Source: an uncultured Armatimonadota bacterium (GTDB lineage Bacteria; Armatimonadota; Fimbriimonadia; Fimbriimonadales; Fimbriimonadaceae). Taken from it: a stretch of DNA of 64,000 bases. Shown in pieces: positions 1-64,000 of this stretch. The position numbers were made by a program, and so were the translations under genes. The stretch's first letter is position 1, and each line of letters starts with the position of its first letter. Under the pieces are notes generated by a model. That model ran no database searches. It was not told where the DNA came from and was given only the letters and a program-made list of their open reading frames with translations. The stretch covers positions 62,001 through 126,000 of the forward strand of contig CAIYMO010000017.1 of the NCBI GenBank assembly GCA_903927345.1, read 5' to 3'.

Positions 1-1
1 C

Positions 2-1378
2 GCCAGCGTCGAAGCACTAGGTCAGTGCGAAGCGTACGGACCGAAGCAGAACTTCACCGTCGTCTGCCCAACCAACCGACGTCCCTACGGATTCGACTGG
101 GAAGACGTTGGTCGACTCGACGCTCTCGAAGTCTTGGAACAGGCCCAAGCCCGCTACAAGCCAAACCCATCGCAGATTTATCTCACTGGGCACTCTATGG
201 GTGGCCACGGCACCTGGAACATTGGTGCCCTCTTCCCAGACCGATTTGCCGTCATCGCCCCTTGTGCAGGCTGGATCAGCTTTGGTACATACGCAGGCGG
301 CGCTTCCTACCCCGAATCGCCCATCGGTGACATGTTCCGGCGTGCAGGCTTGTCGAGCGACACGCTAACCATGAAGAGCAACTTGCTCTCGAAGCCAATC
401 TTCATCAACCACGGTGACGCCGACGACAACGTCCCCGTAACCGAGGCACGAAGAATGCGACAAGAACTCGCTGAGAACAAGCACCTTGAATGGTACGAAG
501 AGAAAGGCGGTGGTCACTGGTACGACTCAGATCCAGAACCCGGCGCAAGTGTCGAAGATTTCGCCCCGATCTTCAACCTCTTCGCAAAGACCGCGATTCC
601 AACCCTCGCCTCCGTTCGAAAAATCGATTTCACGACGCCTAACCCCTACATTTCGCCGAAGTGCCACTGGGTAACGTTCAAATCCCAAACCCAAATCGGT
701 GCCGCGTCAAACGTTCAAGCCAACAGCTATCCAGGACTCCGAAAGTTCGTCGTGGACACGACCAACGTCGCCAGCCTAACTCTCGACGCGTCTGTGCTCC
801 TCGGCAGCGGACCGGTTGAGGTTGTATGGAATGGTAAGTCGGCCAAGTATGAGCCAACAGCAAATCAAATCAATCTCGGAACTGATCTCCCCGTTGGAAA
901 AGGCTTCAAGGCAAGCCTTGACAACAACGTAGTCCTCGTTTACGGAACCCATGGTTCGGCAACGGAGAACGCCTGGATGCGCGCCAAGGCGAAGTTCGAT
1001 GCCGAGCAGTTTTGGTATCGGGGCAACTCCGGCGTCAACGTTATGTCCGACGATGAGTATCTGAAGTCCGGAGCTGGTCGAAACGCACTCTGCTATTCCG
1101 TTGGAAATGGCAATGCTCTCTTCCAGCCAAGCTTTGATATCCAAGGACGGCAAAGCGACTCCCTCCTTCTGCGTCGAGTGGATCAACAAGGCGTATCAAT
1201 GAGCTTCTTCCACGCGAACTCGGTGCAATCCGCTCGGCTCAGCGAGCGAATCCCGCTATTCAGCGCCGGAGTGGCAATCCCCGATATCTTGGTGATCAAC
1301 GCGTCAATGCTCAAAGACGGCATTAAGGGCGTGGAGGCGATCGGCTTCACTCCGAAAGACCTCATCTGGAACAAGTGA
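2..1378 (+). CDS. Alpha/beta hydrolase, prolyl-oligopeptidase/esterase-like (5' truncated by window edge)
   Basis: The reading frame is open from base 2, so the true start lies left of the window; 458 residues are visible. It carries the nucleophile elbow G-H-S-M-G-G at visible residues 63-68 (Ser65), an Asp in a H-G-D-A-D-D-N-V-P segment and a His in G-G-G-H-W-Y, the order expected of a Ser-Asp-His alpha/beta hydrolase. Such proteins are normally secreted esterases or peptidases acting on plant or microbial polymers. After the hydrolase core, about 250 further residues of mixed sequence look like one or two beta-rich accessory domains that I cannot name. The next gene begins inside its stop codon (GTGA), so the pair is probably co-translated. 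Hydrolase fold is sure; the substrate is unknown. Confidence 0.8.
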   Translation, partial: ASVEALGQCEAYGPKQNFTVVCPTNRRPYGFDWEDVGRLDALEVLEQAQARYKPNPSQIYLTGHSMGGHGTWNIGALFPDRFAVIAPCAGWISFGTYAGGASYPESPIGDMFRRAGLSSDTLTMKSNLLSKPIFINHGDADDNVPVTEARRMRQELAENKHLEWYEEKGGGHWYDSDPEPGASVEDFAPIFNLFAKTAIPTLASVRKIDFTTPNPYISPKCHWVTFKSQTQIGAASNVQANSYPGLRKFVVDTTNVASLTLDASVLLGSGPVEVVWNGKSAKYEPTANQINLGTDLPVGKGFKASLDNNVVLVYGTHGSATENAWMRAKAKFDAEQFWYRGNSGVNVMSDDEYLKSGAGRNALCYSVGNGNALFQPSFDIQGRQSDSLLLRRVDQQGVSMSFFHANSVQSARLSERIPLFSAGVAIPDILVINASMLKDGIKGVEAIGFTPKDLIWNK

Positions 1379-2079
1379 GAATCTACCGAGCCACAAAACA
1401 ACCTGGCATTGAAGTCCTTGACGGGTGCTTAAACAAGCACCCGTGGACCAATTGCGAGTGGTCGGATGATTTCGTCGACATCGAAGGTGATGTCAAACCG
1501 ACCCCGCGGCACCGTACCCGCATGAAGATGTTTTGGGCAGAGGACGGCCTCTACATAGGTGCTGAGATGGAAGAGCCCCATCTCTGGGCAACGCTCACGG
1601 AGCACGATTCGGTCATCTTCCATGACAACGATTTCGAGGTGTTTATTGACCCAGATAACGATGCCCTCGCTTATGCGGAACTAGAAATCAACGCTCTAAA
1701 CACAACCTGGGACTTGCTCCTTATCCGCCCCTACCGCGAGCAAGGACGCGGTGTAGACGGCTGGGAGATCCAGGGACTCCGCACGGCGGTCAAACTCGAA
1801 GGGACACTCAATGACCCGACAGACACTGACCAAGGCTGGAGCGTCGAGATCCATATCCCCTGGCACGCCCTCTGGGAGATTTCTAAAGGCGAGGTACCTC
1901 CCCACACGGGCGACCAGTGGAAGATCAACTTCTCCCGGGTTCAATGGCACTTGGACATTGTCGACGGTAAGTACGTAAAGCGGCCCGGTCTTCCCGAGGA
2001 CAACTGGGTCTGGTCCCCACAAGGCGTGATTGACATGCATCAACCCGAGCGCTGGGGCCTAATCGAGTTTGTCGACTAA
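1375..2079 (+). CDS. CBM9-like carbohydrate-binding protein
   Basis: This 234-residue protein starts at a GTG that overlaps the previous stop by 4 bp. It has the look of carbohydrate-binding module family 9 proteins: W-x-D-D-F near the start, a segment F-W-A-E-D-G-L-Y-I-G-A-E, then D-N-D-F-E-V-F-I-D-P and N-A-L-N-T-T-W-D, and late W-S-V-E-I-H-I-P-W and W-x-I-N-F-S-R. No signal peptide is visible, so it may be cytoplasmic, or the start may be misread. Its coupling to a secreted-type esterase suggests sugar or glycan handling. Its 3' end meets dapB tail to tail with a 4 bp overlap. Family is fairly clear; ligand is unknown. Confidence 0.72.
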   Translation: MRIYRATKQPGIEVLDGCLNKHPWTNCEWSDDFVDIEGDVKPTPRHRTRMKMFWAEDGLYIGAEMEEPHLWATLTEHDSVIFHDNDFEVFIDPDNDALAYAELEINALNTTWDLLLIRPYREQGRGVDGWEIQGLRTAVKLEGTLNDPTDTDQGWSVEIHIPWHALWEISKGEVPPHTGDQWKINFSRVQWHLDIVDGKYVKRPGLPEDNWVWSPQGVIDMHQPERWGLIEFVD

Positions 2080-2825
2080 AACATAACCGACTCAAGGCCA
2101 ACAACCAGCCCGCTCATCTGCAAAACCTTTTCGCACGCGAGGCAAATCCCCGCTTCAAACGAAGAGCGATCCAACGAGTCGTGGCGAATGGTCAAAACTT
2201 CCCCTTGCCCACCGAAGAGCACCTCTTGGTGGGCAAGCATTCCGCGCAGCCGCACTGAGTGAACGGGAACCTCGGAAATCACAGCCCCACGTGCTCCCTC
2301 TGCCTTCAAAAGCGGTTCGCCAAGTTTCATCGCATCCGAAGTCCGCGACTCCTGGATGATCTGAGCGGTGCGCATTGCCGTTCCGCTTGGAGCGTCAACC
2401 TTCTTCTCGTGATGGAGCTCGATGATCTCAGCATCGGGTAGCCAAGCCGCCGCGAGTCCCGCAAAGTGCATCATGAGGACTGCTCCAACCGCAAAGTTCG
2501 GGACAAGAAACGCCGCGCTAGATGCGGAAGCCTTTTCAATTTCGTCGAGCTCACCGGATGAAAGTCCGGTCGCTCCAATCACAACCCGAATTCCTCGCGC
2601 CAAAGCCTCCAGGGCGTGCTGGCCCGCCGTGCGTCCCGTTGTTAACTCAAGCAATACGTCCGGCTTCTCGCGATCGAGGCAAGCCACAAGATCAGTCTCG
2701 ATTCCAGGTGCCTCAACCCGCCCAACTCGCCCAACAACCTCAAACCGAGGGTCCGCTTCCAAGCAACGCGAAGCCACCAGCCCCATCCTTCCCGCCGCAC
2801 CAACAATTACAACTCTGATCGCCAT
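2076..2825 (-). CDS. dapB: 4-hydroxy-tetrahydrodipicolinate reductase
   Basis: DapB reduces hydroxy-tetrahydrodipicolinate with NAD(P)H in the lysine/diaminopimelate pathway. The 249-residue length fits the family. Visible signatures are the N-terminal dinucleotide fold V-I-V-G-A-A-G-R-M-G and the catalytic/substrate block E-L-H-H-E-K-K-V-D-A-P-S-G-T-A, in which His-His and Lys are the known active residues. It stands alone here: no other lysine genes lie beside it, and a 58 bp gap separates it from the divergent caspase-like gene. DAP made by this pathway also feeds peptidoglycan. Confidence 0.95.
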   Translation of the reverse strand: MAIRVVIVGAAGRMGLVASRCLEADPRFEVVGRVGRVEAPGIETDLVACLDREKPDVLLELTTGRTAGQHALEALARGIRVVIGATGLSSGELDEIEKASASSAAFLVPNFAVGAVLMMHFAGLAAAWLPDAEIIELHHEKKVDAPSGTAMRTAQIIQESRTSDAMKLGEPLLKAEGARGAVISEVPVHSVRLRGMLAHQEVLFGGQGEVLTIRHDSLDRSSFEAGICLACEKVLQMSGLVVGLESVMF

Positions 2826-2883
2826 AAGCCCAAATCAATCTACCGTAACTGCTCTGCCTGGGTAACGTCTAGCAATCTGGCTC

Positions 2884-5835
2884 ATGATTCGAAAGCTACT
2901 TGTTTTGGTTTGCCTCTTGGCAAGTTCGTTGGCCTTCGCTGAGCTCAACTTCTCAACCTTTCTCCCCGAGAAGAAGTGGGCGCTCTGTATCGGCGCAAGC
3001 AATTACTCCAAAATTTCAAAGCTCACCTTTGCCGGAAAGGACGCCGTTCGATTTTCAGAGTTCCTCGTCAGTTACGGATTCAAAAAAGAGGATGTCCACC
3101 TCCTCTCCGACGATGCCGGGCAGGTTGCACCCACGAAGAAGAATATTGAAGCAAAACTCACCGAGATTCTAAAGTCTCCAGACCTCGAAAAAGGTGACCA
3201 GTTCATCGTCTTCTTCAGCGGTCACGGTGTCGGCCTAAAGGATGGAGACTACTGGCTTCCATCGGATACGAATCCCGCAGATTACGCTTCGACGGCGATC
3301 TCCATCAAATCAGTAATCAAACGACTCGCCGATGCGGGTCTGAAAAGCGTGACGATCCTCTCGGACGCATGTCGGGCAGGTGAGAAGAACCCATTCGGCA
3401 ATGAGCTCATCGCGCTAGGGAAGAAGACAAATATTGCCGTCCTCCTCGGCTGCGAGCCGGGTGCCAAATCCTACGAGCTCCGTAACCGCCAGCAAGGCGC
3501 CTTTACCTACTACTTAACTCGTTCCCTCCAGAACCAAGCGCTTGCAGACCCGGTGACCGGCGCCGTTTGGGTCTCCAAGATCGGAGAGCGACTGAAAGAA
3601 GTTGTGTCGGCCGCGACCGCTGGCGAATATGGATCGAACAAGCAGGTTCCCGCAGTGTATGCCGACGCAGCGCAGGACGTCGCCTTTGGACTCATAGCTA
3701 CCGCCGACCCAGACAAACAGCTGACAGGGGTCTCTGGAGCTCAGCTTAGTCGGGATCAGCGAATAGCGCTTCTCACAAAGTTAGGGCGGGAACTGGTCGA
3801 AAAAGGCGACTACTCCCGGGCGATTGATTGCTATAAGGCAATCGAAGCCCTTGGCGATATCTCCGACTCCGCCCTTTTCCAATACTGTGTCGCTCTCAAC
3901 AAACTCGGACGCTCCTATGAGATCGCCCGGGTCGGTCAGCGATTCATCTTGGATCGACCGCTCACCAACCGTCGGGCGGCCCTCATGACGTTGATGCCGC
4001 CAAAGCTTGTGACGACGGAAATGGCTTCAAATGCGATCAATCACTTGGTCGGGAAGTTTGAAAATGACTTCAGTGAAGTGATGATTCTCGTCCCGCTGAT
4101 GCAGCGCTGGGACCTACCGAAGTCGGCGATCCAGAACCACATACAAGCGAAGCTCGAGGGTTCTAAGTGGAACCAGGAACAACGAGCCTTTGCACAAGCC
4201 ACAATTCTCAGGCTCCAGGGCAAAGGCAGCGAGGCGTTTGACATTCACCTTAAGTGTATAGGTGCTAGCATCGACCAGTCCGACCTCGTCGATGCAATGG
4301 TTCGCGACCTCCTCGCAGAACCAAACGTCGAACGGCTCACCACTTGGCTCGCACTTGCGCTCAAGACCGAGGGGCTCTCTCATCTGTCCAGTTACTCGAT
4401 GATCGAGTTTGGACACCTGCAAGATCGGGCAAACCTAAAGCTTTACGTTGATGCGGCAATTCGAAATAAAATCCCGCTCCTCACCTTGCTCAAGCTCACT
4501 CCGAGGCTGATTGATGCGAAAGCGATCAATCCCGAACAACTTGGCCAGTACCTCCAAGATCAGCCCCTCAGCTTCGAAGCAAACTTGTTTAAGTGGATCT
4601 CCGGCAACCTGGCGAAGCGAGAATTCGGCGGAGAGATACCAGAGTCGGTGTTTAAATATGCCCCCAGCCGAACCGAAGCGATCGCGATCAGTTTTGAAAC
4701 CTGGATCGAACTCGCTTCGATCGACCAGTGGAACCAAGATCGCGAAACCGAAGCGACCAAACTTAAACGCGAGATACTCTTCCAGTATCGGCCGTATCTG
4801 CCCGAGATTCTCGCAGATCCTAGTCTGCTCGCGTCCTATGCTCGGGAACTGTGCAGAGTTGGTTTCGGACTCGAAGCCTGGTACTGGCTCAATATTCAGA
4901 CCAAGCTCTCTGCCCAACAGGTCGCCAGCCGAGAACTTACCGAAATCCGCCTCCTCTCTGCTCTCCAGTACGGCGACATGAATCTTGTTCGGCAACTCGA
5001 AGCTGCCATTTCCAAAAAGGGTGGCCTCAGCGATGAAACCGCTGTTCACCTCATGTGGAACTCCTTCTTTTCGGATCAACTGCCCGCGGCAAAAGCCGTG
5101 ATGAGTCGACTGAACCCGACGGAGCCAAAGCTCAAAACTCATCTTGCCCTAGCCCAGGCTTACGTCCTCTTCAAAGAAAAGGGAAAGAAGGAGGCCGTGG
5201 AATATGCCTTCTCACGCTCAGGCGAAAACTTCAAGCTGATCGGAAACCTCATTCCTCTGAGCGTCCTGATCACCTACATCATCGAAGGCGGCGAACCCGA
5301 TCTTGGTGTGGTTGGAAAGCTTATCGGTTTCACCCCCGAATGGGAGGACATCTCGATCCTGTTGCTCAAAAAACTTCAGCCAGAGATCGCAAAAGCGAAA
5401 GATGCTGGAATTGCCGGATTTGGCAAAGCCCTTCGTACAAAGCTAGCTGGATTCCCCGGTAGCCGATACCTCTGGGAAGTTAGCCTCGAAGACGACGCAA
5501 CGATACTCGACTACACCGGAGACTACACGTTCGCACTGGCGACTCAATACGGTGGTCAAGTAGAGATCAACAACCTTAAGTTCAAAGTCGATTCAAAGGG
5601 AGTCGTGACTGGAAAAGTCGACAAGTGGGAAATCCAAGGCACCGTTGATCAATACGGCACATTTTCGGCTCACCTGATCGTAAACGGCAAGGAAGCAACC
5701 GCTATATCAGCCAAGCTCCCCAAGTACAAATCGCTCACCAGCGACGGCGAAGGGAAGTGGACCAAGGCGATCAAGTTCCTTTTTATCGATAACTCACTTT
5801 TACTTGCTCGTTTCGATGCCACTTTTCAGCCCTAA
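2884..5835 (+). CDS. Exported caspase-fold (peptidase C14-like) protein with long helical repeat region
   Basis: The 983-residue protein begins with a signal peptide (residues 1-19, ending A-F-A). Residues 30-250 form a caspase/metacaspase domain: start strand W-A-L-C-I-G-A-S-N-Y, catalytic His114 in F-F-S-G-H-G, and catalytic Cys163 in S-D-A-C-R-A-G. Both dyad residues are intact, so activity is plausible. Residues about 290-850 are helical with TPR-like spacing (for example Y-S-R-A-I-D-C-Y-K-A-I-E-A-L-G-D), and the last about 110 residues are beta-rich. Known bacterial caspase-like proteases often couple to partner or repeat domains that sense or recruit. No partner gene with an obvious role adjoins it. 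Fold is confident; substrate and physiological role are unknown. Confidence 0.82.
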   Translation: MIRKLLVLVCLLASSLAFAELNFSTFLPEKKWALCIGASNYSKISKLTFAGKDAVRFSEFLVSYGFKKEDVHLLSDDAGQVAPTKKNIEAKLTEILKSPDLEKGDQFIVFFSGHGVGLKDGDYWLPSDTNPADYASTAISIKSVIKRLADAGLKSVTILSDACRAGEKNPFGNELIALGKKTNIAVLLGCEPGAKSYELRNRQQGAFTYYLTRSLQNQALADPVTGAVWVSKIGERLKEVVSAATAGEYGSNKQVPAVYADAAQDVAFGLIATADPDKQLTGVSGAQLSRDQRIALLTKLGRELVEKGDYSRAIDCYKAIEALGDISDSALFQYCVALNKLGRSYEIARVGQRFILDRPLTNRRAALMTLMPPKLVTTEMASNAINHLVGKFENDFSEVMILVPLMQRWDLPKSAIQNHIQAKLEGSKWNQEQRAFAQATILRLQGKGSEAFDIHLKCIGASIDQSDLVDAMVRDLLAEPNVERLTTWLALALKTEGLSHLSSYSMIEFGHLQDRANLKLYVDAAIRNKIPLLTLLKLTPRLIDAKAINPEQLGQYLQDQPLSFEANLFKWISGNLAKREFGGEIPESVFKYAPSRTEAIAISFETWIELASIDQWNQDRETEATKLKREILFQYRPYLPEILADPSLLASYARELCRVGFGLEAWYWLNIQTKLSAQQVASRELTEIRLLSALQYGDMNLVRQLEAAISKKGGLSDETAVHLMWNSFFSDQLPAAKAVMSRLNPTEPKLKTHLALAQAYVLFKEKGKKEAVEYAFSRSGENFKLIGNLIPLSVLITYIIEGGEPDLGVVGKLIGFTPEWEDISILLLKKLQPEIAKAKDAGIAGFGKALRTKLAGFPGSRYLWEVSLEDDATILDYTGDYTFALATQYGGQVEINNLKFKVDSKGVVTGKVDKWEIQGTVDQYGTFSAHLIVNGKEATAISAKLPKYKSLTSDGEGKWTKAIKFLFIDNSLLLARFDATFQP

Positions 5836-5885
5836 TCGTGATAATATCCTCCAAACCAACGTGAAGGTTGGCGACAGGGTAGTCA

Positions 5886-7214
5886 ATGGGTTCAAACAAT
5901 TTTTCTCGACGTGATTTTATGAAAGCGACCTCCGCAACGGCGGTAGGTCTTGGTCTCGGTCTTGGCTCGCTGGTAGAAGCGGCCCCGGCAAAGAAGCGAT
6001 CGAAGTCAGCAAACGACAAGGTCGTCTTCGGTCTTATCGGATGTGGCGGCATGGGCGCGAGCAACATGCGCAATTTCATGGGCTATGAAGACGTCGAAGT
6101 CGCGGCTCTCTGCGATGTCGACAAGAACCGAATGCCAAATGACATCAAGGACGTCACCAACAAGTACGGTCGCGAACCCAAAATCTATGATGACTACCGA
6201 AAGATGCTCGAGAACAAGGACATCGACGCCATCATCGTCGGCTCTCCTGACCACTGGCACGCGCTGAACCTCATCCATGCCTGCGAAGCCGGCAAAGATG
6301 TCTACTGCGAAAAGCCGATCAGCCACAACATCGTCGAAGCCAAAGCCATGGTGGGAGCAAAGCGACACTTCAAGAGAGTCGTTCAAGTAGGAACCTGGCA
6401 ACGTAGCACCCGAGAGTTCCACAACGCGATTGAGTACATCCGAGCTGGCAAGCTCGGCAAGATCGTTCACTGTCGTGCATGGATCTCCGACGCAACCCGA
6501 CTCGGCAAGAAAGCTCCGATCGCCGTTCCAGATGGATTCAACTACGACATGTGGGTCGGCCCAGCCGCCATGCGACTGTACCAAGAGAACATCACTCACT
6601 GGAACTGGCGTTGGATTAACAACACCGGTGGCGGTCTCACCACCGACTGGGGAGTCCACATGATGGACATCGCCCTTCTTGGAATGAGCAAAGGACTCGA
6701 TCTCCCAATGCCAAACCGCGTCATGTCGAGTGGCGGACTCTGGACCATCAAGGATGACGACCGAGACGCCCCAGACACCATCGAGTCAATTCTCAACTTC
6801 GGAGACCCCGACTTCGCAATGACCTGGTCTGTTCTCCGCGACCACCCAGGCAAGCCCGGGCACTGCACCGAATTCGTCTCGGCTGATGGCCGCACCCTCC
6901 GCGTCTGGCGCGGCGGTTGGGAGATCGTCGACGGCGACGGTAAGCAACTTCCAAAGGAAAATGCTGACCCGCAAGAGTCCGGACACTGGGAGAACTTCCT
7001 CGACTGCGTCAAGTCTCGCCAAGCTCCTCGAGCTGACCTCGACTCCGTGGCCCAAACGACCATGGTTTGCCACTTGGTCAACGCCTCCCTTCAGGCAGGC
7101 GAAATGGTCCGATGGGATAAGGCCAAGATGGACATTGTCGGAAAGGCAGGAAAGAACACCATGGCCTATAGCCGCAACTATCGCAAGGGCTACAAGCTCC
7201 CAATCTACAAATGA
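5886..7214 (+). CDS. Gfo/Idh/MocA family oxidoreductase with Tat signal
   Basis: The 442-residue protein starts with a twin-arginine signal (S-R-R-D-F-M-K, residues 7-13) and a hydrophobic Gly/Leu stretch to about residue 33, so it should be exported folded with its NAD(P) cofactor. The Rossmann motif G-L-I-G-C-G-G-M-G follows, then the family's S-P-D-H-W-H and C-E-K-P-I-S-H segments, the latter carrying the catalytic Lys of the E-K-P motif. Such enzymes oxidise or rearrange sugars, inositols and glycoside groups. The next gene is a close paralogue overlapping by 4 bp. The substrate cannot be read from sequence. Confidence 0.9.
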   Translation: MGSNNFSRRDFMKATSATAVGLGLGLGSLVEAAPAKKRSKSANDKVVFGLIGCGGMGASNMRNFMGYEDVEVAALCDVDKNRMPNDIKDVTNKYGREPKIYDDYRKMLENKDIDAIIVGSPDHWHALNLIHACEAGKDVYCEKPISHNIVEAKAMVGAKRHFKRVVQVGTWQRSTREFHNAIEYIRAGKLGKIVHCRAWISDATRLGKKAPIAVPDGFNYDMWVGPAAMRLYQENITHWNWRWINNTGGGLTTDWGVHMMDIALLGMSKGLDLPMPNRVMSSGGLWTIKDDDRDAPDTIESILNFGDPDFAMTWSVLRDHPGKPGHCTEFVSADGRTLRVWRGGWEIVDGDGKQLPKENADPQESGHWENFLDCVKSRQAPRADLDSVAQTTMVCHLVNASLQAGEMVRWDKAKMDIVGKAGKNTMAYSRNYRKGYKLPIYK

Positions 7215-8413
7215 GCGCGAACAACAAAGTCACAATCGGCGTGATCGGCACCGGCATCATGGGGCCAAGCGATATGACCAATCTTCTCAACGTGGAAGAT
7301 GTGGAAATCGCGGCTCTCTGCGATGTCGATGACGCCCAGCTCGCTCCTGCGATGGCGACAGCCGAGAAGCGCCAGAGCAAGATGCCTGACGCTTACAAGG
7401 ACTACCGTAACCTCCTCGAGAGAAAGGACATCGATGCGGTTGTGATCGCGACGCCAGACCACTGGCACGCGATCCAGTTCATCCACGCCGCTCAAGCCGG
7501 TAAGGACATCTACATCGAAAAGCCCCTGAGCCACCACATCGTGGAGACTCAGGCGATGGTGAGCGCTCATCGGCGCCACAAACGAGTCGTCCAAGTCGGA
7601 ACTTGGCAACGGAGCACGGGTGAGTTTGTCCAAGCCATCGATTTGATTCGAGGAGGGACGCTCGGAAAAGTCGTTCACGTTCGCACGTGGACAACCGACA
7701 ACCGCAACGTTGGCCGGAAACCCGTCAGCGACCCACCCAAAGGACTGGATTACGAAACCTGGCTAGGCCCCGCCCAGCCGCAACCGTATCAAGCCAACGT
7801 CGTCCACTGGGGCTGGCGAATGCGAAAGAACACAGGTGGAGCACGAACCACCGACTGGGGCGTTCACATGATCGACATCGCGCTCCTGGCGATGTCGAAG
7901 GATCAAGACATCATCATGCCGAACAAAGTGGTCGCTAGCGGCGGTCAGTGGTCGGCAGTGAATGATGACCGAGATGCCCCCGATTGCGTCGATGCCATCA
8001 TGACCTTCGATCAGCAAGAGTTTGCTCTGAGCTGGTCAGTCCTCCGCGATCACCCAGGAAAGCCAGAGCATGGCATAGAGTGGGTATTTGCCGACGGCAA
8101 GACCCTTCGTGCATGGCGAGGTGGAATCAAGCTCATCGGTCCTGATGGAAAGGACTTGGGCCTCAAAAAGGAACCCTACGGCGAGACCGGACACTGGCAG
8201 AACTTTGTTGACTGCATCAAGTCCAAAGAACTCCCCCGATCATCCCTTGAGTCCATGGCAAGGACGACCGACATCTGCCACCTCTCAAACGTCGCCGTAT
8301 ATAGCGGTGAGCAAATCGTTTGGGATAGCAAGAAAATGGATATCGTTGGCAAGGCAGGCAAGGACACCTGGGCCTACCGCCGACCGTATCGCAAAGGCTA
8401 TAAGCTCCCTTAA
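7211..8413 (+). CDS. Gfo/Idh/MocA family oxidoreductase (cytoplasmic paralogue)
   Basis: This 400-residue protein is a tandem duplicate of the preceding oxidoreductase: the same I-G-V-I-G-T-G-I-M-G start, T-P-D-H-W-H, I-E-K-P-L-S-H-H-I-V-E and W-Q-R-S-T blocks, in the same order throughout. It lacks the Tat leader, so it should stay in the cytoplasm. The ATGA overlap with the upstream gene points to translational coupling. Together the two could act on the same compound on both sides of the membrane, or form mixed oligomers. It converges on rodA with a 4 bp overlap. Confidence 0.9.
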   Translation: MSANNKVTIGVIGTGIMGPSDMTNLLNVEDVEIAALCDVDDAQLAPAMATAEKRQSKMPDAYKDYRNLLERKDIDAVVIATPDHWHAIQFIHAAQAGKDIYIEKPLSHHIVETQAMVSAHRRHKRVVQVGTWQRSTGEFVQAIDLIRGGTLGKVVHVRTWTTDNRNVGRKPVSDPPKGLDYETWLGPAQPQPYQANVVHWGWRMRKNTGGARTTDWGVHMIDIALLAMSKDQDIIMPNKVVASGGQWSAVNDDRDAPDCVDAIMTFDQQEFALSWSVLRDHPGKPEHGIEWVFADGKTLRAWRGGIKLIGPDGKDLGLKKEPYGETGHWQNFVDCIKSKELPRSSLESMARTTDICHLSNVAVYSGEQIVWDSKKMDIVGKAGKDTWAYRRPYRKGYKLP

Positions 8414-9570
8414 AAGAGCACGGCGCGTTCACGGGCTCGCACGTTAACTGCGAGCCCAATGAGCGACATACACAGCCAAATCGCCGTTCCGCCTTTGCTC
8501 AAGAACGGGCACCAAAGCCCGACGACCGGGAATATCTTTAAGACCATCCCGACGTTCACAAACAAGTGGAAGGCGAACACCGTCAAGATTCCCGCTAGCA
8601 GCATCTGATAATAGAAGTCAGTAGCGACGAGCAGTCCCAACCAAAGCCTGTAAAAGAGCAGCGCAAAGAGACCAAGCAAGGCAACACTTCCTAGTAGTCC
8701 GAACTCCTCGCTGAAAACCGTGAAGATAAAATCTGTCTCTTGTTCAGGGACGTTGAGCTTTTGGGTTCCCTTCAAGAACCCCGTTCCAGCCAGTCCCCCA
8801 TTCGCAATCGCGTAAAAGCCTTGCTGAACCTGGTAGTCATCTCCCTTGACCACACCTTGCTTCTTCTCCTCGGCCGTCTTGTTACCACCGTAGATCAAAG
8901 CTAAAACGCGCTCCTCCTGATACGGCTTTAACACGGCTTTTCGCACCGGCGTGACAAAAACAACAAGTGCAGCAATCGAGACCACAAGTCCGACAACCAG
9001 CACCAGGAACTTTGGAGGCACTCCCGCGACGAGGGAGAGGGCAGCCCAGACTGCAATGAGCAAAAGTGACGCTCCAAGGTGCGGCTGGATGAAAACAAAC
9101 ACGATCGGAACTGCCATGTGAAGCAGCCCGAGTGCGAACGTCCCGAACTCCTTAATCCGATCCTGGCGCGAAGCGTAAAACGACGCCAAGGTGATGACGA
9201 GAAGGATTTTTGCCATCTCGCTAGGTTGGATCTGAATCGGACCAATCTTAACCCAACGTTCGGCACCGTTCACCGTCTTCCCAACAAACTTAACCGCGAA
9301 AAGCGCAAGCAAGTTCAGCCCGTAAACGAACGGCATCGCCTTTGCCCAAATACGTGGGTGGACGAATAAGAAGATCGATAACGGTACAAGACCGACTCCG
9401 ATGTTGAGCAACTGATCCTTAAAGAACTTCGTCGTCTCCCCGTAGTGCGAGCTGTAGATTGTCCCCAAACCGATAAGAGTCAGCGCAACGGCGGACGCGA
9501 TCAACCACCAATCAATCCCCACGCTTGTGGAGCGACTTTCGCTAGTCGGACGGAGGGTGATAGACGCCAT
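8410..9570 (-). CDS. rodA: RodA-type peptidoglycan glycosyltransferase (SEDS family)
   Basis: This is a 386-residue polytopic SEDS protein with about ten membrane segments. Diagnostic features are N-G-A-E-R-W-V-K-I-G-P-I-Q-I-Q-P-S-E-M-A-K (residues about 100-120), Q-P-H-L-G (usually Q-P-D-L-G), E-Q-E-T-D-F-I-F-T-V-F-S-E-E-F-G in the large periplasmic loop, and L-S-K-G-G-T near the C-terminus. RodA polymerises lipid II during side-wall growth with a class B PBP. mreBCD and the PBP are not beside it, which is unusual. It is the last gene of a minus-strand run, 3 bp after a lipoprotein gene and with an AAAGAG ribosome site. Note the His in place of the common Asp in Q-P-D-L-G: RodA Asp at this place is thought important, so this substitution merits checking. 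Confidence 0.88.
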   Translation of the reverse strand: MASITLRPTSESRSTSVGIDWWLIASAVALTLIGLGTIYSSHYGETTKFFKDQLLNIGVGLVPLSIFLFVHPRIWAKAMPFVYGLNLLALFAVKFVGKTVNGAERWVKIGPIQIQPSEMAKILLVITLASFYASRQDRIKEFGTFALGLLHMAVPIVFVFIQPHLGASLLLIAVWAALSLVAGVPPKFLVLVVGLVVSIAALVVFVTPVRKAVLKPYQEERVLALIYGGNKTAEEKKQGVVKGDDYQVQQGFYAIANGGLAGTGFLKGTQKLNVPEQETDFIFTVFSEEFGLLGSVALLGLFALLFYRLWLGLLVATDFYYQMLLAGILTVFAFHLFVNVGMVLKIFPVVGLWCPFLSKGGTAIWLCMSLIGLAVNVRARERAVLF

Positions 9571-9573
9571 TTG

Positions 9574-10167
9574 CTACTCTTTCGGTTGTCGGATTGATGT
9601 GCCGAATTCACGTTTGATAATGCCGAATTCCTTGGTGACCCAAAATCTCATTGTACGAGATCGAGGCGTCTCAAGGAAGATCCGTAGGTCCACGGTGGTC
9701 AGCACCGCGTGCACAGACTTGCCCTGATAGGGCACTTGCGCGTCCTCAGTCGTAATCTTCGCTTCGGCAGGAATTGGCTTCGCCGGAGAAATCAACGAGC
9801 CTTTCCAAGTCCAGCTATCACCGGCATGCATCGGAATCTTGATGATCCCGATCGGGGGATCATAAACCTCGTCTCCTGCCTCACGAACGAGCAAGCCGGT
9901 AGAACCGACCTCGTACTGCTCACGCTCGATCGTGACGTCCATGTCTCGGATCTCAATGACCCGTTCACTTCCCTTAGATGTCGTGCTGAGCTTGCTCGGC
10001 AATACGGTGCCATCAACGCAAAATGACGTCTCATTTCCCGGAGGGCAGACACGCCCGATATCCTGAACCGAACTCAGGTAAGTCCCGTTAGATTCGTGAA
10101 TGGAAACTTGGTCGCAACCCCAAACGCTTGCCAATAAGAAGAGGCTACTTAACCTCTTCCATGACAA
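9574..10167 (-). CDS. Predicted lipoprotein, third of a tandem set
   Basis: I chose a TTG start at 10167, giving 197 residues that begin M-S-W-K-R-L and run through a hydrophobic core to W-G-C, a rough lipobox. Earlier in-frame starts exist (ATG 10188, TTG 10200) and would overlap the upstream gene by 44-56 bp. The mature part is beta-rich and includes I-P-M-H-A-G-D-S-W-T-W-K-G-S, which resembles segments of the two upstream lipoproteins. No known family is recognised. It lies directly before rodA, so an envelope role is a guess from context. Confidence 0.6.
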   Translation of the reverse strand: MSWKRLSSLFLLASVWGCDQVSIHESNGTYLSSVQDIGRVCPPGNETSFCVDGTVLPSKLSTTSKGSERVIEIRDMDVTIEREQYEVGSTGLLVREAGDEVYDPPIGIIKIPMHAGDSWTWKGSLISPAKPIPAEAKITTEDAQVPYQGKSVHAVLTTVDLRIFLETPRSRTMRFWVTKEFGIIKREFGTSIRQPKE

Positions 10168-10840
10168 TCTTGTTGGTGTTCTTTCCATCAATCGACTCAA
10201 TCTCCGTCTTCACCGTACCGCGACCCTTAACAAGCCACAGCTTAGAGTTCAGTTTGAATGACCGACCACCCTGGGTACCGGTGGCGTTGACCGTGATCAA
10301 CAGCGCGTCATTGTAGGTAGCAACGGGAGTTGTGACGGCCTGAGTTCCCACGACCTTGTTTGTTCCGGTCATTTTCATCACGCTGTCCGCCGTCGTTTTG
10401 ATGTCCCAGGTTTTGCCTGGGGTAAGACCGGCAGGGAGTTCCCAAGTCGATTGATCCGAAGAAATCGTCGCGTTAGAAGCAGCCCGGATTCCGCCCTTTT
10501 CGACCTTGAAGCTTGCCGTATCCAAACCGACGAGTTCATCAGAGCTCTCTAGGTTGTACTCGGCAACGCCATTCTCAACCTTAACCAGCTTGAATGTCTG
10601 AGACCCAACCTTATCCGGCTGTCCACTCTGCTTAATCGCGAGCTTCATCGGCTCGGTTCGACCAAGGCCGTAGTACTCGAAAGCGTCTGTCTTAAGCTCG
10701 GCGGGAACCTCAGGAGTCTTTGCAACTTCTGTCGCAGAATTCGTATCCGATGAGGCCGCTCCGTTAGCCGCGGAAGCACCTTTGTCACCGCAACCAGCGA
10801 GAAGAACGAGCGCGATCGGCAGGAAAAAGACGGGTTTCAT
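10145..10840 (-). CDS. Predicted lipoprotein, second of a tandem set
   Basis: The 231-residue protein has a clear lipoprotein signal ending L-L-A-G-C at residues 13-17, followed by a Ser/Ala/Asn-rich linker to about residue 45 and a beta-rich domain. A segment A-G-L-T-P-G-K-T-W-D-I-K-T-T parallels G-D-S-W-T-W-K-G-S in the downstream protein and D-D-V-Y-D-Y-K-G-T in the upstream one. Its start overlaps the upstream stop by one base (TAATG), a strong sign of coupling. Function is not recognised. Confidence 0.72.
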   Translation of the reverse strand: MKPVFFLPIALVLLAGCGDKGASAANGAASSDTNSATEVAKTPEVPAELKTDAFEYYGLGRTEPMKLAIKQSGQPDKVGSQTFKLVKVENGVAEYNLESSDELVGLDTASFKVEKGGIRAASNATISSDQSTWELPAGLTPGKTWDIKTTADSVMKMTGTNKVVGTQAVTTPVATYNDALLITVNATGTQGGRSFKLNSKLWLVKGRGTVKTEIESIDGKNTNKIVMEEVK

Positions 10841-11556
10841 TACTTGATAGTGTAGCTCTTTAGCCGAAGCGTGAGCGAGCTTCGGGCGCCCTTGATCGAG
10901 ACAACTTGCTTAAACCGGGCGAGCCCGACGTTAGGGACAAACCAGCTGTTGTTTCCAACCACGCCTTCGCCCTTTGGCGACTTGAATGATCCGCTCGACT
11001 CGATGAACAGTCCGCTCATTCGACCACTGTCGGTATCAACTGGCTGAGAATCGTGAGTCGCAAACTTATAATCCATCGAGCCTGCTTCTCCAAGCGGCGT
11101 AATGCCTGTGCCCTTGTAGTCATAAACGTCATCAAATTTCAGCGGGAACTTGATGATTGTTTGCTTAGGAGAGAAGACGATCGGCGTTTTGCCCACCGAA
11201 ACTTGGTGCACGCCCGTGGAGTCAACTTCCCAAACCTGCTCGTCCTTCTCTTTGCCCTCTTCCGACATCACAAGGACGCCCCGGGTCACACCAGGGGAAG
11301 GGTTTGAAACTGACTTGACTTCGTACCCAATCTCAACGGTGCCGCTCTCTGGCTCTTTACCGTCGATCTCACGAGTGATCTCAAGAGCGTAATTCCACTT
11401 GTTACCAACTTTGAGCGGATACAGCTGTTCAGGAGTAGCTTTGCTTGCCTCCTCGACCTTTGGTTCCTTGATCGGAACGGGCTTGTATTCACCCTTTCCA
11501 CATCCAACGGCAACGAGGCCAAGAGCACCAACACTAATCTTCAAAATATCATTCAA
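10840..11556 (-). CDS. Predicted lipoprotein, first of a tandem set
   Basis: The 238-residue protein begins with a signal ending V-A-V-G-C (Cys19). The mature part starts with a Lys/Pro/Glu-rich linker, then Y-P-L-K-V-G-N-K-W-N-Y, a motif often seen at the start of outer-surface beta-sandwich domains in predicted lipoproteins, and ends in alternating strands. A GGAGA ribosome site lies about 10 bp before the ATG. It heads the lipoprotein-lipoprotein-lipoprotein-rodA run and starts 16 bp after the SecD-like gene. No known family is recognised. Confidence 0.72.
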   Translation of the reverse strand: MNDILKISVGALGLVAVGCGKGEYKPVPIKEPKVEEASKATPEQLYPLKVGNKWNYALEITREIDGKEPESGTVEIGYEVKSVSNPSPGVTRGVLVMSEEGKEKDEQVWEVDSTGVHQVSVGKTPIVFSPKQTIIKFPLKFDDVYDYKGTGITPLGEAGSMDYKFATHDSQPVDTDSGRMSGLFIESSGSFKSPKGEGVVGNNSWFVPNVGLARFKQVVSIKGARSSLTLRLKSYTIK

Positions 11557-11571
11557 GAGAATCTCCTGCAG

Positions 11572-12672
11572 TTAACGCGATTTAACTAAGTCTACAGCTT
11601 CCTGAACTAGCGTCTTGTCCGCAATCTGTTTAATCACCAGTTCTTTACTATTCAACTGTGTTCCCACTGTCGCGGCTGCGATCGGAACCTTCTTGCTAAC
11701 CACAATAATCTTCGTGTTTGGGTGCTCGCTAGAGAACTTCCAAAGCCGAGCAGCTCCTTCATCGGTCAGGTGGATACTCAAGTCGTAAGAGCTCTCTTTT
11801 CCGGAGTTAACCTCGGTGACTTCAGCACCTTCGATCATCTTCCGGTTGGTAATCACCTGGGCATGCTTGAGAATATTGATGGCCTTCCGGTAGCCCTCTC
11901 CCTTTGCACCCGAAGCAAGGAGCGACTTGATCAGGTCAGCAGGATTCTCCGCCGATTTACCCTCATTCTTGGCAACGTACTCGGCATAGAATCGATCCAG
12001 CGCATCCGCGTCCAAGAACTTAGACTCAAGCTCCTTATAGAGCGAACTCATCGCCTTTGACTTCAACGGAACCGTGTTGAATCCCTGAACCGGCTTACCC
12101 GAGGCGTTCGAGATATCGAATGTGATCGGCACCTTCAAACGAATGCCATGATAGAAGGCCGTCCGGTTGAGCTTCGCCGGGAGTTTCCCGTCAAGCGAAA
12201 CGTTTAGGTCGCTCTCAAGCTTGGCCTTAAGAACTGGGTCACCAGCCAGAGCCTTTTCTGCATCTGCAGTGCTCCAGATGGGAGCTTCTTCGCTGGGCTC
12301 TTCCGTGTTCTCCTTCTTAGCCAACTTGTACAACAAGCCGGTGGTCCCCTCAGCGTCCCCATCAAGGATCGCAAGAAGCTCCTTCATTGGGACTCGAGCT
12401 TTAATCGAGCCAGAATCCGCACCACCACCGCCGCCTGATCCGGAAGATTTAAAGTCATCGGAAGCCTCAACAATCTGCACCATTCGGTTGACGGACAGGA
12501 TCTTCACCTTTGCCTCTTCGCTAATCGCGACGAGGCAGAAGTCTTCCGACAAAATCGGATCAAGTTTCACTCCGCTCAGTCTAAACTGGGTGTAAAGCTT
12601 GCTTCCGCCAAAGCCCACGGCAAGTAAGGTCGCAAAGCCGATTGCGATTTTCGTCGATGGGCGAACTTTCAT
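11572..12672 (-). CDS. Membrane-anchored protein with SecD P1-head-like C-terminal region
   Basis: The 366-residue protein has one N-terminal membrane segment (about residues 8-25) and a large external part with a Gly-rich linker near residue 80. Residues about 295-366 contain Y-D-L-S-I-H-L-T-D-E-G-A, then I-I-V-V-S-K-K-V-P-I-A-A-A-T-V and V-I-K-Q-I-A-D-K. That order (strand, helix, strand ending in a substrate-release-type loop, strand) recalls the periplasmic head of SecD, where the strand reads as a display loop. The other SecD/F membrane helices are absent. The similarity is by eye and could be coincidental. A perfect short palindrome (GTTAG-GT-CTAAC, 12676-12687) sits 3 bp before its ATG. 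Confidence 0.6.
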   Translation of the reverse strand: MKVRPSTKIAIGFATLLAVGFGGSKLYTQFRLSGVKLDPILSEDFCLVAISEEAKVKILSVNRMVQIVEASDDFKSSGSGGGGGADSGSIKARVPMKELLAILDGDAEGTTGLLYKLAKKENTEEPSEEAPIWSTADAEKALAGDPVLKAKLESDLNVSLDGKLPAKLNRTAFYHGIRLKVPITFDISNASGKPVQGFNTVPLKSKAMSSLYKELESKFLDADALDRFYAEYVAKNEGKSAENPADLIKSLLASGAKGEGYRKAINILKHAQVITNRKMIEGAEVTEVNSGKESSYDLSIHLTDEGAARLWKFSSEHPNTKIIVVSKKVPIAAATVGTQLNSKELVIKQIADKTLVQEAVDLVKSR

Positions 12673-12725
12673 GTCGTTAGGTCTAACACTTCAAACCAGC
12701 TACCTGGTTCCGAGGTGAGAGCAGT

Positions 12726-14411
12726 TTACTCAGAAGGGTTGAAATCCACGTAAAACCGTCCTGCGATGCTGGTGAACAGCGCCACGATCCCACACATCAC
12801 ACCCGCACTCAAAACCGCCGGGATAATCGGCGACGTGTGAACAAGCCCGAGGAACAAGACAAAGAGCCCCACCGCCGGTGCCATCACGAACACCATCGCA
12901 AGCAACTGCATCAAACCGCGGAAGGAACGCTGGGTCGGGTCGTCAAAGTCAGGGAACAAGACCACAACCAGGAAGACTGCGCTGACCATCCCCACCCCGA
13001 TCGCGGGAGACGCGATGAGCCCGGCAAGGTGATATTGCCAAAGCGAAGGCTTATAAATCAGTCCGATCGTGTACGGCAAAACCGAAAGCGCAATTGCTAC
13101 AAATGACTTCGCCGCAACTTCATAAAACGCGATTTGGCGCGATGTCAACGGGAGTGGCTTGATCACCTCAACGCGTCGCAGAGTCTCCTGGAAGCCGTTA
13201 AATGCCGAGATTGACCCAAAGTTTGCGGTCATAAACCCGACCATCCCCAGATACAAGAATGGGATCACTCGCTCACTCTTTTCCGGAATGCTTAGGAACA
13301 TCACGGCCATAAAGCCAAGCACAGCCATAAAGATAAAGCTCATCGAAATCCCGGTCCGAGCCTGAATCAACCACTCTTTATAGATGAGCGCCCAGCCATT
13401 TAACAGCTTCACTTCCTGCAGCTTCTGAGCGAGTCGGCCACGCTTGATAGAACCAGACTTTGCCCGCTCAACAAGGATGCCGGTAACGTCCCCTTTGCGC
13501 TGCATATCGCGCAGGGTCTGTCCCTGGAACCCGCGAGTCGCCGCTTGGTCATACATCCAGCCGCTAAGATTCGAGGCGTAATGGAGCGAGACAATCACGA
13601 TCACCAGCAGGGCAACTGCCGCAAGCACCGAAGCCAAGATCGATCCTCCCAACGTCCCAACCGACATCACAGTTGTCAGGTAAGGCACGATCATGATCGC
13701 CCGAACATGAGGCATCTCAGTCGTCGCGACAATCGTCTTCCAAGACGGATCGATCCACATTCGGAGTCCGAATGTCAGCATGACCACAATGACGGCGATC
13801 GCTATTGACCAACCCGAAACCCGCAGGATCAGCTTGGACTTCTTCTCATTCTTCGCCAGATAGAACGACAGCGCGTAACTCAGTGCAACCCAGACCGCGG
13901 CAGAAAGCAACCACGCCAAGGTCATCCCAATGATGATCTGATTGAATCCGCGAGGGTCCCCGGCCTTAAGTCCAGCCGCTAATCCCGAGATCGGCTTGAA
14001 CCCAAAGAAGAGCATAAGCAGCGGGAAGAATAAGGTGAGGAAGTATTCGCGGAACAACCGGAAATACATCACAAGTCGCGAAGACACCGGAGTCGGGAAC
14101 AGGACGTCCACATCCGCCGGCTTAAAACTATTCTTCATAGCAAACACTCCTGCCGCCATGAAGATGCTGATCGTCATAAAGATCAGAAACACCACTGGCT
14201 GGACGTTCGCGAGTTCTAGTTGGACGCCTTTCGGAAGCAAGGTGCCACCTCTCTTTGTGAAGGTCGCCGGTCGCTCCCAAGGGCGCAAAAAGAACCCGAC
14301 GTAGTAGCCCAGTCCCACCAACACCGAAATGAGGCGCTTTGGAGAACTGAATGCGCGCTTAACGCCGTTAACGATCTGACGCGCCCACAAATAAAGGAGC
14401 GGCCGAATCAT
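12726..14411 (-). CDS. ABC-2-type exporter permease (putative ABC exporter family)
   Basis: The 561-residue protein has about 12-14 hydrophobic segments and no ATPase motifs. A cytoplasmic stretch about residues 395-440 reads R-R-V-E-V-I-K-P-L-P-L-T-S-R-Q-I-A-F-Y-E, a pattern common in exporters that use the phrase P-x-S in the loop before the second half. It starts 4 bp inside the ATPase gene's end (ATGA overlap), so the two form one transporter. Substrate unknown; the lipoprotein/RodA genes downstream suggest an envelope component. Confidence 0.85.
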   Translation of the reverse strand: MIRPLLYLWARQIVNGVKRAFSSPKRLISVLVGLGYYVGFFLRPWERPATFTKRGGTLLPKGVQLELANVQPVVFLIFMTISIFMAAGVFAMKNSFKPADVDVLFPTPVSSRLVMYFRLFREYFLTLFFPLLMLFFGFKPISGLAAGLKAGDPRGFNQIIIGMTLAWLLSAAVWVALSYALSFYLAKNEKKSKLILRVSGWSIAIAVIVVMLTFGLRMWIDPSWKTIVATTEMPHVRAIMIVPYLTTVMSVGTLGGSILASVLAAVALLVIVIVSLHYASNLSGWMYDQAATRGFQGQTLRDMQRKGDVTGILVERAKSGSIKRGRLAQKLQEVKLLNGWALIYKEWLIQARTGISMSFIFMAVLGFMAVMFLSIPEKSERVIPFLYLGMVGFMTANFGSISAFNGFQETLRRVEVIKPLPLTSRQIAFYEVAAKSFVAIALSVLPYTIGLIYKPSLWQYHLAGLIASPAIGVGMVSAVFLVVVLFPDFDDPTQRSFRGLMQLLAMVFVMAPAVGLFVLFLGLVHTSPIIPAVLSAGVMCGIVALFTSIAGRFYVDFNPSE

Positions 14412-15133
14412 GAAACCTCGTTAGTAAGGGACAAGAAAACGTCTTCGAGCGACTGCCCGGCCATTCCGTAGTGCTCTCTCAGCTCTTCAACGCTTCCTTC
14501 CGCAAGCAACCGTCCCCGGGCCATGATCAAGACTCGGTCACACAGCTTCTCGGCTGTATCCAGTAAGTGAGTCGAAACCAAAACCGCCGCCCCGCTCTCC
14601 TTTGTGCGAACGATCTCTTGTTTCAACTCGTGCGCACCCGCTGGGTCAATACCGATCAACGGCTCGTCAAGCAGGAACACGTTGGCTTCGTGCACCAGTG
14701 CACACGCCACCGAAAGTTTCTGCCTCATGCCCTTACTCAAGGTTGCAACAAGGTCATTTCGCTTGTCCAGAAGGTGGTAGCGCGTAAGCAACTCCTCATG
14801 CTTCGCCTCAAAAATCGGTAACGTGTCAAAGCACATGGCGATAAACCGCATGTGCTCGTAGACTGTGAGCAATTCATACAGGGATGGGACTTCAGGAACA
14901 AACGCCAGCCCCCGCTTTGCCTTCGCCTGATCTTCGTTAATCTCAAAACCGTTGATCAAGACGCGCCCGCTTGTCGCGCGAAGAATGCCCGCCATACAAC
15001 GCATCGCCGTAGTCTTGCCCGCGCCGTTCGGACCGATCAGCCCGACAATCTCGCCCGGATTGATTCGGAACGAAACCTCATTAACCGCCCGGTACTCCTT
15101 GTACTCCTTAACCAACCCTTGTACTTCAAGCAT
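14408..15133 (-). CDS. ABC transporter ATPase partner of the exporter permease
   Basis: The 241-residue protein is a complete ABC ATPase: Walker A G-P-N-G-A-G-K-T-T (34-42), signature L-S-K-G-M-R-Q (132-138), Walker B V-F-L-L-D-E-P (152-158) with the catalytic Glu, and H-loop S-T-H. The L-S-K-G-M-x-Q form is typical of ABC-2 exporters. It heads an eight-gene minus-strand run to rodA and is divergent from the MoxR gene across a 79 bp gap that must hold both promoters. Confidence 0.95.
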   Translation of the reverse strand: MLEVQGLVKEYKEYRAVNEVSFRINPGEIVGLIGPNGAGKTTAMRCMAGILRATSGRVLINGFEINEDQAKAKRGLAFVPEVPSLYELLTVYEHMRFIAMCFDTLPIFEAKHEELLTRYHLLDKRNDLVATLSKGMRQKLSVACALVHEANVFLLDEPLIGIDPAGAHELKQEIVRTKESGAAVLVSTHLLDTAEKLCDRVLIMARGRLLAEGSVEELREHYGMAGQSLEDVFLSLTNEVS

Positions 15134-15212
15134 TTCTTATCATTTGTTTCTACCTTAACCCTAGTTCGATGGGTTGCAGAAACAAGGCATCTGTGCCAAG
15201 CTAGGAGAGTTT

Positions 15213-16160
15213 ATGAGCATCGAAGCCAAGGTTCAAAGCGTCCGATCCGAAATCGGAAAGGTCATCTCCGGGCAGCACGACGTGGTCGACCAGATCATCG
15301 CTTCGACCCTCGCAAATGGTCACGTCCTTCTCGAAGGCGTTCCGGGTCTCGGAAAGACCCTTCTTGTGCGCACGCTCGGCCACGTGTTTGGGCTTGAATT
15401 TGGCCGCGTCCAGTTCACCCCCGACCTTATGCCGTCCGACGTGACGGGAACCATGATCTATGACGCTTCGAGTGGCAAGTTCTCGTTCCGGCAGGGTCCC
15501 GCATTCGTCGGACTCCTGCTCGCCGATGAAATCAACCGAACCCCGCCCAAGACTCAAGCTGCTCTCCTAGAAGCAATGGAAGAGCGCCGGGTGACCGTCG
15601 ACGGAGTCGCTCATCCCCTCCCATCTCCGTTCATCGTCTTCGCGACCCAAAACCCGATCGAATTTGAGGGTACGTACCCTCTCCCCGAAGCACAGCAAGA
15701 CCGCTTCCTCCTCAAGGTCCTCCTCCGATATCCGTCCCCCGAAGAAGAAGTAAGCGTTCTCAAAACCCATCACGCGGGCTTCTCACCCCAGAACCTCGAG
15801 CTGGCGGGCGTCCAGCAAGTGATCTCGCAGAACGAGCTCCTCGAGCTTCAACAAGAGGTCAAAACCGCCACCATCGAGGATAAGATCTTCAGCTACATCT
15901 ACCAAATCGTTCACGCGACGAGAGACAACCGCGACGTCATGGTCGGTGCCTCTCCTCGGGCAGGCATCGCCCTTATGAACATCAGCAAAGCTTTTGCCTT
16001 TATGCGAGGCCGGAACTTTGTCACTCCCGACGATGTAAAGGAAATTGCTCCGGCAGTACTGCGCCACCGCGTCACGTTACGCCCCGAAGCCGAGATCGAA
16101 GGTCAAACGACGGACGATGTGATCAAGCGACTGCTCGATTCCGTCGCCGTCCCTCGCTAA
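15213..16160 (+). CDS. MoxR-family AAA+ ATPase (first copy)
   Basis: I start this at ATG 15213 because a strong AGGAGAG lies just upstream (15203-15209); a TTG at 15174 would add 13 residues without a site. The 315-residue protein is a MoxR-type AAA+ ATPase: Walker A G-V-P-G-L-G-K-T (42-49), Walker B L-L-A-D-E-I-N-R (102-109), and the family blocks T-P-D-L-M-P-S-D-V-T-G and A-T-Q-N-P-I-E. MoxR ATPases act as chaperones that mature or assemble vWA-domain partners, often periplasmic or membrane complexes. It has a close paralogue at 24718. It is followed by a 10 bp hairpin and a foldase gene. Confidence 0.93.
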   Translation: MSIEAKVQSVRSEIGKVISGQHDVVDQIIASTLANGHVLLEGVPGLGKTLLVRTLGHVFGLEFGRVQFTPDLMPSDVTGTMIYDASSGKFSFRQGPAFVGLLLADEINRTPPKTQAALLEAMEERRVTVDGVAHPLPSPFIVFATQNPIEFEGTYPLPEAQQDRFLLKVLLRYPSPEEEVSVLKTHHAGFSPQNLELAGVQQVISQNELLELQQEVKTATIEDKIFSYIYQIVHATRDNRDVMVGASPRAGIALMNISKAFAFMRGRNFVTPDDVKEIAPAVLRHRVTLRPEAEIEGQTTDDVIKRLLDSVAVPR

Positions 16161-16169
16161 CCAATTCGC

Positions 16170-16198
16170 AGGCTGGCGATCTTTTCTCTCGCCAGCCT
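16170..16198 (+). terminator. Strong hairpin without a U-tract between moxR and the foldase gene
   Basis: AGGCTGGCGA (16170-16179) pairs perfectly with TCGCCAGCCT (16189-16198) around a 9-nt pyrimidine loop. There is no run of T after it, so it is a poor intrinsic terminator; it could be an RNA-stability or processing element that separates moxR from the downstream genes. Confidence 0.45.
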
Positions 16199-16217
16199 CG
16201 TCTAACAATCCAAACTC

Positions 16218-17108
16218 ATGAGCTTTATCGCCGCTATCGCCGGTCTGCACCTTGCCCTCCAAACCGGAGGAATCCAACTGGGAATCCCAAACCTCCCACC
16301 TGCGCCGGATAAAGATCAGGTGCTGGTCAAAGTCAACGGGCAGGACATCAAAGCCAGCGACATCGCCGCCCTGCTGTGGGATGCAAAAGCCGAAGAAATC
16401 CTCAACGAAGTCACCTACTTCCAACTCGCCAAGGCAGAAGCCGACAAGCTCGGTATCTTCCTCACCGGCAAGGAGATCGATGAGGGCGTCCAACGAGAGC
16501 TCGACGCAATGAGGGCCAACCTCGCTCCCGGACAAACGCTCGACCAAGCCATGGCGAGCACCGGCCAAACCAAAGCCCGTCTTTATCTCGCCGTCAAAAC
16601 CTCGCTTTACTTGACCAAAATCGCATTTGCGGAGTTCGATCCGAAGCTTTACGTCAAGGTGTCGACCATCATTATCAAGCCTGCCTCCAGCTCCGCTGCC
16701 GACCTCGCAAGCGCGATCAAAACCGCCCAGGGCGCCTACGATCGCCTCCAAAAAGGTGAGGCATGGGAAGCCGTCGTTGATGACGTTGTCGCCGATGAAA
16801 CCGGTCGCGAATCCAAAGGCCGACTCGGTTGGCGTCTACTCAGCGCCTTCCCCGACGATGTCCGCTCCGAACTCGCGCTACTCCGAGTGAATCAGTTCAC
16901 AAAGCCTGCCCAAATCCAAAACGGGATCCAGTTCTTCCGAGTCGAGCGATTTGGGAAGGATTTGAACAAAGAGGAACTCGATCAGATGCGCATCGATATG
17001 ACCGAGCTTCTTCGCCTCCAGGCCGTCAACAAAATCCGCAAGACAATGAAGCTGGAACGCGTTTGGCCCAAACTCCCGGCGAAACCAGGCGTAGAAATGA
17101 GGAGATGA
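16218..17108 (+). CDS. Peptidyl-prolyl isomerase of the PrsA/SurA (parvulin) type
   Basis: The 296-residue protein starts with a short hydrophobic stretch that may be a weak signal peptide (residues 3-13). Residues 40-135 read like the SurA N-terminal chaperone domain (V-N-G-Q-D-I-K-A-S-D-I, then helices). Residues about 145-255 match a parvulin domain: V-S-T-I-I-I-K-P, G-E-A-W-E-A-V-V-D-D-V-V-A-D-E-T, G-R-L-G-W and N-Q-F-T-K-P at the expected spacing. It would help outer proteins fold after export. It ends by coupling to a nitroreductase (ATGA). Confidence 0.82.
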   Translation: MSFIAAIAGLHLALQTGGIQLGIPNLPPAPDKDQVLVKVNGQDIKASDIAALLWDAKAEEILNEVTYFQLAKAEADKLGIFLTGKEIDEGVQRELDAMRANLAPGQTLDQAMASTGQTKARLYLAVKTSLYLTKIAFAEFDPKLYVKVSTIIIKPASSSAADLASAIKTAQGAYDRLQKGEAWEAVVDDVVADETGRESKGRLGWRLLSAFPDDVRSELALLRVNQFTKPAQIQNGIQFFRVERFGKDLNKEELDQMRIDMTELLRLQAVNKIRKTMKLERVWPKLPAKPGVEMRR

Positions 17109-17728
17109 CAGTCCGTGAAGCCATTGAGTCGCGACGCTCAATCCCATTCTTCGATCCAAAGATCGAAATCGCACAGAAAGAGCTAACTGATCTCCTTGAG
17201 CTTTCCAACCTTGCCCCAAGTTCAATGAACTTGCAACCTTGGGAGTACATCGTCTGCACTTCGCCCGAGGCAAAGCAAAAACTACGAGAAGCGAGCTACA
17301 ACCAAGCTAAGGTCACCGAAGCCAGCGCAGTTATCATTCTCCTAGGGAACCTCGAACACCATCTGCATGCCGACGAAGTCGCATCAAGCCAGATCAAGAA
17401 TGGCTACTTCGGCGAAGATCGCCGAGTCGGGTTCGTAGATATGGCCCTCGGCGCCTATACTGCGAATCCCCAGAAGCAACGAGACGAAGCATTCCGCGGA
17501 GGCTCCCTCTGGGCAATGACATTCATGCTCGCTGCTCACGAAGCTGGCTGGGACACTGCCCCGCTCGGTGGATTCGTCCCTGAACAAGTCTCCACGACGT
17601 TCAACATCCCCGAAACCCATCTCCCTGTTCTGCTCATTGCAATCGGGAAACGGCCAAGTGACGCGAACATCTTGCCCAGAAACGAACGAATTTCGACAAA
17701 AAGATTGGCTCACTGGGAAACTTGGTAG
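17105..17728 (+). CDS. Nitroreductase family protein
   Basis: I take ATG 17105, whose start overlaps the foldase stop by 4 bp and follows GAGGAG; an open frame runs further upstream but only within the foldase gene. The 207-residue protein has nitroreductase hallmarks: T-V-R-E-A-I-E-S-R-R-S at the start, A-P-S-S-M-N-L-Q-P-W-E-Y (FMN contact), and late L-G-G-F-V-P-E-Q and L-L-I-A-I-G-K-R-P. These are FMN enzymes that reduce nitro groups, quinones or flavins. Its place between a foldase and an ABC/MoxR cluster is not explained by family knowledge. Confidence 0.9.
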   Translation: MTVREAIESRRSIPFFDPKIEIAQKELTDLLELSNLAPSSMNLQPWEYIVCTSPEAKQKLREASYNQAKVTEASAVIILLGNLEHHLHADEVASSQIKNGYFGEDRRVGFVDMALGAYTANPQKQRDEAFRGGSLWAMTFMLAAHEAGWDTAPLGGFVPEQVSTTFNIPETHLPVLLIAIGKRPSDANILPRNERISTKRLAHWETW

Positions 17729-17757
17729 AAATTTACTAATTCCGTGAACGAAGTTAA

Positions 17758-17785
17758 CTGCTGATCTCGTCCTGATATTCAGCAG
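17758..17785 (+). promoter_or_regulatory. Hairpin abutting the first start codon of the ABC/MoxR/vWA operon
   Basis: CTGCTGA (17758-17764) pairs with TCAGCAG (17779-17785) around a 14-nt loop; the ATG begins at the very next base. No Shine-Dalgarno is visible in front of that ATG. A hairpin here would bury the ribosome site, so it may control translation of the operon, or the ATG may be leaderless or misplaced. Confidence 0.4.
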
Positions 17786-19597
17786 ATGGTTTGGCGCGGA
17801 ATCTTGGGCGGGATAGTTATGGCGGCTGCCGTTGCCGGGAGCGCGCAGACGTCCCGGATTTCCTTCAAGATTCGCCCCGTCTGGGCGGGCATGACAACCG
17901 CCAACAGCATGCCCTACTATGCCGACATCGAAAATGTCGGCGTGGACACTACAGGAACCATTTCGGAGGCAAAGGACTCCGGCGGACTCGAGATCAGATA
18001 CCCCGTCGAACTCCCGACCGGCTCGAGGAAGCGTGTCCTAATCTTCTCAACCGGTTACGGTGCGTCCCGTTTCCAACTCCGAACAAGGGTTGGCGACATT
18101 TCCGAACCAGTTGAAATCTCTTACAGCAACGCCTCAGCCCACTACGGTCTGATCAGCGATAATCCCGACGACTTGGGGTTCATGCGTGGAAGCTCAAGCG
18201 ACTCGAGTGACCAAGGCGGGGTTCAAACCGGCGGTTCCCGTCCCGAAGAAGCACCGGACAGAATCAGCGCTTACACGTGGCTCGACGTCCTAGTGCTGGG
18301 AGAGGGAAGCGAGCGACTCACTGAATCCCAAATTTCCGCCATCAAAGCATACGTCAAAAGCGGTGGCGGTCTGATCTTCATCGGAGGCGTCGCCAAAAGT
18401 GCAAGCTCCGACGCCCGCTGGAACGATATTCGGCCCGTCGGCAATCTCAAACTGACTAACGAAGTGGTGAATGGCCAAACCATCACCGAGTTAGTGGGTC
18501 GGCCGGCCCTCGCGGCAAAAACTGCGGATTTTGAAGTCGGTAAAGCCTGGATCGGAGACTATGGGCTCGGGTCAGTAGGAATGCTTTCGGTAAACCCCTT
18601 CGAGGGTCCCTTGCGAACATTCGCTGGCCGAAGGGTCATGCTCCTCAAGACTGCCCAGCGCAACCGCGGCGCCGCCGCCGGCGGATATGTCGGTCCCTAC
18701 CTTCAAGCCGCAAACAACTCGTATTCGACCGCTCCAGGAACGACCCAATCCGACCCCTTCCAGATTGCCGCCCCGTCGTCATCCAGTTTGGCCCTCATCG
18801 TCGCGCTCTATATCGTTGCTGTCGTCCCAATCAACTTTCTCATCCTCCGCAAACTCAAAAAAGCCGAACTCGCCTGGGTAACTGTTCCGATCATCAGCGT
18901 TATCTTCAGCCTGGTGTTGTTGCGTTCCACAATCGGCCTCTACCGATCCACCGCCGCGACGCGAACCCATGCCGTCGTGGCTCTGGACGGTCAGGGTGGC
19001 GAAGGAGTGGTGATGGCAAGGAGCGAGATGTTCTTCCCGAACGCCGACGCCCACGATTTGAAGCTGAATTCTGTCGATGGAACCTACCGCGTTAGAATCG
19101 AGAACGACTACTCATACTACGGAAATGAACAAACCTCAGCGATGAACTTCATCGACAACGGTCGCAACCTCATCGCCCCCGAGTGCGAAACCACAAACCT
19201 CGCGTTCCGAGAGTTCACCTATTTGCAGACAACAAACGCCCTAAGCGGCATCCGGTGCAATGCAATGGCAACCTCCGCTGGGTATCGACTGGTCCTCACC
19301 AACGGCTCAAAGAATGTACTCCGAGGTCTAACCCGTTTCACACAAGGGTCTCGGCTACCTAAGCCAATCGACAAAGTTGAGCCAGGCCAAACCATCGAAC
19401 TATTTGTGAGTAACGCCGAGCTAACCGCAAAGCCACCCCAGAACGGCGACCAAGTCCTACGACTTGCAAATGGTCAAGCCCTGCCGGTCTATATCCAGTT
19501 TGAAGTTGAAGGGCTCCGATTGGGCCCCGGATGGGGCTCCGAACACCCCGGATCAACTCTCAACGCCGTGATCCATCCTTACGGAGGAACACTATGA
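17786..19597 (+). CDS. GATase-like membrane protein, first gene of the ABC/MoxR/vWA operon
   Basis: The 603-residue protein has a likely signal peptide or anchor (residues 2-20). Residues about 155-230 contain Y-T-W-L-D-V-L-V-L-G-E-G and Y-V-K-S-G-G-G-L-I-F-I-G-G, the class I glutamine-amidotransferase-like fold seen in many BatA-linked proteins. Two membrane helices lie near residues 333-352 and 360-378, and the final 220 residues are beta-rich. Its catalytic Cys-His-Glu triad is not evident, so it is probably a non-enzymatic binding protein. It is the first of nine plus-strand genes whose neighbours overlap or nearly touch. Role: likely the envelope-facing part of the exporter. Confidence 0.6.
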   Translation: MVWRGILGGIVMAAAVAGSAQTSRISFKIRPVWAGMTTANSMPYYADIENVGVDTTGTISEAKDSGGLEIRYPVELPTGSRKRVLIFSTGYGASRFQLRTRVGDISEPVEISYSNASAHYGLISDNPDDLGFMRGSSSDSSDQGGVQTGGSRPEEAPDRISAYTWLDVLVLGEGSERLTESQISAIKAYVKSGGGLIFIGGVAKSASSDARWNDIRPVGNLKLTNEVVNGQTITELVGRPALAAKTADFEVGKAWIGDYGLGSVGMLSVNPFEGPLRTFAGRRVMLLKTAQRNRGAAAGGYVGPYLQAANNSYSTAPGTTQSDPFQIAAPSSSSLALIVALYIVAVVPINFLILRKLKKAELAWVTVPIISVIFSLVLLRSTIGLYRSTAATRTHAVVALDGQGGEGVVMARSEMFFPNADAHDLKLNSVDGTYRVRIENDYSYYGNEQTSAMNFIDNGRNLIAPECETTNLAFREFTYLQTTNALSGIRCNAMATSAGYRLVLTNGSKNVLRGLTRFTQGSRLPKPIDKVEPGQTIELFVSNAELTAKPPQNGDQVLRLANGQALPVYIQFEVEGLRLGPGWGSEHPGSTLNAVIHPYGGTL

Positions 19598-20460
19598 ACA
19601 AAGCCAAGCAGTGGTGGCACCACAATGTCTCGCACAATCCGATGCTCGCGGAAATCGACCGATTCCGAAGAAAGTTCTTCAGCTTCAGAGGGCCAAACGT
19701 GCAGGCAAACGGCGGCCTTGGCCTCATCGTGGTGCTATTCCTGTTCTACAGCATCATATGCATCTACAACCGAGGCGATATGGAGCCAACGGGCCAGCTC
19801 ACCATCTTCCTCGGCTTTGCCCTGTTTGTGATTCCCTTCATGCTGCACGGAACGATCGCGGGTGAACGGGAACGGCGAAGCTGGGACATGCTTCTGGTCG
19901 CGCCGATTTCGCCTTCCCAAATCGTTGTCGGGAAGTTCATCGGAGCCTTCCTCGGACTTCTGGTCACCTTCGGACTCTTCATGGTGCCGATCTTTGTGCT
20001 CGCCCTCACCTACCAGAACCTGAAATGGGGATATCTGCTTCTCGGCATTCTCGTCGTGATCTCGCAGTTGCTCTCCCTCAGCGCGCTCTGCATTCTGATC
20101 TCGGCCCGAGTCAAACGTCCGCTGATGGCCCTTGCTGTGACCATCGGAGTCGTCCTCGTCTGTTTCCTCTTCGCACCCGCGTTCCTCTCCATGCTTGATA
20201 GCTTCACTGGTAAGTTCGTCTCAAACGCGGTCTATCCATTTGCCGTCATCCTCGAACTCGCTAACGGTCAACTCAGACAGATCAACCCCGGCACTGAAAG
20301 CGACTATACGCCAATGGTCAACCCAGTCCTCACGTCGTTAACCAGCATCGCGTTGCAACTCGTTCTGACCGCAGCCCTTACCGCCTGGGCAATCAAGACC
20401 CTCCACTTTGCCGACAACGAAGTCCGCTTCATCAACAACAAGAAGAAGAAAAATGCTTGA
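19594..20460 (+). CDS. ABC-2-type permease A of the vWA/MoxR operon
   Basis: I use ATG 19594, which follows GGAGGA and overlaps the previous stop by 4 bp. The 288-residue protein has six hydrophobic helices; the loop G-E-R-E-R-R-S-W-D-M-L-L-V-A-P-I-S-P between helices is a known ABC-2 permease signature. It ends by overlapping the ATPase gene by 8 bp (ATGCTTGA). A second permease follows that ATPase, so the exporter is probably a heterodimer. Confidence 0.88.
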   Translation: MNKAKQWWHHNVSHNPMLAEIDRFRRKFFSFRGPNVQANGGLGLIVVLFLFYSIICIYNRGDMEPTGQLTIFLGFALFVIPFMLHGTIAGERERRSWDMLLVAPISPSQIVVGKFIGAFLGLLVTFGLFMVPIFVLALTYQNLKWGYLLLGILVVISQLLSLSALCILISARVKRPLMALAVTIGVVLVCFLFAPAFLSMLDSFTGKFVSNAVYPFAVILELANGQLRQINPGTESDYTPMVNPVLTSLTSIALQLVLTAALTAWAIKTLHFADNEVRFINNKKKKNA

Positions 20461-21373
20461 AGTCAAAAACCTCCGCAAAACCTACGGCGATTTCACTGCC
20501 GTCCAAGGGATCTCGTTCTCTCTAAAACCAGGCGATATCTTCGGCTTTATCGGCAGCAATGGCGCGGGCAAAACGACCACCATCCGCATGCTCGCCACCC
20601 TTCTCGAGCCAACCAGCGGAACCGCTACCCTCAACGGAGTCGATGTCGTCGACCAACCGATGGAAATCCGCCGGATGATCGGCTACATGCCCGACTTCTT
20701 CGGCCTCTATGACGACGTCAAAGTCTGGGAGTACCTCGACTTCTTCGCCAGCATCTACGGCGTTTCTCAACGCGACAAGGTCATCGATGAAGTCCTCGAG
20801 CTCACAGACCTCACGATCAAAAAGGATGCCTTTGTTCAATCGCTTTCGCGAGGAATGCAACAGCGTCTCTGTCTCGCCCGCTGCCTTGTCCATGATCCCA
20901 AACTGCTCCTCCTAGACGAGCCAGCATCCGGCCTTGACCCGCGCGCCCGAGCCGAACTCAAAGAACTCATTGCCGAACTCGGCCGGATGGGGAAGATCAT
21001 CATTATCTCCTCCCACATCCTCCCCGAACTATCAGACTTCTGTAACAGCGTCGGCATCATCGAGCGCGGCAACCTCCTCGCCTTTGGCGACGTTGCCTCG
21101 GTCGTGCGAAGCATCCGCCCGACCAAGCAGATTAACATCGAAGTCCTCGGAGACCCTGATCCTGCGGCCCGCTTCTTCGCATCCCAAACCGCAACCCGCC
21201 TCGGCGAGTGCAGCGGCAACAAGCTCACAATCGAGTTCGATGGCGACGAAAGCGAGCAAGTCGAGCTGCTTAAAAAAGCCCTCGCAAACGAAATCAAAAT
21301 CCTCAGCTTCGCCGAAGACACCGCCAACCTCGAAGATGTCTTCATGAAACTCACCACCGGTGCGGTCAGCTAG
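20453..21373 (+). CDS. ABC-2-type transporter ATPase of the vWA/MoxR operon
   Basis: The start is ATG 20453, overlapping the permease gene. The 306-residue protein has Walker A G-S-N-G-A-G-K-T-T (34-42), signature L-S-R-G-M-Q-Q (131-137), Walker B L-L-L-L-D-E-P (151-157) and S-S-H for the H-loop. The about 90-residue C-terminal extension, with a D-E-S-E-Q-V-E-L-L-K pattern, is longer than in minimal ABC ATPases and resembles the regulatory tail of NodI/DrrA-type exporters. All catalytic residues are present. Confidence 0.95.
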   Translation: MLEVKNLRKTYGDFTAVQGISFSLKPGDIFGFIGSNGAGKTTTIRMLATLLEPTSGTATLNGVDVVDQPMEIRRMIGYMPDFFGLYDDVKVWEYLDFFASIYGVSQRDKVIDEVLELTDLTIKKDAFVQSLSRGMQQRLCLARCLVHDPKLLLLDEPASGLDPRARAELKELIAELGRMGKIIIISSHILPELSDFCNSVGIIERGNLLAFGDVASVVRSIRPTKQINIEVLGDPDPAARFFASQTATRLGECSGNKLTIEFDGDESEQVELLKKALANEIKILSFAEDTANLEDVFMKLTTGAVS

Positions 21374-21377
21374 AGCC

Positions 21378-23012
21378 ATGCAAGTCATCGATCTCAAGCG
21401 CCTCCGTCGAACCTATTTTGGTAATGCGACGGCAACCCGTGACCAACGGGTACAGCTCCGAGGGAGCAAGGCGGTTGTGCTATTCACCCTTTATCTCATC
21501 ATCATGGCGCTGGTCCTGTACATCGCGTACGACAGCGCAATTGGCTACAGCTCGCGGAGTCTTGCAACGGCTCAGAGCAACCTCCAGGGCTTCTACTGGG
21601 CAACCATTGCTTGCCTGGGAGTAGTCGTCACCATCGTGGCCCCTGCAGTCGGCGCGTTCGCGATTGTCACCGAGCGACAACGGCGCTCGCTTGACCTCGT
21701 CTTCTCTGCACCAGTCGAGCCCAAGTTCTACTTGGTCGGGAAACTCATCTCCGCGTACCGCTACGTCTGGTTGCTTCTCATTCTCGCCCTGCCGTTCTGC
21801 GCGGTAAGCGTCACTCTCGGAGGAACAACGTGGATCCAACTGTTCATCACGTTCCTGCTCTTCTCGTTCTACGGGCTGATCTGCGTGGCTTTCGGTCTCC
21901 TGCTCTCGTCCATGAGTAGCCGACCGATCCCTGCTCTCTGCTGGACGTACTGCGCCATTGGTGCCTACTGGTTCTTCACCTTCTATCTCGCCATGACTGG
22001 GTTCATGGCGATCAGCGGATTCGGCGGTAGCTCGAGTTCACCGTTCTCCAATGTCTCCTTCTTCACCGCCCTCTGCCCGCTGACGTTCCCATTCCAAGGC
22101 GGTCAGTCAACGCTGATCCTCGGTCGAGAATTCCCGATCTGGCTTGTTTCGATCGTCGAGCACTTGCTGGTCATCAAAATCATCATCCTCGCCGCCGGCT
22201 CAATCATGTCTCCATCCGATGGTCGAGAAATCAAATCCCTCCGAATCCACGGTCTCATCTACTTCGGAGTCGTCGCTGTACTCATTGGCTGGGGAGTTTC
22301 TGCCGGAGCCCAGGCCGCCTTCAGTTCTGGTCCCACTCTCACGAACCCTACCCAGAACGTCTCCAGCATCTTCGGTCGCGCTCTAGCCGGCGTCCTCTGC
22401 GTCACCGGAATCTGCATCGTCCCTTATCTGAGCACCTTCGGTCAGAACGACTACCGCCGCTTCCGTTTCAATGGTCTCTTCAACATCCGCAAGATGTTCA
22501 CCGGCACAGTCGCCGGAAACCTCCCGTATCTCATCACCTTTGCCCTCGTTGGCGTGGTTGGCTTCCTTGCTGGAACAACCGCCGATCTCGGCTCGGTGCG
22601 AAGCTTCGGCCCCACCGGAACCCGAGTCAAAATTACCGGCGCTAGCTTGCTCCTTCAGCCGATGTTCCTAATCTATCTGCTTTTGGCTCTGGGAATATGG
22701 ACCCTCATGTGGTCCTGCGGAATCCTCTCCGCAGCGAAGCACCAAAACATCTCCCGCGCCCGTACGGTCAGCCTCTTTTCGCTCGTAGCCATTGCCCTCG
22801 TTCCAACCTTCTTCCTCTCGATCATCTCGCCCGAATCGTTGGAGAAGGTGGAAGGACTCTGGAAGCTCAACATCATCGCCAGCCTGTTCTGCAACGTGGA
22901 TTACTCCGGGTACGCCGCGATCCATGGTGTGGCGCTGCTCGTCATTAGCGCGATTCTGATCGGGTCGCTCCAAAGCCGCCTCCGCAAACTCACCCCCACC
23001 GAACCCCGATGA
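21378..23012 (+). CDS. ABC-2-type permease B of the vWA/MoxR operon
   Basis: I take ATG 21378, 4 nt after the ATPase stop; a GTG at 21360 would overlap that gene. The 544-residue protein has about 12 hydrophobic segments, roughly twice permease A, and carries the same loop motif (E-R-Q-R-R-S-L-D-L-V-F-S-A-P-V-E-P-K-F-Y-L-V-G-K, about residues 100-123). A double-length permease paired with a single-length one is a known exporter arrangement. It overlaps the coiled-coil gene by 4 bp (ATGA). Confidence 0.87.
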   Translation: MQVIDLKRLRRTYFGNATATRDQRVQLRGSKAVVLFTLYLIIMALVLYIAYDSAIGYSSRSLATAQSNLQGFYWATIACLGVVVTIVAPAVGAFAIVTERQRRSLDLVFSAPVEPKFYLVGKLISAYRYVWLLLILALPFCAVSVTLGGTTWIQLFITFLLFSFYGLICVAFGLLLSSMSSRPIPALCWTYCAIGAYWFFTFYLAMTGFMAISGFGGSSSSPFSNVSFFTALCPLTFPFQGGQSTLILGREFPIWLVSIVEHLLVIKIIILAAGSIMSPSDGREIKSLRIHGLIYFGVVAVLIGWGVSAGAQAAFSSGPTLTNPTQNVSSIFGRALAGVLCVTGICIVPYLSTFGQNDYRRFRFNGLFNIRKMFTGTVAGNLPYLITFALVGVVGFLAGTTADLGSVRSFGPTGTRVKITGASLLLQPMFLIYLLLALGIWTLMWSCGILSAAKHQNISRARTVSLFSLVAIALVPTFFLSIISPESLEKVEGLWKLNIIASLFCNVDYSGYAAIHGVALLVISAILIGSLQSRLRKLTPTEPR

Positions 23013-24709
23013 TCTCTCGCGAATACTTGGTCCCGTTCATCAAGCGAGTGCGATTCTTGTACGCCCTCCGAGGTCTCTGGCTTGGAGTGTTGTCTGCCGG
23101 CATCATTGCACTGCTGTGGTCGCTACTTGACGCGCGCGGCGTCATCTATGCCGAGTGGCAATGGCTCGTATCCCTCATTGCCGTCGGAGCCACCGTCGGA
23201 GCCGCAATCGGAGGACTGATCAAGCCATCTGAGCAAGCTGTCGCCCAAAGCCTTGATCGTCGAGCTAACCTCAAAGACCGAGTCAGCACCGCCCTGGAGC
23301 TTTCCGAAGACCAAGATTACGCCTCCGCAGTCCGAGCCGATGCGATCGGAGCAATCAACGAGACCGACCCCAAAGCGATCTTCCCTGCACGATGGGGCTG
23401 GCTCCAAAGCTCAGGAATCGGCTCGGCGAGTGTAGCGTTCCTCATCTTCGCCCTCAGCTCCAGCTCGATCCTTTCGCTCGCCAACACGCCAACACAGCAA
23501 GAGGAGATGAAGAAAGAGGCGGCCCGGTTGGACAACCTCAGAAAGGCGATCTTCGACGACGGTTCCAAAAAGAAGACGCTCTCCGCCGACCTCCAACAGC
23601 TTCAAAAAGACCTCATGCGGCTCCAGAAGGATTACGAAAAAGCGAAAATCGATCCCAAACAAGCCCTCATCCGCAAAGAAGAACTCGCAAAACAAGTCGC
23701 CGAGCTTGCAAAGCAGAAGGCCACCGATGCTCTCGATGACATCAAAAAAGGCGAAAGCGCCCTCGAAAAACTTGAGAAAGCCGAGCTAGAAAAGGCTGGA
23801 ATGAAAGACGTCAACATGTCGGATGTCCACATGGACCAAAGCGACTTCGACCAAAAAATGCAGGTATCCGAACAGCGCAAGGACAACGCTGAAAAGCAAG
23901 TCGACAAAATGCAGAAGAACCTGGACTCGCTCAGCCAGCAACTCCAAAAGCCCGGCCTCAGCGAAGCAGAACGGAAAGAACTCCAAAAGCAAATGGAGGA
24001 AGCTCGCAAAGCCCTCGATGCCGCGAAAAAGGAACTTTCAGAGGCGGAAAAGCAACTTGCCAATATGAAGCTTTCACAAGAAGCTCGCGACGTCCTCGCC
24101 AAACTCCAAAACGATCCCCTCATGAAGGAGATCCAAAAGGAACTCGAGCGACTCCGACAGAAGATGAAGGACGCCGCAAAAGGGGAAGAGGACAACACTT
24201 GGAAGCCCAAGCTCACCAAAGAGCAAATGGCAGAGATGCGAAAGAAAATCGAAGCCTTCCTCAAATCGCTCAAAGACGATAAAGCCCGTGAGGAGTATCT
24301 CAAGGAGCTCCTTGAAGCCCTCAAGAATGCCGAAGAACTCGGTCAGTGCCAAGGTCTTGGCATGGGACTTGGAGCAGGACTCGGTCTCGGAATGGGCGGA
24401 CCTGGGCCCGGGCCGGACAATGACCGTATGCTTCTCGACAGCGGTATGGTCAACAAAAGTGACCCAATCCAAGGCAAGGGGAAGGGAACTCCCACGTTCG
24501 CCCCAACCGATCGAGACCCCTTGCGCCCTGGTCCTGAAATGACCTTTGAGATCAAAGCCCCAACGTTCAAAGGCACCCGATCTAGCGTGCCCTACGAAAA
24601 GGTTTTGCCCAGCTACAAGAAGAAGGCCGAGTCGGCGCTTAAGAAGCAAGACATCCCCAAGCAACACCAAGCTCGCGTAAAGCGATACTTCGATAGCCTC
24701 AGTAAATAG
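23009..24709 (+). CDS. Large coiled-coil membrane protein
   Basis: The 566-residue protein has three hydrophobic stretches in the first 160 residues (about 20-38, 48-70, 130-150), then a very long charged helix from about 165 to 440 rich in Lys, Glu, Gln and Leu (repeated L-Q-K-x-L and E-E-A-R-K-A-L-D-type heptads), and a Gly/Met/Pro-rich hinge about 446-472. It resembles proteins such as DUF4175 members that accompany MoxR/DUF58 clusters. The charged rod could span the envelope or bridge the ABC exporter to vWA proteins. The coding sequence also shows an unusually skewed composition (Lys/Glu), which explains a long open frame on the opposite strand. Confidence 0.75.
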   Translation: MISREYLVPFIKRVRFLYALRGLWLGVLSAGIIALLWSLLDARGVIYAEWQWLVSLIAVGATVGAAIGGLIKPSEQAVAQSLDRRANLKDRVSTALELSEDQDYASAVRADAIGAINETDPKAIFPARWGWLQSSGIGSASVAFLIFALSSSSILSLANTPTQQEEMKKEAARLDNLRKAIFDDGSKKKTLSADLQQLQKDLMRLQKDYEKAKIDPKQALIRKEELAKQVAELAKQKATDALDDIKKGESALEKLEKAELEKAGMKDVNMSDVHMDQSDFDQKMQVSEQRKDNAEKQVDKMQKNLDSLSQQLQKPGLSEAERKELQKQMEEARKALDAAKKELSEAEKQLANMKLSQEARDVLAKLQNDPLMKEIQKELERLRQKMKDAAKGEEDNTWKPKLTKEQMAEMRKKIEAFLKSLKDDKAREEYLKELLEALKNAEELGQCQGLGMGLGAGLGLGMGGPGPGPDNDRMLLDSGMVNKSDPIQGKGKGTPTFAPTDRDPLRPGPEMTFEIKAPTFKGTRSSVPYEKVLPSYKKKAESALKKQDIPKQHQARVKRYFDSLSK

Positions 24710-24717
24710 GAAATTCA

Positions 24718-25707
24718 ATGGCAGAACAAGACGCAATCTGGTTTAGAGAAACGTTCAACCGAATCCGCACCGAAGTCGGCAAAGCCGTCGTAGGTCAAGA
24801 CGACATCGTTGAACATGTCCTCATCGGCATGGCGGCCAACGGCCACGTTCTCCTCGAAGGCATGCCCGGTCTAGGCAAGACTCTCTTGGTACGGTCACTT
24901 GCCAGCGTGCTATCGCTCGACTTCTCCCGGATTCAGTTCACGCCCGACATGATGCCGGCTGACGTCACCGGAACCAACATCCTCAGTGAAAGCCGCTCGT
25001 TCGAATTCCGTAAAGGGCCCATCTTCGCCAATATCGTCCTCGCCGATGAGATCAACCGGGCCACTCCAAAAACTCAGTCAGCCCTCCTTGAGGCGATGCA
25101 GGAACGATCGGTGACCGTCGGTGGAAAGCGCCACGACTTGGCTGAGCCATTCCTGGTTATGGCAACCCAAAACCCCGTCGAACAAGAAGGCACCTACCCC
25201 CTCCCAGAAGCCCAGCTTGACCGCTTCTTCTTCAAACTCCTCGTTCCTTACCCAACCAAAGAGGAACTCCGAAATGTCGTCCTTCGAACGACAGGTAACG
25301 ACTCAGCGACCTTGCAGCCAGTCGCCACCAGCCAAGACATCATTCGGATGCGCACCGTCTCTCGCGACGTACCCATCTCTGAAGCCGTGCTCGACTTCGC
25401 CCTCGAACTTGCCCTTGCAACTCACCCAGATTCCCCCAAGGCCTCCAAGTCGATCCAGAAATACGTCCGCTACGGAACTTCCCCCCGTGGAGCGCAGTGC
25501 CTCTGCTCTGCCGGAAAAGTAATGGCGCTCCTCGATGGCCGGTTCAACGTTGCCAAGGAAGACATCAAAAAAGCGGCAGTTGCCGTGCTCAGGCATCGGC
25601 TGATTCTGAACTACGAAGCCGAAGCAGACGGAGTCACGCCAGATCAGCTTGTGGCCGAAGCAATCGCTCACCTCGAGAGTAGCGACCGAGACACCATTCG
25701 AGTCTGA
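24718..25707 (+). CDS. MoxR-family AAA+ ATPase (second copy)
   Basis: The 329-residue protein follows AGGAAA. Walker A is G-M-P-G-L-G-K-T (48-55), Walker B I-V-L-A-D-E-I-N-R (106-114), and T-P-D-M-M-P-A-D-V-T-G, A-T-Q-N-P-V-E-Q-E-G-T-Y-P-L-P-E-A are present. It aligns with the first MoxR over its length (same blocks in the same order) but is clearly a distinct gene. Directly following are a DUF58 and two vWA genes, the standard partners of MoxR chaperones. Confidence 0.95.
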   Translation: MAEQDAIWFRETFNRIRTEVGKAVVGQDDIVEHVLIGMAANGHVLLEGMPGLGKTLLVRSLASVLSLDFSRIQFTPDMMPADVTGTNILSESRSFEFRKGPIFANIVLADEINRATPKTQSALLEAMQERSVTVGGKRHDLAEPFLVMATQNPVEQEGTYPLPEAQLDRFFFKLLVPYPTKEELRNVVLRTTGNDSATLQPVATSQDIIRMRTVSRDVPISEAVLDFALELALATHPDSPKASKSIQKYVRYGTSPRGAQCLCSAGKVMALLDGRFNVAKEDIKKAAVAVLRHRLILNYEAEADGVTPDQLVAEAIAHLESSDRDTIRV

Positions 25708-25712
25708 GACCC

Positions 25713-26573
25713 ATGCTCAGCCCGCGCGATTTTCGCCTCATCGACAGCCTGCGACTCAATCCAAGCCGGGCGTTCCGAGGTGTCAGCAAGGGTGAAAGAA
25801 TCAGTAAGCGGAAGGGTATCAGCATTGAATTCGCCGACTTTCGCAACTACTCAGAGGGTGACGACTTGCGGCATCTGGACTGGAACGTTCTCGCCCGGCT
25901 CGAAACTCCCGTCCTGCGTACCTACCAAGACGAAGAAGATCTCATCGTCTATCTCCTTGTCGATGGCTCCCCTAGCATGGACTTCGGCGAGCCCAAAAAG
26001 TCTGAGGTCGCCCAAAAGCTTGGGACGGCTCTTGGCAGCATAGCCCTCATCGGAGGTGACGGGGTTAGGCTAGTCCACTACTCCAAACCAAGTCCCCCCG
26101 CCCCAGTTTTAAGGGGCCGATCAAACGTGGCGCAACTGCATGGACGGTTGATTTCTCAAGATAGCGGAACGAACTCTCTCAGCCAATCGCTACAAACTCT
26201 TCTCCGTGGTTCAGTAAAGCCGGGCCTGGTAGTTCTTGTATCAGATGGACTAGATCAAGGCCTTTCTAATGTCATTCGTGCACTCGGTGGGCGAGGATTC
26301 GAAGTCTGGATGGCGCAAATCCTCGACGATGGCGAGCTTTATCCCGACCTAGAAGGCGACCTCCGCATGATTGACTCAGAGGACGGCTCAATCGCGGAGA
26401 TCACGGTCAATCGTGACACCCTTCAGGTCTACCAGCAGAACCTTCAGCAACATATTGAAACGCTCCGAGGAGCAATCCAACGCACCGGCGGGAAGCACCT
26501 AGTTGTCCCAACCTCCGAAGGATTTGAACACACCATCGTTCGAAGAATGAAGCCGGATAGGTGGTTCGGATGA
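25713..26573 (+). CDS. DUF58 (vWA-like) protein
   Basis: The 286-residue protein has the DUF58 block I-E-F-A-D-F-R-N-Y-S-E-G-D-D-L-R-H-L-D-W-N (residues 35-55), where the conserved D-x-R-x-Y and R-x-I/L-D-W are diagnostic. It also has a vWA-like metal site V-D-G-S-P-S-M (D-x-S-x-S). Such proteins sit next to MoxR ATPases in many bacteria, and are thought to be chaperone clients or adaptors. It ends inside the start of the BatA-like gene (ATGA). Confidence 0.93.
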   Translation: MLSPRDFRLIDSLRLNPSRAFRGVSKGERISKRKGISIEFADFRNYSEGDDLRHLDWNVLARLETPVLRTYQDEEDLIVYLLVDGSPSMDFGEPKKSEVAQKLGTALGSIALIGGDGVRLVHYSKPSPPAPVLRGRSNVAQLHGRLISQDSGTNSLSQSLQTLLRGSVKPGLVVLVSDGLDQGLSNVIRALGGRGFEVWMAQILDDGELYPDLEGDLRMIDSEDGSIAEITVNRDTLQVYQQNLQQHIETLRGAIQRTGGKHLVVPTSEGFEHTIVRRMKPDRWFG

Positions 26574-28348
26574 GCTTTCAATCACCAGCAATGCTTTGGC
26601 TTTTTGGCCCCCTCGGAGCGGCAATCTTGGCGCTGTACTTGTTACGGATGCGCCGCCAAGAGATCAAGATTCCCGCCAGCTTCCTCTGGCCAAACCAGAC
26701 CGAAGAAGTCCGCGCAAACAGCCTCTTCCAGCGCTTACGTTTCAACTGGTTGCTGGTCCTTCAACTCCTGATTGCTGCGCTAGTTTGTGTCGCTCTCGCT
26801 CGCCCTCAGTTCAAGCAGAAAGGAATGCTCGGCACCACGACGGTCATCGTTATCGATGCTTCCGCATCCATGAGAGCAACCGATGTCAGTCCCAGCCGAT
26901 TCGAAAACGCCAAGCAAATGGCGACCGAAGCCATCGCCAACGCTGGTGTGGGTGACCAAATTGCCATCCTAACCGCCGCAAACACACCCCAAGTAGCGAG
27001 TCCCCTCTCAAACGACTCCCAGGCGCACCGCTCCGCACTTGCCCAACTCAAGCCGACCGACACCGAGGGAGACATGGGTGAAGCCCTCCGACTAGCCGCT
27101 GCCCTCATCAGCGGAATCGACGGTGCAAGAATCCTTGTCCTGTCGGATGGATGTTTTACAAAAATCAGCGAGTTCTCCCCTGGAAAGGCTGCCGTCGTCT
27201 ACAAGAAGATCGGCACCCGTCAAGAGAACTTGGCAATCCAATCGCTCGGCGCCACCAAGAGCCCCAGAGGCACCGAAGTCTATTGCGGGGTCAAAAACTT
27301 CGGCCTCAATGAAGCCCAGACCGAGGTCGCAATCTACGCCGACAACAAGCTGATTCACGCTCAAAAGCTTAAAGTTCCAAGCCTAAACAGCGCCGGGATC
27401 CGCTGCCTCGCACCAGCTGGGACCATGATTCTGCGAGCCGAAAGCTCAGCCTCCGATTTGCTAGATGCAGACAATCGGCTCACTACAGCCGTCACCCCCA
27501 CCGCGAGTCTCAGGGTGCTCCTGGTTTCCCGCGCGGACCCCTTCCTCGAACGCGCCCTTCTCCTCGATCCCCGGGTCAGTCTCGACACATCGAAAGAGCT
27601 TCCGCTGGGCGAAGGAAAAGGCAAACCCTCCCAATATGATCTCATCGTCTTTGACGGAATCCAGGCTGTGCCGGTTGAAAGCCGAGGCGTTCTCTCATTC
27701 GGATCCGGCAAGGGTCGCATCCAGACTCCGCAGGCTGACGAAGTAACGAGCCATCCAATCACAAGCGGAATCGGCCTCGAAAACCTCTTTATCGACTCAG
27801 CGAAACAATTAGAGCTTCCCACCGAAGCAACCGTCTTAGCTTCCAGCAACAACCAGCCGCTTCTCGCCATCGCCGAAGCGCCCCAAAGAAGGGTCTGGGT
27901 TGGCTTCGAGCCAATGAATAGCGATTTCCCACTTCAGGTCGGCTTCCCCATCTTCATCGCCAACGTCCTCGACTTCGTCGGAGCGGGTGCCCAGTCCGGG
28001 GAGATCGTAACCCAAACCGGTAGGAGCATGACCTACCGAACGACCCAAGCCCTTAAGCTGGAGTCTCCTAACCGTCCGTCAATCAAGCTCGAACCGACGG
28101 AAGGTCTGGTCACAGTTTCTGGCCTACCAGACGCCGGGGAATACAAACTCGGAGACCAACGTCTAACGGTCAACTTGCGTTCCGACACTGAGTCAGACAT
28201 CGCTCCCAAAACCGACATCTCGTTCGGTCAAGCAACCGTCAAAGCAACCCAGACTCCGTACCGTTTGGCCGACTTCTGGCGCATGCTTGCGCTTCTCGCC
28301 CTCGCCGTGCTGGCCTTCGAATGGTGGTTCTATGCGAGGAAGAGTTGA
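26570..28348 (+). CDS. BatA-like vWA membrane protein
   Basis: I start at ATG 26570, inside the stop of the DUF58 gene (ATGA); a GTG at 26561 adds three residues. The 592-residue protein has two N-terminal helices (about 8-25, 55-75) flanking the typical A-R-P-Q segment and F-L-W-P. The vWA domain begins V-I-V-I-D-A-S-A-S-M, an intact D-x-S-x-S metal site, with V-L-S-D-G further on. The later half is beta-rich, includes a GATase-like segment (Y-D-L-I-V-F-D-G), and one C-terminal helix (about 570-588) closes the protein. This order matches BatA-like proteins with the vWA domain outside the membrane. Confidence 0.9.
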   Translation: MSFQSPAMLWLFGPLGAAILALYLLRMRRQEIKIPASFLWPNQTEEVRANSLFQRLRFNWLLVLQLLIAALVCVALARPQFKQKGMLGTTTVIVIDASASMRATDVSPSRFENAKQMATEAIANAGVGDQIAILTAANTPQVASPLSNDSQAHRSALAQLKPTDTEGDMGEALRLAAALISGIDGARILVLSDGCFTKISEFSPGKAAVVYKKIGTRQENLAIQSLGATKSPRGTEVYCGVKNFGLNEAQTEVAIYADNKLIHAQKLKVPSLNSAGIRCLAPAGTMILRAESSASDLLDADNRLTTAVTPTASLRVLLVSRADPFLERALLLDPRVSLDTSKELPLGEGKGKPSQYDLIVFDGIQAVPVESRGVLSFGSGKGRIQTPQADEVTSHPITSGIGLENLFIDSAKQLELPTEATVLASSNNQPLLAIAEAPQRRVWVGFEPMNSDFPLQVGFPIFIANVLDFVGAGAQSGEIVTQTGRSMTYRTTQALKLESPNRPSIKLEPTEGLVTVSGLPDAGEYKLGDQRLTVNLRSDTESDIAPKTDISFGQATVKATQTPYRLADFWRMLALLALAVLAFEWWFYARKS

Positions 28349-31143
28349 TTAGGTTTGCCTCCCTCGAATACCTACTCTTGGTGCTCCCACTCGGGGCGAG
28401 TCTGTATTTCGGGCACCGCATGATCCGGGGAATGGCAAAACGCCGTAAACGCGTCGCCCTCATCCTCCGAGGATTGATCTACGTCCTGCTTGTCTTGTCC
28501 GTAATGGGACCTGTTTTGTACCGTCTAAACCAAGGAGCATGTACAGTCTTCCTCGTTGATCGTTCCGATTCAATCACGGATCGAGATCGTCAAAGACAGG
28601 ACGAGTTCATCGAACGTGCGATCGCCACAATGCCAGATGGTGACCAAGCCGCAATCGTCGCGTTCGGCGCGAACGCCGTCATCGAGTCAGCCCCCGCAGG
28701 TCGTCGCCAACTCCGCCGGATTGAATCCAAGGTCGAAGCCACAAACTCAAACTTAGCCGGAGCGCTACGATTAGCGAGCGCCATATTCCCTCCCGGGAAA
28801 GCTCGAAGAGCGGTCGTCCTAAGTGACGGAAACGAGACCCAAGGCGAGCTCAAAGCCGCCGCCACGACCGCAAAATCCGACACGATCGAACTCGACTTCG
28901 TCGCCCTCGGTGGAGATAAGACTGGTGCCGAAGCTCTCATCAGTAGCCTCGAACTCCCCGATTCTGGCAAGGCAGATCAACCGTTCGACCTGAAAGTGCA
29001 AATCGAATCCAAGGGCATCAGTTCAGGCACCTTGATCATCGACCGAGACGGAACGATCATCGACCGTCGACAAGTCTCGCTCCATGACGGTCACAACACA
29101 CTGATGGTCAAGCAAACGGTCAAGGACGTCGGTCTGGTCCGCTATCGTGCAACTCTTCAGGCAAACGGCGACACCGACCCAAGAAACAATGTTGGCGCCG
29201 GATTCATCAACGTTCGTGGTCGACCCAAGTTACTTCTGGTTCAAGCTAACGCAAAGGATAAATCCCTTTTTGATGCTCTCCTGAAGGGAGGGCTCAACGT
29301 GGACCTCGTCTTTCCCGGCTCCCTCCCAAGTCGTCGTGAACAACTACAGGCGTACGACAGCATCCTTCTCAACGATATCAACGCCACCCTAATCCCTCCC
29401 ACAACCCAAGAAGCGATCGTGAGCGCCGCCCGAGACAGCGGAGTCGGCTTGGCGATGATCGGCGGAGAGGACTCCTTCCTCCCAGGTGGATGGTACGGAA
29501 CCGCGATCACCGAAGCCCTACCCGTCGACCTCAACATTCGCCAAAAGAAGTCGCTTGCTGCTGCATCCGTCCTCATCATCGCAGACTGCTCGGGTTCGAT
29601 GGGCCAAGAGGAGGACGGGGTCACCAAAATCAAACTCGCCTCCAGGGCCGCCGAAGAAACCATCAAGATGCTCGGTCCAATGGATCGCATCGCCGTCGCC
29701 GGAAGCAGTGACGGAATCGAAATCGTCGCTCCCATGCAAAGCGCCGCCAATAAAGAAGCCGCAATCAACGGAGCGAGAAAGCTCGCCGTCACCGGCGGCG
29801 GAATCTACATCCGACCGAGCATCCTCAAAGCAGAGGAAATCCTTAAAAGCGAGCCCAGCAAAACGCGCCACTTCATCCTCCTTGCCGACGGTGCCGACTC
29901 AACAGATTGGGAAGGCGCCCTCCAAACCGCAGCCCGAATGCGAGCCCAGAAGATCACAACCTCTGTCGTCGCTATCGGTGACGGCAAGGACGTTCCCGAC
30001 CTCCGCAAATTAGCCGCCATCGGTGGAGGAAGATTCTATCTCGCGCTCAAGGCAAATCAGTTGCCCGCCATCTTCACCCAGGACACCTCCGTCATGTCTC
30101 GAAGCGCCATTGAAGAAGGTGCCTTCGTCCCCAAAGTAACCCAACTCGACGACTCGATCCGCGGAGTATTTGATGGCGGCGCACCACCACTCCTCGCCTA
30201 CTGTCTCACCGAACCCAAACCGCTCGCCAAGGTCATCCTAAAGTCCAAGAAAGATGATCCTCTGCTCCTCCAAGGACGCGCCGGGCTCGCTCAAACTATG
30301 GCCTTCACCAGCGACGCCAAAGCTCGCTGGGCGAGGGGCTGGATTGGCTGGGACGGCTTCGCTACATTCTGGTCACAGCAGGTCCGAGCAATCGGGCGGC
30401 AGTCCCCCGAAAACAACTATCAAGTCTCCGTCGTTGAAGCGGGTGGGAAGTCCAAAGTATCCATTGATGGTCGCGATAAAGCAGGCAACCTGCTCGACGC
30501 GCCGTCCACACCTGTCCGAATCTCCTCACCCGACGGCAAGAGCAAAGAGCTCGTCCTGCTCCAAACCGCTCCCGGCACCTACGAAGGTGAGTTCGATGTG
30601 ACCGCGATGGGTAGCTACATCGTCAGCGTCGTCGAACCAGACGGAAAAGGTGGAAACAAAATCCAAACCGCCGGCGTGTCCGTCGCCTACCCGCCCGAGT
30701 ACCGAGTGCTCCGAACAAACCGCGCACTCCTTAGCGAAGCCGCCAAGCTCACCGGTGGTCGAGAGCTGGTCAAACCGGAAGATGTCCACGCCAAGAACGC
30801 GATCCCTGGCCAATCACTCACCGAAATGTGGTCCACGTTTCTCTTAGCGGCCCTCCTGCTGCTGCCGTTCGATATCGCAAATCGTCGTCTATCGGTCTCC
30901 ATTTGGCAGCTCTTCAATCGAAGACCAAAGGCATCAACGACCCCTGAAGTCACTCGCCTTCAGACTCTCAAAACGATCAAAAAGGTCAAGCGAAGCCCCG
31001 TACAAACCCCTGCCACACCGATGCAGATCAGTCGTCCCGAGCCCATCCAACCGGAGACCGAACCCGCAGAGTCAAAGCCCAACCCCGAAAGCGCCGGATC
31101 GGCATTGTTAGAAGCTAGGCGCAAGCGAGATCGCTCAGAGTAG
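28345..31143 (+). CDS. Double-vWA protein with glutamine-amidotransferase-like module
   Basis: I start at TTG 28345, which overlaps the previous stop (TTGA) and follows GAGGAAGAG; an ATG at 28321 is the alternative. The resulting M-I-R-F-A-S-L-E-Y-L-L-L-V-L-P start is typical of BatA-type proteins. The 932-residue product has N-terminal helices, vWA domain 1 (F-L-V-D-R-S-D-S, intact D-x-S-x-S), an Ig-like part, a GATase-like module (M-I-G-G-E-D-S-F-L-P-G-G), vWA domain 2 (I-A-D-C-S-G-S-M), a beta-rich part, a closing helix (about 825-845) and a basic Pro-rich cytoplasmic tail. It ends the nine-gene operon and overlaps the convergent ABC-like gene by 9 bp. Confidence 0.9.
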   Translation: MIRFASLEYLLLVLPLGASLYFGHRMIRGMAKRRKRVALILRGLIYVLLVLSVMGPVLYRLNQGACTVFLVDRSDSITDRDRQRQDEFIERAIATMPDGDQAAIVAFGANAVIESAPAGRRQLRRIESKVEATNSNLAGALRLASAIFPPGKARRAVVLSDGNETQGELKAAATTAKSDTIELDFVALGGDKTGAEALISSLELPDSGKADQPFDLKVQIESKGISSGTLIIDRDGTIIDRRQVSLHDGHNTLMVKQTVKDVGLVRYRATLQANGDTDPRNNVGAGFINVRGRPKLLLVQANAKDKSLFDALLKGGLNVDLVFPGSLPSRREQLQAYDSILLNDINATLIPPTTQEAIVSAARDSGVGLAMIGGEDSFLPGGWYGTAITEALPVDLNIRQKKSLAAASVLIIADCSGSMGQEEDGVTKIKLASRAAEETIKMLGPMDRIAVAGSSDGIEIVAPMQSAANKEAAINGARKLAVTGGGIYIRPSILKAEEILKSEPSKTRHFILLADGADSTDWEGALQTAARMRAQKITTSVVAIGDGKDVPDLRKLAAIGGGRFYLALKANQLPAIFTQDTSVMSRSAIEEGAFVPKVTQLDDSIRGVFDGGAPPLLAYCLTEPKPLAKVILKSKKDDPLLLQGRAGLAQTMAFTSDAKARWARGWIGWDGFATFWSQQVRAIGRQSPENNYQVSVVEAGGKSKVSIDGRDKAGNLLDAPSTPVRISSPDGKSKELVLLQTAPGTYEGEFDVTAMGSYIVSVVEPDGKGGNKIQTAGVSVAYPPEYRVLRTNRALLSEAAKLTGGRELVKPEDVHAKNAIPGQSLTEMWSTFLLAALLLLPFDIANRRLSVSIWQLFNRRPKASTTPEVTRLQTLKTIKKVKRSPVQTPATPMQISRPEPIQPETEPAESKPNPESAGSALLEARRKRDRSE

Positions 31144-31974
31144 TGATGCCAGAACATCGCCGAGCGAAGGGCGCCGAATCAGCGTGCACCGCACGTCTCC
31201 ATATCCGGCGATCATCAGCTTCTGGGCCATCTCCTGACCCTCAAAGGTCTCAACCCGAAGCCCCTCAGCAGTCTCCGTCACCTTAATCGCAAACGGCTCC
31301 ACCATCGAGCGAATCGCGTGAGATCGGGTGGTCTCAATAATCACTTCCCCCGGAACTGTGCGGGATCGCAAAGCCTCGATCGAAGACGACGCACGGAAGC
31401 TAGAGTCCTTCATCACGACAACGCCGTCGCATTGCTCAATGATGTCCACCTGGTTCGTACTGATTAGGTGAATCACGCCCTGTTCGCGCCTGTTCTTGCT
31501 TAGCCCTGCCAAAACGTCTCGGCGAGTCTTCGGGTCAATCAGATCGATCAGCATATCGATCATAACGACCGGGCTGTCCTCACAAAATGCGGGAAGCAGG
31601 CACATCGCCGCGAGCTGGCCAGGGCTCGCATCAGCCACCGAAGCCGCACGATCTTCCCAAAGTCCGCAGATTGTCAATGCCTCGCTGGCTCTCGAGGCAA
31701 CCGAAGCGCCTCCCTTCATCCTCGCCAGTGAATCCAGCCGACCCCGCTTCGGGATCTGCCGCTCATCAAGAAGTCGAATATTGGTATTCGGTGAGAACGA
31801 CCCAAGCGCTGGCCGCAGCTGGCTCGCTAAGACCCGCAGAAGGGCGGTTTTGCCCGACCCCGCGGTGCCCACCACCGCAATGGCCTGTCCCGGCATCACT
31901 TCCAGACTAAGACTCGTTCCTCCCTTGACTAGGGCAAGATTCTCGATTCTGAGTCCGGAAGCGGCGCTACTCAT
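31135..31974 (-). CDS. Degenerate ABC-type ATPase (probable pseudo-enzyme)
   Basis: The 279-residue protein keeps a Walker A G-T-A-G-S-G-K-T (36-43) but departs elsewhere: the signature reads A-S-P-G-Q (116-120), Walker B is V-V-M-I-D followed by Met (141) instead of the catalytic Glu, and the H-loop position holds Asn (S-T-N, 172-174). It also has a C-terminal part with V-x-E-T and G-D-V-R-C. ATP binding is plausible; hydrolysis is doubtful. No permease is adjacent. It is the last gene of a minus-strand run with a glycosyltransferase, Trm112-like, aroQ and M24 peptidase genes, overlapping the peptidase gene by 4 bp. Confidence 0.82.
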
Positions 31975-33047
31975 GCCATGGGGAGCTCAAGAAGCTCTTT
32001 GGTGCTGCCTGTAAGGTTGATGACGCCATCTTCGGTAACAACAACGTTGTCCTCAATGCGACATCCACCCCAGCCCTCGAGGTACACGCCCGGCTCCACA
32101 GTCCAAACCTGCCCCGGCTCAAGAACTGTTTTGCTTCCGATGCCAAGGCGACCGGTGTCGTGAACCAGAATCCCGAGTCCGTGTCCGAGTCCGTGTCCAA
32201 AGTGCTTCGCAAGTCCGATCTCATCAAAGACTTCGCGAGCCTTCGCGTCCACCGACTCCGCAACCACTCCGGCCTTCATCATCTCAATCGACGAAAGCTG
32301 GGCCTTAAGAACTTGGTTATACACCTCTCGGGTCCGCTCGTCAGCCTTGCCGACGACGACGGTGCGAGTCATATCGGCGCAGTACCCATCAAGCTTCGCA
32401 CCGAAGTCCATCGTCACAAACTCACCCAAGGCGAGCAGCTTGTCTGTCGCCTTGCCGTGCGGTCGAGCACTGTTGGGTCCCGAAACGACGATCGGTTCAA
32501 ACGCCATATGTCCACCCTGTCGGCGGATGAAGAATTCCATCTCCAGCTGGATCTCGTACTCAGAGATCCCTGGTTGGATCAACCGGATCAGGTGGTCAAA
32601 CGTTGCATCTGTGAGCTCACAGGATCGCTTAATCTTCGCAATCTCCTCAGCGCTCTTCACCATGCGCAGATTCTCAACTACATCGCCCAACGGCTTCAAA
32701 GCAACCGTATCGAGCTTTTCGTTCCAGGTCAGGAACTGCGCGTAAGTTGTGTTCACTGACTCAAAACCAAGCTCCTTAACCCCTAGGTCAACCAAAATCT
32801 CGGTCAAAGCCTGAATCCCGGTCTTCGGAGTCGAAAAACTTCGAATCTCGATTCCCGAAACTTGCTCCTGAGCCTGAATGGTGTAGCGGCTATCGGTGAG
32901 GAACACTGCATCGAAGGCAGTGACCACGACATAGCCGAATGATCCCGTAAATCCGGTGAGCCAAAAGACATTCGTCGGAGATGAAATCAGAGCGGCCGAG
33001 AAGCCGTTATGCGCGAGAGCGGAGCGCAAGCGAGCGAGATTAGACAT
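31971..33047 (-). CDS. M24 family metallopeptidase (Xaa-Pro aminopeptidase/dipeptidase type)
   Basis: The 358-residue protein has the full pita-bread metal site: [16 protein letters not shown] (two Asp ligands), H-G-L-G-H-G-L-G (His), T-V-E-P-G-V-Y (Glu) and E-D-N-V-V-V-T (Glu). The creatinase-type N-terminal domain is present. Whether it prefers X-Pro amino ends (PepP) or dipeptides (PepQ) is not clear; length and N-domain favour the Xaa-Pro aminopeptidase group. aroQ ends by one base overlap with its start, so the two are coupled, a common genome neighbourhood (aroQ-pepP-efp). Confidence 0.93.
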
Positions 33048-33502
33048 TAAACAACTTCCTTTTGCAAATTAAGCAAAGCTTGGATCGCGAGCACATAGCC
33101 AAAGCCACCAAATCCCACCACTTGACCAACACATACGGGAGCGATGACGCTTTTGTGCCGGAATTCCTCTCGAGCGTGGACATTCGACAAGTGAACTTCA
33201 ACAACCGGAAGTCGAACGCTCGACAAAGCATCGCGCAAGGCGATGGAATAGTGAGTCAGTCCGCCTGGGTTGATGACGATACCATCCGCCCACTTTCGGT
33301 GCTCCTGAATCGTATCGATCAGAATTCCTTCTGAGTTCGACTGAATGATGCGAGACTCAATGTTCAGGCGAGCGCACTCGGCCTTGATATCGTCATCAAT
33401 GTCGTCCAGCGGCTTCTTACCATAAACATCTGGCTCCCGAAACCCGGTTAGGTTCAGGTTGGGTCCGTGAAGGACAAGGACCTTGAAAATTGATTCACTC
33501 AT
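33047..33502 (-). CDS. aroQ: 3-dehydroquinate dehydratase, type II
   Basis: AroQ performs the third step of the shikimate pathway in the cytoplasm. The 151-residue length is standard. Visible are [18 protein letters not shown] with the catalytic Tyr27, the Q-S-N-S-E-G and [10 protein letters not shown] substrate loops, and V-E-V-H-L-S-N with the catalytic His. ATG 33502 overlaps the upstream Trm112-like stop (8 bp). Confidence 0.96.
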
Positions 33503-33674
33503 CAGCGTCTACGATTCTATCCTCTGGGAGCAGTTGGGGAATGCCCTCAACGATGGGATATCGGTCTCCGGTCACCGTACAGATCAAAAAATCTCCCTCT
33601 CGGCGGAACGGAGGTCGGTTAGGGTGATTCGGATTCCCAAGGATTTCTAAGAGTCGCTCGTCAAACGTCGGCAT
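33495..33674 (-). CDS. Trm112/UPF0434-like small protein lacking the zinc cysteines
   Basis: This 59-residue frame begins at ATG 33674, inside the glycosyltransferase 3' end (28 bp overlap), and ends in aroQ's start. Its sequence pattern is UPF0434 (YcaR/Trm112): D-E-R-L-L-E-I-L at residues 5-12 and [15 protein letters not shown] at 37-51, matching the family's L-L-E-I-L-A-C-P and Y-P-I-x-x-G-I-P-V-L-L. The usual C-P-x-C is replaced by G-N-P-N-H, so zinc binding looks lost; only Cys32 remains. Family members activate methyltransferases or act as adaptors. Confidence 0.78.
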
Positions 33675-34723
33675 GCTTCCTCATAGGCGCGGACATGCTG
33701 TCGCGCCGATTCTGACCAAGAGAACTGCTGATCTCGAGCAAATCCCCGCTGGCGCAGGTCTTCCAGTGTACTAGGCTCACGAAGCAGACCAGCGATGGCC
33801 TCCGACCAGTCTGCCGCGGCATAGCTGTTCATTACCCGAGCCGCCTTCCCGGCAACCTCGGGCATCGCACCACCCATCCCGCAAATCACCGGACATCCAC
33901 AACCAAACGCCTCGACAAGCGGAATTCCAAAGCCTTCATGAAGGCTCGGTGCAAGATACAACGATGCCGACGAATAGAGTGCCGAAAGCTGATGCTCGCT
34001 CACGTAACCAACGGGCTGAACTCGAGCCGACGATAAAGGATGGGTCGCCTTACCGGTAACCACCAACTTGTGAGGAAGTTCGCTGGGCAAACTGTTGACG
34101 GCCGCCACCGCAAGTTCTTGGTTCTTCCGCGCCCAGTTCGTCCCCACGGTCAACAAGAACGGTGCCTGAACCCCGAGTTCGCGAAGCACCTGTTCACACT
34201 CCGTTACTTCAACGGGCTTAATCCATGGTGGACGTGCATTATGCGCAACCACAACCTTCCCCTTCGCCGCCGGCAGGAACCGCTCAATCTCTGCTTTCGA
34301 TGTATTGCTGACTGTAATAATTCTCTTCGCCGCTTTCGCTGCAAGCGGAATCGACTTACGCAATGATCGCAAATCGCCTTCGGAGAACCACTCCGGGCCA
34401 ATGAAGAACGAAGTGTCGTGAATGGTCGTCACACCATTTTTTGCGAGCGGGCTCAGCGAATACTGAACGTGAAGAACGTCGGCCTTGACCTTTCTCGCTG
34501 CCATCGGTAACTTCACCAAACTCCACATCCGACCCTCTCCGGGAACCACCACCCAAGAACAATTCGGGCCAAACGGAACTTCCCGTGGACGTGGCTTGTT
34601 GGATATAAAGATAATCTCGTGTTCAGAATGTTCGCGAATCAGAGTTTCGACCAGACAGGTCCAGTAGGTGCTGTCGCCGGTGTTTGTCCCACTGATTAAT
34701 CGAGCATCAATCGCAATTCTCAT
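33647..34723 (-). CDS. Glycosyltransferase family 4-like (GT-B fold)
   Basis: The 358-residue protein starts M-R-I-A-I-D-A-R-L-I-S-G and has a GT-B donor site L-A-P-S-L-H-E-G-F-G-I-P-L-V-E-A-F-G-C-G-C-P-V-I with the E-x-F-G-x-P-x-x-E-A motif of GT4 enzymes. AAGGAG lies 9 nt before its ATG. It heads a minus-strand run ending with the degenerate ABC ATPase. It probably adds a sugar from a nucleotide donor to an envelope glycan; the acceptor is unknown. Confidence 0.92.
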   Translation of the reverse strand: MRIAIDARLISGTNTGDSTYWTCLVETLIREHSEHEIIFISNKPRPREVPFGPNCSWVVVPGEGRMWSLVKLPMAARKVKADVLHVQYSLSPLAKNGVTTIHDTSFFIGPEWFSEGDLRSLRKSIPLAAKAAKRIITVSNTSKAEIERFLPAAKGKVVVAHNARPPWIKPVEVTECEQVLRELGVQAPFLLTVGTNWARKNQELAVAAVNSLPSELPHKLVVTGKATHPLSSARVQPVGYVSEHQLSALYSSASLYLAPSLHEGFGIPLVEAFGCGCPVICGMGGAMPEVAGKAARVMNSYAAADWSEAIAGLLREPSTLEDLRQRGFARDQQFSWSESARQHVRAYEEACRRLTSDS

Positions 34724-34806
34724 CGTGAGTCACTCCTTGGCAAGAAACTTGCGAGCATCAACATCTTCTACAATAGTCTAACGAATCGCAATTATTCACA
34801 CACACC

Positions 34807-35199
34807 ATGAAACAACGTAAATCACCCGTCGCCCTCATTACTGTCGCCGTCTTCGCGGCAATCGGCTTGATGATCGCAGCAAAGCCGTTCGGCGAAGAGC
34901 GCCTTTCCACGGAAGAGAAGATGCAGTTGGCTCAAGAGAGACAAGCTGCTGAACAACGTGCAAAGATGGCAAATGCCCCAGCTCCTAAGGCTGACGGCAA
35001 GAAAGAACAAAGCGATCTCACCGCACAAATGGCAGCTTCAGTTCAAAGTGACTCTGCTAAAGCAAAGCGCCAGGGTCCTCGCGCAGTTGACGAAAATGCC
35101 CTGCCAGAAAATCCTGTCGTGATCAAGCCCGAAGACAAGGTGTACATTCCTAAGCCGAACAGCGCATCTACTTCGAGCCAGTGGTACGACAAGAACTAA
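34807..35199 (+). CDS. Small single-helix membrane protein of unknown function
   Basis: The 130-residue protein has one N-terminal helix (residues 8-25), then a Gln/Glu/Ala-rich helical stretch, an Ala/Pro/Lys linker and a polar C-terminus. No family is recognised. It is the only plus-strand gene in this part and its end overlaps the convergent FecE-type gene by 32 bp, which is long for convergent genes and may limit how both are expressed at once. Confidence 0.6.
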   Translation: MKQRKSPVALITVAVFAAIGLMIAAKPFGEERLSTEEKMQLAQERQAAEQRAKMANAPAPKADGKKEQSDLTAQMAASVQSDSAKAKRQGPRAVDENALPENPVVIKPEDKVYIPKPNSASTSSQWYDKN

Positions 35200-35944
35200 C
35201 CGCCACAACCGTCTGACTGTCGATCACGCGGAACTCAGCACCGTAAGTGCGAGGGAGAACGTCGGAGGCATGAATCTCATCAAGCGACTCGAAGACTTCG
35301 AGTCGCTTTTTGTTGATGAACCCCCACCGTGCATTCAACCGCAGTGCCTGGTTCACATCATGAACGGTTACGATGATCGTCTTCCCTGCAGCCGACAGCT
35401 TCTCGATCAACTCCAGAACCGCGAGCACGTGCGAGATATCCAACTGGCTCGCCGGCTCATCCAAAACCAAAATCTCCGCGTCTTGAGCAACTGCACGAGC
35501 AATCCGCACACGCTGACGTTCTCCTCCGCTCAGCTCATTCATCTGCCGATCCGCGAGGTGCTCCGCATCACACAGAGCAAGCGCCGCATTCGTAGCGTCC
35601 TGATCAGTCCGGGTTTCAAACACAGAATCAGAAAGCCCCGCCCGGCCAAGCGCAGCAAACTCTCTTGCGGTCCAGCCGAAATCAACAAATTCCTCCTGGG
35701 GAACCCAAGCTACCTTCCGACTCCGCTCCGCGTGCTTCATCGCCCCGATGGGGTGCCCATCAATCAGAACCTGACCACTCAGCGGCGAAACAATCCCGCA
35801 AAGGGTCTGGAGCAAGGTCGACTTTCCCGACCCGTTAGGACCCAACAAAACGAACACTTGACCAGGACCTAGCTCGAGCGAAACACTGCCGACCAGCTCT
35901 CCATCCCTGCCGACAGTGACATCCTGCAAGACAACCTCAGCCAA
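35168..35944 (-). CDS. Orphan FecE-type ABC ATPase
   Basis: I start at TTG 35944, preceded by GGAGG within the upstream gene; starts at 35965-35968 are possible. The 258-residue protein has Walker A G-P-N-G-S-G-K-S-T, signature L-S-G-G-E-R-Q-R-V, Walker B I-L-V-L-D-E-P and H-loop T-V-H-D, all intact, and P-Q-E-E-F-V-D-F-G-W-T in the Q-loop region. The pattern (F-A-A-L-G-R) is the FecE/BtuD iron-siderophore/cobalamin importer type. Its permease and binding protein are not in the window. It overlaps the preceding exporter gene by 8 bp. Confidence 0.9.
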   Translation of the reverse strand: MAEVVLQDVTVGRDGELVGSVSLELGPGQVFVLLGPNGSGKSTLLQTLCGIVSPLSGQVLIDGHPIGAMKHAERSRKVAWVPQEEFVDFGWTAREFAALGRAGLSDSVFETRTDQDATNAALALCDAEHLADRQMNELSGGERQRVRIARAVAQDAEILVLDEPASQLDISHVLAVLELIEKLSAAGKTIIVTVHDVNQALRLNARWGFINKKRLEVFESLDEIHASDVLPRTYGAEFRVIDSQTVVAVSSCRTTGSK

Positions 35945-37709
35945 GGTTGTCCTCCAAAAGTCCATCACTGAACGCCTTGAACAGAAGGGAATACTGTCCG
36001 CCCTTCGCCATCAATTCGATGTGAGAGCCCTGCTCGATCACCTCGCCTCGCTTGAGGAACAGGATCGAATCGGCCCGAGCCGCCGTTGTCAGACGGTGAG
36101 CAATAAACATCGTTGTACGGGTCTCCATGACCTCCTGCAGGGCCGCGGTGACTGCCTTCTCGCTCTCTGCGTCCAGCGCACTCGTCGCCTCGTCCAAAAG
36201 CAGTATCGAAGGGTCACGAACTAACGCGCGCGCAATCGCAATGCGTTGCATCTGTCCGCCGCTAAGCCGTACGCCCCGCTCGCCCAGAACGGGAACATTC
36301 CGATCCCGGAACTCGCGCGAAAAGTCTTCGGCATGTGCCATCTGGAGCGCCTTGGTTAACTGCTCATCCGAAGCATCCGGCGTCCCCAATCGGAGGTTCT
36401 CATCAATTCCACCCGCAAACAGGAATGTGTGCTGAGGAACAACTCCGATCTGGCTCCGAAGCCAGTTGACATCAAGATGCTTGATGTCATTTCCATCAAG
36501 GAAGATCGAACCGCTTGTCGGCTCATAGAACCTTTGGAGAAGGTCTGCAATCGTCGACTTGCCCGCTCCACTAGGACCAACCAAAGCCATCGATGTCCCC
36601 GGCTGGATTGAGAACGAGACATTTCGCAGAGCCCAAGTCCCGTCTGGATAAACGAACGAAACATCCCGGAACTCAATCAGGCCCTGAACGCGCTCAAGAA
36701 CTTGTCGTCCTGAGTGTTCCGGCGGAAGCGGCACGTCCAAAATCTCTGAATAAATCCGATCCGAGGCGCCCTGAACTGATGAATAGGTCGACGACAAGTT
36801 CGAAATTCCCCTGAACCCTTGGTTGATCGCATCCAGCGCAAAAGCAAGCGCAGCCATATCGCTCACACTCATGTTTCCGCTGAGCGCCAACCAGCCGCCA
36901 ATCAGAATCGCGCCACAAAGCCCGACCGCTCCCAAAAGCTCGACCAGCGGTCGTAAGCGCGCAACGAGCAACGCCGCCCGAAGCTGGCTCTTCAGACTCG
37001 TGTGCAGCAACCGGCCGTAATCCTTATTGACCTGATCCTCGGCGCCAAATGCCTTCACTACTCGAACGCCCTGCAACACTTCCTGAGTCACCGCTCCAAC
37101 TTCAGCAAGATCGATTTGCACCTGCTTCTGAGCAATGCGCATCTTCTTGGCGTTCCGCTGAACAATAATCCCCATAATCGGGATCATCAGGAAGGTGATC
37201 AGCGCCATCTGCCACTGAATCACAATGATCAAAATCAAAGCTACAATAGCCTTCAGCGGAGCTTCAATCGAGTCCCTCAATATCTGAACCGCAGACTGAA
37301 AAACGTTGACGTCGTTCGTCAAGACACTCTGGATTGATCCCGCCCGCTTCTCATTGAAGTAAGTGACAGGCAATTTCAGCAACTTAGTCAGGAGCCGTTG
37401 CCGCAGCCCATTCGTGAGCCGCGCAACCGCTTCTGCCAAGTAGTAAGTCTGACCACGAGTGAAGAAATACCGCAGGACAAACACGCCGATGATCATCAGC
37501 GTGCTGATCTTCATCGCGTCAAAATCTGCAATTGCGTGCGTCTGCCCGATCTTCTCCAGATCCTTCAGCAGACGCCGGATCAGGCCCATCGAAGACCCGT
37601 AAAGTGCTGAGCTCAAGCTCGTACAGATCAAGCCAAGGACAAGCAGTCGCTTCTGACCCATGAGCTCGCGCTTAATACGCGGGTCCATTTGGAAGCGACG
37701 ATTAGCCAT
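35937..37709 (-). CDS. MsbA-type ABC exporter (TMD-NBD fusion)
   Basis: The 590-residue protein is a half transporter: six helices in residues 20-310, then an ATPase with Walker A G-P-S-G-A-G-K-S-T, signature L-S-G-G-Q-M-Q-R, Walker B I-L-L-L-D-E-A and H-loop A-H-R. It would dimerise to flip lipids, lipid-linked glycans or drugs. It starts 1 bp after asnS ends, and the orphan FecE-type ATPase follows in an overlap. Domain order and length match MsbA/lipid A exporters; no substrate can be inferred. Confidence 0.95.
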   Translation of the reverse strand: MANRRFQMDPRIKRELMGQKRLLVLGLICTSLSSALYGSSMGLIRRLLKDLEKIGQTHAIADFDAMKISTLMIIGVFVLRYFFTRGQTYYLAEAVARLTNGLRQRLLTKLLKLPVTYFNEKRAGSIQSVLTNDVNVFQSAVQILRDSIEAPLKAIVALILIIVIQWQMALITFLMIPIMGIIVQRNAKKMRIAQKQVQIDLAEVGAVTQEVLQGVRVVKAFGAEDQVNKDYGRLLHTSLKSQLRAALLVARLRPLVELLGAVGLCGAILIGGWLALSGNMSVSDMAALAFALDAINQGFRGISNLSSTYSSVQGASDRIYSEILDVPLPPEHSGRQVLERVQGLIEFRDVSFVYPDGTWALRNVSFSIQPGTSMALVGPSGAGKSTIADLLQRFYEPTSGSIFLDGNDIKHLDVNWLRSQIGVVPQHTFLFAGGIDENLRLGTPDASDEQLTKALQMAHAEDFSREFRDRNVPVLGERGVRLSGGQMQRIAIARALVRDPSILLLDEATSALDAESEKAVTAALQEVMETRTTMFIAHRLTTAARADSILFLKRGEVIEQGSHIELMAKGGQYSLLFKAFSDGLLEDNLG

Positions 37710-39101
37710 TTAGAAGTCCGCGTTGCCAGGGGTTCGGAAGTAAGGAATGACGTCTCGAATGTTCTTCATTCCCGTGACGTACATCATCAGCCGCTCGAAG
37801 CCAAGACCGAATCCTGCGTGTGGGACGGAGCCGAATCGGCGCAAGTCCAGGTACCACCAGTAGGCCTCGATCGGCAAACCTGCTTCCAAGATACGCCGTT
37901 CAAGCACATCCAATCGCTCCTCACGCTGAGAACCTCCAATAATTTCGCCGATGCGCGGCGCCAACACGTCCATCGCCCGAACTGTCTTCCCGTCGTCGTT
38001 CAAGCGCATGTAAAACGCCTTAATCTCCTTCGGATAGTCGGTGAGAATCACCGGACGTCCGACCTTGACCTCGGTCAACCATCGCTCGTGCTCGCTCTGA
38101 AGGTCGGTGCCCCATGAAACCGGAAACTCGAAGTTCTCACCACTCGCCTCAAGGTGCTTCACGGCCTCGGTGTAAGTCATTCGCTCAAAACCGCTTTCAA
38201 CAACGTGAGTCAACGTCTTCAACAGCTCAGGCTCAATGCGCTGGTTAAAGAACTCAAGATCAGCCCCGCAGTGATCCAGCGCATGCTGAATCGTCTCACG
38301 AAGAAACTCCTCAGCAAGGTTCATATCGCCCTCAAGCGAACAGAACGCCATCTCAGGCTCGATCATCCAGAACTCAGCCAAGTGCCGGCTGGTCGAAGAG
38401 TTCTCTGCCCGGAAGGTTGGTCCAAACGTATAGACGTTGGTCAGACCCAAAGCCAAAGTCTCTGCGTCCAACTGACCACTCACCGTCAAGTAAGAAGGCT
38501 TGCCAAAGAAGTCATCCGCAGGATCCTTTCGTGCGAGCTTATAGCCGTCTTCTGCATGTTCAAGGGCGGTCGTAACCTGGAACATCGCCCCCGCGCCTTC
38601 GCAGTCGCTCGCTGTAATAATCGGCGTGTGGATGTAGTGGAACCCGCGCTTGTCAAAGAACTGGTGAACCGCCTGAGAAAGCTGGTTGCGAACACGGAAC
38701 ACCGCACCAAACGTATTTCCTCGGACTCGAAGGTGCGCCTTTTCGCGGAGGAATTCCATCGTTGCGCCCTTCTTCTGAAGAGGGTAAGTCAGCGGGTCTG
38801 CCTCACCAAAAATCTCGAGCGAAGTGGCCTTCAGCTCAACTGCCTGGCCAGCCGCCGGCGATTCAACTACCAGACCGGTAAACGCTACGCATGATCCCGT
38901 GGTGACCTTCTTAAGGAGTTCAGCATCCACCACGCCATCCTCGACGATGACCTGAAGGTCCTTGAAGCAAGAACCATCATTCAGCTGAACAAACGACAGC
39001 CCCTTACTGTCTCGCCGGGTTTTGACCCAACCAAATGCCGTCGCTTCCGTTCCCGGAGCGAGGTCGAAAAGCTGTTTGATGTAACTGCGTCGATAATCCA
39101 T
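37710..39101 (-). CDS. asnS: Asparaginyl-tRNA synthetase
   Basis: The 463-residue class IIb synthetase has an N-terminal OB-fold ([12 protein letters not shown]), motif 2 region [15 protein letters not shown] and motif 3 [11 protein letters not shown], ending [10 protein letters not shown], a pattern close to AsnRS. Its presence implies direct charging of tRNA-Asn rather than the transamidation route. It lies inside a run of unrelated genes (sulfatase, speE, exporter). Confidence 0.95.
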
Positions 39102-39148
39102 AGGAAACTGCTAGGTTCAGGATACCGGAGCGCGAATTAGCGGCGAAC

Positions 39149-40612
39149 CTATCGAAGAGATTCACGAACAGAATTGATCACGCTAACTTCCTCGCGCACC
39201 TGTCGCATTTTGGAAATCAAGTCTTGAACCATCCGCTTGCGCAACGGCTCCAAAGCTGGCGATCCATCCCACAGATTCTTCGATTCATCTGGGTCTGTTT
39301 TCAGGTCGAACAGCTCCCACTCGCGAAGCTCGTAGTAATAAATCAACTTGTAACGATCACCGACGATAGACACGTACTTCGGCACCTTGTGCTCGCCATC
39401 GTTATTCTCATAAAAATGTCCGTATGCATATCCTCTCAGGCCCTTGCCAGTCTGCATCGCGGGTACCAAGCTGATCCCTTGCATTTCAGGATCAACCGCG
39501 CACTGTGCAAAGTCGAGCAGTGTCGGCGCGATATCGACGTTTTCAGTCAACGTCTTAACTCGCCGTGCCTTCATTCCCGGAGCCGAAATCACTAGCGGAG
39601 TCCCGGAGGAAGGTTCATAGAACCAGCGCTTATCGAACCATCCCTTTTCGCCCAAGAAGAACCCCTGGTCGGACGCGTAGATGATGATCGTGTTCTTATC
39701 GAGACGAGCATCTTTGATGGCGTCCATCAACTGCCCAACGCTCGTATCTACATCCTGAACACAGCGCAAATAGTGCCGCATGTACCGCTGGTAATTCGCG
39801 CCCAACAGATCGCCACTCTTCAGAGATTCTGCATAGTCACGATCCTCGCGCGAGTAAGTCTCCGACCACTTCGCCAGATACTCAGGGATCGACGTCACCG
39901 GAGCCTTGCCAACATACAGGTCTGCTTGAGGCTTAAGGGTCTTCTCGATACCCATCGAAACCGTTCTCGCACCTGAAGCAAGAGTTGCGTAGTCGGTTCT
40001 CAGCGTCTTTGGTTCTGGGAACCGAGTGTCTTTGAACATCGAAAGGCTGTTCGGTCCCGGAACCCACGGTCGGTGAGGCGCTTTATGTCCCACCACCATA
40101 AAGAACGGCTTGTCGTGCGGCTTCTTCAAAAAGCTCAGTGCCTTCTCAGTGATGACCTCACTGGTGTATCCAGTCGCCTTCGAGACCCCGGATGCAGACA
40201 AAATCGTCGGGTCGTAATACTCCCCCTGCCCCCGCAGAATCTCCCAATGGTTAAACCCGGTCGGATCAGAAACGAGGTGCCACTTACCAATCCAAGCCGT
40301 CTCATATCCCCCTGCCTGCAGCAGTTTTGCCACATTGGACTGGGCACCGTTAAAGGCAGAAGCATTGTCCTTATGTCCATTAACGTGGCTATATTTCCCC
40401 GTCAACAGCGTTGCCCGGCTGGGAGCACAGATCGGGTTGGATGTGTAGTTACGCTCAAACAGTGCACCGTTTCGGGCGAGGCGGTCAATGTTCGGTGTCT
40501 GGTTAACCCGAGAGCCGTACGCCGAGATCGCCTGACGCGCATGATCGTCCGAGAAGATCAGAACGATATTCGGCCGAACCATCGGAAGTCCGGCAACGAC
40601 GGGAAGAATCAT
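39149..40612 (-). CDS. Type I sulfatase (formylglycine-dependent)
   Basis: The 487-residue protein has N-I-V-L-I-F-S-D-D-H (metal-binding Asp22-Asp23) and I-C-A-P-S-R (Cys62), the C-x-P-x-R motif converted to formylglycine, plus T-L-L-T-G-K-Y. A classical signal peptide is not obvious; the first 12 residues are short and hydrophobic, and M11 is an alternative start (40582). It likely removes sulfate from glycans, matching the window's polysaccharide enzymes. A formylglycine-generating enzyme is not in the window. Confidence 0.92.
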   Translation of the reverse strand: MILPVVAGLPMVRPNIVLIFSDDHARQAISAYGSRVNQTPNIDRLARNGALFERNYTSNPICAPSRATLLTGKYSHVNGHKDNASAFNGAQSNVAKLLQAGGYETAWIGKWHLVSDPTGFNHWEILRGQGEYYDPTILSASGVSKATGYTSEVITEKALSFLKKPHDKPFFMVVGHKAPHRPWVPGPNSLSMFKDTRFPEPKTLRTDYATLASGARTVSMGIEKTLKPQADLYVGKAPVTSIPEYLAKWSETYSREDRDYAESLKSGDLLGANYQRYMRHYLRCVQDVDTSVGQLMDAIKDARLDKNTIIIYASDQGFFLGEKGWFDKRWFYEPSSGTPLVISAPGMKARRVKTLTENVDIAPTLLDFAQCAVDPEMQGISLVPAMQTGKGLRGYAYGHFYENNDGEHKVPKYVSIVGDRYKLIYYYELREWELFDLKTDPDESKNLWDGSPALEPLRKRMVQDLISKMRQVREEVSVINSVRESLR

Positions 40613-40633
40613 TGCCGGATGTTACCGTTGAGA

Positions 40634-41461
40634 CTAAAACTTCAAGTCCGAAAACGCCAAATTGTAAGTTGACTCGTTCAAAGTCGTCCAGCCCTTGTCA
40701 AAGCTTGGCGACCACTTCGTTGCCGGAGCCGCACCCTTAGATCCCCAGACAAACCCCGAGAACCCGCCGAACGAAGGCACTAGCGCAAAGTAGAAGCCCT
40801 TCGCTGGGAACACCTGACCAAACAGATCAAGTACGTCTTCGGAAGAATATGGGCAATAGACGTGGTTGTCCGCTTGCGTCACAACAAATCCATTAGGAGA
40901 CAGAAGTCGAAGCAGGTCCGAATAGAACCCCGAGGTCCAAAGCATCTCGCTAATCTCGCCTTCCTCGTCCTCATAAGTGTCGGTCGAATCAACAACAATC
41001 AGATCGTAAGAGTCTGTCGCAGACTTAACCCAGCCGAAGGCATCTGTGATGTGTAATCGAACCCGAGGGTCCTGAAAAGCGCCATTGGAGAGGTTCGGCA
41101 TATGCTCCGAGCAAGCATCAACCACACCTTTATCAATCTCGACCATATCGATCTGACTGACCGAAGCGTGCCGACAAAGCTCACGAATGACGCCACCATC
41201 TCCACCGCCGATGACCAGGGCCTTCGAGAACGAAGGGAGGTTTACAGCCGGAATCTGCACAAGTGCCTCATGGTAAGCCTTCTCATCAAAGTCCGTGAGC
41301 TGGATGTGTCCATCGAGCAATAGCGCCTTACCGTACACATCAGTGTCGAGGATCGTCACCTGCTGGAATTCAGTCTTCGCGTCAAAAACCGTCGACTTAA
41401 CAGAACAGGTCATGGTCAGCTTGTCTGACCGAATAGGGAAGGTGAAGTGCGATTCCGACAC
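40634..41461 (-). CDS. speE: Spermidine synthase-like aminopropyltransferase
   Basis: The 275-residue protein has the spermidine synthase pattern: L-L-D-G-H-I-Q-L-T-D-F-D-E-K-A-Y-H-E-A-L, V-I-G-G-G-D-G-G (83-90) with the decarboxylated-SAM site, V-E-I-D (107-110) and V-V-D-S-T-D. The usual Pro after D-S-T-D is Thr here and is followed by an acidic loop (Y-E-D-E-E-G-E), so its amine specificity may differ. Spacing to both neighbours is 13-21 bp, so it seems co-transcribed with the TMEM175-like gene and the sulfatase. Confidence 0.88.
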   Translation of the reverse strand: MSESHFTFPIRSDKLTMTCSVKSTVFDAKTEFQQVTILDTDVYGKALLLDGHIQLTDFDEKAYHEALVQIPAVNLPSFSKALVIGGGDGGVIRELCRHASVSQIDMVEIDKGVVDACSEHMPNLSNGAFQDPRVRLHITDAFGWVKSATDSYDLIVVDSTDTYEDEEGEISEMLWTSGFYSDLLRLLSPNGFVVTQADNHVYCPYSSEDVLDLFGQVFPAKGFYFALVPSFGGFSGFVWGSKGAAPATKWSPSFDKGWTTLNESTYNLAFSDLKF

Positions 41462-41474
41462 ACCTTCAGTGTAC

Positions 41475-42137
41475 TTAAGCGGCGACGTCCAGCTTGATCA
41501 CGTTTTGATCTCGTCGCCGCGAGAATCCTTTCAAAATGATCCAGGAAACCGCAGGAACCGCAAGTGGAATCCACTGCGCAGCCATGACGTTCTTGAACGA
41601 AACCAGAATCGAAACGAGGAACACCAACGGAATCGTTGCGAGCCGCCACATGTAAAAGGCACGTACTTCGCTGTCGATATCCTTGTCGAGCAAGTGATCC
41701 CTCGATGCCCGCAGCCAAAGCGCTAAAAGCCCGAGTCCGGCAACCGTCACGTTTCCGGCGTACAGCAGCCACCCCACCAGGAGCTCGTGATTTCCCGCGT
41801 GAATCGAAGTGGTCAAAGGAAGGATTGAAAGGAAGAACAAAAACTGAAGGTTCAGCCAGTACGCCTCGCGGTTGAACTTCGACATATGCCGAAACACGCG
41901 CTGGTGCATCATCCAAAATCCACCAATGATGAAGAAGCTCAGGATGTAACCCAGAATCGGTGCCGCTTGTTCCTTGATGGCATTCAGCAGCTCCTTGTCA
42001 GAACTTGCCTCTGTGAGCTTCGCGATATCGAGCCGGAAAATGAGAAACGTTAGAACGATGGCAAAGACGCCGTCGCTCAAAGCACGAACGCGTGCTGAGT
42101 TAGACCCCTCATCCCTTAATTCCCGACTCAGTGACAT
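41475..42137 (-). CDS. TMEM175 (DUF1211)-family potassium channel-like protein
   Basis: The 220-residue protein has six hydrophobic helices and the family's first-helix motif R-V-R-A-L-S-D-G-V-F-A-I-V-L-T-F-L. Bacterial TMEM175 proteins form tetrameric K+ leak channels and usually have F-S-D in place of L-S-D; the Leu is a departure worth noting. It is the first gene of a probable six-gene minus-strand run that ends with the orphan ABC ATPase. The divergent gene lies 50 bp away. Confidence 0.85.
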   Translation of the reverse strand: MSLSRELRDEGSNSARVRALSDGVFAIVLTFLIFRLDIAKLTEASSDKELLNAIKEQAAPILGYILSFFIIGGFWMMHQRVFRHMSKFNREAYWLNLQFLFFLSILPLTTSIHAGNHELLVGWLLYAGNVTVAGLGLLALWLRASRDHLLDKDIDSEVRAFYMWRLATIPLVFLVSILVSFKNVMAAQWIPLAVPAVSWIILKGFSRRRDQNVIKLDVAA

Positions 42138-42186
42138 GCAACTGCATTAGTTTTCGGTCCCCTCCCGCCAGGACGTCATACCAGGA

Positions 42187-42969
42187 TTGAGCGTGTACCC
42201 TTGCCTAGGTGTCAAACTAGTAGTCGTGCGAGGAACAAGCGGGCAAGGCATTTTAGCAGGGGTTATCCTCTTTGGCTGCGTTCTGATCGTGCTCGATCGC
42301 CGGGGCGCTACCCACGCGGTGACCGCAAAGAAGCCTATTGAAACGGCAGAGCTACGTGCCGCTGGATTCAACGCCAAGGCCGAAGCCAAGTTGGTCTCCG
42401 CGAACACTGTGAAATCCATCCTCAGCGCAGGTGGGCCAACGCACTCCAATGAAGTGTTGCGCTTCGAAGCCGAAACCTTGCTGAAGAAACCCAATGGGGC
42501 GACGCAGGTAATCGCCGCTCGCCGCTCAACATTTAGTCCAACCCTGGCCGAAACGGTCGTCATTCCAAACTTGGAAAAGGGATCCAAGATTGTGGTCCGC
42601 GGAACCATATACGTCTATCGACGAGAAGACGTCAAAGTGGAGCGAGAAATGCAGCCAGACGGCACGCCGAAGTTGTTCCTCAACACGGGTTACATCACGT
42701 TTAAACCAACGCAGACGCCAAACGGCTCGCGCGTTCTCGTAACGTGTACAAACCTAAAGTCAGTTCACGAGCACGGGATTGAGTTTATGAGCAAGGACAA
42801 AAAGTCCGTTTCAGCAAGGATTATGCTGACTCCTGGAGATCAGGTGATGGACCGGGAAAGCGTTCCCTTCACGTCCAAACAAAAGGGACTTGAGCCGATT
42901 ACGATTAATCAGCTCATTCCCAAAAGAACCGAGCCCATTGAGCTCACGGTTCCTATCAGCGGTCTTTAG
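42187..42969 (+). CDS. Anchored protein of unknown function
   Basis: The 260-residue frame begins at TTG 42187; no good ribosome site is seen, and a GTG at 42226 is a possible alternative. There is one helix about residues 18-36, then a mainly beta, Lys/Thr-rich external domain. I do not recognise the family. It faces the TMEM175-like gene divergently and converges on the helicase gene with a 4 bp overlap. Confidence 0.5.
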   Translation: MSVYPCLGVKLVVVRGTSGQGILAGVILFGCVLIVLDRRGATHAVTAKKPIETAELRAAGFNAKAEAKLVSANTVKSILSAGGPTHSNEVLRFEAETLLKKPNGATQVIAARRSTFSPTLAETVVIPNLEKGSKIVVRGTIYVYRREDVKVEREMQPDGTPKLFLNTGYITFKPTQTPNGSRVLVTCTNLKSVHEHGIEFMSKDKKSVSARIMLTPGDQVMDRESVPFTSKQKGLEPITINQLIPKRTEPIELTVPISGL

Positions 42970-44315
42970 CGTCCGCCGCCGCGCCACTTTCCAGTAGCAC
43001 GACCACGATTCCGGCTTGGTCGGTTTCCGCCCTGACCAGGACGTCCACCGTGAGTCCGTGGAGCAGGAAGCGAACACTCTGAATTCTCAGAGATTGCGAG
43101 CTCCATACCCATCAACTTCTCAATATCTCGAACGTCGCGGTGTTGATCCGGCGACGCAAGCATCACGGCTCGGCCCTTCGCACCAGCTCGACCCGTTCGA
43201 CCGATTCGGTGAACGTAATCCTCTGGATTCTCAGGTACGTCGTAGTTGACAACCAAGGAGATTCCCTTAACGTCAATTCCTCGAGCAGCAATGTCGGTAG
43301 CAACCATGACTCGGTACTCGCCCGTCTTGAAGCCCTTCAGAGCGCTCATGCGCTGAGCAAGGGTTCGATCCGAGTGCAGCTCAGCAGCCGTGTGGCCGTT
43401 GTTCCGCATTGCCTTAGCGAGCTTAGTCGCGCCATGTCGAGTTCGGGAGAACACCAAAATGGTGCCCTTCTCTTCGTCAACAATTCGGCGAAGCATTTCA
43501 GGCTTCGACTCTTTCTGGAGAACAAGAAGTTCTTGCTCAACCAGTTCGGTAGCAGAGCCCTGCTTGGAAACCTCGATTCGCTCAGGATCTCGCATGAACT
43601 CAGACGCCAATCGCTCAATCTCTTGAGGGAAGGTCGCGGAGAACAGCAAGGTCTGTCGATCTTGCGGAGTCTTGCTGAGAATGTCTCGAATCGGTCCGAT
43701 GAAGCCCATATCGAGCATTCGATCAGCTTCGTCGAGCACCGCGATGCGAACATCGCGAAGGTTAACCGTTCGTTGTGCCAAGTGGTCAGCAAGCCGACCC
43801 GGGGTAGCAACGATGATCTTCGGATTCGAACGAAGTTGGCTCACCTGGCGACCCATCGGCGCACCGCCAATGAGAAGTGCAGTGCGCACTCCGAGTTTCT
43901 GGAACGTCTCTTGAATCTGAGCAGCGAGCTCACGAGTTGGTGCAAGCACCAGACCCTGGTCATATTGACCAAGCTTCACGAGCATTGGCAGGCCGAACGC
44001 AAGCGTCTTGCCGGTTCCCGTCTGAGCAAGGCCAACCACATCAACACCAGTCAAAGCGACCGGAATCGCTGATCCTTGGATCTCTGTAGGCTCAGAAATG
44101 CCCATCGGGGTAAGCCGACTAGCAAGCCAGTTAGGGAGTCCAAGTGCAGTGAAGGCCATCGGGGCGATGGCAGTCTCCACAACCGCAGTGGACTCGCGTC
44201 GCGGTCGTGGATTTCGATCCGAATGTCGCTCCGTAATCGTTGTAGGAGCGTATTTTCGGTATCGTTTGGGTGAGGCATCGCCACGCGATGCACCCCGGTT
44301 TTGGGTATTTGGCAT
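42966..44315 (-). CDS. DEAD-box RNA helicase (RhlE/CshA-like)
   Basis: I prefer ATG 44315 (449 residues); a TTG at 44333 would add six. The protein has Q-motif and P-T-E-I-Q, Walker A A-Q-T-G-T-G-K-T, V-L-D-E-A-D-R-M-L (DEAD), S-A-T, and the C-terminal H-R-I-G-R-T-G-R-A, in standard order. The first about 50 residues are basic and low-complexity, and the last about 40 are Arg/Gly-rich (G-N-R-P-S-R-N-R-G-R), as in RNA-binding tails. It would unwind structured RNA in ribosome assembly, RNA decay or cold response. A weak terminator-like hairpin lies just before the ATG (44318-44356). Confidence 0.92.
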   Translation of the reverse strand: MPNTQNRGASRGDASPKRYRKYAPTTITERHSDRNPRPRRESTAVVETAIAPMAFTALGLPNWLASRLTPMGISEPTEIQGSAIPVALTGVDVVGLAQTGTGKTLAFGLPMLVKLGQYDQGLVLAPTRELAAQIQETFQKLGVRTALLIGGAPMGRQVSQLRSNPKIIVATPGRLADHLAQRTVNLRDVRIAVLDEADRMLDMGFIGPIRDILSKTPQDRQTLLFSATFPQEIERLASEFMRDPERIEVSKQGSATELVEQELLVLQKESKPEMLRRIVDEEKGTILVFSRTRHGATKLAKAMRNNGHTAAELHSDRTLAQRMSALKGFKTGEYRVMVATDIAARGIDVKGISLVVNYDVPENPEDYVHRIGRTGRAGAKGRAVMLASPDQHRDVRDIEKLMGMELAISENSECSLPAPRTHGGRPGQGGNRPSRNRGRATGKWRGGGR

Positions 44316-44317
44316 AG

Positions 44318-44356
44318 AAAAAGCCGCACGCAAAGGAATGTGTAAAGTTCGGCGGC
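44318..44356 (-). promoter_or_regulatory. Possible attenuator hairpin before the helicase start
   Basis: On the minus strand GCCGC (44356-44352) can pair with GCGGC (44327-44323), followed by five T (44322-44318) and then the ATG at 44315. The loop is 24 nt and the stem only 5 bp, so the structure is marginal. DEAD-box genes in other bacteria do have regulated leaders, which makes the position suggestive only. Confidence 0.25.
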
Positions 44357-44377
44357 ACTAAAATGATACCCTACCGG

Positions 44378-44695
44378 CTACCAAGGACCCTGGACGGAAG
44401 CCTCGCGCCCCAGAGAACCCAGCACCTCTTTCAGGCATTCTTGAACCTGATCCGATGAAAACGAGGCCAGCAACGGCACCGTCAACACATGTGTGACCTG
44501 GCTGTCACTCGGAGCCGCAATCTCCTGATAAGCCTTATCCACGCTGAACGTAACTCCCTCCGGTGTTCGTGAAAAAACCACGTCAATCATCGACTCAATG
44601 TCGGCTTTTAACTCGTCAAGAGTCGTCGCTGATGTAGTCGCGATCGAGAGATTTCCAAAGTTATCGGTCGACTCCCACCGCAGCGAACTGTTCAT
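44378..44695 (-). CDS. Small protein of unknown function
   Basis: The 105-residue protein starts 4 bp after the amylase gene ends. A stretch S-A-T-T-L-D-E-L-K-A-D-I-E-S-M-I-D resembles the helix of HicB/DUF1902-like antitoxin folds, but no toxin gene adjoins, and the match is short. Late segments alternate hydrophobic and polar residues. Function unknown. Confidence 0.5.
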   Translation of the reverse strand: MNSSLRWESTDNFGNLSIATTSATTLDELKADIESMIDVVFSRTPEGVTFSVDKAYQEIAAPSDSQVTHVLTVPLLASFSSDQVQECLKEVLGSLGREASVQGPW

Positions 44696-44699
44696 AAGC

Positions 44700-46232
44700 T
44701 CAGTTTATCGGATCGATGCGGTGGTATCGACTAATGCCATCCGTAGAGTCCGTAATCGGCATAAGAACCTGCGCCGACTTAGGCGGAACCGTTACCGTGA
44801 GCATCCCATTCACGCTCCGATAAGTCGTCCCCGTGAGAGCGTCCTTCACCTCGCCCCAACTCATAATCCTTCCAACCCGGCTCGGGAACGTCTCTGTAAC
44901 TGGCTTAGATGTCGGGTTCGCCACCACAATCACCGCTTCTCGCACTTTATCGGTGCTGCGAACAAATCCGAACAGCTTGTCAGAAGCAAGGCTCAAGCAG
45001 TCTCCGTATCGGAGAGCAGGCGACTTCTTGCGCAGATCAATCAGTTTCTTAGTCCACATCAAATCAGGATTTGACGGGCTAACCAAATCCCAGCGCATCG
45101 GAGCCCTGTTCATCGGATCGTCCTTACCCTCCATCCCAAGCTCACTTCCGTAATACAGAACCGGCGATCCTGGCAACGTGAACTGAAGAGTCCGGAGGAA
45201 GTTCCTGTCCTCGATCGCCGGCACAATGCTCGCCAACCTTGCCGTGTCGTGATTATCAGTCTGTAACCAGCTCTTCAACAAGTTCTCGATTCCGGAGTCA
45301 GCCACGAGCTGTTGCAGGGCCTGTCCCGCCTGACCACCAGACATCTTGCCCTCCAACATGGCCCGCCCAACCGCAAACGAATGGAAGTTGTACACTCCAT
45401 CCAAATTCGGGAACCAGCCCGCCGGATAACCTGCAACCTCACCCACAACCCACGAACCTGCCTTTTCCTTATGCGCAGCCTTCGTGATTTCCGCACACCA
45501 CTGTGGTCCAACTTCAAACGCAACATCTAGTCGCCAGCCGTCGACTCCATCCTTCAAATACTGCCGAATAACCGAAGATTTCTGGTTCCACAGGTAATCC
45601 CGAACCTCCTTGTTCTCAAGGTTCCAAGCGGGCATATTCCGAACGTTCGCATACGCCCGATAGCCGCCAGTTTTGTCGAAGAAGAACCAATCCCGCCGAG
45701 CATCTTTAGCGTCGGCCCGCGCGGTCGTAAACATCGGTGCGTACTGACTCAGGTGGTTAAACACTCCATCCAACATCAGCCGGATTCCGTCCCCATGCAG
45801 CCCATTGATGACCCGTCGAAGATCATCCCGGGTACCTAGCTGAGGATCGATCTTCAAATAGTCCAGAGTGTCGTACTTGTGATTCGTAAACCCCTCAAAG
45901 ATCGGCTGGAAGTAAACAACATCAGCCCCCAACTCCGTGATATAGCTCCGCTTCGAATCAAACGAAGCCAAGTCGCCTCCCCAAAAGTCGATCTCGTGAG
46001 ACCACATCCCCAGCTTCTCGTTGTTCTTCCCTTGTTTCGGCTCAGTCGTCCAAGGAAGAAGCCGCTTCGGTGCGCCATAAAGCGCTTTCTTCGCTTCCAA
46101 GTTGGCCGACGGAGCAAAGCGATCCACCATAACCTGATAAACCACCGCCCCATTTCGCCAATCCTCCGCGCGGCGGGCAAACTCCTTAGAGGTGGTCATC
46201 GTCGACATAAGCATCAGGGCTCCGGTGAGCAT
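44700..46232 (-). CDS. GH13 alpha-amylase family glycosidase
   Basis: The 510-residue protein has the four GH13 regions in order: I D-G-V-F-N-H, II G-W-R-L-D-V-A-F-E (catalytic Asp), III V-V-G-E-V-A-G (acid Glu), IV D-N-H-D-T-A-R-L (stabilising Asp). G-V-F-N-H and an opening W-R-N-G-A-V-V-Y-Q-V-M-V-D-R-F fit the cyclomaltodextrinase/neopullulanase branch. A weak N-terminal hydrophobic stretch (residues 2-12) could be a signal but the protein may be cytoplasmic. It would hydrolyse malto-oligosaccharides or alpha-glucans. Confidence 0.92.
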   Translation of the reverse strand: MLTGALMLMSTMTTSKEFARRAEDWRNGAVVYQVMVDRFAPSANLEAKKALYGAPKRLLPWTTEPKQGKNNEKLGMWSHEIDFWGGDLASFDSKRSYITELGADVVYFQPIFEGFTNHKYDTLDYLKIDPQLGTRDDLRRVINGLHGDGIRLMLDGVFNHLSQYAPMFTTARADAKDARRDWFFFDKTGGYRAYANVRNMPAWNLENKEVRDYLWNQKSSVIRQYLKDGVDGWRLDVAFEVGPQWCAEITKAAHKEKAGSWVVGEVAGYPAGWFPNLDGVYNFHSFAVGRAMLEGKMSGGQAGQALQQLVADSGIENLLKSWLQTDNHDTARLASIVPAIEDRNFLRTLQFTLPGSPVLYYGSELGMEGKDDPMNRAPMRWDLVSPSNPDLMWTKKLIDLRKKSPALRYGDCLSLASDKLFGFVRSTDKVREAVIVVANPTSKPVTETFPSRVGRIMSWGEVKDALTGTTYRSVNGMLTVTVPPKSAQVLMPITDSTDGISRYHRIDPIN

Positions 46233-46340
46233 GATCTGATTCTAAACCAATCTTGCGTGAATATCTGTGAATCAGTGAGTTGCCACAAGATAGACTCAGC
46301 GCAATGTTAGCCCTCCTCTTGCTTCAAGCCCAGTCCCAAG

Positions 46341-46619
46341 TCACTTCGTAGCTTCCATTACAGGGATGATCCGTCCATAAAATTCTCTCATTTGAGCCTT
46401 TGTTGATGGATCAATCCTTGGGTCGGATTCAACTCTAGCCGCTTGCTCTTTCATCTCTTTGAGATTATCCTCGGCTATTTTGCGATCAACTTCTTTGCTT
46501 GCGTAAAAGTTTGCCATTCGCCCAGCAGGTGACCACGGCAGGGGCAACAACCCTCCGGCAGTCAAGCCGAGAACAAACGCGACAAGCAACCCAATAGCCA
46601 ATTGAGACTTGGTAACCAT
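46341..46619 (-). CDS. Small membrane protein of unknown function
   Basis: The 92-residue protein has one N-terminal helix (residues 7-25, L-A-I-G-L-L-V-A-F-V-L-G-L-T-A-G-G) and a charged amphipathic tail. No family is recognised. It sits alone between the amylase gene and a remnant gene. Confidence 0.55.
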   Translation of the reverse strand: MVTKSQLAIGLLVAFVLGLTAGGLLPLPWSPAGRMANFYASKEVDRKIAEDNLKEMKEQAARVESDPRIDPSTKAQMREFYGRIIPVMEATK

Positions 46620-46678
46620 TTCCTCATTCTAACACCCAAACCGAAAAAACATGGCAACAGTAATTGACACACTTGTGA

Positions 46679-47065
46679 CCGAGTACCGAATGGGTCCGCA
46701 AGCACCCAGATGATTTCGGAATGATCATCCACGAGATGACCCACTTCATCCAGAGCTACCCAGGAAACAAAAACGATACTGGCTGGCTTGTCGAAGGAAT
46801 CGCCGACTACATCCGTTGGTGGCGCTTCGAGCCCGAATCACCCCGATCCCGAATCAACTTTGAGAAGGCGACCTACCACGATGCCTACCGAACCACCGCC
46901 GCCTGGTTAGCTTGGGTGTCGGCCAAATACAATCGCGGCCTCGTTCCAGCGCTGGACCTCAACCTTAGAAACGCCGAAGACCCAATCCCAACCCTGACAA
47001 AGCTAACAGGCAAGGACCCCCAGACCCTTTGGGACGAATTCCGCGCTGCGACTGAGAAGAAATAG
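46679..47065 (+). pseudogene. 5'-truncated basic secretory protein (BSP) family peptidase remnant
   Basis: From just after a TGA (46676-46678) the frame reads W-V-R-K-H-P-D-D-F-G, then M-I-I-H-E-M-T-H-F-I-Q and W-L-V-E-G-I-A-D-Y-I-R, ending about 110 residues later. H-E-x-x-H and W-L-x-E-G-x-A-D-Y are the zinc-peptidase core of the basic secretory protein family, whose members are normally about 200 residues longer at the N-terminus. No signal peptide or N-domain precedes it: another frame holds a short ORF, then a stop. The only in-frame ATG (46721) begins at the zinc motif, too late for a complete enzyme. I call it a degraded gene, though a short expressed form is possible. Confidence 0.6.
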
Positions 47066-47072
47066 ACCCCAC

Positions 47073-47102
47073 TGGCTTGTCATAGATTCCCATGACAAGC
47101 CA
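47073..47102. terminator. 11-bp perfect inverted repeat behind the BSP remnant
   Basis: TGGCTTGTCAT (47073-47083) and ATGACAAGCCA (47092-47102) pair perfectly with an 8-nt loop, 8 bp after the remnant's stop. No T-run follows on either strand. It may have ended the remnant's transcript or be a binding site; the long exact stem is the strongest such repeat in the region. Confidence 0.5.
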
Positions 47103-47239
47103 CATTCCGTTTGCTATCTTGTCCGCAAAAACCGATCAGATTCGACTATCAAGCTGAGGCAAAGCCAATTGCCTGCCAATCGTTCAGACATCACTTCGGC
47201 GTTACCGCAAAAAGGAACGCTGAGTTTGCGAGAACAACA

Positions 47240-48853
47240 ATGTCAGCACAAAGAGCAACACGAGAGTCCGACTCCAGCGTTACTTCACACGAAGAGCACC
47301 GCCACGTCATCAACTCGATGAAAGCCGCGCTTCGTTCAAATCGAATCACCGAGCTAGAACAAGAGTTGCTGATAGAACTCAAGCCTCTGTTTCTCTGCAA
47401 CATGGACACCATTGTCGACAATTTCTACGAGCATGTCGCCAATCTAAGCGGGACCAAGAAGATCATCGAGGGCGCAGGCAGCAACCTTGAGCGCCTCCGG
47501 AAAACGAACCCCGAATACTTCCGCCACATCTACGAGGGCGAACTGTCCGCTGACTACTTCCAGCACCGCTGGAAAATCGGCGAAGTGCACGCCCGAATCG
47601 GGCTAGAGCCAGCAACATTTTTTGCCTCGCTGTCGGCCTACTACGAAACCATCATCCCAATGGTAGTCATGCGCTACAGGCTGCATCCCAAGAAGATGTC
47701 CCAGATGCTCGTCGCGCTCCAAAAGGTATTCAACCTCGATCAGAGCATTATCATCGAGTCCTATAACGAGAACGGGTTCATCAGCGAACTTCGCAACCTG
47801 TCAGACGCAAATGTATCCCTCACCCATGATCTAACGGAACAGAGCTCGAACTTATCAGACTATGCCGCGACCGCAGATCGGGCGCTCTCCGAGATTGCAA
47901 AGGCAACCGAAATGGTGGCTGAGTCTGCCACAAATCAGGCTCACTCCACGAGTCTCGCTGTCGACAAAACCGAGGAACTCACTTCCCAGGGCCGAGCAAC
48001 GGGAGTGGATGCTGGACGGCAAGGAGAGGCGATTAGCGCGGCTGACGAAGAAATCAATCGAGTCAACGAGTGCATCAAAGAGATGAACCAGCAAGCCGAC
48101 GTATGGCCGGAACTAAAGAAACGCCTCGGTGTCCTCGAAACCCTTGAACAGGCGCTCCATGCCACCGGCACCAAAATCGAAGAAATGGACGCTCGAACCG
48201 GCGAAATCGGAAGAATCGTCCAAACCATCGAGGAGATCGCCAGCCAAACGAATCTGCTCTCGCTCAACGCCGCCATCGAAGCCGCTCGAGCTGGAGAGGC
48301 GGGCCGTGGATTCGCAGTCGTCGCCGAAGAGGTTCGACGTCTTGCCGAAGACTCCGCTGGTGCCGCCAAGGACATCACTCGCCTCGTCTCTGCCGTCCAG
48401 GACGGTAGCCGGCAAGTCGGAGACTCGATGAACTCAACGCTTGAAGATATCAATGCCGTCACTGAGGTCACTCGCGCTGCCGCTGAGTGCCTCGAAAAAA
48501 TCGCTGGCAGCGCAACCGAGGCGAACAAAGCCGCGAAAGGCGTTGACCGATCAATGGAAACCGTCCGCGAGGTCCGTGAGAACAGTGCTGGACGCGTTCT
48601 GCACATGTCGGAAATCATCACCGAAGTCGACACCATGCTCCGCACAATCTCCGACGGTGCGACCGACAACAGCGCCGCAAGCGAAGAGATGAACGCCTCC
48701 ATTCAAGAAATCCGACAGCAAGTTGCGGACGTCAGTCGAACCGCAGAGCAGGTCAAGGAGTCCGTCCAGCGGCTACGCTTCGCCAACTCGCGCTCCGAAG
48801 AACTCCTCAGCAAATCGATCTCCCGAGTATTTGGTCAAGCGATCAACAGTTAA
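47240..48853 (+). CDS. Globin-coupled sensor with MCP signalling domain (HemAT-like chemoreceptor)
   Basis: I use ATG 47240 (537 residues) because the frame upstream is not typical; ribosome site is weak. Residues about 25-165 form a protoglobin domain, with proximal His117 in K-I-G-E-V-H-A-R-I-G-L. No membrane helix follows. The MCP tip about 320-360 includes E-I-A-S-Q-T-N-L-L-S-L-N-A-A-I-E-A-A-R-A-G-E-A-G-R-G-F-A-V-V-A-E-E-V-R (methylated-helix hairpin), highly conserved for CheA/CheW binding. It would sense oxygen or redox through haem and drive chemotaxis or another CheA-type pathway. No che gene is in the window, so it is an orphan receptor here. Confidence 0.9.
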   Translation: MSAQRATRESDSSVTSHEEHRHVINSMKAALRSNRITELEQELLIELKPLFLCNMDTIVDNFYEHVANLSGTKKIIEGAGSNLERLRKTNPEYFRHIYEGELSADYFQHRWKIGEVHARIGLEPATFFASLSAYYETIIPMVVMRYRLHPKKMSQMLVALQKVFNLDQSIIIESYNENGFISELRNLSDANVSLTHDLTEQSSNLSDYAATADRALSEIAKATEMVAESATNQAHSTSLAVDKTEELTSQGRATGVDAGRQGEAISAADEEINRVNECIKEMNQQADVWPELKKRLGVLETLEQALHATGTKIEEMDARTGEIGRIVQTIEEIASQTNLLSLNAAIEAARAGEAGRGFAVVAEEVRRLAEDSAGAAKDITRLVSAVQDGSRQVGDSMNSTLEDINAVTEVTRAAAECLEKIAGSATEANKAAKGVDRSMETVREVRENSAGRVLHMSEIITEVDTMLRTISDGATDNSAASEEMNASIQEIRQQVADVSRTAEQVKESVQRLRFANSRSEELLSKSISRVFGQAINS

Positions 48854-48879
48854 GCAGACTCCCTAATCTCCATCGAACA

Positions 48880-48923
48880 CCAAAAAACACAGTCCCAAAC
48901 TTGTCTGGAGACTGTGTTTTTGG
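48880..48923. terminator. Bidirectional intrinsic terminator
   Basis: ACACAGTC (48887-48894) and GACTGTGT (48910-48917) pair around a 15-nt loop, and flanking A-run (48882-48886) and T-run (48918-48921) extend the stem and give U-tracts both ways. It lies between the chemoreceptor gene and the convergent phosphatase gene. Confidence 0.85.
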
Positions 48924-48938
48924 TCAAAACAGAACGGG

Positions 48939-50126
48939 CTACTCGGAAATCTCGAACTTCTCAAGCAGTGATCGATCGAGCCGCTTTGCTTCCACGACCA
49001 GTGACTTACCCGTCACCCGAACTCTCACATAGCCGTTCGTCTTCTCACGAATCGCACACTTCTCCGGCATCGGATCGCTGAAGTCATAGTTCGGCCGCCC
49101 ACCGCCCCCCTCAACGACATAAAGAGTCCCCACTCCCTTCTTATAGCGACTCTTATCCTTGCTCGCAATCGCGTTCGCCCGCATGGGGTACTGTCGCTCG
49201 TAATGGTGGTCATGACCTTGGAGAACCAAATCCACCTTGTAACGATCATAGATCGGAGCAACTGTCTCAATCAGCCCCTTATTGTCTCCGCGTCCCTTTG
49301 AGGTTCCGTAAACCGGGTGGTGTTGCAGAACAACGATCCACTTGATCTTCTTGTCCTTCCGCGCCGCTGCCAAAGTCGCCTCAAGCCACTCCAAATGCCC
49401 CGGCGCCTTGTACGCATCAGAATTCGCCGAGACGAAACGGGCGCAGCCGTAATCAAACGTGTACCAGTTCTCCGCTCCTGGCATTGCAAATCGAGCAAGA
49501 GTGGCAACGTATCCAATCTCAACTTCCTTCCCGTCAACCTTGATGTCCTCGTTCTCGTGGTTCCCTAAGGTCAGCATAAAGGGAATCACGCTGGTCATCG
49601 GTTCAATCTGCTCCAGATACTTGTCCCAGATCGGCTGAACTCCGTTCGCGTACGAGATATCCCCGAGCATGAGGTGGAACGCTGGCTTTTCAAAAAGAAC
49701 GTTGTCAACGTTCTTAGCGGCATCCGGCGAGACTCCGTGGTCGCCATAAGCTGTAAACACAAACTCCTTCGGATTAGGATCAGCCGTCACAAACTCTCGA
49801 ACCGGGCTAAATCCCCCTTCCTTACTGCCAACGCGATAGAAATACTTCGTCTTGGGCTTCAAGTTATAGAGCGTCGCCTCGGCAATTGCTCCGGTTTGGT
49901 AAGCATAAGTCGGCTGAGTCCCCGTAGCAACCATCCCCAGTTCCACCGTCTCGCCGTACTCGACAGTCCGCGAAGGAGTTGGAGTCGCCGTCTGCCACAT
50001 CACCCGCATCATTCGAGTGGGATCTTCACCGTAGGAAATCCGCACCTGGCTCGGAGCCATGTCCGGCGGCAAAGCCCCGAAACCACCAATCAATCCAAAC
50101 GCGAGAAGAGCAAGACCGAACTTCAT
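48939..50126 (-). CDS. Purple acid phosphatase-like metallophosphoesterase
   Basis: I take ATG 50126 (395 residues); TTG 50138 has a better-placed GGAG and is an alternative. A signal peptide ends near G-F-G-A (about residue 18). A fibronectin-like N-terminal part (W-Q-T-A-T, Y-F-Y-R-V-G) precedes the metallophosphoesterase motifs G-D-H-G, L-G-D-I-S-Y, L-G-N-H-E-N, V-L-Q-H-H-P and L-Q-G-H-D-H-H-Y-E-R. This is the purple acid phosphatase layout, with dinuclear metal centre. It would release phosphate from esters outside the cytoplasm. A terminator lies 16 bp after its stop and mqnA precedes it. Confidence 0.9.
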   Translation of the reverse strand: MKFGLALLAFGLIGGFGALPPDMAPSQVRISYGEDPTRMMRVMWQTATPTPSRTVEYGETVELGMVATGTQPTYAYQTGAIAEATLYNLKPKTKYFYRVGSKEGGFSPVREFVTADPNPKEFVFTAYGDHGVSPDAAKNVDNVLFEKPAFHLMLGDISYANGVQPIWDKYLEQIEPMTSVIPFMLTLGNHENEDIKVDGKEVEIGYVATLARFAMPGAENWYTFDYGCARFVSANSDAYKAPGHLEWLEATLAAARKDKKIKWIVVLQHHPVYGTSKGRGDNKGLIETVAPIYDRYKVDLVLQGHDHHYERQYPMRANAIASKDKSRYKKGVGTLYVVEGGGGRPNYDFSDPMPEKCAIREKTNGYVRVRVTGKSLVVEAKRLDRSLLEKFEISE

Positions 50127-50187
50127 AAGACCACGCAAGAATAGTAGCTCCAGGTTAAGGTTTGGTTAGCCCTGTTTCTTTCGATAA

Positions 50188-50217
50188 ACAAGCAGTCACG
50201 GCCTACTCCTTGACTGC
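50188..50217 (-). terminator. Likely terminator at the end of mqnA
   Basis: On the minus strand GCAGTCA (50217-50211) pairs with TGACTGC (50198-50192), with a 12-nt loop that contains the mqnA stop codon, then TTGTTTATC. The U-rich tail is weak, so termination may be partial. Confidence 0.45.
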
Positions 50218-51201
50218 AGATGCAGGATTAAGGGCATAGATAGCATGGATCAAAGAGCTACTGTACTCGCGTCGCCGATCGTGCTCAATGATCTCTTCCA
50301 AGAATCCATGTTTGTGAAGCAGAGCTGCGAACGTGGTAAGCCCACTTCGCCCACCTAACTTAAAGCGGACATTATTAGTCAGGTAATCCCTCGTCTTGAG
50401 CTCAGTCCAATTTGACTTAGCGGCAGCCTCGGAGATGATCCAATTGCGCCGTCCTGCGAAGCTGTCTGAGCGCTCTTTCAGTTCAAGATCGCGGCGCACC
50501 CAAGTGTCTTCACCCGGACCGTCGCACAGAAGTGGTCTGGTTCCGACAACCGTCATGTATTCGTGTAACCACGCGAAACCACTGCTCTCGTAACCATATC
50601 TGAGCAGAAGCGCCAGTTGTTCAACCGGATCTCGTTCGTACCAAACTGGACTCTCGAATTGATCTCGACGGCTGAGCCACAGAGCCCACGTAAATCCCTC
50701 TCCCGTCAGCTCCGTCCAAGCTGCCCCCAGGTCAACGTCCACCAACCCCGTACCGTCCGCCTCAAGCCCCTTATCCCCGATCAAAACGCAAGCATCACAA
50801 GCCGCCAGCATCGCCGCCTGATCCGGCTCCATCGTTACCAACGAAGGCCGAACCCCCCGCTCGGCAAGAATAATCTGAGCCAGCATGTTGCTTGTCATCG
50901 AGCTCTCGTCAAGCGCCAGGGTCTTAATCTCCTCCAAAGGAACCTTCGACAACATCCGAACCGACGCCACCGGCCCATTGCTCATGATCCCGACATCTGC
51001 GGCAATCACCAAGTCCTCGCGCCGCAGATACTCGATGGAAGAAACCAAAATCGCATCCACCTCCCCCGAGTCCAGCAACGCCGGAAGCCGCGACGGCACG
51101 TCATAAACCACCTCAACAAACTCATTCGGCTGGTCAAAACATGCCACCAACGGCCGAGCATTCACATAAGGAACGCACCCCACCCGAAACCGCGCTTTCA
51201 T
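50203..51201 (-). CDS. mqnA: Chorismate dehydratase (futalosine pathway)
   Basis: MqnA dehydrates chorismate to 3-enolpyruvylbenzoate at the start of menaquinone synthesis by the futalosine route. The start V-G-C-V-P-Y-V-N-A-R-P-L matches the family (x-V-P-Y-L-N-A-x-P-L). L-A-L-D-E-S-S-M-T-S, L-I-G-D-K-G-L and F-T-W-A-L-W are present in order, and the C-terminal Y-L-T-N-N-V-R-F-K-L-G with G-L-T-T-F fits too. It is about 40-50 residues longer than usual because of an extra stretch around residues 215-260. No other mqn genes are in the window, so the pathway is partly placed elsewhere. Confidence 0.85.
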   Translation of the reverse strand: MKARFRVGCVPYVNARPLVACFDQPNEFVEVVYDVPSRLPALLDSGEVDAILVSSIEYLRREDLVIAADVGIMSNGPVASVRMLSKVPLEEIKTLALDESSMTSNMLAQIILAERGVRPSLVTMEPDQAAMLAACDACVLIGDKGLEADGTGLVDVDLGAAWTELTGEGFTWALWLSRRDQFESPVWYERDPVEQLALLLRYGYESSGFAWLHEYMTVVGTRPLLCDGPGEDTWVRRDLELKERSDSFAGRRNWIISEAAAKSNWTELKTRDYLTNNVRFKLGGRSGLTTFAALLHKHGFLEEIIEHDRRREYSSSLIHAIYALNPASAVKE

Positions 51202-51236
51202 ACCTTCAGTCTACGTAAAACAAGTGACCGCAAACC

Positions 51237-52574
51237 TCAGCCCCCGCCCTTTTTCGTAAGCTCAATCGCACGTTCCAGCACCTTCCGGTGCCGTCCGTCA
51301 TCCGCAATCAGTTCCAATAGATCCGGGATGTGTTCGGTTGTGATCTCAAAGATGCACAAACTCATCTCGTCATTTGAACCTTCACCATAAAAAATCTCGC
51401 GGGGCGGAGTGAAAGGATTCGTTGATATCTCGTCCGAGTTGTCATGGACCGAGTACATCTCCAGCTTTGTCCCTTTCGGCAGGCGAATCGGACTCTTGAA
51501 AACGAACGTATCCTGCCACCGGAAATCCCACTCCTTAATCCAAACAAGCGGAATTTTCTTGCCATCGGGAAGCGTCGCGTCTGCCTTCATCTCACGTCCC
51601 AACAGATGCATATGAGGGGTCACCGAAAGAAACGTTGCCTCTTTAGGCAACACGTAGCTGCTCGCTCGCCGGTACTTCTTTTCACCCGCCGGAATCTTGA
51701 TCTCCCAATTCTCAAGCGCGATCCCACCCACCAAGCGGGTGACCGGTTTTCGGGAGAAGTAAATTCCGATCTTTGATCGATCGGATTCCGCCTTGCCAGT
51801 CGGGTGGTAATGCAACTGCAACACAATATCCGAACCCTTTTGGAAGTATCGACCAACACCGTCCGGCAACCAAACCGGAGTCCCGCCCGGAGCCCAGCCA
51901 CCCAGGCTACCGGTCGGAAAGAATCCCGGACCCCCAAAGCTTTGATAGCCCGGCTCCTTTGTCTTCTCGTCTAACTTTCTAGCTGCGCCGTTGGAGTCAA
52001 GAAACACTAAGGCGTGATGCACAACTTTGGGATTCCCTGGGCGTAACTCGATCGCTCCGACCACCTTGTCTGCAGTTAGCGAAGTCGGAATCACGAAGTT
52101 CTGCAAAATGTCTGGTCCATCGGCTGGAACTTCAAAACTGGTCGGTACTTCAACAACCAAATCAGGAGTCCCCAGTTGCCAACCGGCGGCGAACTTCGGA
52201 GGTTTGGGTGCTTGTGAGAGGTCACCAGAGGGTGCCCCGTTATCCACCCAATCCCCAATTGTCTTGATCTCTGCCGAGCTCAGCGTCCTTTCCCCAACGA
52301 ATTCACCGTGACCGGCAATCGCCTTCCAAGGAGGCATGAATCGACGGGACGTCGTGAGCTTGATCATCGAAGCAAACCGCTTGACCTGTGGATAAGTCTC
52401 CAGGCCAAACGGAGCCACTTCCCCCTCTCGATGGCAGGGCGTACAGGATCGATAGATGATTGGCGCAATCTGAGCGGCAAACGTCGGAAGATTACCGATG
52501 GGCGCCAGCAGCAAAGAGACGAGGGGAGCCAGAAGCATGACCATCTGCATACTACCGGTAAAGCACCATTGCAT
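51237..52574 (-). CDS. Copper type II monooxygenase-like protein with haem c site
   Basis: The 445-residue protein has a signal or anchor near its start (residues 10-28; the exact start is uncertain, 52550 also possible). C-T-P-C-H (44-48) is a c-type haem motif. The rest matches ascorbate-dependent copper type II monooxygenases (PHM-like): V-V-H-H-A-L-V-F, L-Q-L-H-Y-H-P-T-G and T-P-H-M-H-L-L-G supply the copper His pairs and Met. This fusion, an electron-donating haem with a copper oxygenase, is known in some bacteria but rarely characterised. Substrate unknown. Confidence 0.8.
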   Translation of the reverse strand: MQWCFTGSMQMVMLLAPLVSLLLAPIGNLPTFAAQIAPIIYRSCTPCHREGEVAPFGLETYPQVKRFASMIKLTTSRRFMPPWKAIAGHGEFVGERTLSSAEIKTIGDWVDNGAPSGDLSQAPKPPKFAAGWQLGTPDLVVEVPTSFEVPADGPDILQNFVIPTSLTADKVVGAIELRPGNPKVVHHALVFLDSNGAARKLDEKTKEPGYQSFGGPGFFPTGSLGGWAPGGTPVWLPDGVGRYFQKGSDIVLQLHYHPTGKAESDRSKIGIYFSRKPVTRLVGGIALENWEIKIPAGEKKYRRASSYVLPKEATFLSVTPHMHLLGREMKADATLPDGKKIPLVWIKEWDFRWQDTFVFKSPIRLPKGTKLEMYSVHDNSDEISTNPFTPPREIFYGEGSNDEMSLCIFEITTEHIPDLLELIADDGRHRKVLERAIELTKKGGG

Positions 52575-52641
52575 AGATTCCGAGCCAATGCAATCGCAAG
52601 AATTCAGGAATCAGCGAACAGGTATCCGATAAACTCCGAGG

Positions 52642-54441
52642 ATGCTCTCAATCCTTGCCGCAACCGTCGCCTTGGCAAGCCCACTTCCTCAACTCTATGT
52701 AAAAGGGCAAAACATCGTTGACGCAAAAGGTAAGCGAGTCATCCTCAAGGGCACAAACCTCGGAAATTGGTTCGTCATCGAACCTTGGATGCTGAACCTC
52801 TCCGGAATCAGCGACCAATACCAAATCGAGAGCATCCTTACCGAGCGTTTCTCCGAAGCCGAAAAGGATCGGTTGATGGACATCTACCACGCCAGTTGGA
52901 TCACTAAACGAGACTTCCCAATCATCAAGTCCTTCGGGTTCAACCTCGTTCGTATCCCCATGAACTACCGCCAGTTCGAGGACGACCGCAAACCATTCCA
53001 GCTCAAAAAAGACGCCTGGAAGTGGCTCGACTTCGCCATCGATCAAGCCGAAAAGAGCGGTCTCTACTCCATCCTCGACATGCACGGTGCCCAAGGCGGC
53101 CAAAGCGTCTACGACCACACCGGGCAATCGGGACAGAACAAACTCTGGACCGAGGAACAGAACAAAAAGCGCCTCGCCTGGCTCTGGACCCAAATCGCAA
53201 AGCGATACAAAAGCCGTTCAGCCGTCGTCGCCTACGACGCTTTCAACGAACCCTACGGAGGAACCAAGCCCCAACAGGTCGAAGTCTTCAACCGCGTCCT
53301 CCCCGAGATCCGAAAAGTCGATCCCAACAAGCTCGTATTTGCCCATGGCCACTGGGACAACTTCTTCCACTACGGAAACCCCAAAGCAAACGGCTGGAAA
53401 AACGTCGGATTTCAGCTCCACTGGTATCCCGGTCTCTTCGGCAACGGCTCGCCCACCGTCCCGACCCAAATGAAGCACCTCAGCACGGCTCCGTACTGGA
53501 AAGAGCAAATGGCAAAGGTTAACGTTCCGCTTCTCATCGGCGAAATGAACGTCGTCTTCAAAGCTGCCGGCGGCGGAGCCATGATGCGCCGACACTTTGA
53601 CACCTACGGCAGCAACGGCTGGCTCACCACCATGTGGTCCTACCGCGCGGGCAGCGAAACTGGCGGACACGGCAACTCCTCCTGGGGAATGGTCACCAAC
53701 AAGAAGCCATCCCGCAAAATCGACTTCAAAACTGCCTCAAAGGCCCAAATCGAAGCCTGGATGCGCGGCTTCGCCACCGACGAACTCGAGATCAACACCG
53801 ATCTCAAAAAGTGGCTCACCGTCAAGAACCCCGTCTTCCCCCCGATCCCGCCAGCACCCCCAAAAGTCGTATCAACCCCTCACCAAGACACGATTCCAAA
53901 CTGGACCGCGACCGATCTGAATAACGCGCGCAAAGGCGGCCTCCACAATCTCGGCAACGGCAAGTTCGCTCTCTTCGGCGCTGGCTCCGACGTTTGGGGC
54001 AAGTCCGACCAAGCCCGGTTCCTCCAACAATCCGTCCAAGGCGACTTCCAGCTCACCGTTCACCTGCTCGAACAGCCAAAAGGTGAACAGTACGCAAAGG
54101 CCGGTCTCATGGCGCGCGAGTCCCTCGACGCCAACTCGGCGATGACCCTCCTGAGCGTCTTCCCCGACGGCGGAGTTCAACTCGCCGTCCGTGAGACCAC
54201 AGATGCCGAAGCGTCCGGAAAAGCCGAACTGACCGGTGAATCACCTGTCTGGTTCCGCCTAATCCGTCAAGGTTCAACCCTAACCGGCTCAATCTCCAAA
54301 GATGGTTCATCTTGGCAGGTCGTCGGAACCTCGACGGTAAAGGCCAAGAACCTCTTTGTCGGTCCAATCGCCCTAAGCCACGACGACAGCACCCTGACCC
54401 GAGTGGTCTACGAAGATCTACAACTGCTCCGGCTACCGTAG
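52642..54441 (+). CDS. Secreted GH5 glycosidase with C-terminal lectin-like domain
   Basis: The 599-residue protein has a short signal peptide (residues 1-12) and a GH5 catalytic domain to about residue 395: L-K-G-T-N-L-G-N-W early, Y-D-A-F-N-E-P with the acid Glu193, and L-L-I-G-E-M-N with the nucleophile Glu291. The last about 190 residues, after a Pro-rich linker, form a beta-sandwich like DUF1349/LamG domains, likely a glycan-binding module. It would cleave beta-glucans, mannans or similar. It overlaps the convergent DUF3052-like gene by 9 bp. Confidence 0.9.
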   Translation: MLSILAATVALASPLPQLYVKGQNIVDAKGKRVILKGTNLGNWFVIEPWMLNLSGISDQYQIESILTERFSEAEKDRLMDIYHASWITKRDFPIIKSFGFNLVRIPMNYRQFEDDRKPFQLKKDAWKWLDFAIDQAEKSGLYSILDMHGAQGGQSVYDHTGQSGQNKLWTEEQNKKRLAWLWTQIAKRYKSRSAVVAYDAFNEPYGGTKPQQVEVFNRVLPEIRKVDPNKLVFAHGHWDNFFHYGNPKANGWKNVGFQLHWYPGLFGNGSPTVPTQMKHLSTAPYWKEQMAKVNVPLLIGEMNVVFKAAGGGAMMRRHFDTYGSNGWLTTMWSYRAGSETGGHGNSSWGMVTNKKPSRKIDFKTASKAQIEAWMRGFATDELEINTDLKKWLTVKNPVFPPIPPAPPKVVSTPHQDTIPNWTATDLNNARKGGLHNLGNGKFALFGAGSDVWGKSDQARFLQQSVQGDFQLTVHLLEQPKGEQYAKAGLMARESLDANSAMTLLSVFPDGGVQLAVRETTDAEASGKAELTGESPVWFRLIRQGSTLTGSISKDGSSWQVVGTSTVKAKNLFVGPIALSHDDSTLTRVVYEDLQLLRLP

Positions 54442-54834
54442 TTCTTTGCGGACCACCAGCTTCAGCCCGCTCCAAACGTTGCTGACCGCACACACCTTCA
54501 CGTCAACCCACCCCATCGGCAGGCAAACATCCCGAATCACTTGCTCGTCGATGTCGGTGGGAACCTTGGATGCCTTCTTCGGCCAACTGACCCACACCGT
54601 CACCTGGCGTGAGCACTCCGCCCAAAGCCGAGCCAACTCGCGCTCCAAAACCGCCCGCTCTACAACAAAAAGGTGAACCAGCTCCGCCTCCACGGGCGCA
54701 ACCGTCATCACCGGAAACTCCAATCCGACCATCTCCGACCAGTCCTCGGGATTCCCCAGAACCGACAGATAAATCCCCTCACGAAGCCCAAGCTTTTGCC
54801 AAACCGGCTTTCCCGAGTAGCCAACCGCGCTCAT
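54433..54834 (-). CDS. DUF3052-like protein
   Basis: I start at ATG 54834, inside the methyltransferase stop (ATGA), giving 133 residues. The sequence begins M-S-A-V-G-Y-S-G-K-P-V-W-Q-K-L-G, a hallmark of DUF3052, and has W-V-S-W-P-K-K and V-x-K-V-C-A-V-S-x-x-W-S-G-L-K-L-V in order. Function unknown. It is probably cotranscribed with the methyltransferase. Confidence 0.75.
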   Translation of the reverse strand: MSAVGYSGKPVWQKLGLREGIYLSVLGNPEDWSEMVGLEFPVMTVAPVEAELVHLFVVERAVLERELARLWAECSRQVTVWVSWPKKASKVPTDIDEQVIRDVCLPMGWVDVKVCAVSNVWSGLKLVVRKELR

Positions 54835-55556
54835 CGAGGCTTTCGAGCCACGATCACCACCGAGCTCCCCCACGGCAAACTAACTTTCTGGAAGAGCGAA
54901 AGCTCAAACCGCATCAACGCTTTCAACAGCGAGCTCGCCCAGCCTGGAACCGAAGGCAAAGTTGCCGAGGGCTCCCCACGCCGAATCCGACCCAGCAACC
55001 GAAGCATCAGCACCAAAGGGAAGAGCAAGAACACGTGATACGACGCCCGCTCAATCTCAAGCCCCGCATCCGCCACAACTCGCCGCGCCGACGAAACCGT
55101 ATACCGTCGCTGGTGCATCAGTGCCACATCATGGGGCGACCATAAAAACATATAGGCCGGCACGTTCATCAGCAACAACCCGCCCGGCTTCAGTGCCCGC
55201 GCAATCTCCTTCAACGCCGCCGCATCGTCCGGCACATGCTCAATAGTGTCCAAAGTGACCACCGCATCCACCGAACCCGCCTGAACCGGCAGCACTTCCG
55301 CGTTCGCCTTCGCCAGCAACGTCAAACCCCGCGAGCCCGAAAACTCCAAAGCCTCCTGGCTGAAATCGACCCCAAAGACCGTTCCGAACTCAGAAAAAGC
55401 CGACTGCCCAGCCCCGGTTCCGCAACCTACATCCAGCAGAGTCGCATCCGCCAGCTTCGCGCGTCGCAAAACCGAAAGCGCCAGCTCCCGACGAGCCACG
55501 AACCACCAATAGGTGTCCTCCAGCTCATACATCCGGGCGTATTCGGCACTTTGCAC
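54831..55556 (-). CDS. Class I SAM-dependent methyltransferase
   Basis: The 241-residue protein starts at a GTG and carries L-L-D-V-G-C-G-T-G (SAM motif I), V-F-G-V-D-F-S, D-A-V-V-T-L-D-T-I-E-H-V-P and G-G-L-L-L-M-N-V-P. Near its start Y-E-L-E-D-T-Y-W-W-F-V-A-R-R-E is the motif of methyltransferases associated with sugar or lipid-linked glycan genes. A long hydrophobic stretch late suggests membrane contact. Confidence 0.9.
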   Translation of the reverse strand: MQSAEYARMYELEDTYWWFVARRELALSVLRRAKLADATLLDVGCGTGAGQSAFSEFGTVFGVDFSQEALEFSGSRGLTLLAKANAEVLPVQAGSVDAVVTLDTIEHVPDDAAALKEIARALKPGGLLLMNVPAYMFLWSPHDVALMHQRRYTVSSARRVVADAGLEIERASYHVFLLFPLVLMLRLLGRIRRGEPSATLPSVPGWASSLLKALMRFELSLFQKVSLPWGSSVVIVARKPR

Positions 55557-55576
55557 TAAGCCAAGATTCTAGCTCA

Positions 55577-58108
55577 TTAAGGCTTTTCCGAAAGTGCGTT
55601 AAACAGCAACTTGAACCCAGCGTCGCTCTGCGCCCGGAAGTTGACCTCCGGCCCAATCAGAACCACTTCGCCCTTCCCGAGCGGGCAAAGCGCCACCGCG
55701 GTCGCATCCTTCAACTTGTCCTGACCCAGCGCCCAACCCGACCGGAGTGGCGAAGCCGAATCAAACCAAGCAATCCGCGTCGCACCCTCTTTCACCTTGT
55801 AAACCGGCGAGTTGTCGAACATCACGTCCACATACTCCTCGTATCCGCGTGTCAGCCAGCTGGGCTCAACCCGCATCCGGAGGACCGAAGAAGGAACATA
55901 ATAGTCCGTCCCCTTCACGCCTTCAAGGGCATCCTCAACCGGCAACGAGAACCTTGAAGCCAAGTTCTTTCCAGAAGAACCAATCGCCACCACGCGACCG
56001 CCATTCTTAACGAACTTCTCCAAGCTCCGAATCCGCTCAGTGTTCATGTCGCCCATGATCGCCCGAAGCTCGGCGGGAATGGTCGGGTCATTCAGCAACT
56101 CATTTCCACCCCGTCGATCCCCGGTCGGAATCGCGCCATCCGGGAAGAGAATCACGTCAAACTTCTCCCCCAAATCCTCGCCAAACTGCGGCGGATAAAT
56201 CACCTTGAAGTCAAAGTGATACTTCTCCAGCGTGTACCGCAACCACCCCGAGTCCATCGATCCACCATAGGTGTCCCACAGTCCAATTCGGAGTCGCTTA
56301 TAGGGTTTTCCGTGCGCTCCCCCTCCTGAGGGCGCGTCTACATATCGAAGTTCCTCCATCATTTTCAGCACCTCGTCGCCAAGGTCGATCACGAAGTCTC
56401 CCTCAATGGTCTTTGACACTTTAAGTCCCTTTTCGTGGGCAAGATTAGCCCAAGCGAAAGACGACCCAGAATCGGCGAGAAACAATGCAGACTTGGGGTG
56501 GAAGCGGGACTGAACAAAACGGTTTACGTTGTCAAAAAGCAGGTTAGGAACGTGTACCGTTGGTTCTGAGTCTTTGTATCCATCCAAAAGGCGCTCAAAC
56601 TTAACCCCCATCTGTAGGGCCAGAGTCCACCCTGCCGAATCGTAAGGGCGATTCGGAGGTCCGCCCGGATACTGAAGGTCATTCGGATGGTCTTGGGGTT
56701 CGAACATATCGATAATGTGCGGACGGAAAGCCTGATTTGCCTGCACAATGTAGCCTCGCCGGGATCTTTCAACCTCGACACCGCACACGATCAACCGATC
56801 AAGAAACTTCTGCGCCGCCGGCAGATCCGGCTGATCCCAAGGAATCAGATACGCCCTCGCATCCCTCAGCTCCAAATCCGAAAGAGCCTTCTCCCCGTAC
56901 TTTGAAATCTTCGACGGATACTTCGTCCAGCTATCCTTCGACCCCTTTTCAATCGAGTTCTGCGCCGCGCGGTACATGTTGTAAACCAGGGTCTCGCGCT
57001 GACGCGAAGCATAGTCCAGCAAAGCCCAGTTCGCCGTGATCTCATACTCCAGCGAATCCCGCGCATGCCACATCCCCGGATCAGCCGGGAAGGGAAGGTC
57101 GCCGGTGGGAACCTGTCGCGACGCCACAAACGGAATCGGACCCGGATTCGGCGAACCCCAAAGCTCCGTCAAAATCCCGATCATGTTGTGGAAGTAAGTC
57201 GTCGTCCGCAACCCGCCATTCCACCAAGCCGAATAGTTCGTCCCATTCCGCATCACCGACCCCTTCTTCCCTTCAGCAATCAGTCGCTGGTGAATCAGAG
57301 TCCCCGCCAAATCCGTGCTGATCTGCACCAAAGGATCGACGTTATGATTAAACGGCGACCGGAACGGCGGCACGAACATCACCGTCCCCGAAGGAGCCGA
57401 TTGGTGGTGGTTGTAAACAATCTGCGGGAACCACTCGTGATACAAAATCCGGTTCATGTTCCGCGTTTCGGCGAGGTTCGAGGCATAGAAGTCCCGGTTG
57501 TTGTCGTGCCCCGCATACTTCTCGTAAAGGCGAGGCAACCCGGCCAACGACCGCGACGAAGGCTCAGGCTTGCGCATGTACCACTTGGAAACCAAGTCCA
57601 TCCCGTCCGGATTCGCGTGAACCAAAAGGATAATGCAGTCCTTCAGAATCCGTTTCGTCTCTTCATCGTCCTTGCTCGTCAACCGAAAAGCGGTCTCGAT
57701 CAAAGACTGCGTGGAAATCGTCTCGTTCGAGTGCAATCCGCCGTCAATCCAAACTACGGCCTTCGCACCCTTCGCCAACTTCCGCGCCTCGACGTCATTC
57801 CCGATCGACTTCGCCAAAGCAATCCGCCGGTTGATCTCCTGGTACTTCTTAAGGTTCTTGTAGTTGGAAGGGTCAGTAACAACCGCCATCAACTGGTCGC
57901 GGCCTTCCTCAGTCTTCCCAATCGACTGAACATGTAGCCGTCCCGACTGCTTCTCAAGCAACTTCCAGTAAGCGGTCAGCTGACCATAATCCGCAAGCTG
58001 ATAGTCCGCACAAACATCAAAGCCCAAAAACTGCTTCGGAGTCGTGACCTGGTCCGCCATCGCCGACGAAAAGACCATCAAAAGAGGCAAAGTTGCCCAG
58101 TACCGCAT
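55577..58108 (-). CDS. Secreted M14 zinc carboxypeptidase
   Basis: The 843-residue protein begins with a signal peptide (residues 1-18). M14 ligands are I-D-G-G-L-H-S-N-E (His126, Glu129) and V-Y-N-H-H-Q (third His), and M-I-G-I-L-T-E-L-W-G supplies the catalytic Glu. The last about 350 residues form a second domain with GATase-like segments (R-V-V-A-I-G-S-S-G-K-N), common in these long M14 proteins of environmental bacteria. It probably trims peptides outside the cytoplasm. It ends a run and is separated from proS by a terminator. Confidence 0.9.
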   Translation of the reverse strand: MRYWATLPLLMVFSSAMADQVTTPKQFLGFDVCADYQLADYGQLTAYWKLLEKQSGRLHVQSIGKTEEGRDQLMAVVTDPSNYKNLKKYQEINRRIALAKSIGNDVEARKLAKGAKAVVWIDGGLHSNETISTQSLIETAFRLTSKDDEETKRILKDCIILLVHANPDGMDLVSKWYMRKPEPSSRSLAGLPRLYEKYAGHDNNRDFYASNLAETRNMNRILYHEWFPQIVYNHHQSAPSGTVMFVPPFRSPFNHNVDPLVQISTDLAGTLIHQRLIAEGKKGSVMRNGTNYSAWWNGGLRTTTYFHNMIGILTELWGSPNPGPIPFVASRQVPTGDLPFPADPGMWHARDSLEYEITANWALLDYASRQRETLVYNMYRAAQNSIEKGSKDSWTKYPSKISKYGEKALSDLELRDARAYLIPWDQPDLPAAQKFLDRLIVCGVEVERSRRGYIVQANQAFRPHIIDMFEPQDHPNDLQYPGGPPNRPYDSAGWTLALQMGVKFERLLDGYKDSEPTVHVPNLLFDNVNRFVQSRFHPKSALFLADSGSSFAWANLAHEKGLKVSKTIEGDFVIDLGDEVLKMMEELRYVDAPSGGGAHGKPYKRLRIGLWDTYGGSMDSGWLRYTLEKYHFDFKVIYPPQFGEDLGEKFDVILFPDGAIPTGDRRGGNELLNDPTIPAELRAIMGDMNTERIRSLEKFVKNGGRVVAIGSSGKNLASRFSLPVEDALEGVKGTDYYVPSSVLRMRVEPSWLTRGYEEYVDVMFDNSPVYKVKEGATRIAWFDSASPLRSGWALGQDKLKDATAVALCPLGKGEVVLIGPEVNFRAQSDAGFKLLFNALSEKP

Positions 58109-58125
58109 CGATTGAGCTTAGCCCA

Positions 58126-58155
58126 AAAGGGCGAACGACATACACCGTTCGCCCC
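58126..58155 (-). terminator. Intrinsic terminator after proS
   Basis: On the minus strand GGGCGAACG (58155-58147) and CGTTCGCCC (58138-58130) form a perfect 9 bp stem, 8-nt loop, followed by TTTT (58129-58126). It is 9 bp after the proS stop. Confidence 0.88.
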
Positions 58156-58163
58156 TTACTTTC

Positions 58164-59663
<1,500 letters not shown>

Positions 59664-59720
59664 CCGTAGATTGTGACAGATGCCGCAACTCCCCGGGAAC
59701 CATCAGACCTCCGGAGTGCG

Positions 59721-60296
59721 TCAGCGACTCTTCACAACTGGTTTCGCTACCGGCACTTCCCAAACGACTTCGCCAATGTTGCGGAAAGTCTTCATGCGGA
59801 CATGACAATCAATGAACGCGATCATCATCCGCTCCTCCGGTAGGGTCGCCTTTGACGCCAACAGATTCGGTCCGCCCTCCTTCGATTGAGCAAAGAGCAC
59901 AAGCAGATTCGAATCAAAGTCAGAGTTCTGGTTGAAGCCCCCAAGATTCTTGTTTAACCCAAGCGCGCGGTTGTCGACGCAATCGTAGGTTGGCAGGCAC
60001 TTAAAAGTCGTATCGATCAAGTGCTCTTCGAGAACCCCTGATTTGGGATGGTTCAGCAGGAGCTGGTTCCAGTTGGCCGTCGGACAGCCCCTCTCGTCGT
60101 AGTCGGATGCGTACACCTGCCATCCCAAAGCGAGCTTTTTAAGGTTGGAAATGAGCTGTGAGCGCGTCGCCGCAACTCGAGCCGAGGCAAAGATCGGACC
60201 CAAAATCGACACTGCAACAAACAGGAGGAAACCAATGACCAACAGCGCCGCCCAAGGCACCCGTCGTTTCGGCGATACGTCAACCTCAGGCTCCAT
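59721..60296 (-). CDS. Pilin-like protein (H-X9-DG/DUF1559-type), third of set
   Basis: I start at ATG 60296, which overlaps the upstream stop by one base (TGATG). The 191-residue protein has one helix (residues about 15-33), then S-A-R-V-A-A-T-R-S-Q-L-I-S-N-L-K-K-L-A-L-G-W-Q-V-Y-A-S-D-Y-D-E-R, the pattern of prepilin-like proteins (S-N-L-K-Q-I, Y-x-x-D-x-D). The classic prepilin leader (F-T-L-I-E) is missing. Its role, pilus-like or secretion-related, is unknown. Confidence 0.7.
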   Translation of the reverse strand: MEPEVDVSPKRRVPWAALLVIGFLLFVAVSILGPIFASARVAATRSQLISNLKKLALGWQVYASDYDERGCPTANWNQLLLNHPKSGVLEEHLIDTTFKCLPTYDCVDNRALGLNKNLGGFNQNSDFDSNLLVLFAQSKEGGPNLLASKATLPEERMMIAFIDCHVRMKTFRNIGEVVWEVPVAKPVVKSR

Positions 60297-60838
60297 CACT
60301 TCCCCTTAAAAACCGGCTCCCAACTCATCGACTGCAGCTCTGAAATCTCCGACCGCCGCGCCTTGGCGTCCGCCGACGCCCAAACCACAGTATCCCGACC
60401 AGAAAAGACCCGCTTGATCGAATCCTTATTCGCCAAAGCATGATAGCCCGTAAGAGTTGTGTTCACAAAAACCGGTAGTTGCTCCGCATTCGCCAAAGCC
60501 GAAACCTGAATCCCACCCACCGCCGGATTCAGCCCAATATCAAACTTGCTTGCCCCCGATCCCGGGGACTCCGTTCCTAAACGGTCACGAAACTGATAGT
60601 AAGGCAACAACGCCGTACTCCACTTTTCCACCGGACAAGCGCGATCATCATTATCTCCGGCATACTCCAGCCAATTCAGGGTAAGGGCACGGTGCGACGA
60701 AGCTTTCGAAACGGCGAATGCAATCCGCTCAGACTCCAGAAAAGCAAAGAAGAACCAAACCAACCCCGCCACCAGCCCCAAACGCAACACGGTCTTGAGC
60801 GGGAAGCGCCGCTTTACTTGCTGATGACCGGCTTCCAT
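60296..60838 (-). CDS. Pilin-like protein (H-X9-DG/DUF1559-type), second of set
   Basis: The 180-residue protein starts 25 bp inside the preceding gene's end. One helix (about 13-32) is followed by S-K-A-S-S-H-R-A-L-T-L-N-W-L-E-Y-A-G-D-N-D-D-R-A, the same helix-to-loop pattern as its neighbours, and S-M-S-W-E-P-V-F-K-G-K at the end, shared with the first gene's L-Q-W-K-P-V-I-S-K. The prepilin cleavage motif is absent. Clearly a paralogue, function unknown. Confidence 0.7.
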   Translation of the reverse strand: MEAGHQQVKRRFPLKTVLRLGLVAGLVWFFFAFLESERIAFAVSKASSHRALTLNWLEYAGDNDDRACPVEKWSTALLPYYQFRDRLGTESPGSGASKFDIGLNPAVGGIQVSALANAEQLPVFVNTTLTGYHALANKDSIKRVFSGRDTVVWASADAKARRSEISELQSMSWEPVFKGK

Positions 60839-61416
60839 TGCAGCCTCTGCGCCTCGTCAATTAAAGCCTTCTTCACCGCCCCGTCTGCCGTCGCCCAAAT
60901 CGTACGGAACGGTCGCTGCGAGGCCTTGCGAAGTGTCTCTTTCGTGACGTTGGCGTCCTTACCAGGCGTGGTGGTCAAGGCCAAAATCACGACATTCGAT
61001 GGATCCTTGAAATTGGCGACTTTCTGCAGCGCCACCTCTCGATTCATCCCGTACCCCAACTGTTCACCCTTGGTCGGTAGTAACGGGTCTTTGAGCCGGT
61101 CGAAATTAACATCCAGAAAGTATTTACGAACATTATCATTCCATCCCTCCTGTGGGCACGATATGTCGTCAAAATCGGCGCAATACAGATTCCACGCAAC
61201 GACGACTCCTTTCATGTTCCCCATTGATTGCTTGGACTTCGCCGCCAACTTCGCCTGACTAAACACCGGGAACAGAATCGCCCCCCCAATCGGACAGCAG
61301 CACATCAACATCGCCCCGCACCCAATCACCCACTTAGCCCACCCCGGCACCCCACTCTTCGGCTTCGGAGCCATATCCGAAGGAGGTGGCATTTGATAGG
61401 TCGGCGGTACATTCAT
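60814..61416 (-). CDS. Pilin-like protein (H-X9-DG/DUF1559-type), first of set
   Basis: The 200-residue protein begins Pro-rich (residues 4-25), then a helix (about 26-48, with C-C-C-P) running into F-P-V-F-S-Q-A-K-L-A-A-K-S-K-Q-S-M-G-N-M-K, the typical Armatimonadota-style prepilin-like block, then Y-C-A-D-F-D-D. A Pro-rich cytoplasmic tail in front of the helix replaces the prepilin leader. It heads the three-gene overlap run. Confidence 0.75.
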   Translation of the reverse strand: MNVPPTYQMPPPSDMAPKPKSGVPGWAKWVIGCGAMLMCCCPIGGAILFPVFSQAKLAAKSKQSMGNMKGVVVAWNLYCADFDDISCPQEGWNDNVRKYFLDVNFDRLKDPLLPTKGEQLGYGMNREVALQKVANFKDPSNVVILALTTTPGKDANVTKETLRKASQRPFRTIWATADGAVKKALIDEAQRLQWKPVISK

Positions 61417-61625
61417 CTCCCACTATTGTAATCCTAATCACGACTGAGCTGGTTGGCATAATCCTAGAGAAGCCCCTCGGAAAGCACTGAGAGCAGATCC
61501 AAAATGCCCACCCCTCTGAATGTTCATAAACAAAATCTTGGAACCTCCAAAACAACCGGTACGTTACAAATAACATAGGCCTCCAACAAAGAGAGACCAA
61601 CATAGCAAGAACCTCCCAATCCCTC

Positions 61626-61665
61626 GGCGGCCGCAATTTCAGCCAAACATGCGGTCGCCTTTTTT
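61626..61665 (+). terminator. Intrinsic terminator (or attenuator) just before the lipoprotein esterase gene
   Basis: GGCGGCCGC (61626-61634) pairs with GCGGTCGCC (61651-61659), 9 bp with one G-U, 16-nt loop, followed by six T (61660-61665). It lies on the plus strand only 15 nt before the ATG at 61681. No plus-strand gene lies upstream to be terminated: the 265 bp before the ATG (61417-61680) holds no supported gene. So it is either a leader attenuator or the end of a small RNA. Confidence 0.7.
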
Positions 61666-61680
61666 CGTCAGAATAGGCAT

Positions 61681-62589
61681 ATGAACAGCCACCTAAGTCG
61701 CGTATTGATCGGCGCATTCGCGATAAGTCTCGCCGCATGCTCCCACTCCGAGCCACGCACCGCCGGCCGTTACACCGAGAAGATCACCGTCGCCGGAAAG
61801 ACTCGCGACTACATCCTCCACATCCCAAAAGGCTACGACCACACCAAGCCAACCCCCGTGGTCATCGCCCTCCACGGCCTAAGCAGCACCGCTACCCAAT
61901 TTGAATCCGTCCTCAGACTCGGCGAAGAGTGCAACAAAGGCGGCTTCATCCTCGCCATCCCCAACGGCCTCCCCGAGGGGCTCCGCGGCTGGAACGCAGG
62001 CTTCTTCAAAATATCCGGCGAAAAATCCGACGTCGATTTCATGAAAACCATCCTCGACAAACTCGAAGGTGAGTTCAACATCGACAAGAAGCGCGAATAC
62101 GTCTTCGGACACTCCAACGGCGCGATGATGAGTTACTACCTCGGCTCCGTGATGGGCGACCGCCTAGCCGCCGTCGCCGGAATCTCCGGCTCCGTCGGGC
62201 TCCCTGCAAATGGCGGTCTCGACACCATCCCCGCCCCCAAATCCCCAGTCTCCGTCCTCCTGCTCCATGGCAAAGCCGACAACGTCGTGGTCTACAAACG
62301 CGGAATGAAGGCCATGCTCCAAAGCATGGGCGCTGACGAGAGCGCCGAATGGTGGGCAAAGAACTTCGGTCTTACCGCCAAGCCCGATGCCGTCGAATAC
62401 AAAAAGGACCAAGCCACCATCCGCCAATTCGGTAAATCCGAAAAAGGCGCCGAAGTCACGCTAATCACCTCAGAAAACGGAACCCACGAAATCTTCGGCG
62501 GCTGGTACGGCGCAGGACGCGAGCTCAAGAGCGGAATCATCGCCTGGGACGAGATCTGGAAATTCTTCCAGGAGCACCCTAAAGCTTGA
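61681..62589 (+). CDS. Lipoprotein esterase, PHB depolymerase/CE1-like
   Basis: The 302-residue protein has a lipoprotein signal (L-A-A-C, Cys20). The alpha/beta hydrolase parts are A-L-H-G-L-S-S-T (oxyanion loop), G-H-S-N-G-A-M-M (catalytic Ser), H-G-K-A-D-N-V-V (Asp) and E-N-G-T-H-E-I-F (His), the pattern of LpqC/feruloyl-esterase-like enzymes. It would act at the cell surface on esterified polymers. The terminator-like element 15 nt upstream suggests regulated read-through. Confidence 0.9.
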   Translation: MNSHLSRVLIGAFAISLAACSHSEPRTAGRYTEKITVAGKTRDYILHIPKGYDHTKPTPVVIALHGLSSTATQFESVLRLGEECNKGGFILAIPNGLPEGLRGWNAGFFKISGEKSDVDFMKTILDKLEGEFNIDKKREYVFGHSNGAMMSYYLGSVMGDRLAAVAGISGSVGLPANGGLDTIPAPKSPVSVLLLHGKADNVVVYKRGMKAMLQSMGADESAEWWAKNFGLTAKPDAVEYKKDQATIRQFGKSEKGAEVTLITSENGTHEIFGGWYGAGRELKSGIIAWDEIWKFFQEHPKA

Positions 62590-62882
62590 TTCAGTTCGAA
62601 TCCGAACTCTGGGTCTGGCGGTCCGATAGCGGATCCGGCTGGCACTTCATCACCCTGCCCGAAGCTGCCCGAGACGCCGTCAAATCCGAAATCGAAGGCA
62701 TCCCGCGAAAAGGCTTTGGCTCCGTCAAAGTGCGCGTAACAATAGGGAAGTCAACCTTCGAGACCTCTCTCTTCCCGGCCAAGGAGTACGGGAGCTACCT
62801 GCTTCCCGTCAAGGCAACCGTGAGAAAAGCGAACAGCCTATATGCTGGAGACGAAGTCAAAGTCGCGCTCGAGCCGCTCTAG
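62586..62882 (+). CDS. DUF1905 family protein
   Basis: The 98-residue protein starts at TTG 62586, overlapping the esterase stop (TTGA). F-I-T-L-P-E-A-A-R-D-A-V, G-S-V-K-V-R-V-T-I-G-K-S-T-F-E-T-S-L-F-P and Y-L-L-P-V-K-A-T-V-R-K match the DUF1905 beta-barrel pattern, including V-R-K near the end. Function unknown. It converges on the next gene with a 4 bp overlap. Confidence 0.85.
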   Translation: MIQFESELWVWRSDSGSGWHFITLPEAARDAVKSEIEGIPRKGFGSVKVRVTIGKSTFETSLFPAKEYGSYLLPVKATVRKANSLYAGDEVKVALEPL

Positions 62883-63262
62883 GCTGCCTTAGGCTTCGGC
62901 TTCCAAAGCCCCAGCGCAACGCCAAGCAACCCCGCAACTCCGGCCCCAAGCCGGATTGACTCAATCCAAAACTGAACCGTCTTCAGCTGGGTCGGATAAA
63001 TCTTGTTCGCATCAAGGTAACTCTGGTCAACCTTGTAAACCCCATCAACCGGCTCACCAATAAACGCCTTCGGATCCTCGATAATCGTGAGAGTTGGCTC
63101 CCCTAAAGGCGTCCCCTCCTCGCCAAAAAGCGCATCGCTCTTGTTCTGCTGAACCCGCTGAATCATCTTCGCCTTCCCCGCAAAAGAGTTGTAAGTAGGC
63201 ACCGTCGCGATCAATACGATCGCACTCAAAACAGCAACAAGAAGGCAGAGTTTCTTAAACAT
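62879..63262 (-). CDS. Small membrane protein of unknown function
   Basis: I choose ATG 63262 (127 residues), which gives a normal start M-F-K-K-L-C-L-L-V-A-V; an open frame runs to 63322 but would cross a terminator. There is an N-terminal helix, a polar middle and a C-terminal helix (A-G-V-A-G-L-L-G-V-A-L-G-L). No family is recognised. Only 13 nt separate the terminator's U-tract from this start, so its own promoter must lie within or before the terminator, or it depends on read-through. Confidence 0.6.
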   Translation of the reverse strand: MFKKLCLLVAVLSAIVLIATVPTYNSFAGKAKMIQRVQQNKSDALFGEEGTPLGEPTLTIIEDPKAFIGEPVDGVYKVDQSYLDANKIYPTQLKTVQFWIESIRLGAGVAGLLGVALGLWKPKPKAA

Positions 63263-63275
63263 GAGAACAGGAGGG

Positions 63276-63313
63276 AAAAAGAAGAGCTGTGAACGGTCCC
63301 CCGCCCACAGCTC
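63276..63313 (-). terminator. Intrinsic terminator after the YceI gene
   Basis: On the minus strand GAGCTGTG (63313-63306) pairs with CACAGCTC (63291-63284), 14-nt loop, followed by TTCTTTTT (63283-63276). It is 15 bp after the YceI stop and 13 nt before the start of the next gene. Confidence 0.8.
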
Positions 63314-63328
63314 CTCGGTCAACGAAAG

Positions 63329-63925
63329 TTACTTGGTCGTTCCGATAACGCTGATACCAATCGTCAGTGAGTTCGAAACCTTATCCGCAGCCATCGCCGG
63401 AATCTTGATTCCGTAGTCGCTAGCCTTAATCGTAAACTTGGTCTTGATCTGAAGAACGTCGCCGTTAAATCGGTTCGCCTTAGTCTTGTCGCTTTCTGCA
63501 ACGTAGTTCGCAGTCGCCTTAACGCTGAAGGTCTTGGTCACGCCGTGAAGGGTGAAGTTTCCGGTAACCAAGAAGTTCTTTCCGCCCGTGTTCTTGATCG
63601 AAGTCGCCTCAAAGACAGCAGTCGGATACTTCGCAACGTTGAGCCAGCCTTCGCTGCGCATGTGCTCATCGCGAAGGTCGAGTCCAGTGTTAAGCGACGC
63701 CAGGTCGACAATGATCTTGCCCGATCCGGTCTTCTTGGTCAGGTCAACGGTGATCGAACCGCTCACCTTGTTGGTTCGTCCCACGAAATCTTCGAAAGCG
63801 GTGTTGCTCTCAACGGTCACCACCTGCTGTGGCTGGAGTCCAGCACCAAAGGTGAAGGTCTTGGACTGCGCAAAGGCGCCAGCCGCGAGAACGGTCAAGA
63901 GAGAAACGGATACAAATGCTTTCAT
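63329..63925 (-). CDS. YceI-family periplasmic protein
   Basis: I start at ATG 63925 (198 residues, with a clean signal peptide ending A-F-A). G-S-I-T-V-D-L-T, I-I-V-D-L-A-S-L-N-T, R-D-E-H-M-R-S-E-G-W-L-N-V-A-K-Y-P and T-L-H-G-V-T-K are typical of YceI lipocalin-like proteins that bind polyisoprenoids. It would act in the periplasm as a lipid carrier or stress protein. A regulatory-looking set of repeats lies just upstream. Confidence 0.92.
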   Translation of the reverse strand: MKAFVSVSLLTVLAAGAFAQSKTFTFGAGLQPQQVVTVESNTAFEDFVGRTNKVSGSITVDLTKKTGSGKIIVDLASLNTGLDLRDEHMRSEGWLNVAKYPTAVFEATSIKNTGGKNFLVTGNFTLHGVTKTFSVKATANYVAESDKTKANRFNGDVLQIKTKFTIKASDYGIKIPAMAADKVSNSLTIGISVIGTTK

Positions 63926-63930
63926 AGCTA

Positions 63931-63994
63931 GCGTGATATTACGCTCTTGAACGATGATGTGTTGTATTGAGGAATACAAAACGTGAGATTACGC
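63931..63994 (-). promoter_or_regulatory. Repeat and palindrome cluster upstream of the YceI gene
   Basis: Near-identical 14-mers GCGTGATATTACGC (63931-63944) and ACGTGAGATTACGC (63981-63994, 12 of 14 bases equal) lie 50 bp apart, about five helix turns. Between them, TTGTATT (63962-63968) and AATACAA (63973-63979) form an exact 7-bp inverted repeat with a 4-bp spacer. The cluster ends 6 bp before the ATG. These are plausible operator sites for one or two regulators, but no regulator is known for them. Confidence 0.5.
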
Positions 63995-64000
63995 CGCGAT

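What the first reader, a model, noticed from the sequence alone, without database searches (positions are those of the whole stretch)
61417..61680. Strong terminator with no gene before it, 15 nt ahead of an esterase start
Seen: a 9-bp stem and six Ts on the plus strand; the 200 bp before it contain no plus-strand gene. Inference: a leader RNA that terminates unless a signal permits read-through (attenuator or riboswitch-like), or a small RNA ended here. A similar terminator lies 13 nt before the gene at 62879-63262, so this layout occurs twice in 2 kb.
Basis: partly seen in the sequence, partly recalled or inferred. Interest (0 to 1): 0.52.

Follow-up and report, generated by a model that had tools for sequence, protein, structure and literature searches.

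The report
Stress-sigma-driven small RNA gene
The terminator in front of the esterase most likely ends a separate, conserved gene of about 93 bases for a small RNA, switched on by the same promoter type as a stress sigma factor in these Fimbriimonas-like bacteria; it is probably not a riboswitch of the esterase.

Summary
The hairpin is real: 10 pairs (one G-U), loop 14, T6, window 61626-61665, 15 nt before the esterase ATG, and the only one of its kind in the window. It ends a conserved unit. Six of 20 genomes held for the genus carry it, one copy each, always just upstream of an esterase ortholog; none of the rest of 291 phylum genomes does.

Unit: promoter TGGAACC-N16-CGTT, invariant in 6 of 6 while the spacer is as different as random DNA (27% identity); a ~93-nt transcript with 5' hairpin and C-rich core; a terminator with one compensatory change. 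In close relatives the core is 97-100% identical while fourfold sites of the esterase are 41-55%.

The same promoter stands before an ECF sigma gene in those six genomes and a seventh. Best reading: an autoregulated ECF sigma factor drives a stand-alone sRNA, as in GsrN (Caulobacter) and FoxJ (Fusobacterium), FoxJ having been mistaken for a 5' UTR. The esterase may have its own leaderless promoter after the T-run. The second hairpin is an ordinary gene-end terminator. Expression, sigma dependence and targets are untested; target prediction gave nothing above chance.

The parts
61539..61545 (+). -35 element TGGAACC of the ECF-type promoter
   Evidence: Invariant in 6 of 6 copies; TGGAAC also in the 6 ECF-gene promoters of the same genomes
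61562..61565 (+). -10 element CGTT, 16 nt after TGGAACC (17 nt after GGAAC)
   Evidence: Invariant in 6 of 6 with fixed spacing while the spacer is 27% identical
61573..61665 (+). Predicted small RNA, about 93 nt (5' end inferred from the promoter, 3' end from the T-run)
   Evidence: Covariance models R1 and R2 find it in 6 of 20 genus genomes, single copy; 84-94% identical in the close trio
61578..61598 (+). 5' hairpin that pairs the first CUCC with GAGAG
   Evidence: Folds in all six; 91.2% of cells paired, one pair changed on both sides
61599..61625 (+). Unpaired C-rich core with ACCUCCCAAUCCCUC, the proposed target-pairing region
   Evidence: 97-100% identical in the close trio against 41-55% at fourfold sites of the esterase; mean unpaired probability 0.66-0.92 around CUCCC in six species
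61626..61665 (+). Intrinsic terminator: 10-pair stem, loop 14, T6
   Evidence: C-G to U-G to U-A change across species
61669..61674 (+). Candidate -10 (CAGAAT) of a leaderless esterase promoter
   Evidence: At -12, where TA...T hexamers peak in this genome (11 of 177 genes against 1.8 per position); AAGAAT and TAAAAT at the same place in G015 and G018 (sequences; offsets counted by hand)
61681..62589 (+). Esterase, lipoprotein-like N-terminus
   Evidence: PF00756 E 2e-9, PF02230 E 2.5e-7; NF050058 below its cut-off

Best explanation
Window 61539-61665 is a stand-alone small-RNA gene. An ECF sigma factor of the SigE/SigW/RpoE type, encoded elsewhere in the genome and with the same motif before its own gene, directs RNA polymerase to TGGAACC-N16-CGTT. 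A transcript of about 93 nt starts near 61573 and ends at the hairpin and T-run 61626-61665. It folds into a 5' hairpin, an exposed C-rich core (ACCUCCCAAUCCCUC) and the terminator. In the cell it probably acts in trans, with the core pairing to G-rich stretches of mRNAs, perhaps with Hfq, as the non-coding arm of the sigma factor's response. The esterase is a neighbour, probably transcribed mainly from its own leaderless promoter after the T-run. Shown by comparison: promoter boxes, transcript conservation, terminator, the shared motif at the sigma gene. Inferred: transcription itself, sigma dependence, trans action, Hfq use, targets.
For: Six of 20 genus genomes carry the unit, one copy each, next to an esterase ortholog; none of the other 285 of 291 phylum genomes does. 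Promoter boxes are 100% identical in 6 of 6 with fixed spacings while the spacer is 27% identical. In the close trio the core is 97-100% identical against 41-55% at fourfold sites of the neighbouring gene. 96.6% of structure cells are paired, against 37-54% when slid. An exact GGAAC-N17-CGTT lies before the ortholog of one ECF gene in all six carriers and in G008, 7 of 20. The product matches sigma70-ECF TIGR02937 above its cut-off. An Hfq gene is present in 6 of 6. The predicted RNA has no start codon kept across species.
Against: No RNA data. GGAAC-N17-CGTT is not enriched over its reversed control genome-wide: 49 against 42; TGGAAC-N17-CGTT in the six genomes: 70 matches against 66 in the control. 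Target prediction with the core gave no excess over shuffled cores, and the ECF and esterase leaders ranked 147 and 168 of 179. Two of five covariation measures do not exceed shuffles (194 and 257 of 500). The unit is next to the esterase in 6 of 6, which leaves a role in cis open. The six species are related, so they are not six independent observations; on the ECF tree they form no single clade.
Confidence: 0.75

Rival explanations
1. Regulated leader: the same ECF promoter makes the esterase mRNA, and the terminator is an attenuator or riboswitch expression platform that lets polymerase through when a signal is present.
For: The unit sits before an esterase ortholog in 6 of 6 genomes while the upstream neighbour differs between the three I compared. 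In G000, G015 and G002 the 5' arm can pair with the leader when the 3' arm is removed (mean probability 0.60-0.64).
Against: The alternative pairings differ between species (G018 0.46, G001 0.37, G009 0.36), have different partners, and are weaker (-9.6 to -11.2 kcal/mol for the whole leader) than the terminator (-17.5 to -23.2). No Rfam riboswitch. The most conserved part is unpaired and C-rich. T-run to ATG is 15 nt here but roughly 35-41 nt in G002, G001 and G009 if the first ATG in frame is right (sequences, counted by hand).
Confidence: 0.1
2. Both: an sRNA gene whose imperfect terminator lets some transcripts run into the esterase, so that the ECF sigma factor raises sRNA and esterase together.
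For: Kept linkage in 6 of 6. FoxJ of Fusobacterium lies in the same way before ylmH, with a strong internal terminator and a weak secondary start.
Against: A candidate esterase -10 lies right after the T-run in the trio; the terminator is strong.
Confidence: 0.3
3. Ordinary terminator left behind by a lost or unseen plus-strand gene.
For: No plus-strand protein gene precedes it.
Against: Conservation stretches from the -35 box to the T-run and is higher than in the neighbouring gene; a relic would not keep it.
Confidence: 0.03

Closest known systems
FoxJ (and FoxI), sigma-E-dependent sRNAs of Fusobacterium nucleatum (PMC11005410; outline with abstract and section 6 read)
   Same: ECF-type sigma factor drives a small RNA that lies directly before another gene; FoxJ had been annotated as the 5' UTR of ylmH; conserved synteny and sequence; internal strong terminator
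   Different: FoxJ is ~156 nt and shown by Northern blot; other phylum; I made no sequence comparison; ours is unproven as RNA
GsrN, sigma-T (EcfG) dependent sRNA of Caulobacter (PMC5869019; passages and section 14 read)
   Same: -35 GGAAC and -10 CGTT elements; exposed C-rich segment that is the most conserved part; narrow taxonomic range of sequence homologs
   Different: The C-rich loop of GsrN is at its 5' end, ours lies between a 5' hairpin and the terminator; the sigma factor here has SigE/SigW/RpoE-type matches; no PhyR or NepR was looked for
MicA, RybB and MicL of Escherichia coli (recalled; only search listings seen)
   Same: Non-coding arm of an ECF sigma response
   Different: Different phylum; no sequence comparison made; their envelope-protein targets have no tested counterpart here

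Membership tests
ECF-sigma-dependent sRNA (functional class) | Promoter of the ECF type shared with the sigma gene itself | tested here: met
   TGGAAC-N17-CGTT invariant at both places in 6 of 6 genomes
ECF-sigma-dependent sRNA (functional class) | Short discrete transcript with intrinsic terminator and no kept reading frame | tested here: inconclusive
   Met in sequence; the transcript itself was not observed
ECF-sigma-dependent sRNA (functional class) | Expression depends on the sigma factor | not testable with these tools
   Needs RNA from induced and deleted strains
ECF-sigma-dependent sRNA (functional class) | Base-pairs with target mRNAs, often with Hfq | tested here: inconclusive
   Hfq gene in 6 of 6; target prediction no better than shuffled cores
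GsrN family | Sequence homology to GsrN | not tested
   No GsrN sequence was compared; Rfam release 15 gave no match at the gathering score
GsrN family | EcfG-type sigma with PhyR/NepR | not tested
   NCBIfam best matches of the sigma factor are SigE, sigma70-ECF and SigW; the 25 best shown hold no EcfG model, but PhyR/NepR were not searched
Riboswitch or attenuator leader | Match to a known family | tested here: not met
   No Rfam match at the gathering score in the window; best permissive match E 1.9, 14.7 bits where 37 are needed
Riboswitch or attenuator leader | Conserved mutually exclusive anti-terminator | tested here: not met
   Alternative pairing of the 5' arm differs between six species
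Gene-end terminator | Same-strand protein gene directly upstream | tested here: not met
   Upstream gene 60814-61416 is on the minus strand

The most novel reading that the evidence does not exclude
Apart from its own gene, this sRNA is the only direct target of the ECF sigma factor kept across the carrier species: a sigma factor whose conserved output is mainly one RNA. In the 70 exact TGGAAC-N17-CGTT matches of the six genomes I recognised only the ECF and sRNA promoters in all six; an ABC-transporter promoter was seen in two (L090, L158). I read the list by eye and did not align all 70.
Probability: 0.2. Interest if true: 0.72.

Novelty: new member of a known kind. Interest (0 to 1): 0.52.

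Why it matters
I found no small RNA described for Fimbriimonas or Armatimonadota in the library searched (0, 0 and 1 paper, the one a desert-soil survey by its listing). If true, this puts an ECF sigma factor with a non-coding arm in one more phylum far from Proteobacteria, joining Fusobacteriota, and asks whether such arms arise repeatedly. It names a sigma factor, its motif and an RNA, so it is directly testable. It also shows how a terminator in front of a start codon can look like a riboswitch and be the end of a separate gene.

Tried and rejected
Riboswitch or known RNA: no Rfam match. Dispersed repeat: the stem pattern occurs once in the genome. Weak model matches L058-L062, L116 and L117 look like chance: they lack the promoter and core, L116 reads as coding sequence, and L117 is a plain terminator behind a PEP-CTERM-like gene end. 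Unit with a drifted -10 in the family: the pattern found the same six, plus six matches in five genomes of other genera, mostly coding-like by eye, against 11 in the reversed control over 85 genomes. Same promoter before more distant esterase relatives: none in 12 loci. Targets: not above chance.

Corrections made on the way: the first alignment used L004 in the wrong orientation (corrected). One search placed the ECF start wrongly in L126 (G008), so it showed the motif in six genomes only; one search adds G008 as the seventh. MAFFT misaligned the terminators of the two subgroups; pair counts come from the model-fitted alignment A5, which leans towards its own structure. Starts are the first start codons of long ORFs, not mapped starts.

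Full report
WHAT IS THERE. Its energy is -19.1 kcal/mol, z -3.3, and it is the only stem of at least 9 pairs followed by six Ts in the window under my scan; 40 Markov sequences of the same length had none. The whole 274-nt intergenic stretch is not unusually structured (z -0.86). No plus-strand protein gene ends here; the neighbour 60814-61416 runs the other way. The hairpin at 63316-63281 (minus) follows the stop of a YceI-family gene and is an ordinary terminator.

A CONSERVED UNIT. A DNA search of 61 genomes (own and relatives) gave two strong matches outside the own genome, G015 (88% over 135 nt) and G018 (85% over 105 nt), both ending at the terminator. Alignment shows a block from a TGGAACC box to the T-run with little similarity outside it. 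Three more genomes with esterase orthologs at 48-51% protein identity, G001, G002 and G009, have the same layout. A covariance model from three sequences found the six and nothing else convincing in 20 genus genomes; a six-sequence model found the same six in 85 family genomes, with two weak matches that look like chance, and six of 291 phylum genomes (stricter filters). An exact-pattern scan of the 84,980-species genome collection gave three records, named Fimbriimonas sp., uncultured Fimbriimonas sp. and Armatimonadetes bacterium, all metagenome-assembled; their contig lengths equal those of G015, G009 and G002. Records of the own or very near genomes may be left out of that scan.

THE PROMOTER. 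In all six, TGGAACC, 16 nt, CGTT, 15 nt, CTCC holds without a gap. The boxes are 100% identical; the spacer is 27% identical on average, that is, at the level of unrelated DNA. GGAAC and CGTT are the -35 and -10 elements used for sigma-T in Caulobacter (PMC5869019, passages read). In the own genome GGAAC-N17-CGTT occurs 49 times against 42 for the reversed pattern, so most matches are chance; 9 of the 49 lie outside long ORFs by a crude call that also lost the sRNA promoter to a spurious ORF. One of the nine starts 55 nt before a 197-aa ECF sigma gene. Its product scores 113 bits for TIGR02937 sigma70-ECF (cut-off 42.9), and its best family by E-value is SigE, below that model's cut-off. The ortholog is in 20 of 20 genus genomes. 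The exact motif stands before it in 7 of 20: the six carriers and G008. In 12 of the other 13 a looser form, GGAAC-N15-19-NGT[ACT], lies within 320 nt, 7 of the 12 with GTC in place of GTT; G005 has none. So the motif belongs to this sigma factor's own promoter, and the sRNA shares it. On the ECF tree the six carriers fall with G005 and G008 in one well-supported group of eight but are not a clade by themselves; losses or assembly gaps are possible, and G008 is 89% complete.

THE RNA. From 61573 to 61665 the predicted RNA has a 5' hairpin that hides a first CUCC (unpaired probability 0.01-0.19), a C-rich core that is open (0.66-0.92) and the terminator. In the close trio the RNA is 84-94% identical and the core 97-100%, while third codon positions of the esterase are 49-64% and fourfold sites 41-55% identical. 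On the model-fitted alignment 96.6% of cells are paired, 0 of 500 shuffles reach this or the covariation score, and slid structures reach 37-54%; but the number of pairs changed on both sides (2) and of pair types (7) is not above shuffles. No start codon is kept across the species. An Hfq gene is present in all six genomes.

THE ESTERASE. Genes of this genome with free upstream DNA show a peak of TA...T hexamers at -12 (11 of 177 against 1.8 per position), a sign of leaderless promoters, in a sample of 433,561 bases (first version). The esterase has CAGAAT there, with AAGAAT and TAAAAT in G015 and G018 (counted by hand); only the last fits TA...T. The 15-nt gap can therefore be a promoter -10 and not a leader. 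In G001, G002 and G009 the gap is longer and I saw no clear -10. This step is an inference of moderate strength.

HOW IT PROBABLY WORKS. Stress frees the ECF sigma factor, which activates its own gene and the sRNA gene; the sRNA core pairs with G-rich mRNA stretches. Only the link between sigma promoter and sRNA promoter has comparative support. Duplex prediction against 179 start regions found no excess over shuffled cores (median -9.7 against -10.4), and neither the ECF nor the esterase leader ranked high (147 and 168).

CLOSEST KNOWN. FoxJ of Fusobacterium was misannotated as a 5' UTR and is a sigma-E-dependent sRNA with a strong internal terminator and a weak start behind it (PMC11005410, abstract and section 6). 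GsrN of Caulobacter shares the promoter elements and a conserved C-rich loop (PMC5869019). Membership in a sequence family with either is not claimed and was not tested. Searches for Fimbriimonas with small RNA, Armatimonadetes with sRNA and sigma factor, and Armatimonadota with sRNA gave 0, 0 and 1 papers (listing only). The library is limited to open-licence papers.

VERDICT. It is a new member of a known kind, in a phylum where I found none described; its RNA, sigma dependence and targets await experiment.

Noticed in passing
L068 / L119 (G000:C10:3885-4530): ECF sigma gene with GGAAC-N17-CGTT starting 55 nt before its ATG; a 300-340-aa serine-hydrolase-like gene lies upstream in 5 of 6 carriers, and no anti-sigma gene is evident directly downstream (no family search made of the neighbours).
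   Followed up: partly
L090 (G000:C32:75182) and L158 (G018:C1:697197): TGGAAC-N17-CGTT 10 nt before an ABC-transporter ATPase-like gene in both genomes: a candidate third target of the sigma factor, with a leaderless or nearly leaderless start. A similar match in G015 (C20:268407) was not checked.
   Followed up: partly
window and L096-L115: TA...T hexamers peak at -12 from start codons, a sign that many genes of this genome are leaderless; Shine-Dalgarno-like words occur at -20..-5 in 34 of 177 genes against 12 in a control position.
   Followed up: partly
window 59721-61416, minus strand: Three consecutive proteins of 192, 180 and 200 aa with a hydrophobic stretch near the N-terminus and similar motifs (YASDYDERGCP, YAGDNDDRACP, YCADFDDISCP), no Pfam match: apparently a tandem family of pilin-like proteins.
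   Followed up: no
window 62586-62882, plus strand: DUF1905 gene overlapping the esterase stop codon, kept next to the esterase in G015 and G018.
   Followed up: no
L125-L138 upstream of the ECF orthologs: In 6 of the 13 genus genomes without the exact motif the sigma gene's putative promoter reads GGAAC-N17/18-TGTC, in one GGTC: the -10 may have drifted with the sigma factor.
   Followed up: partly
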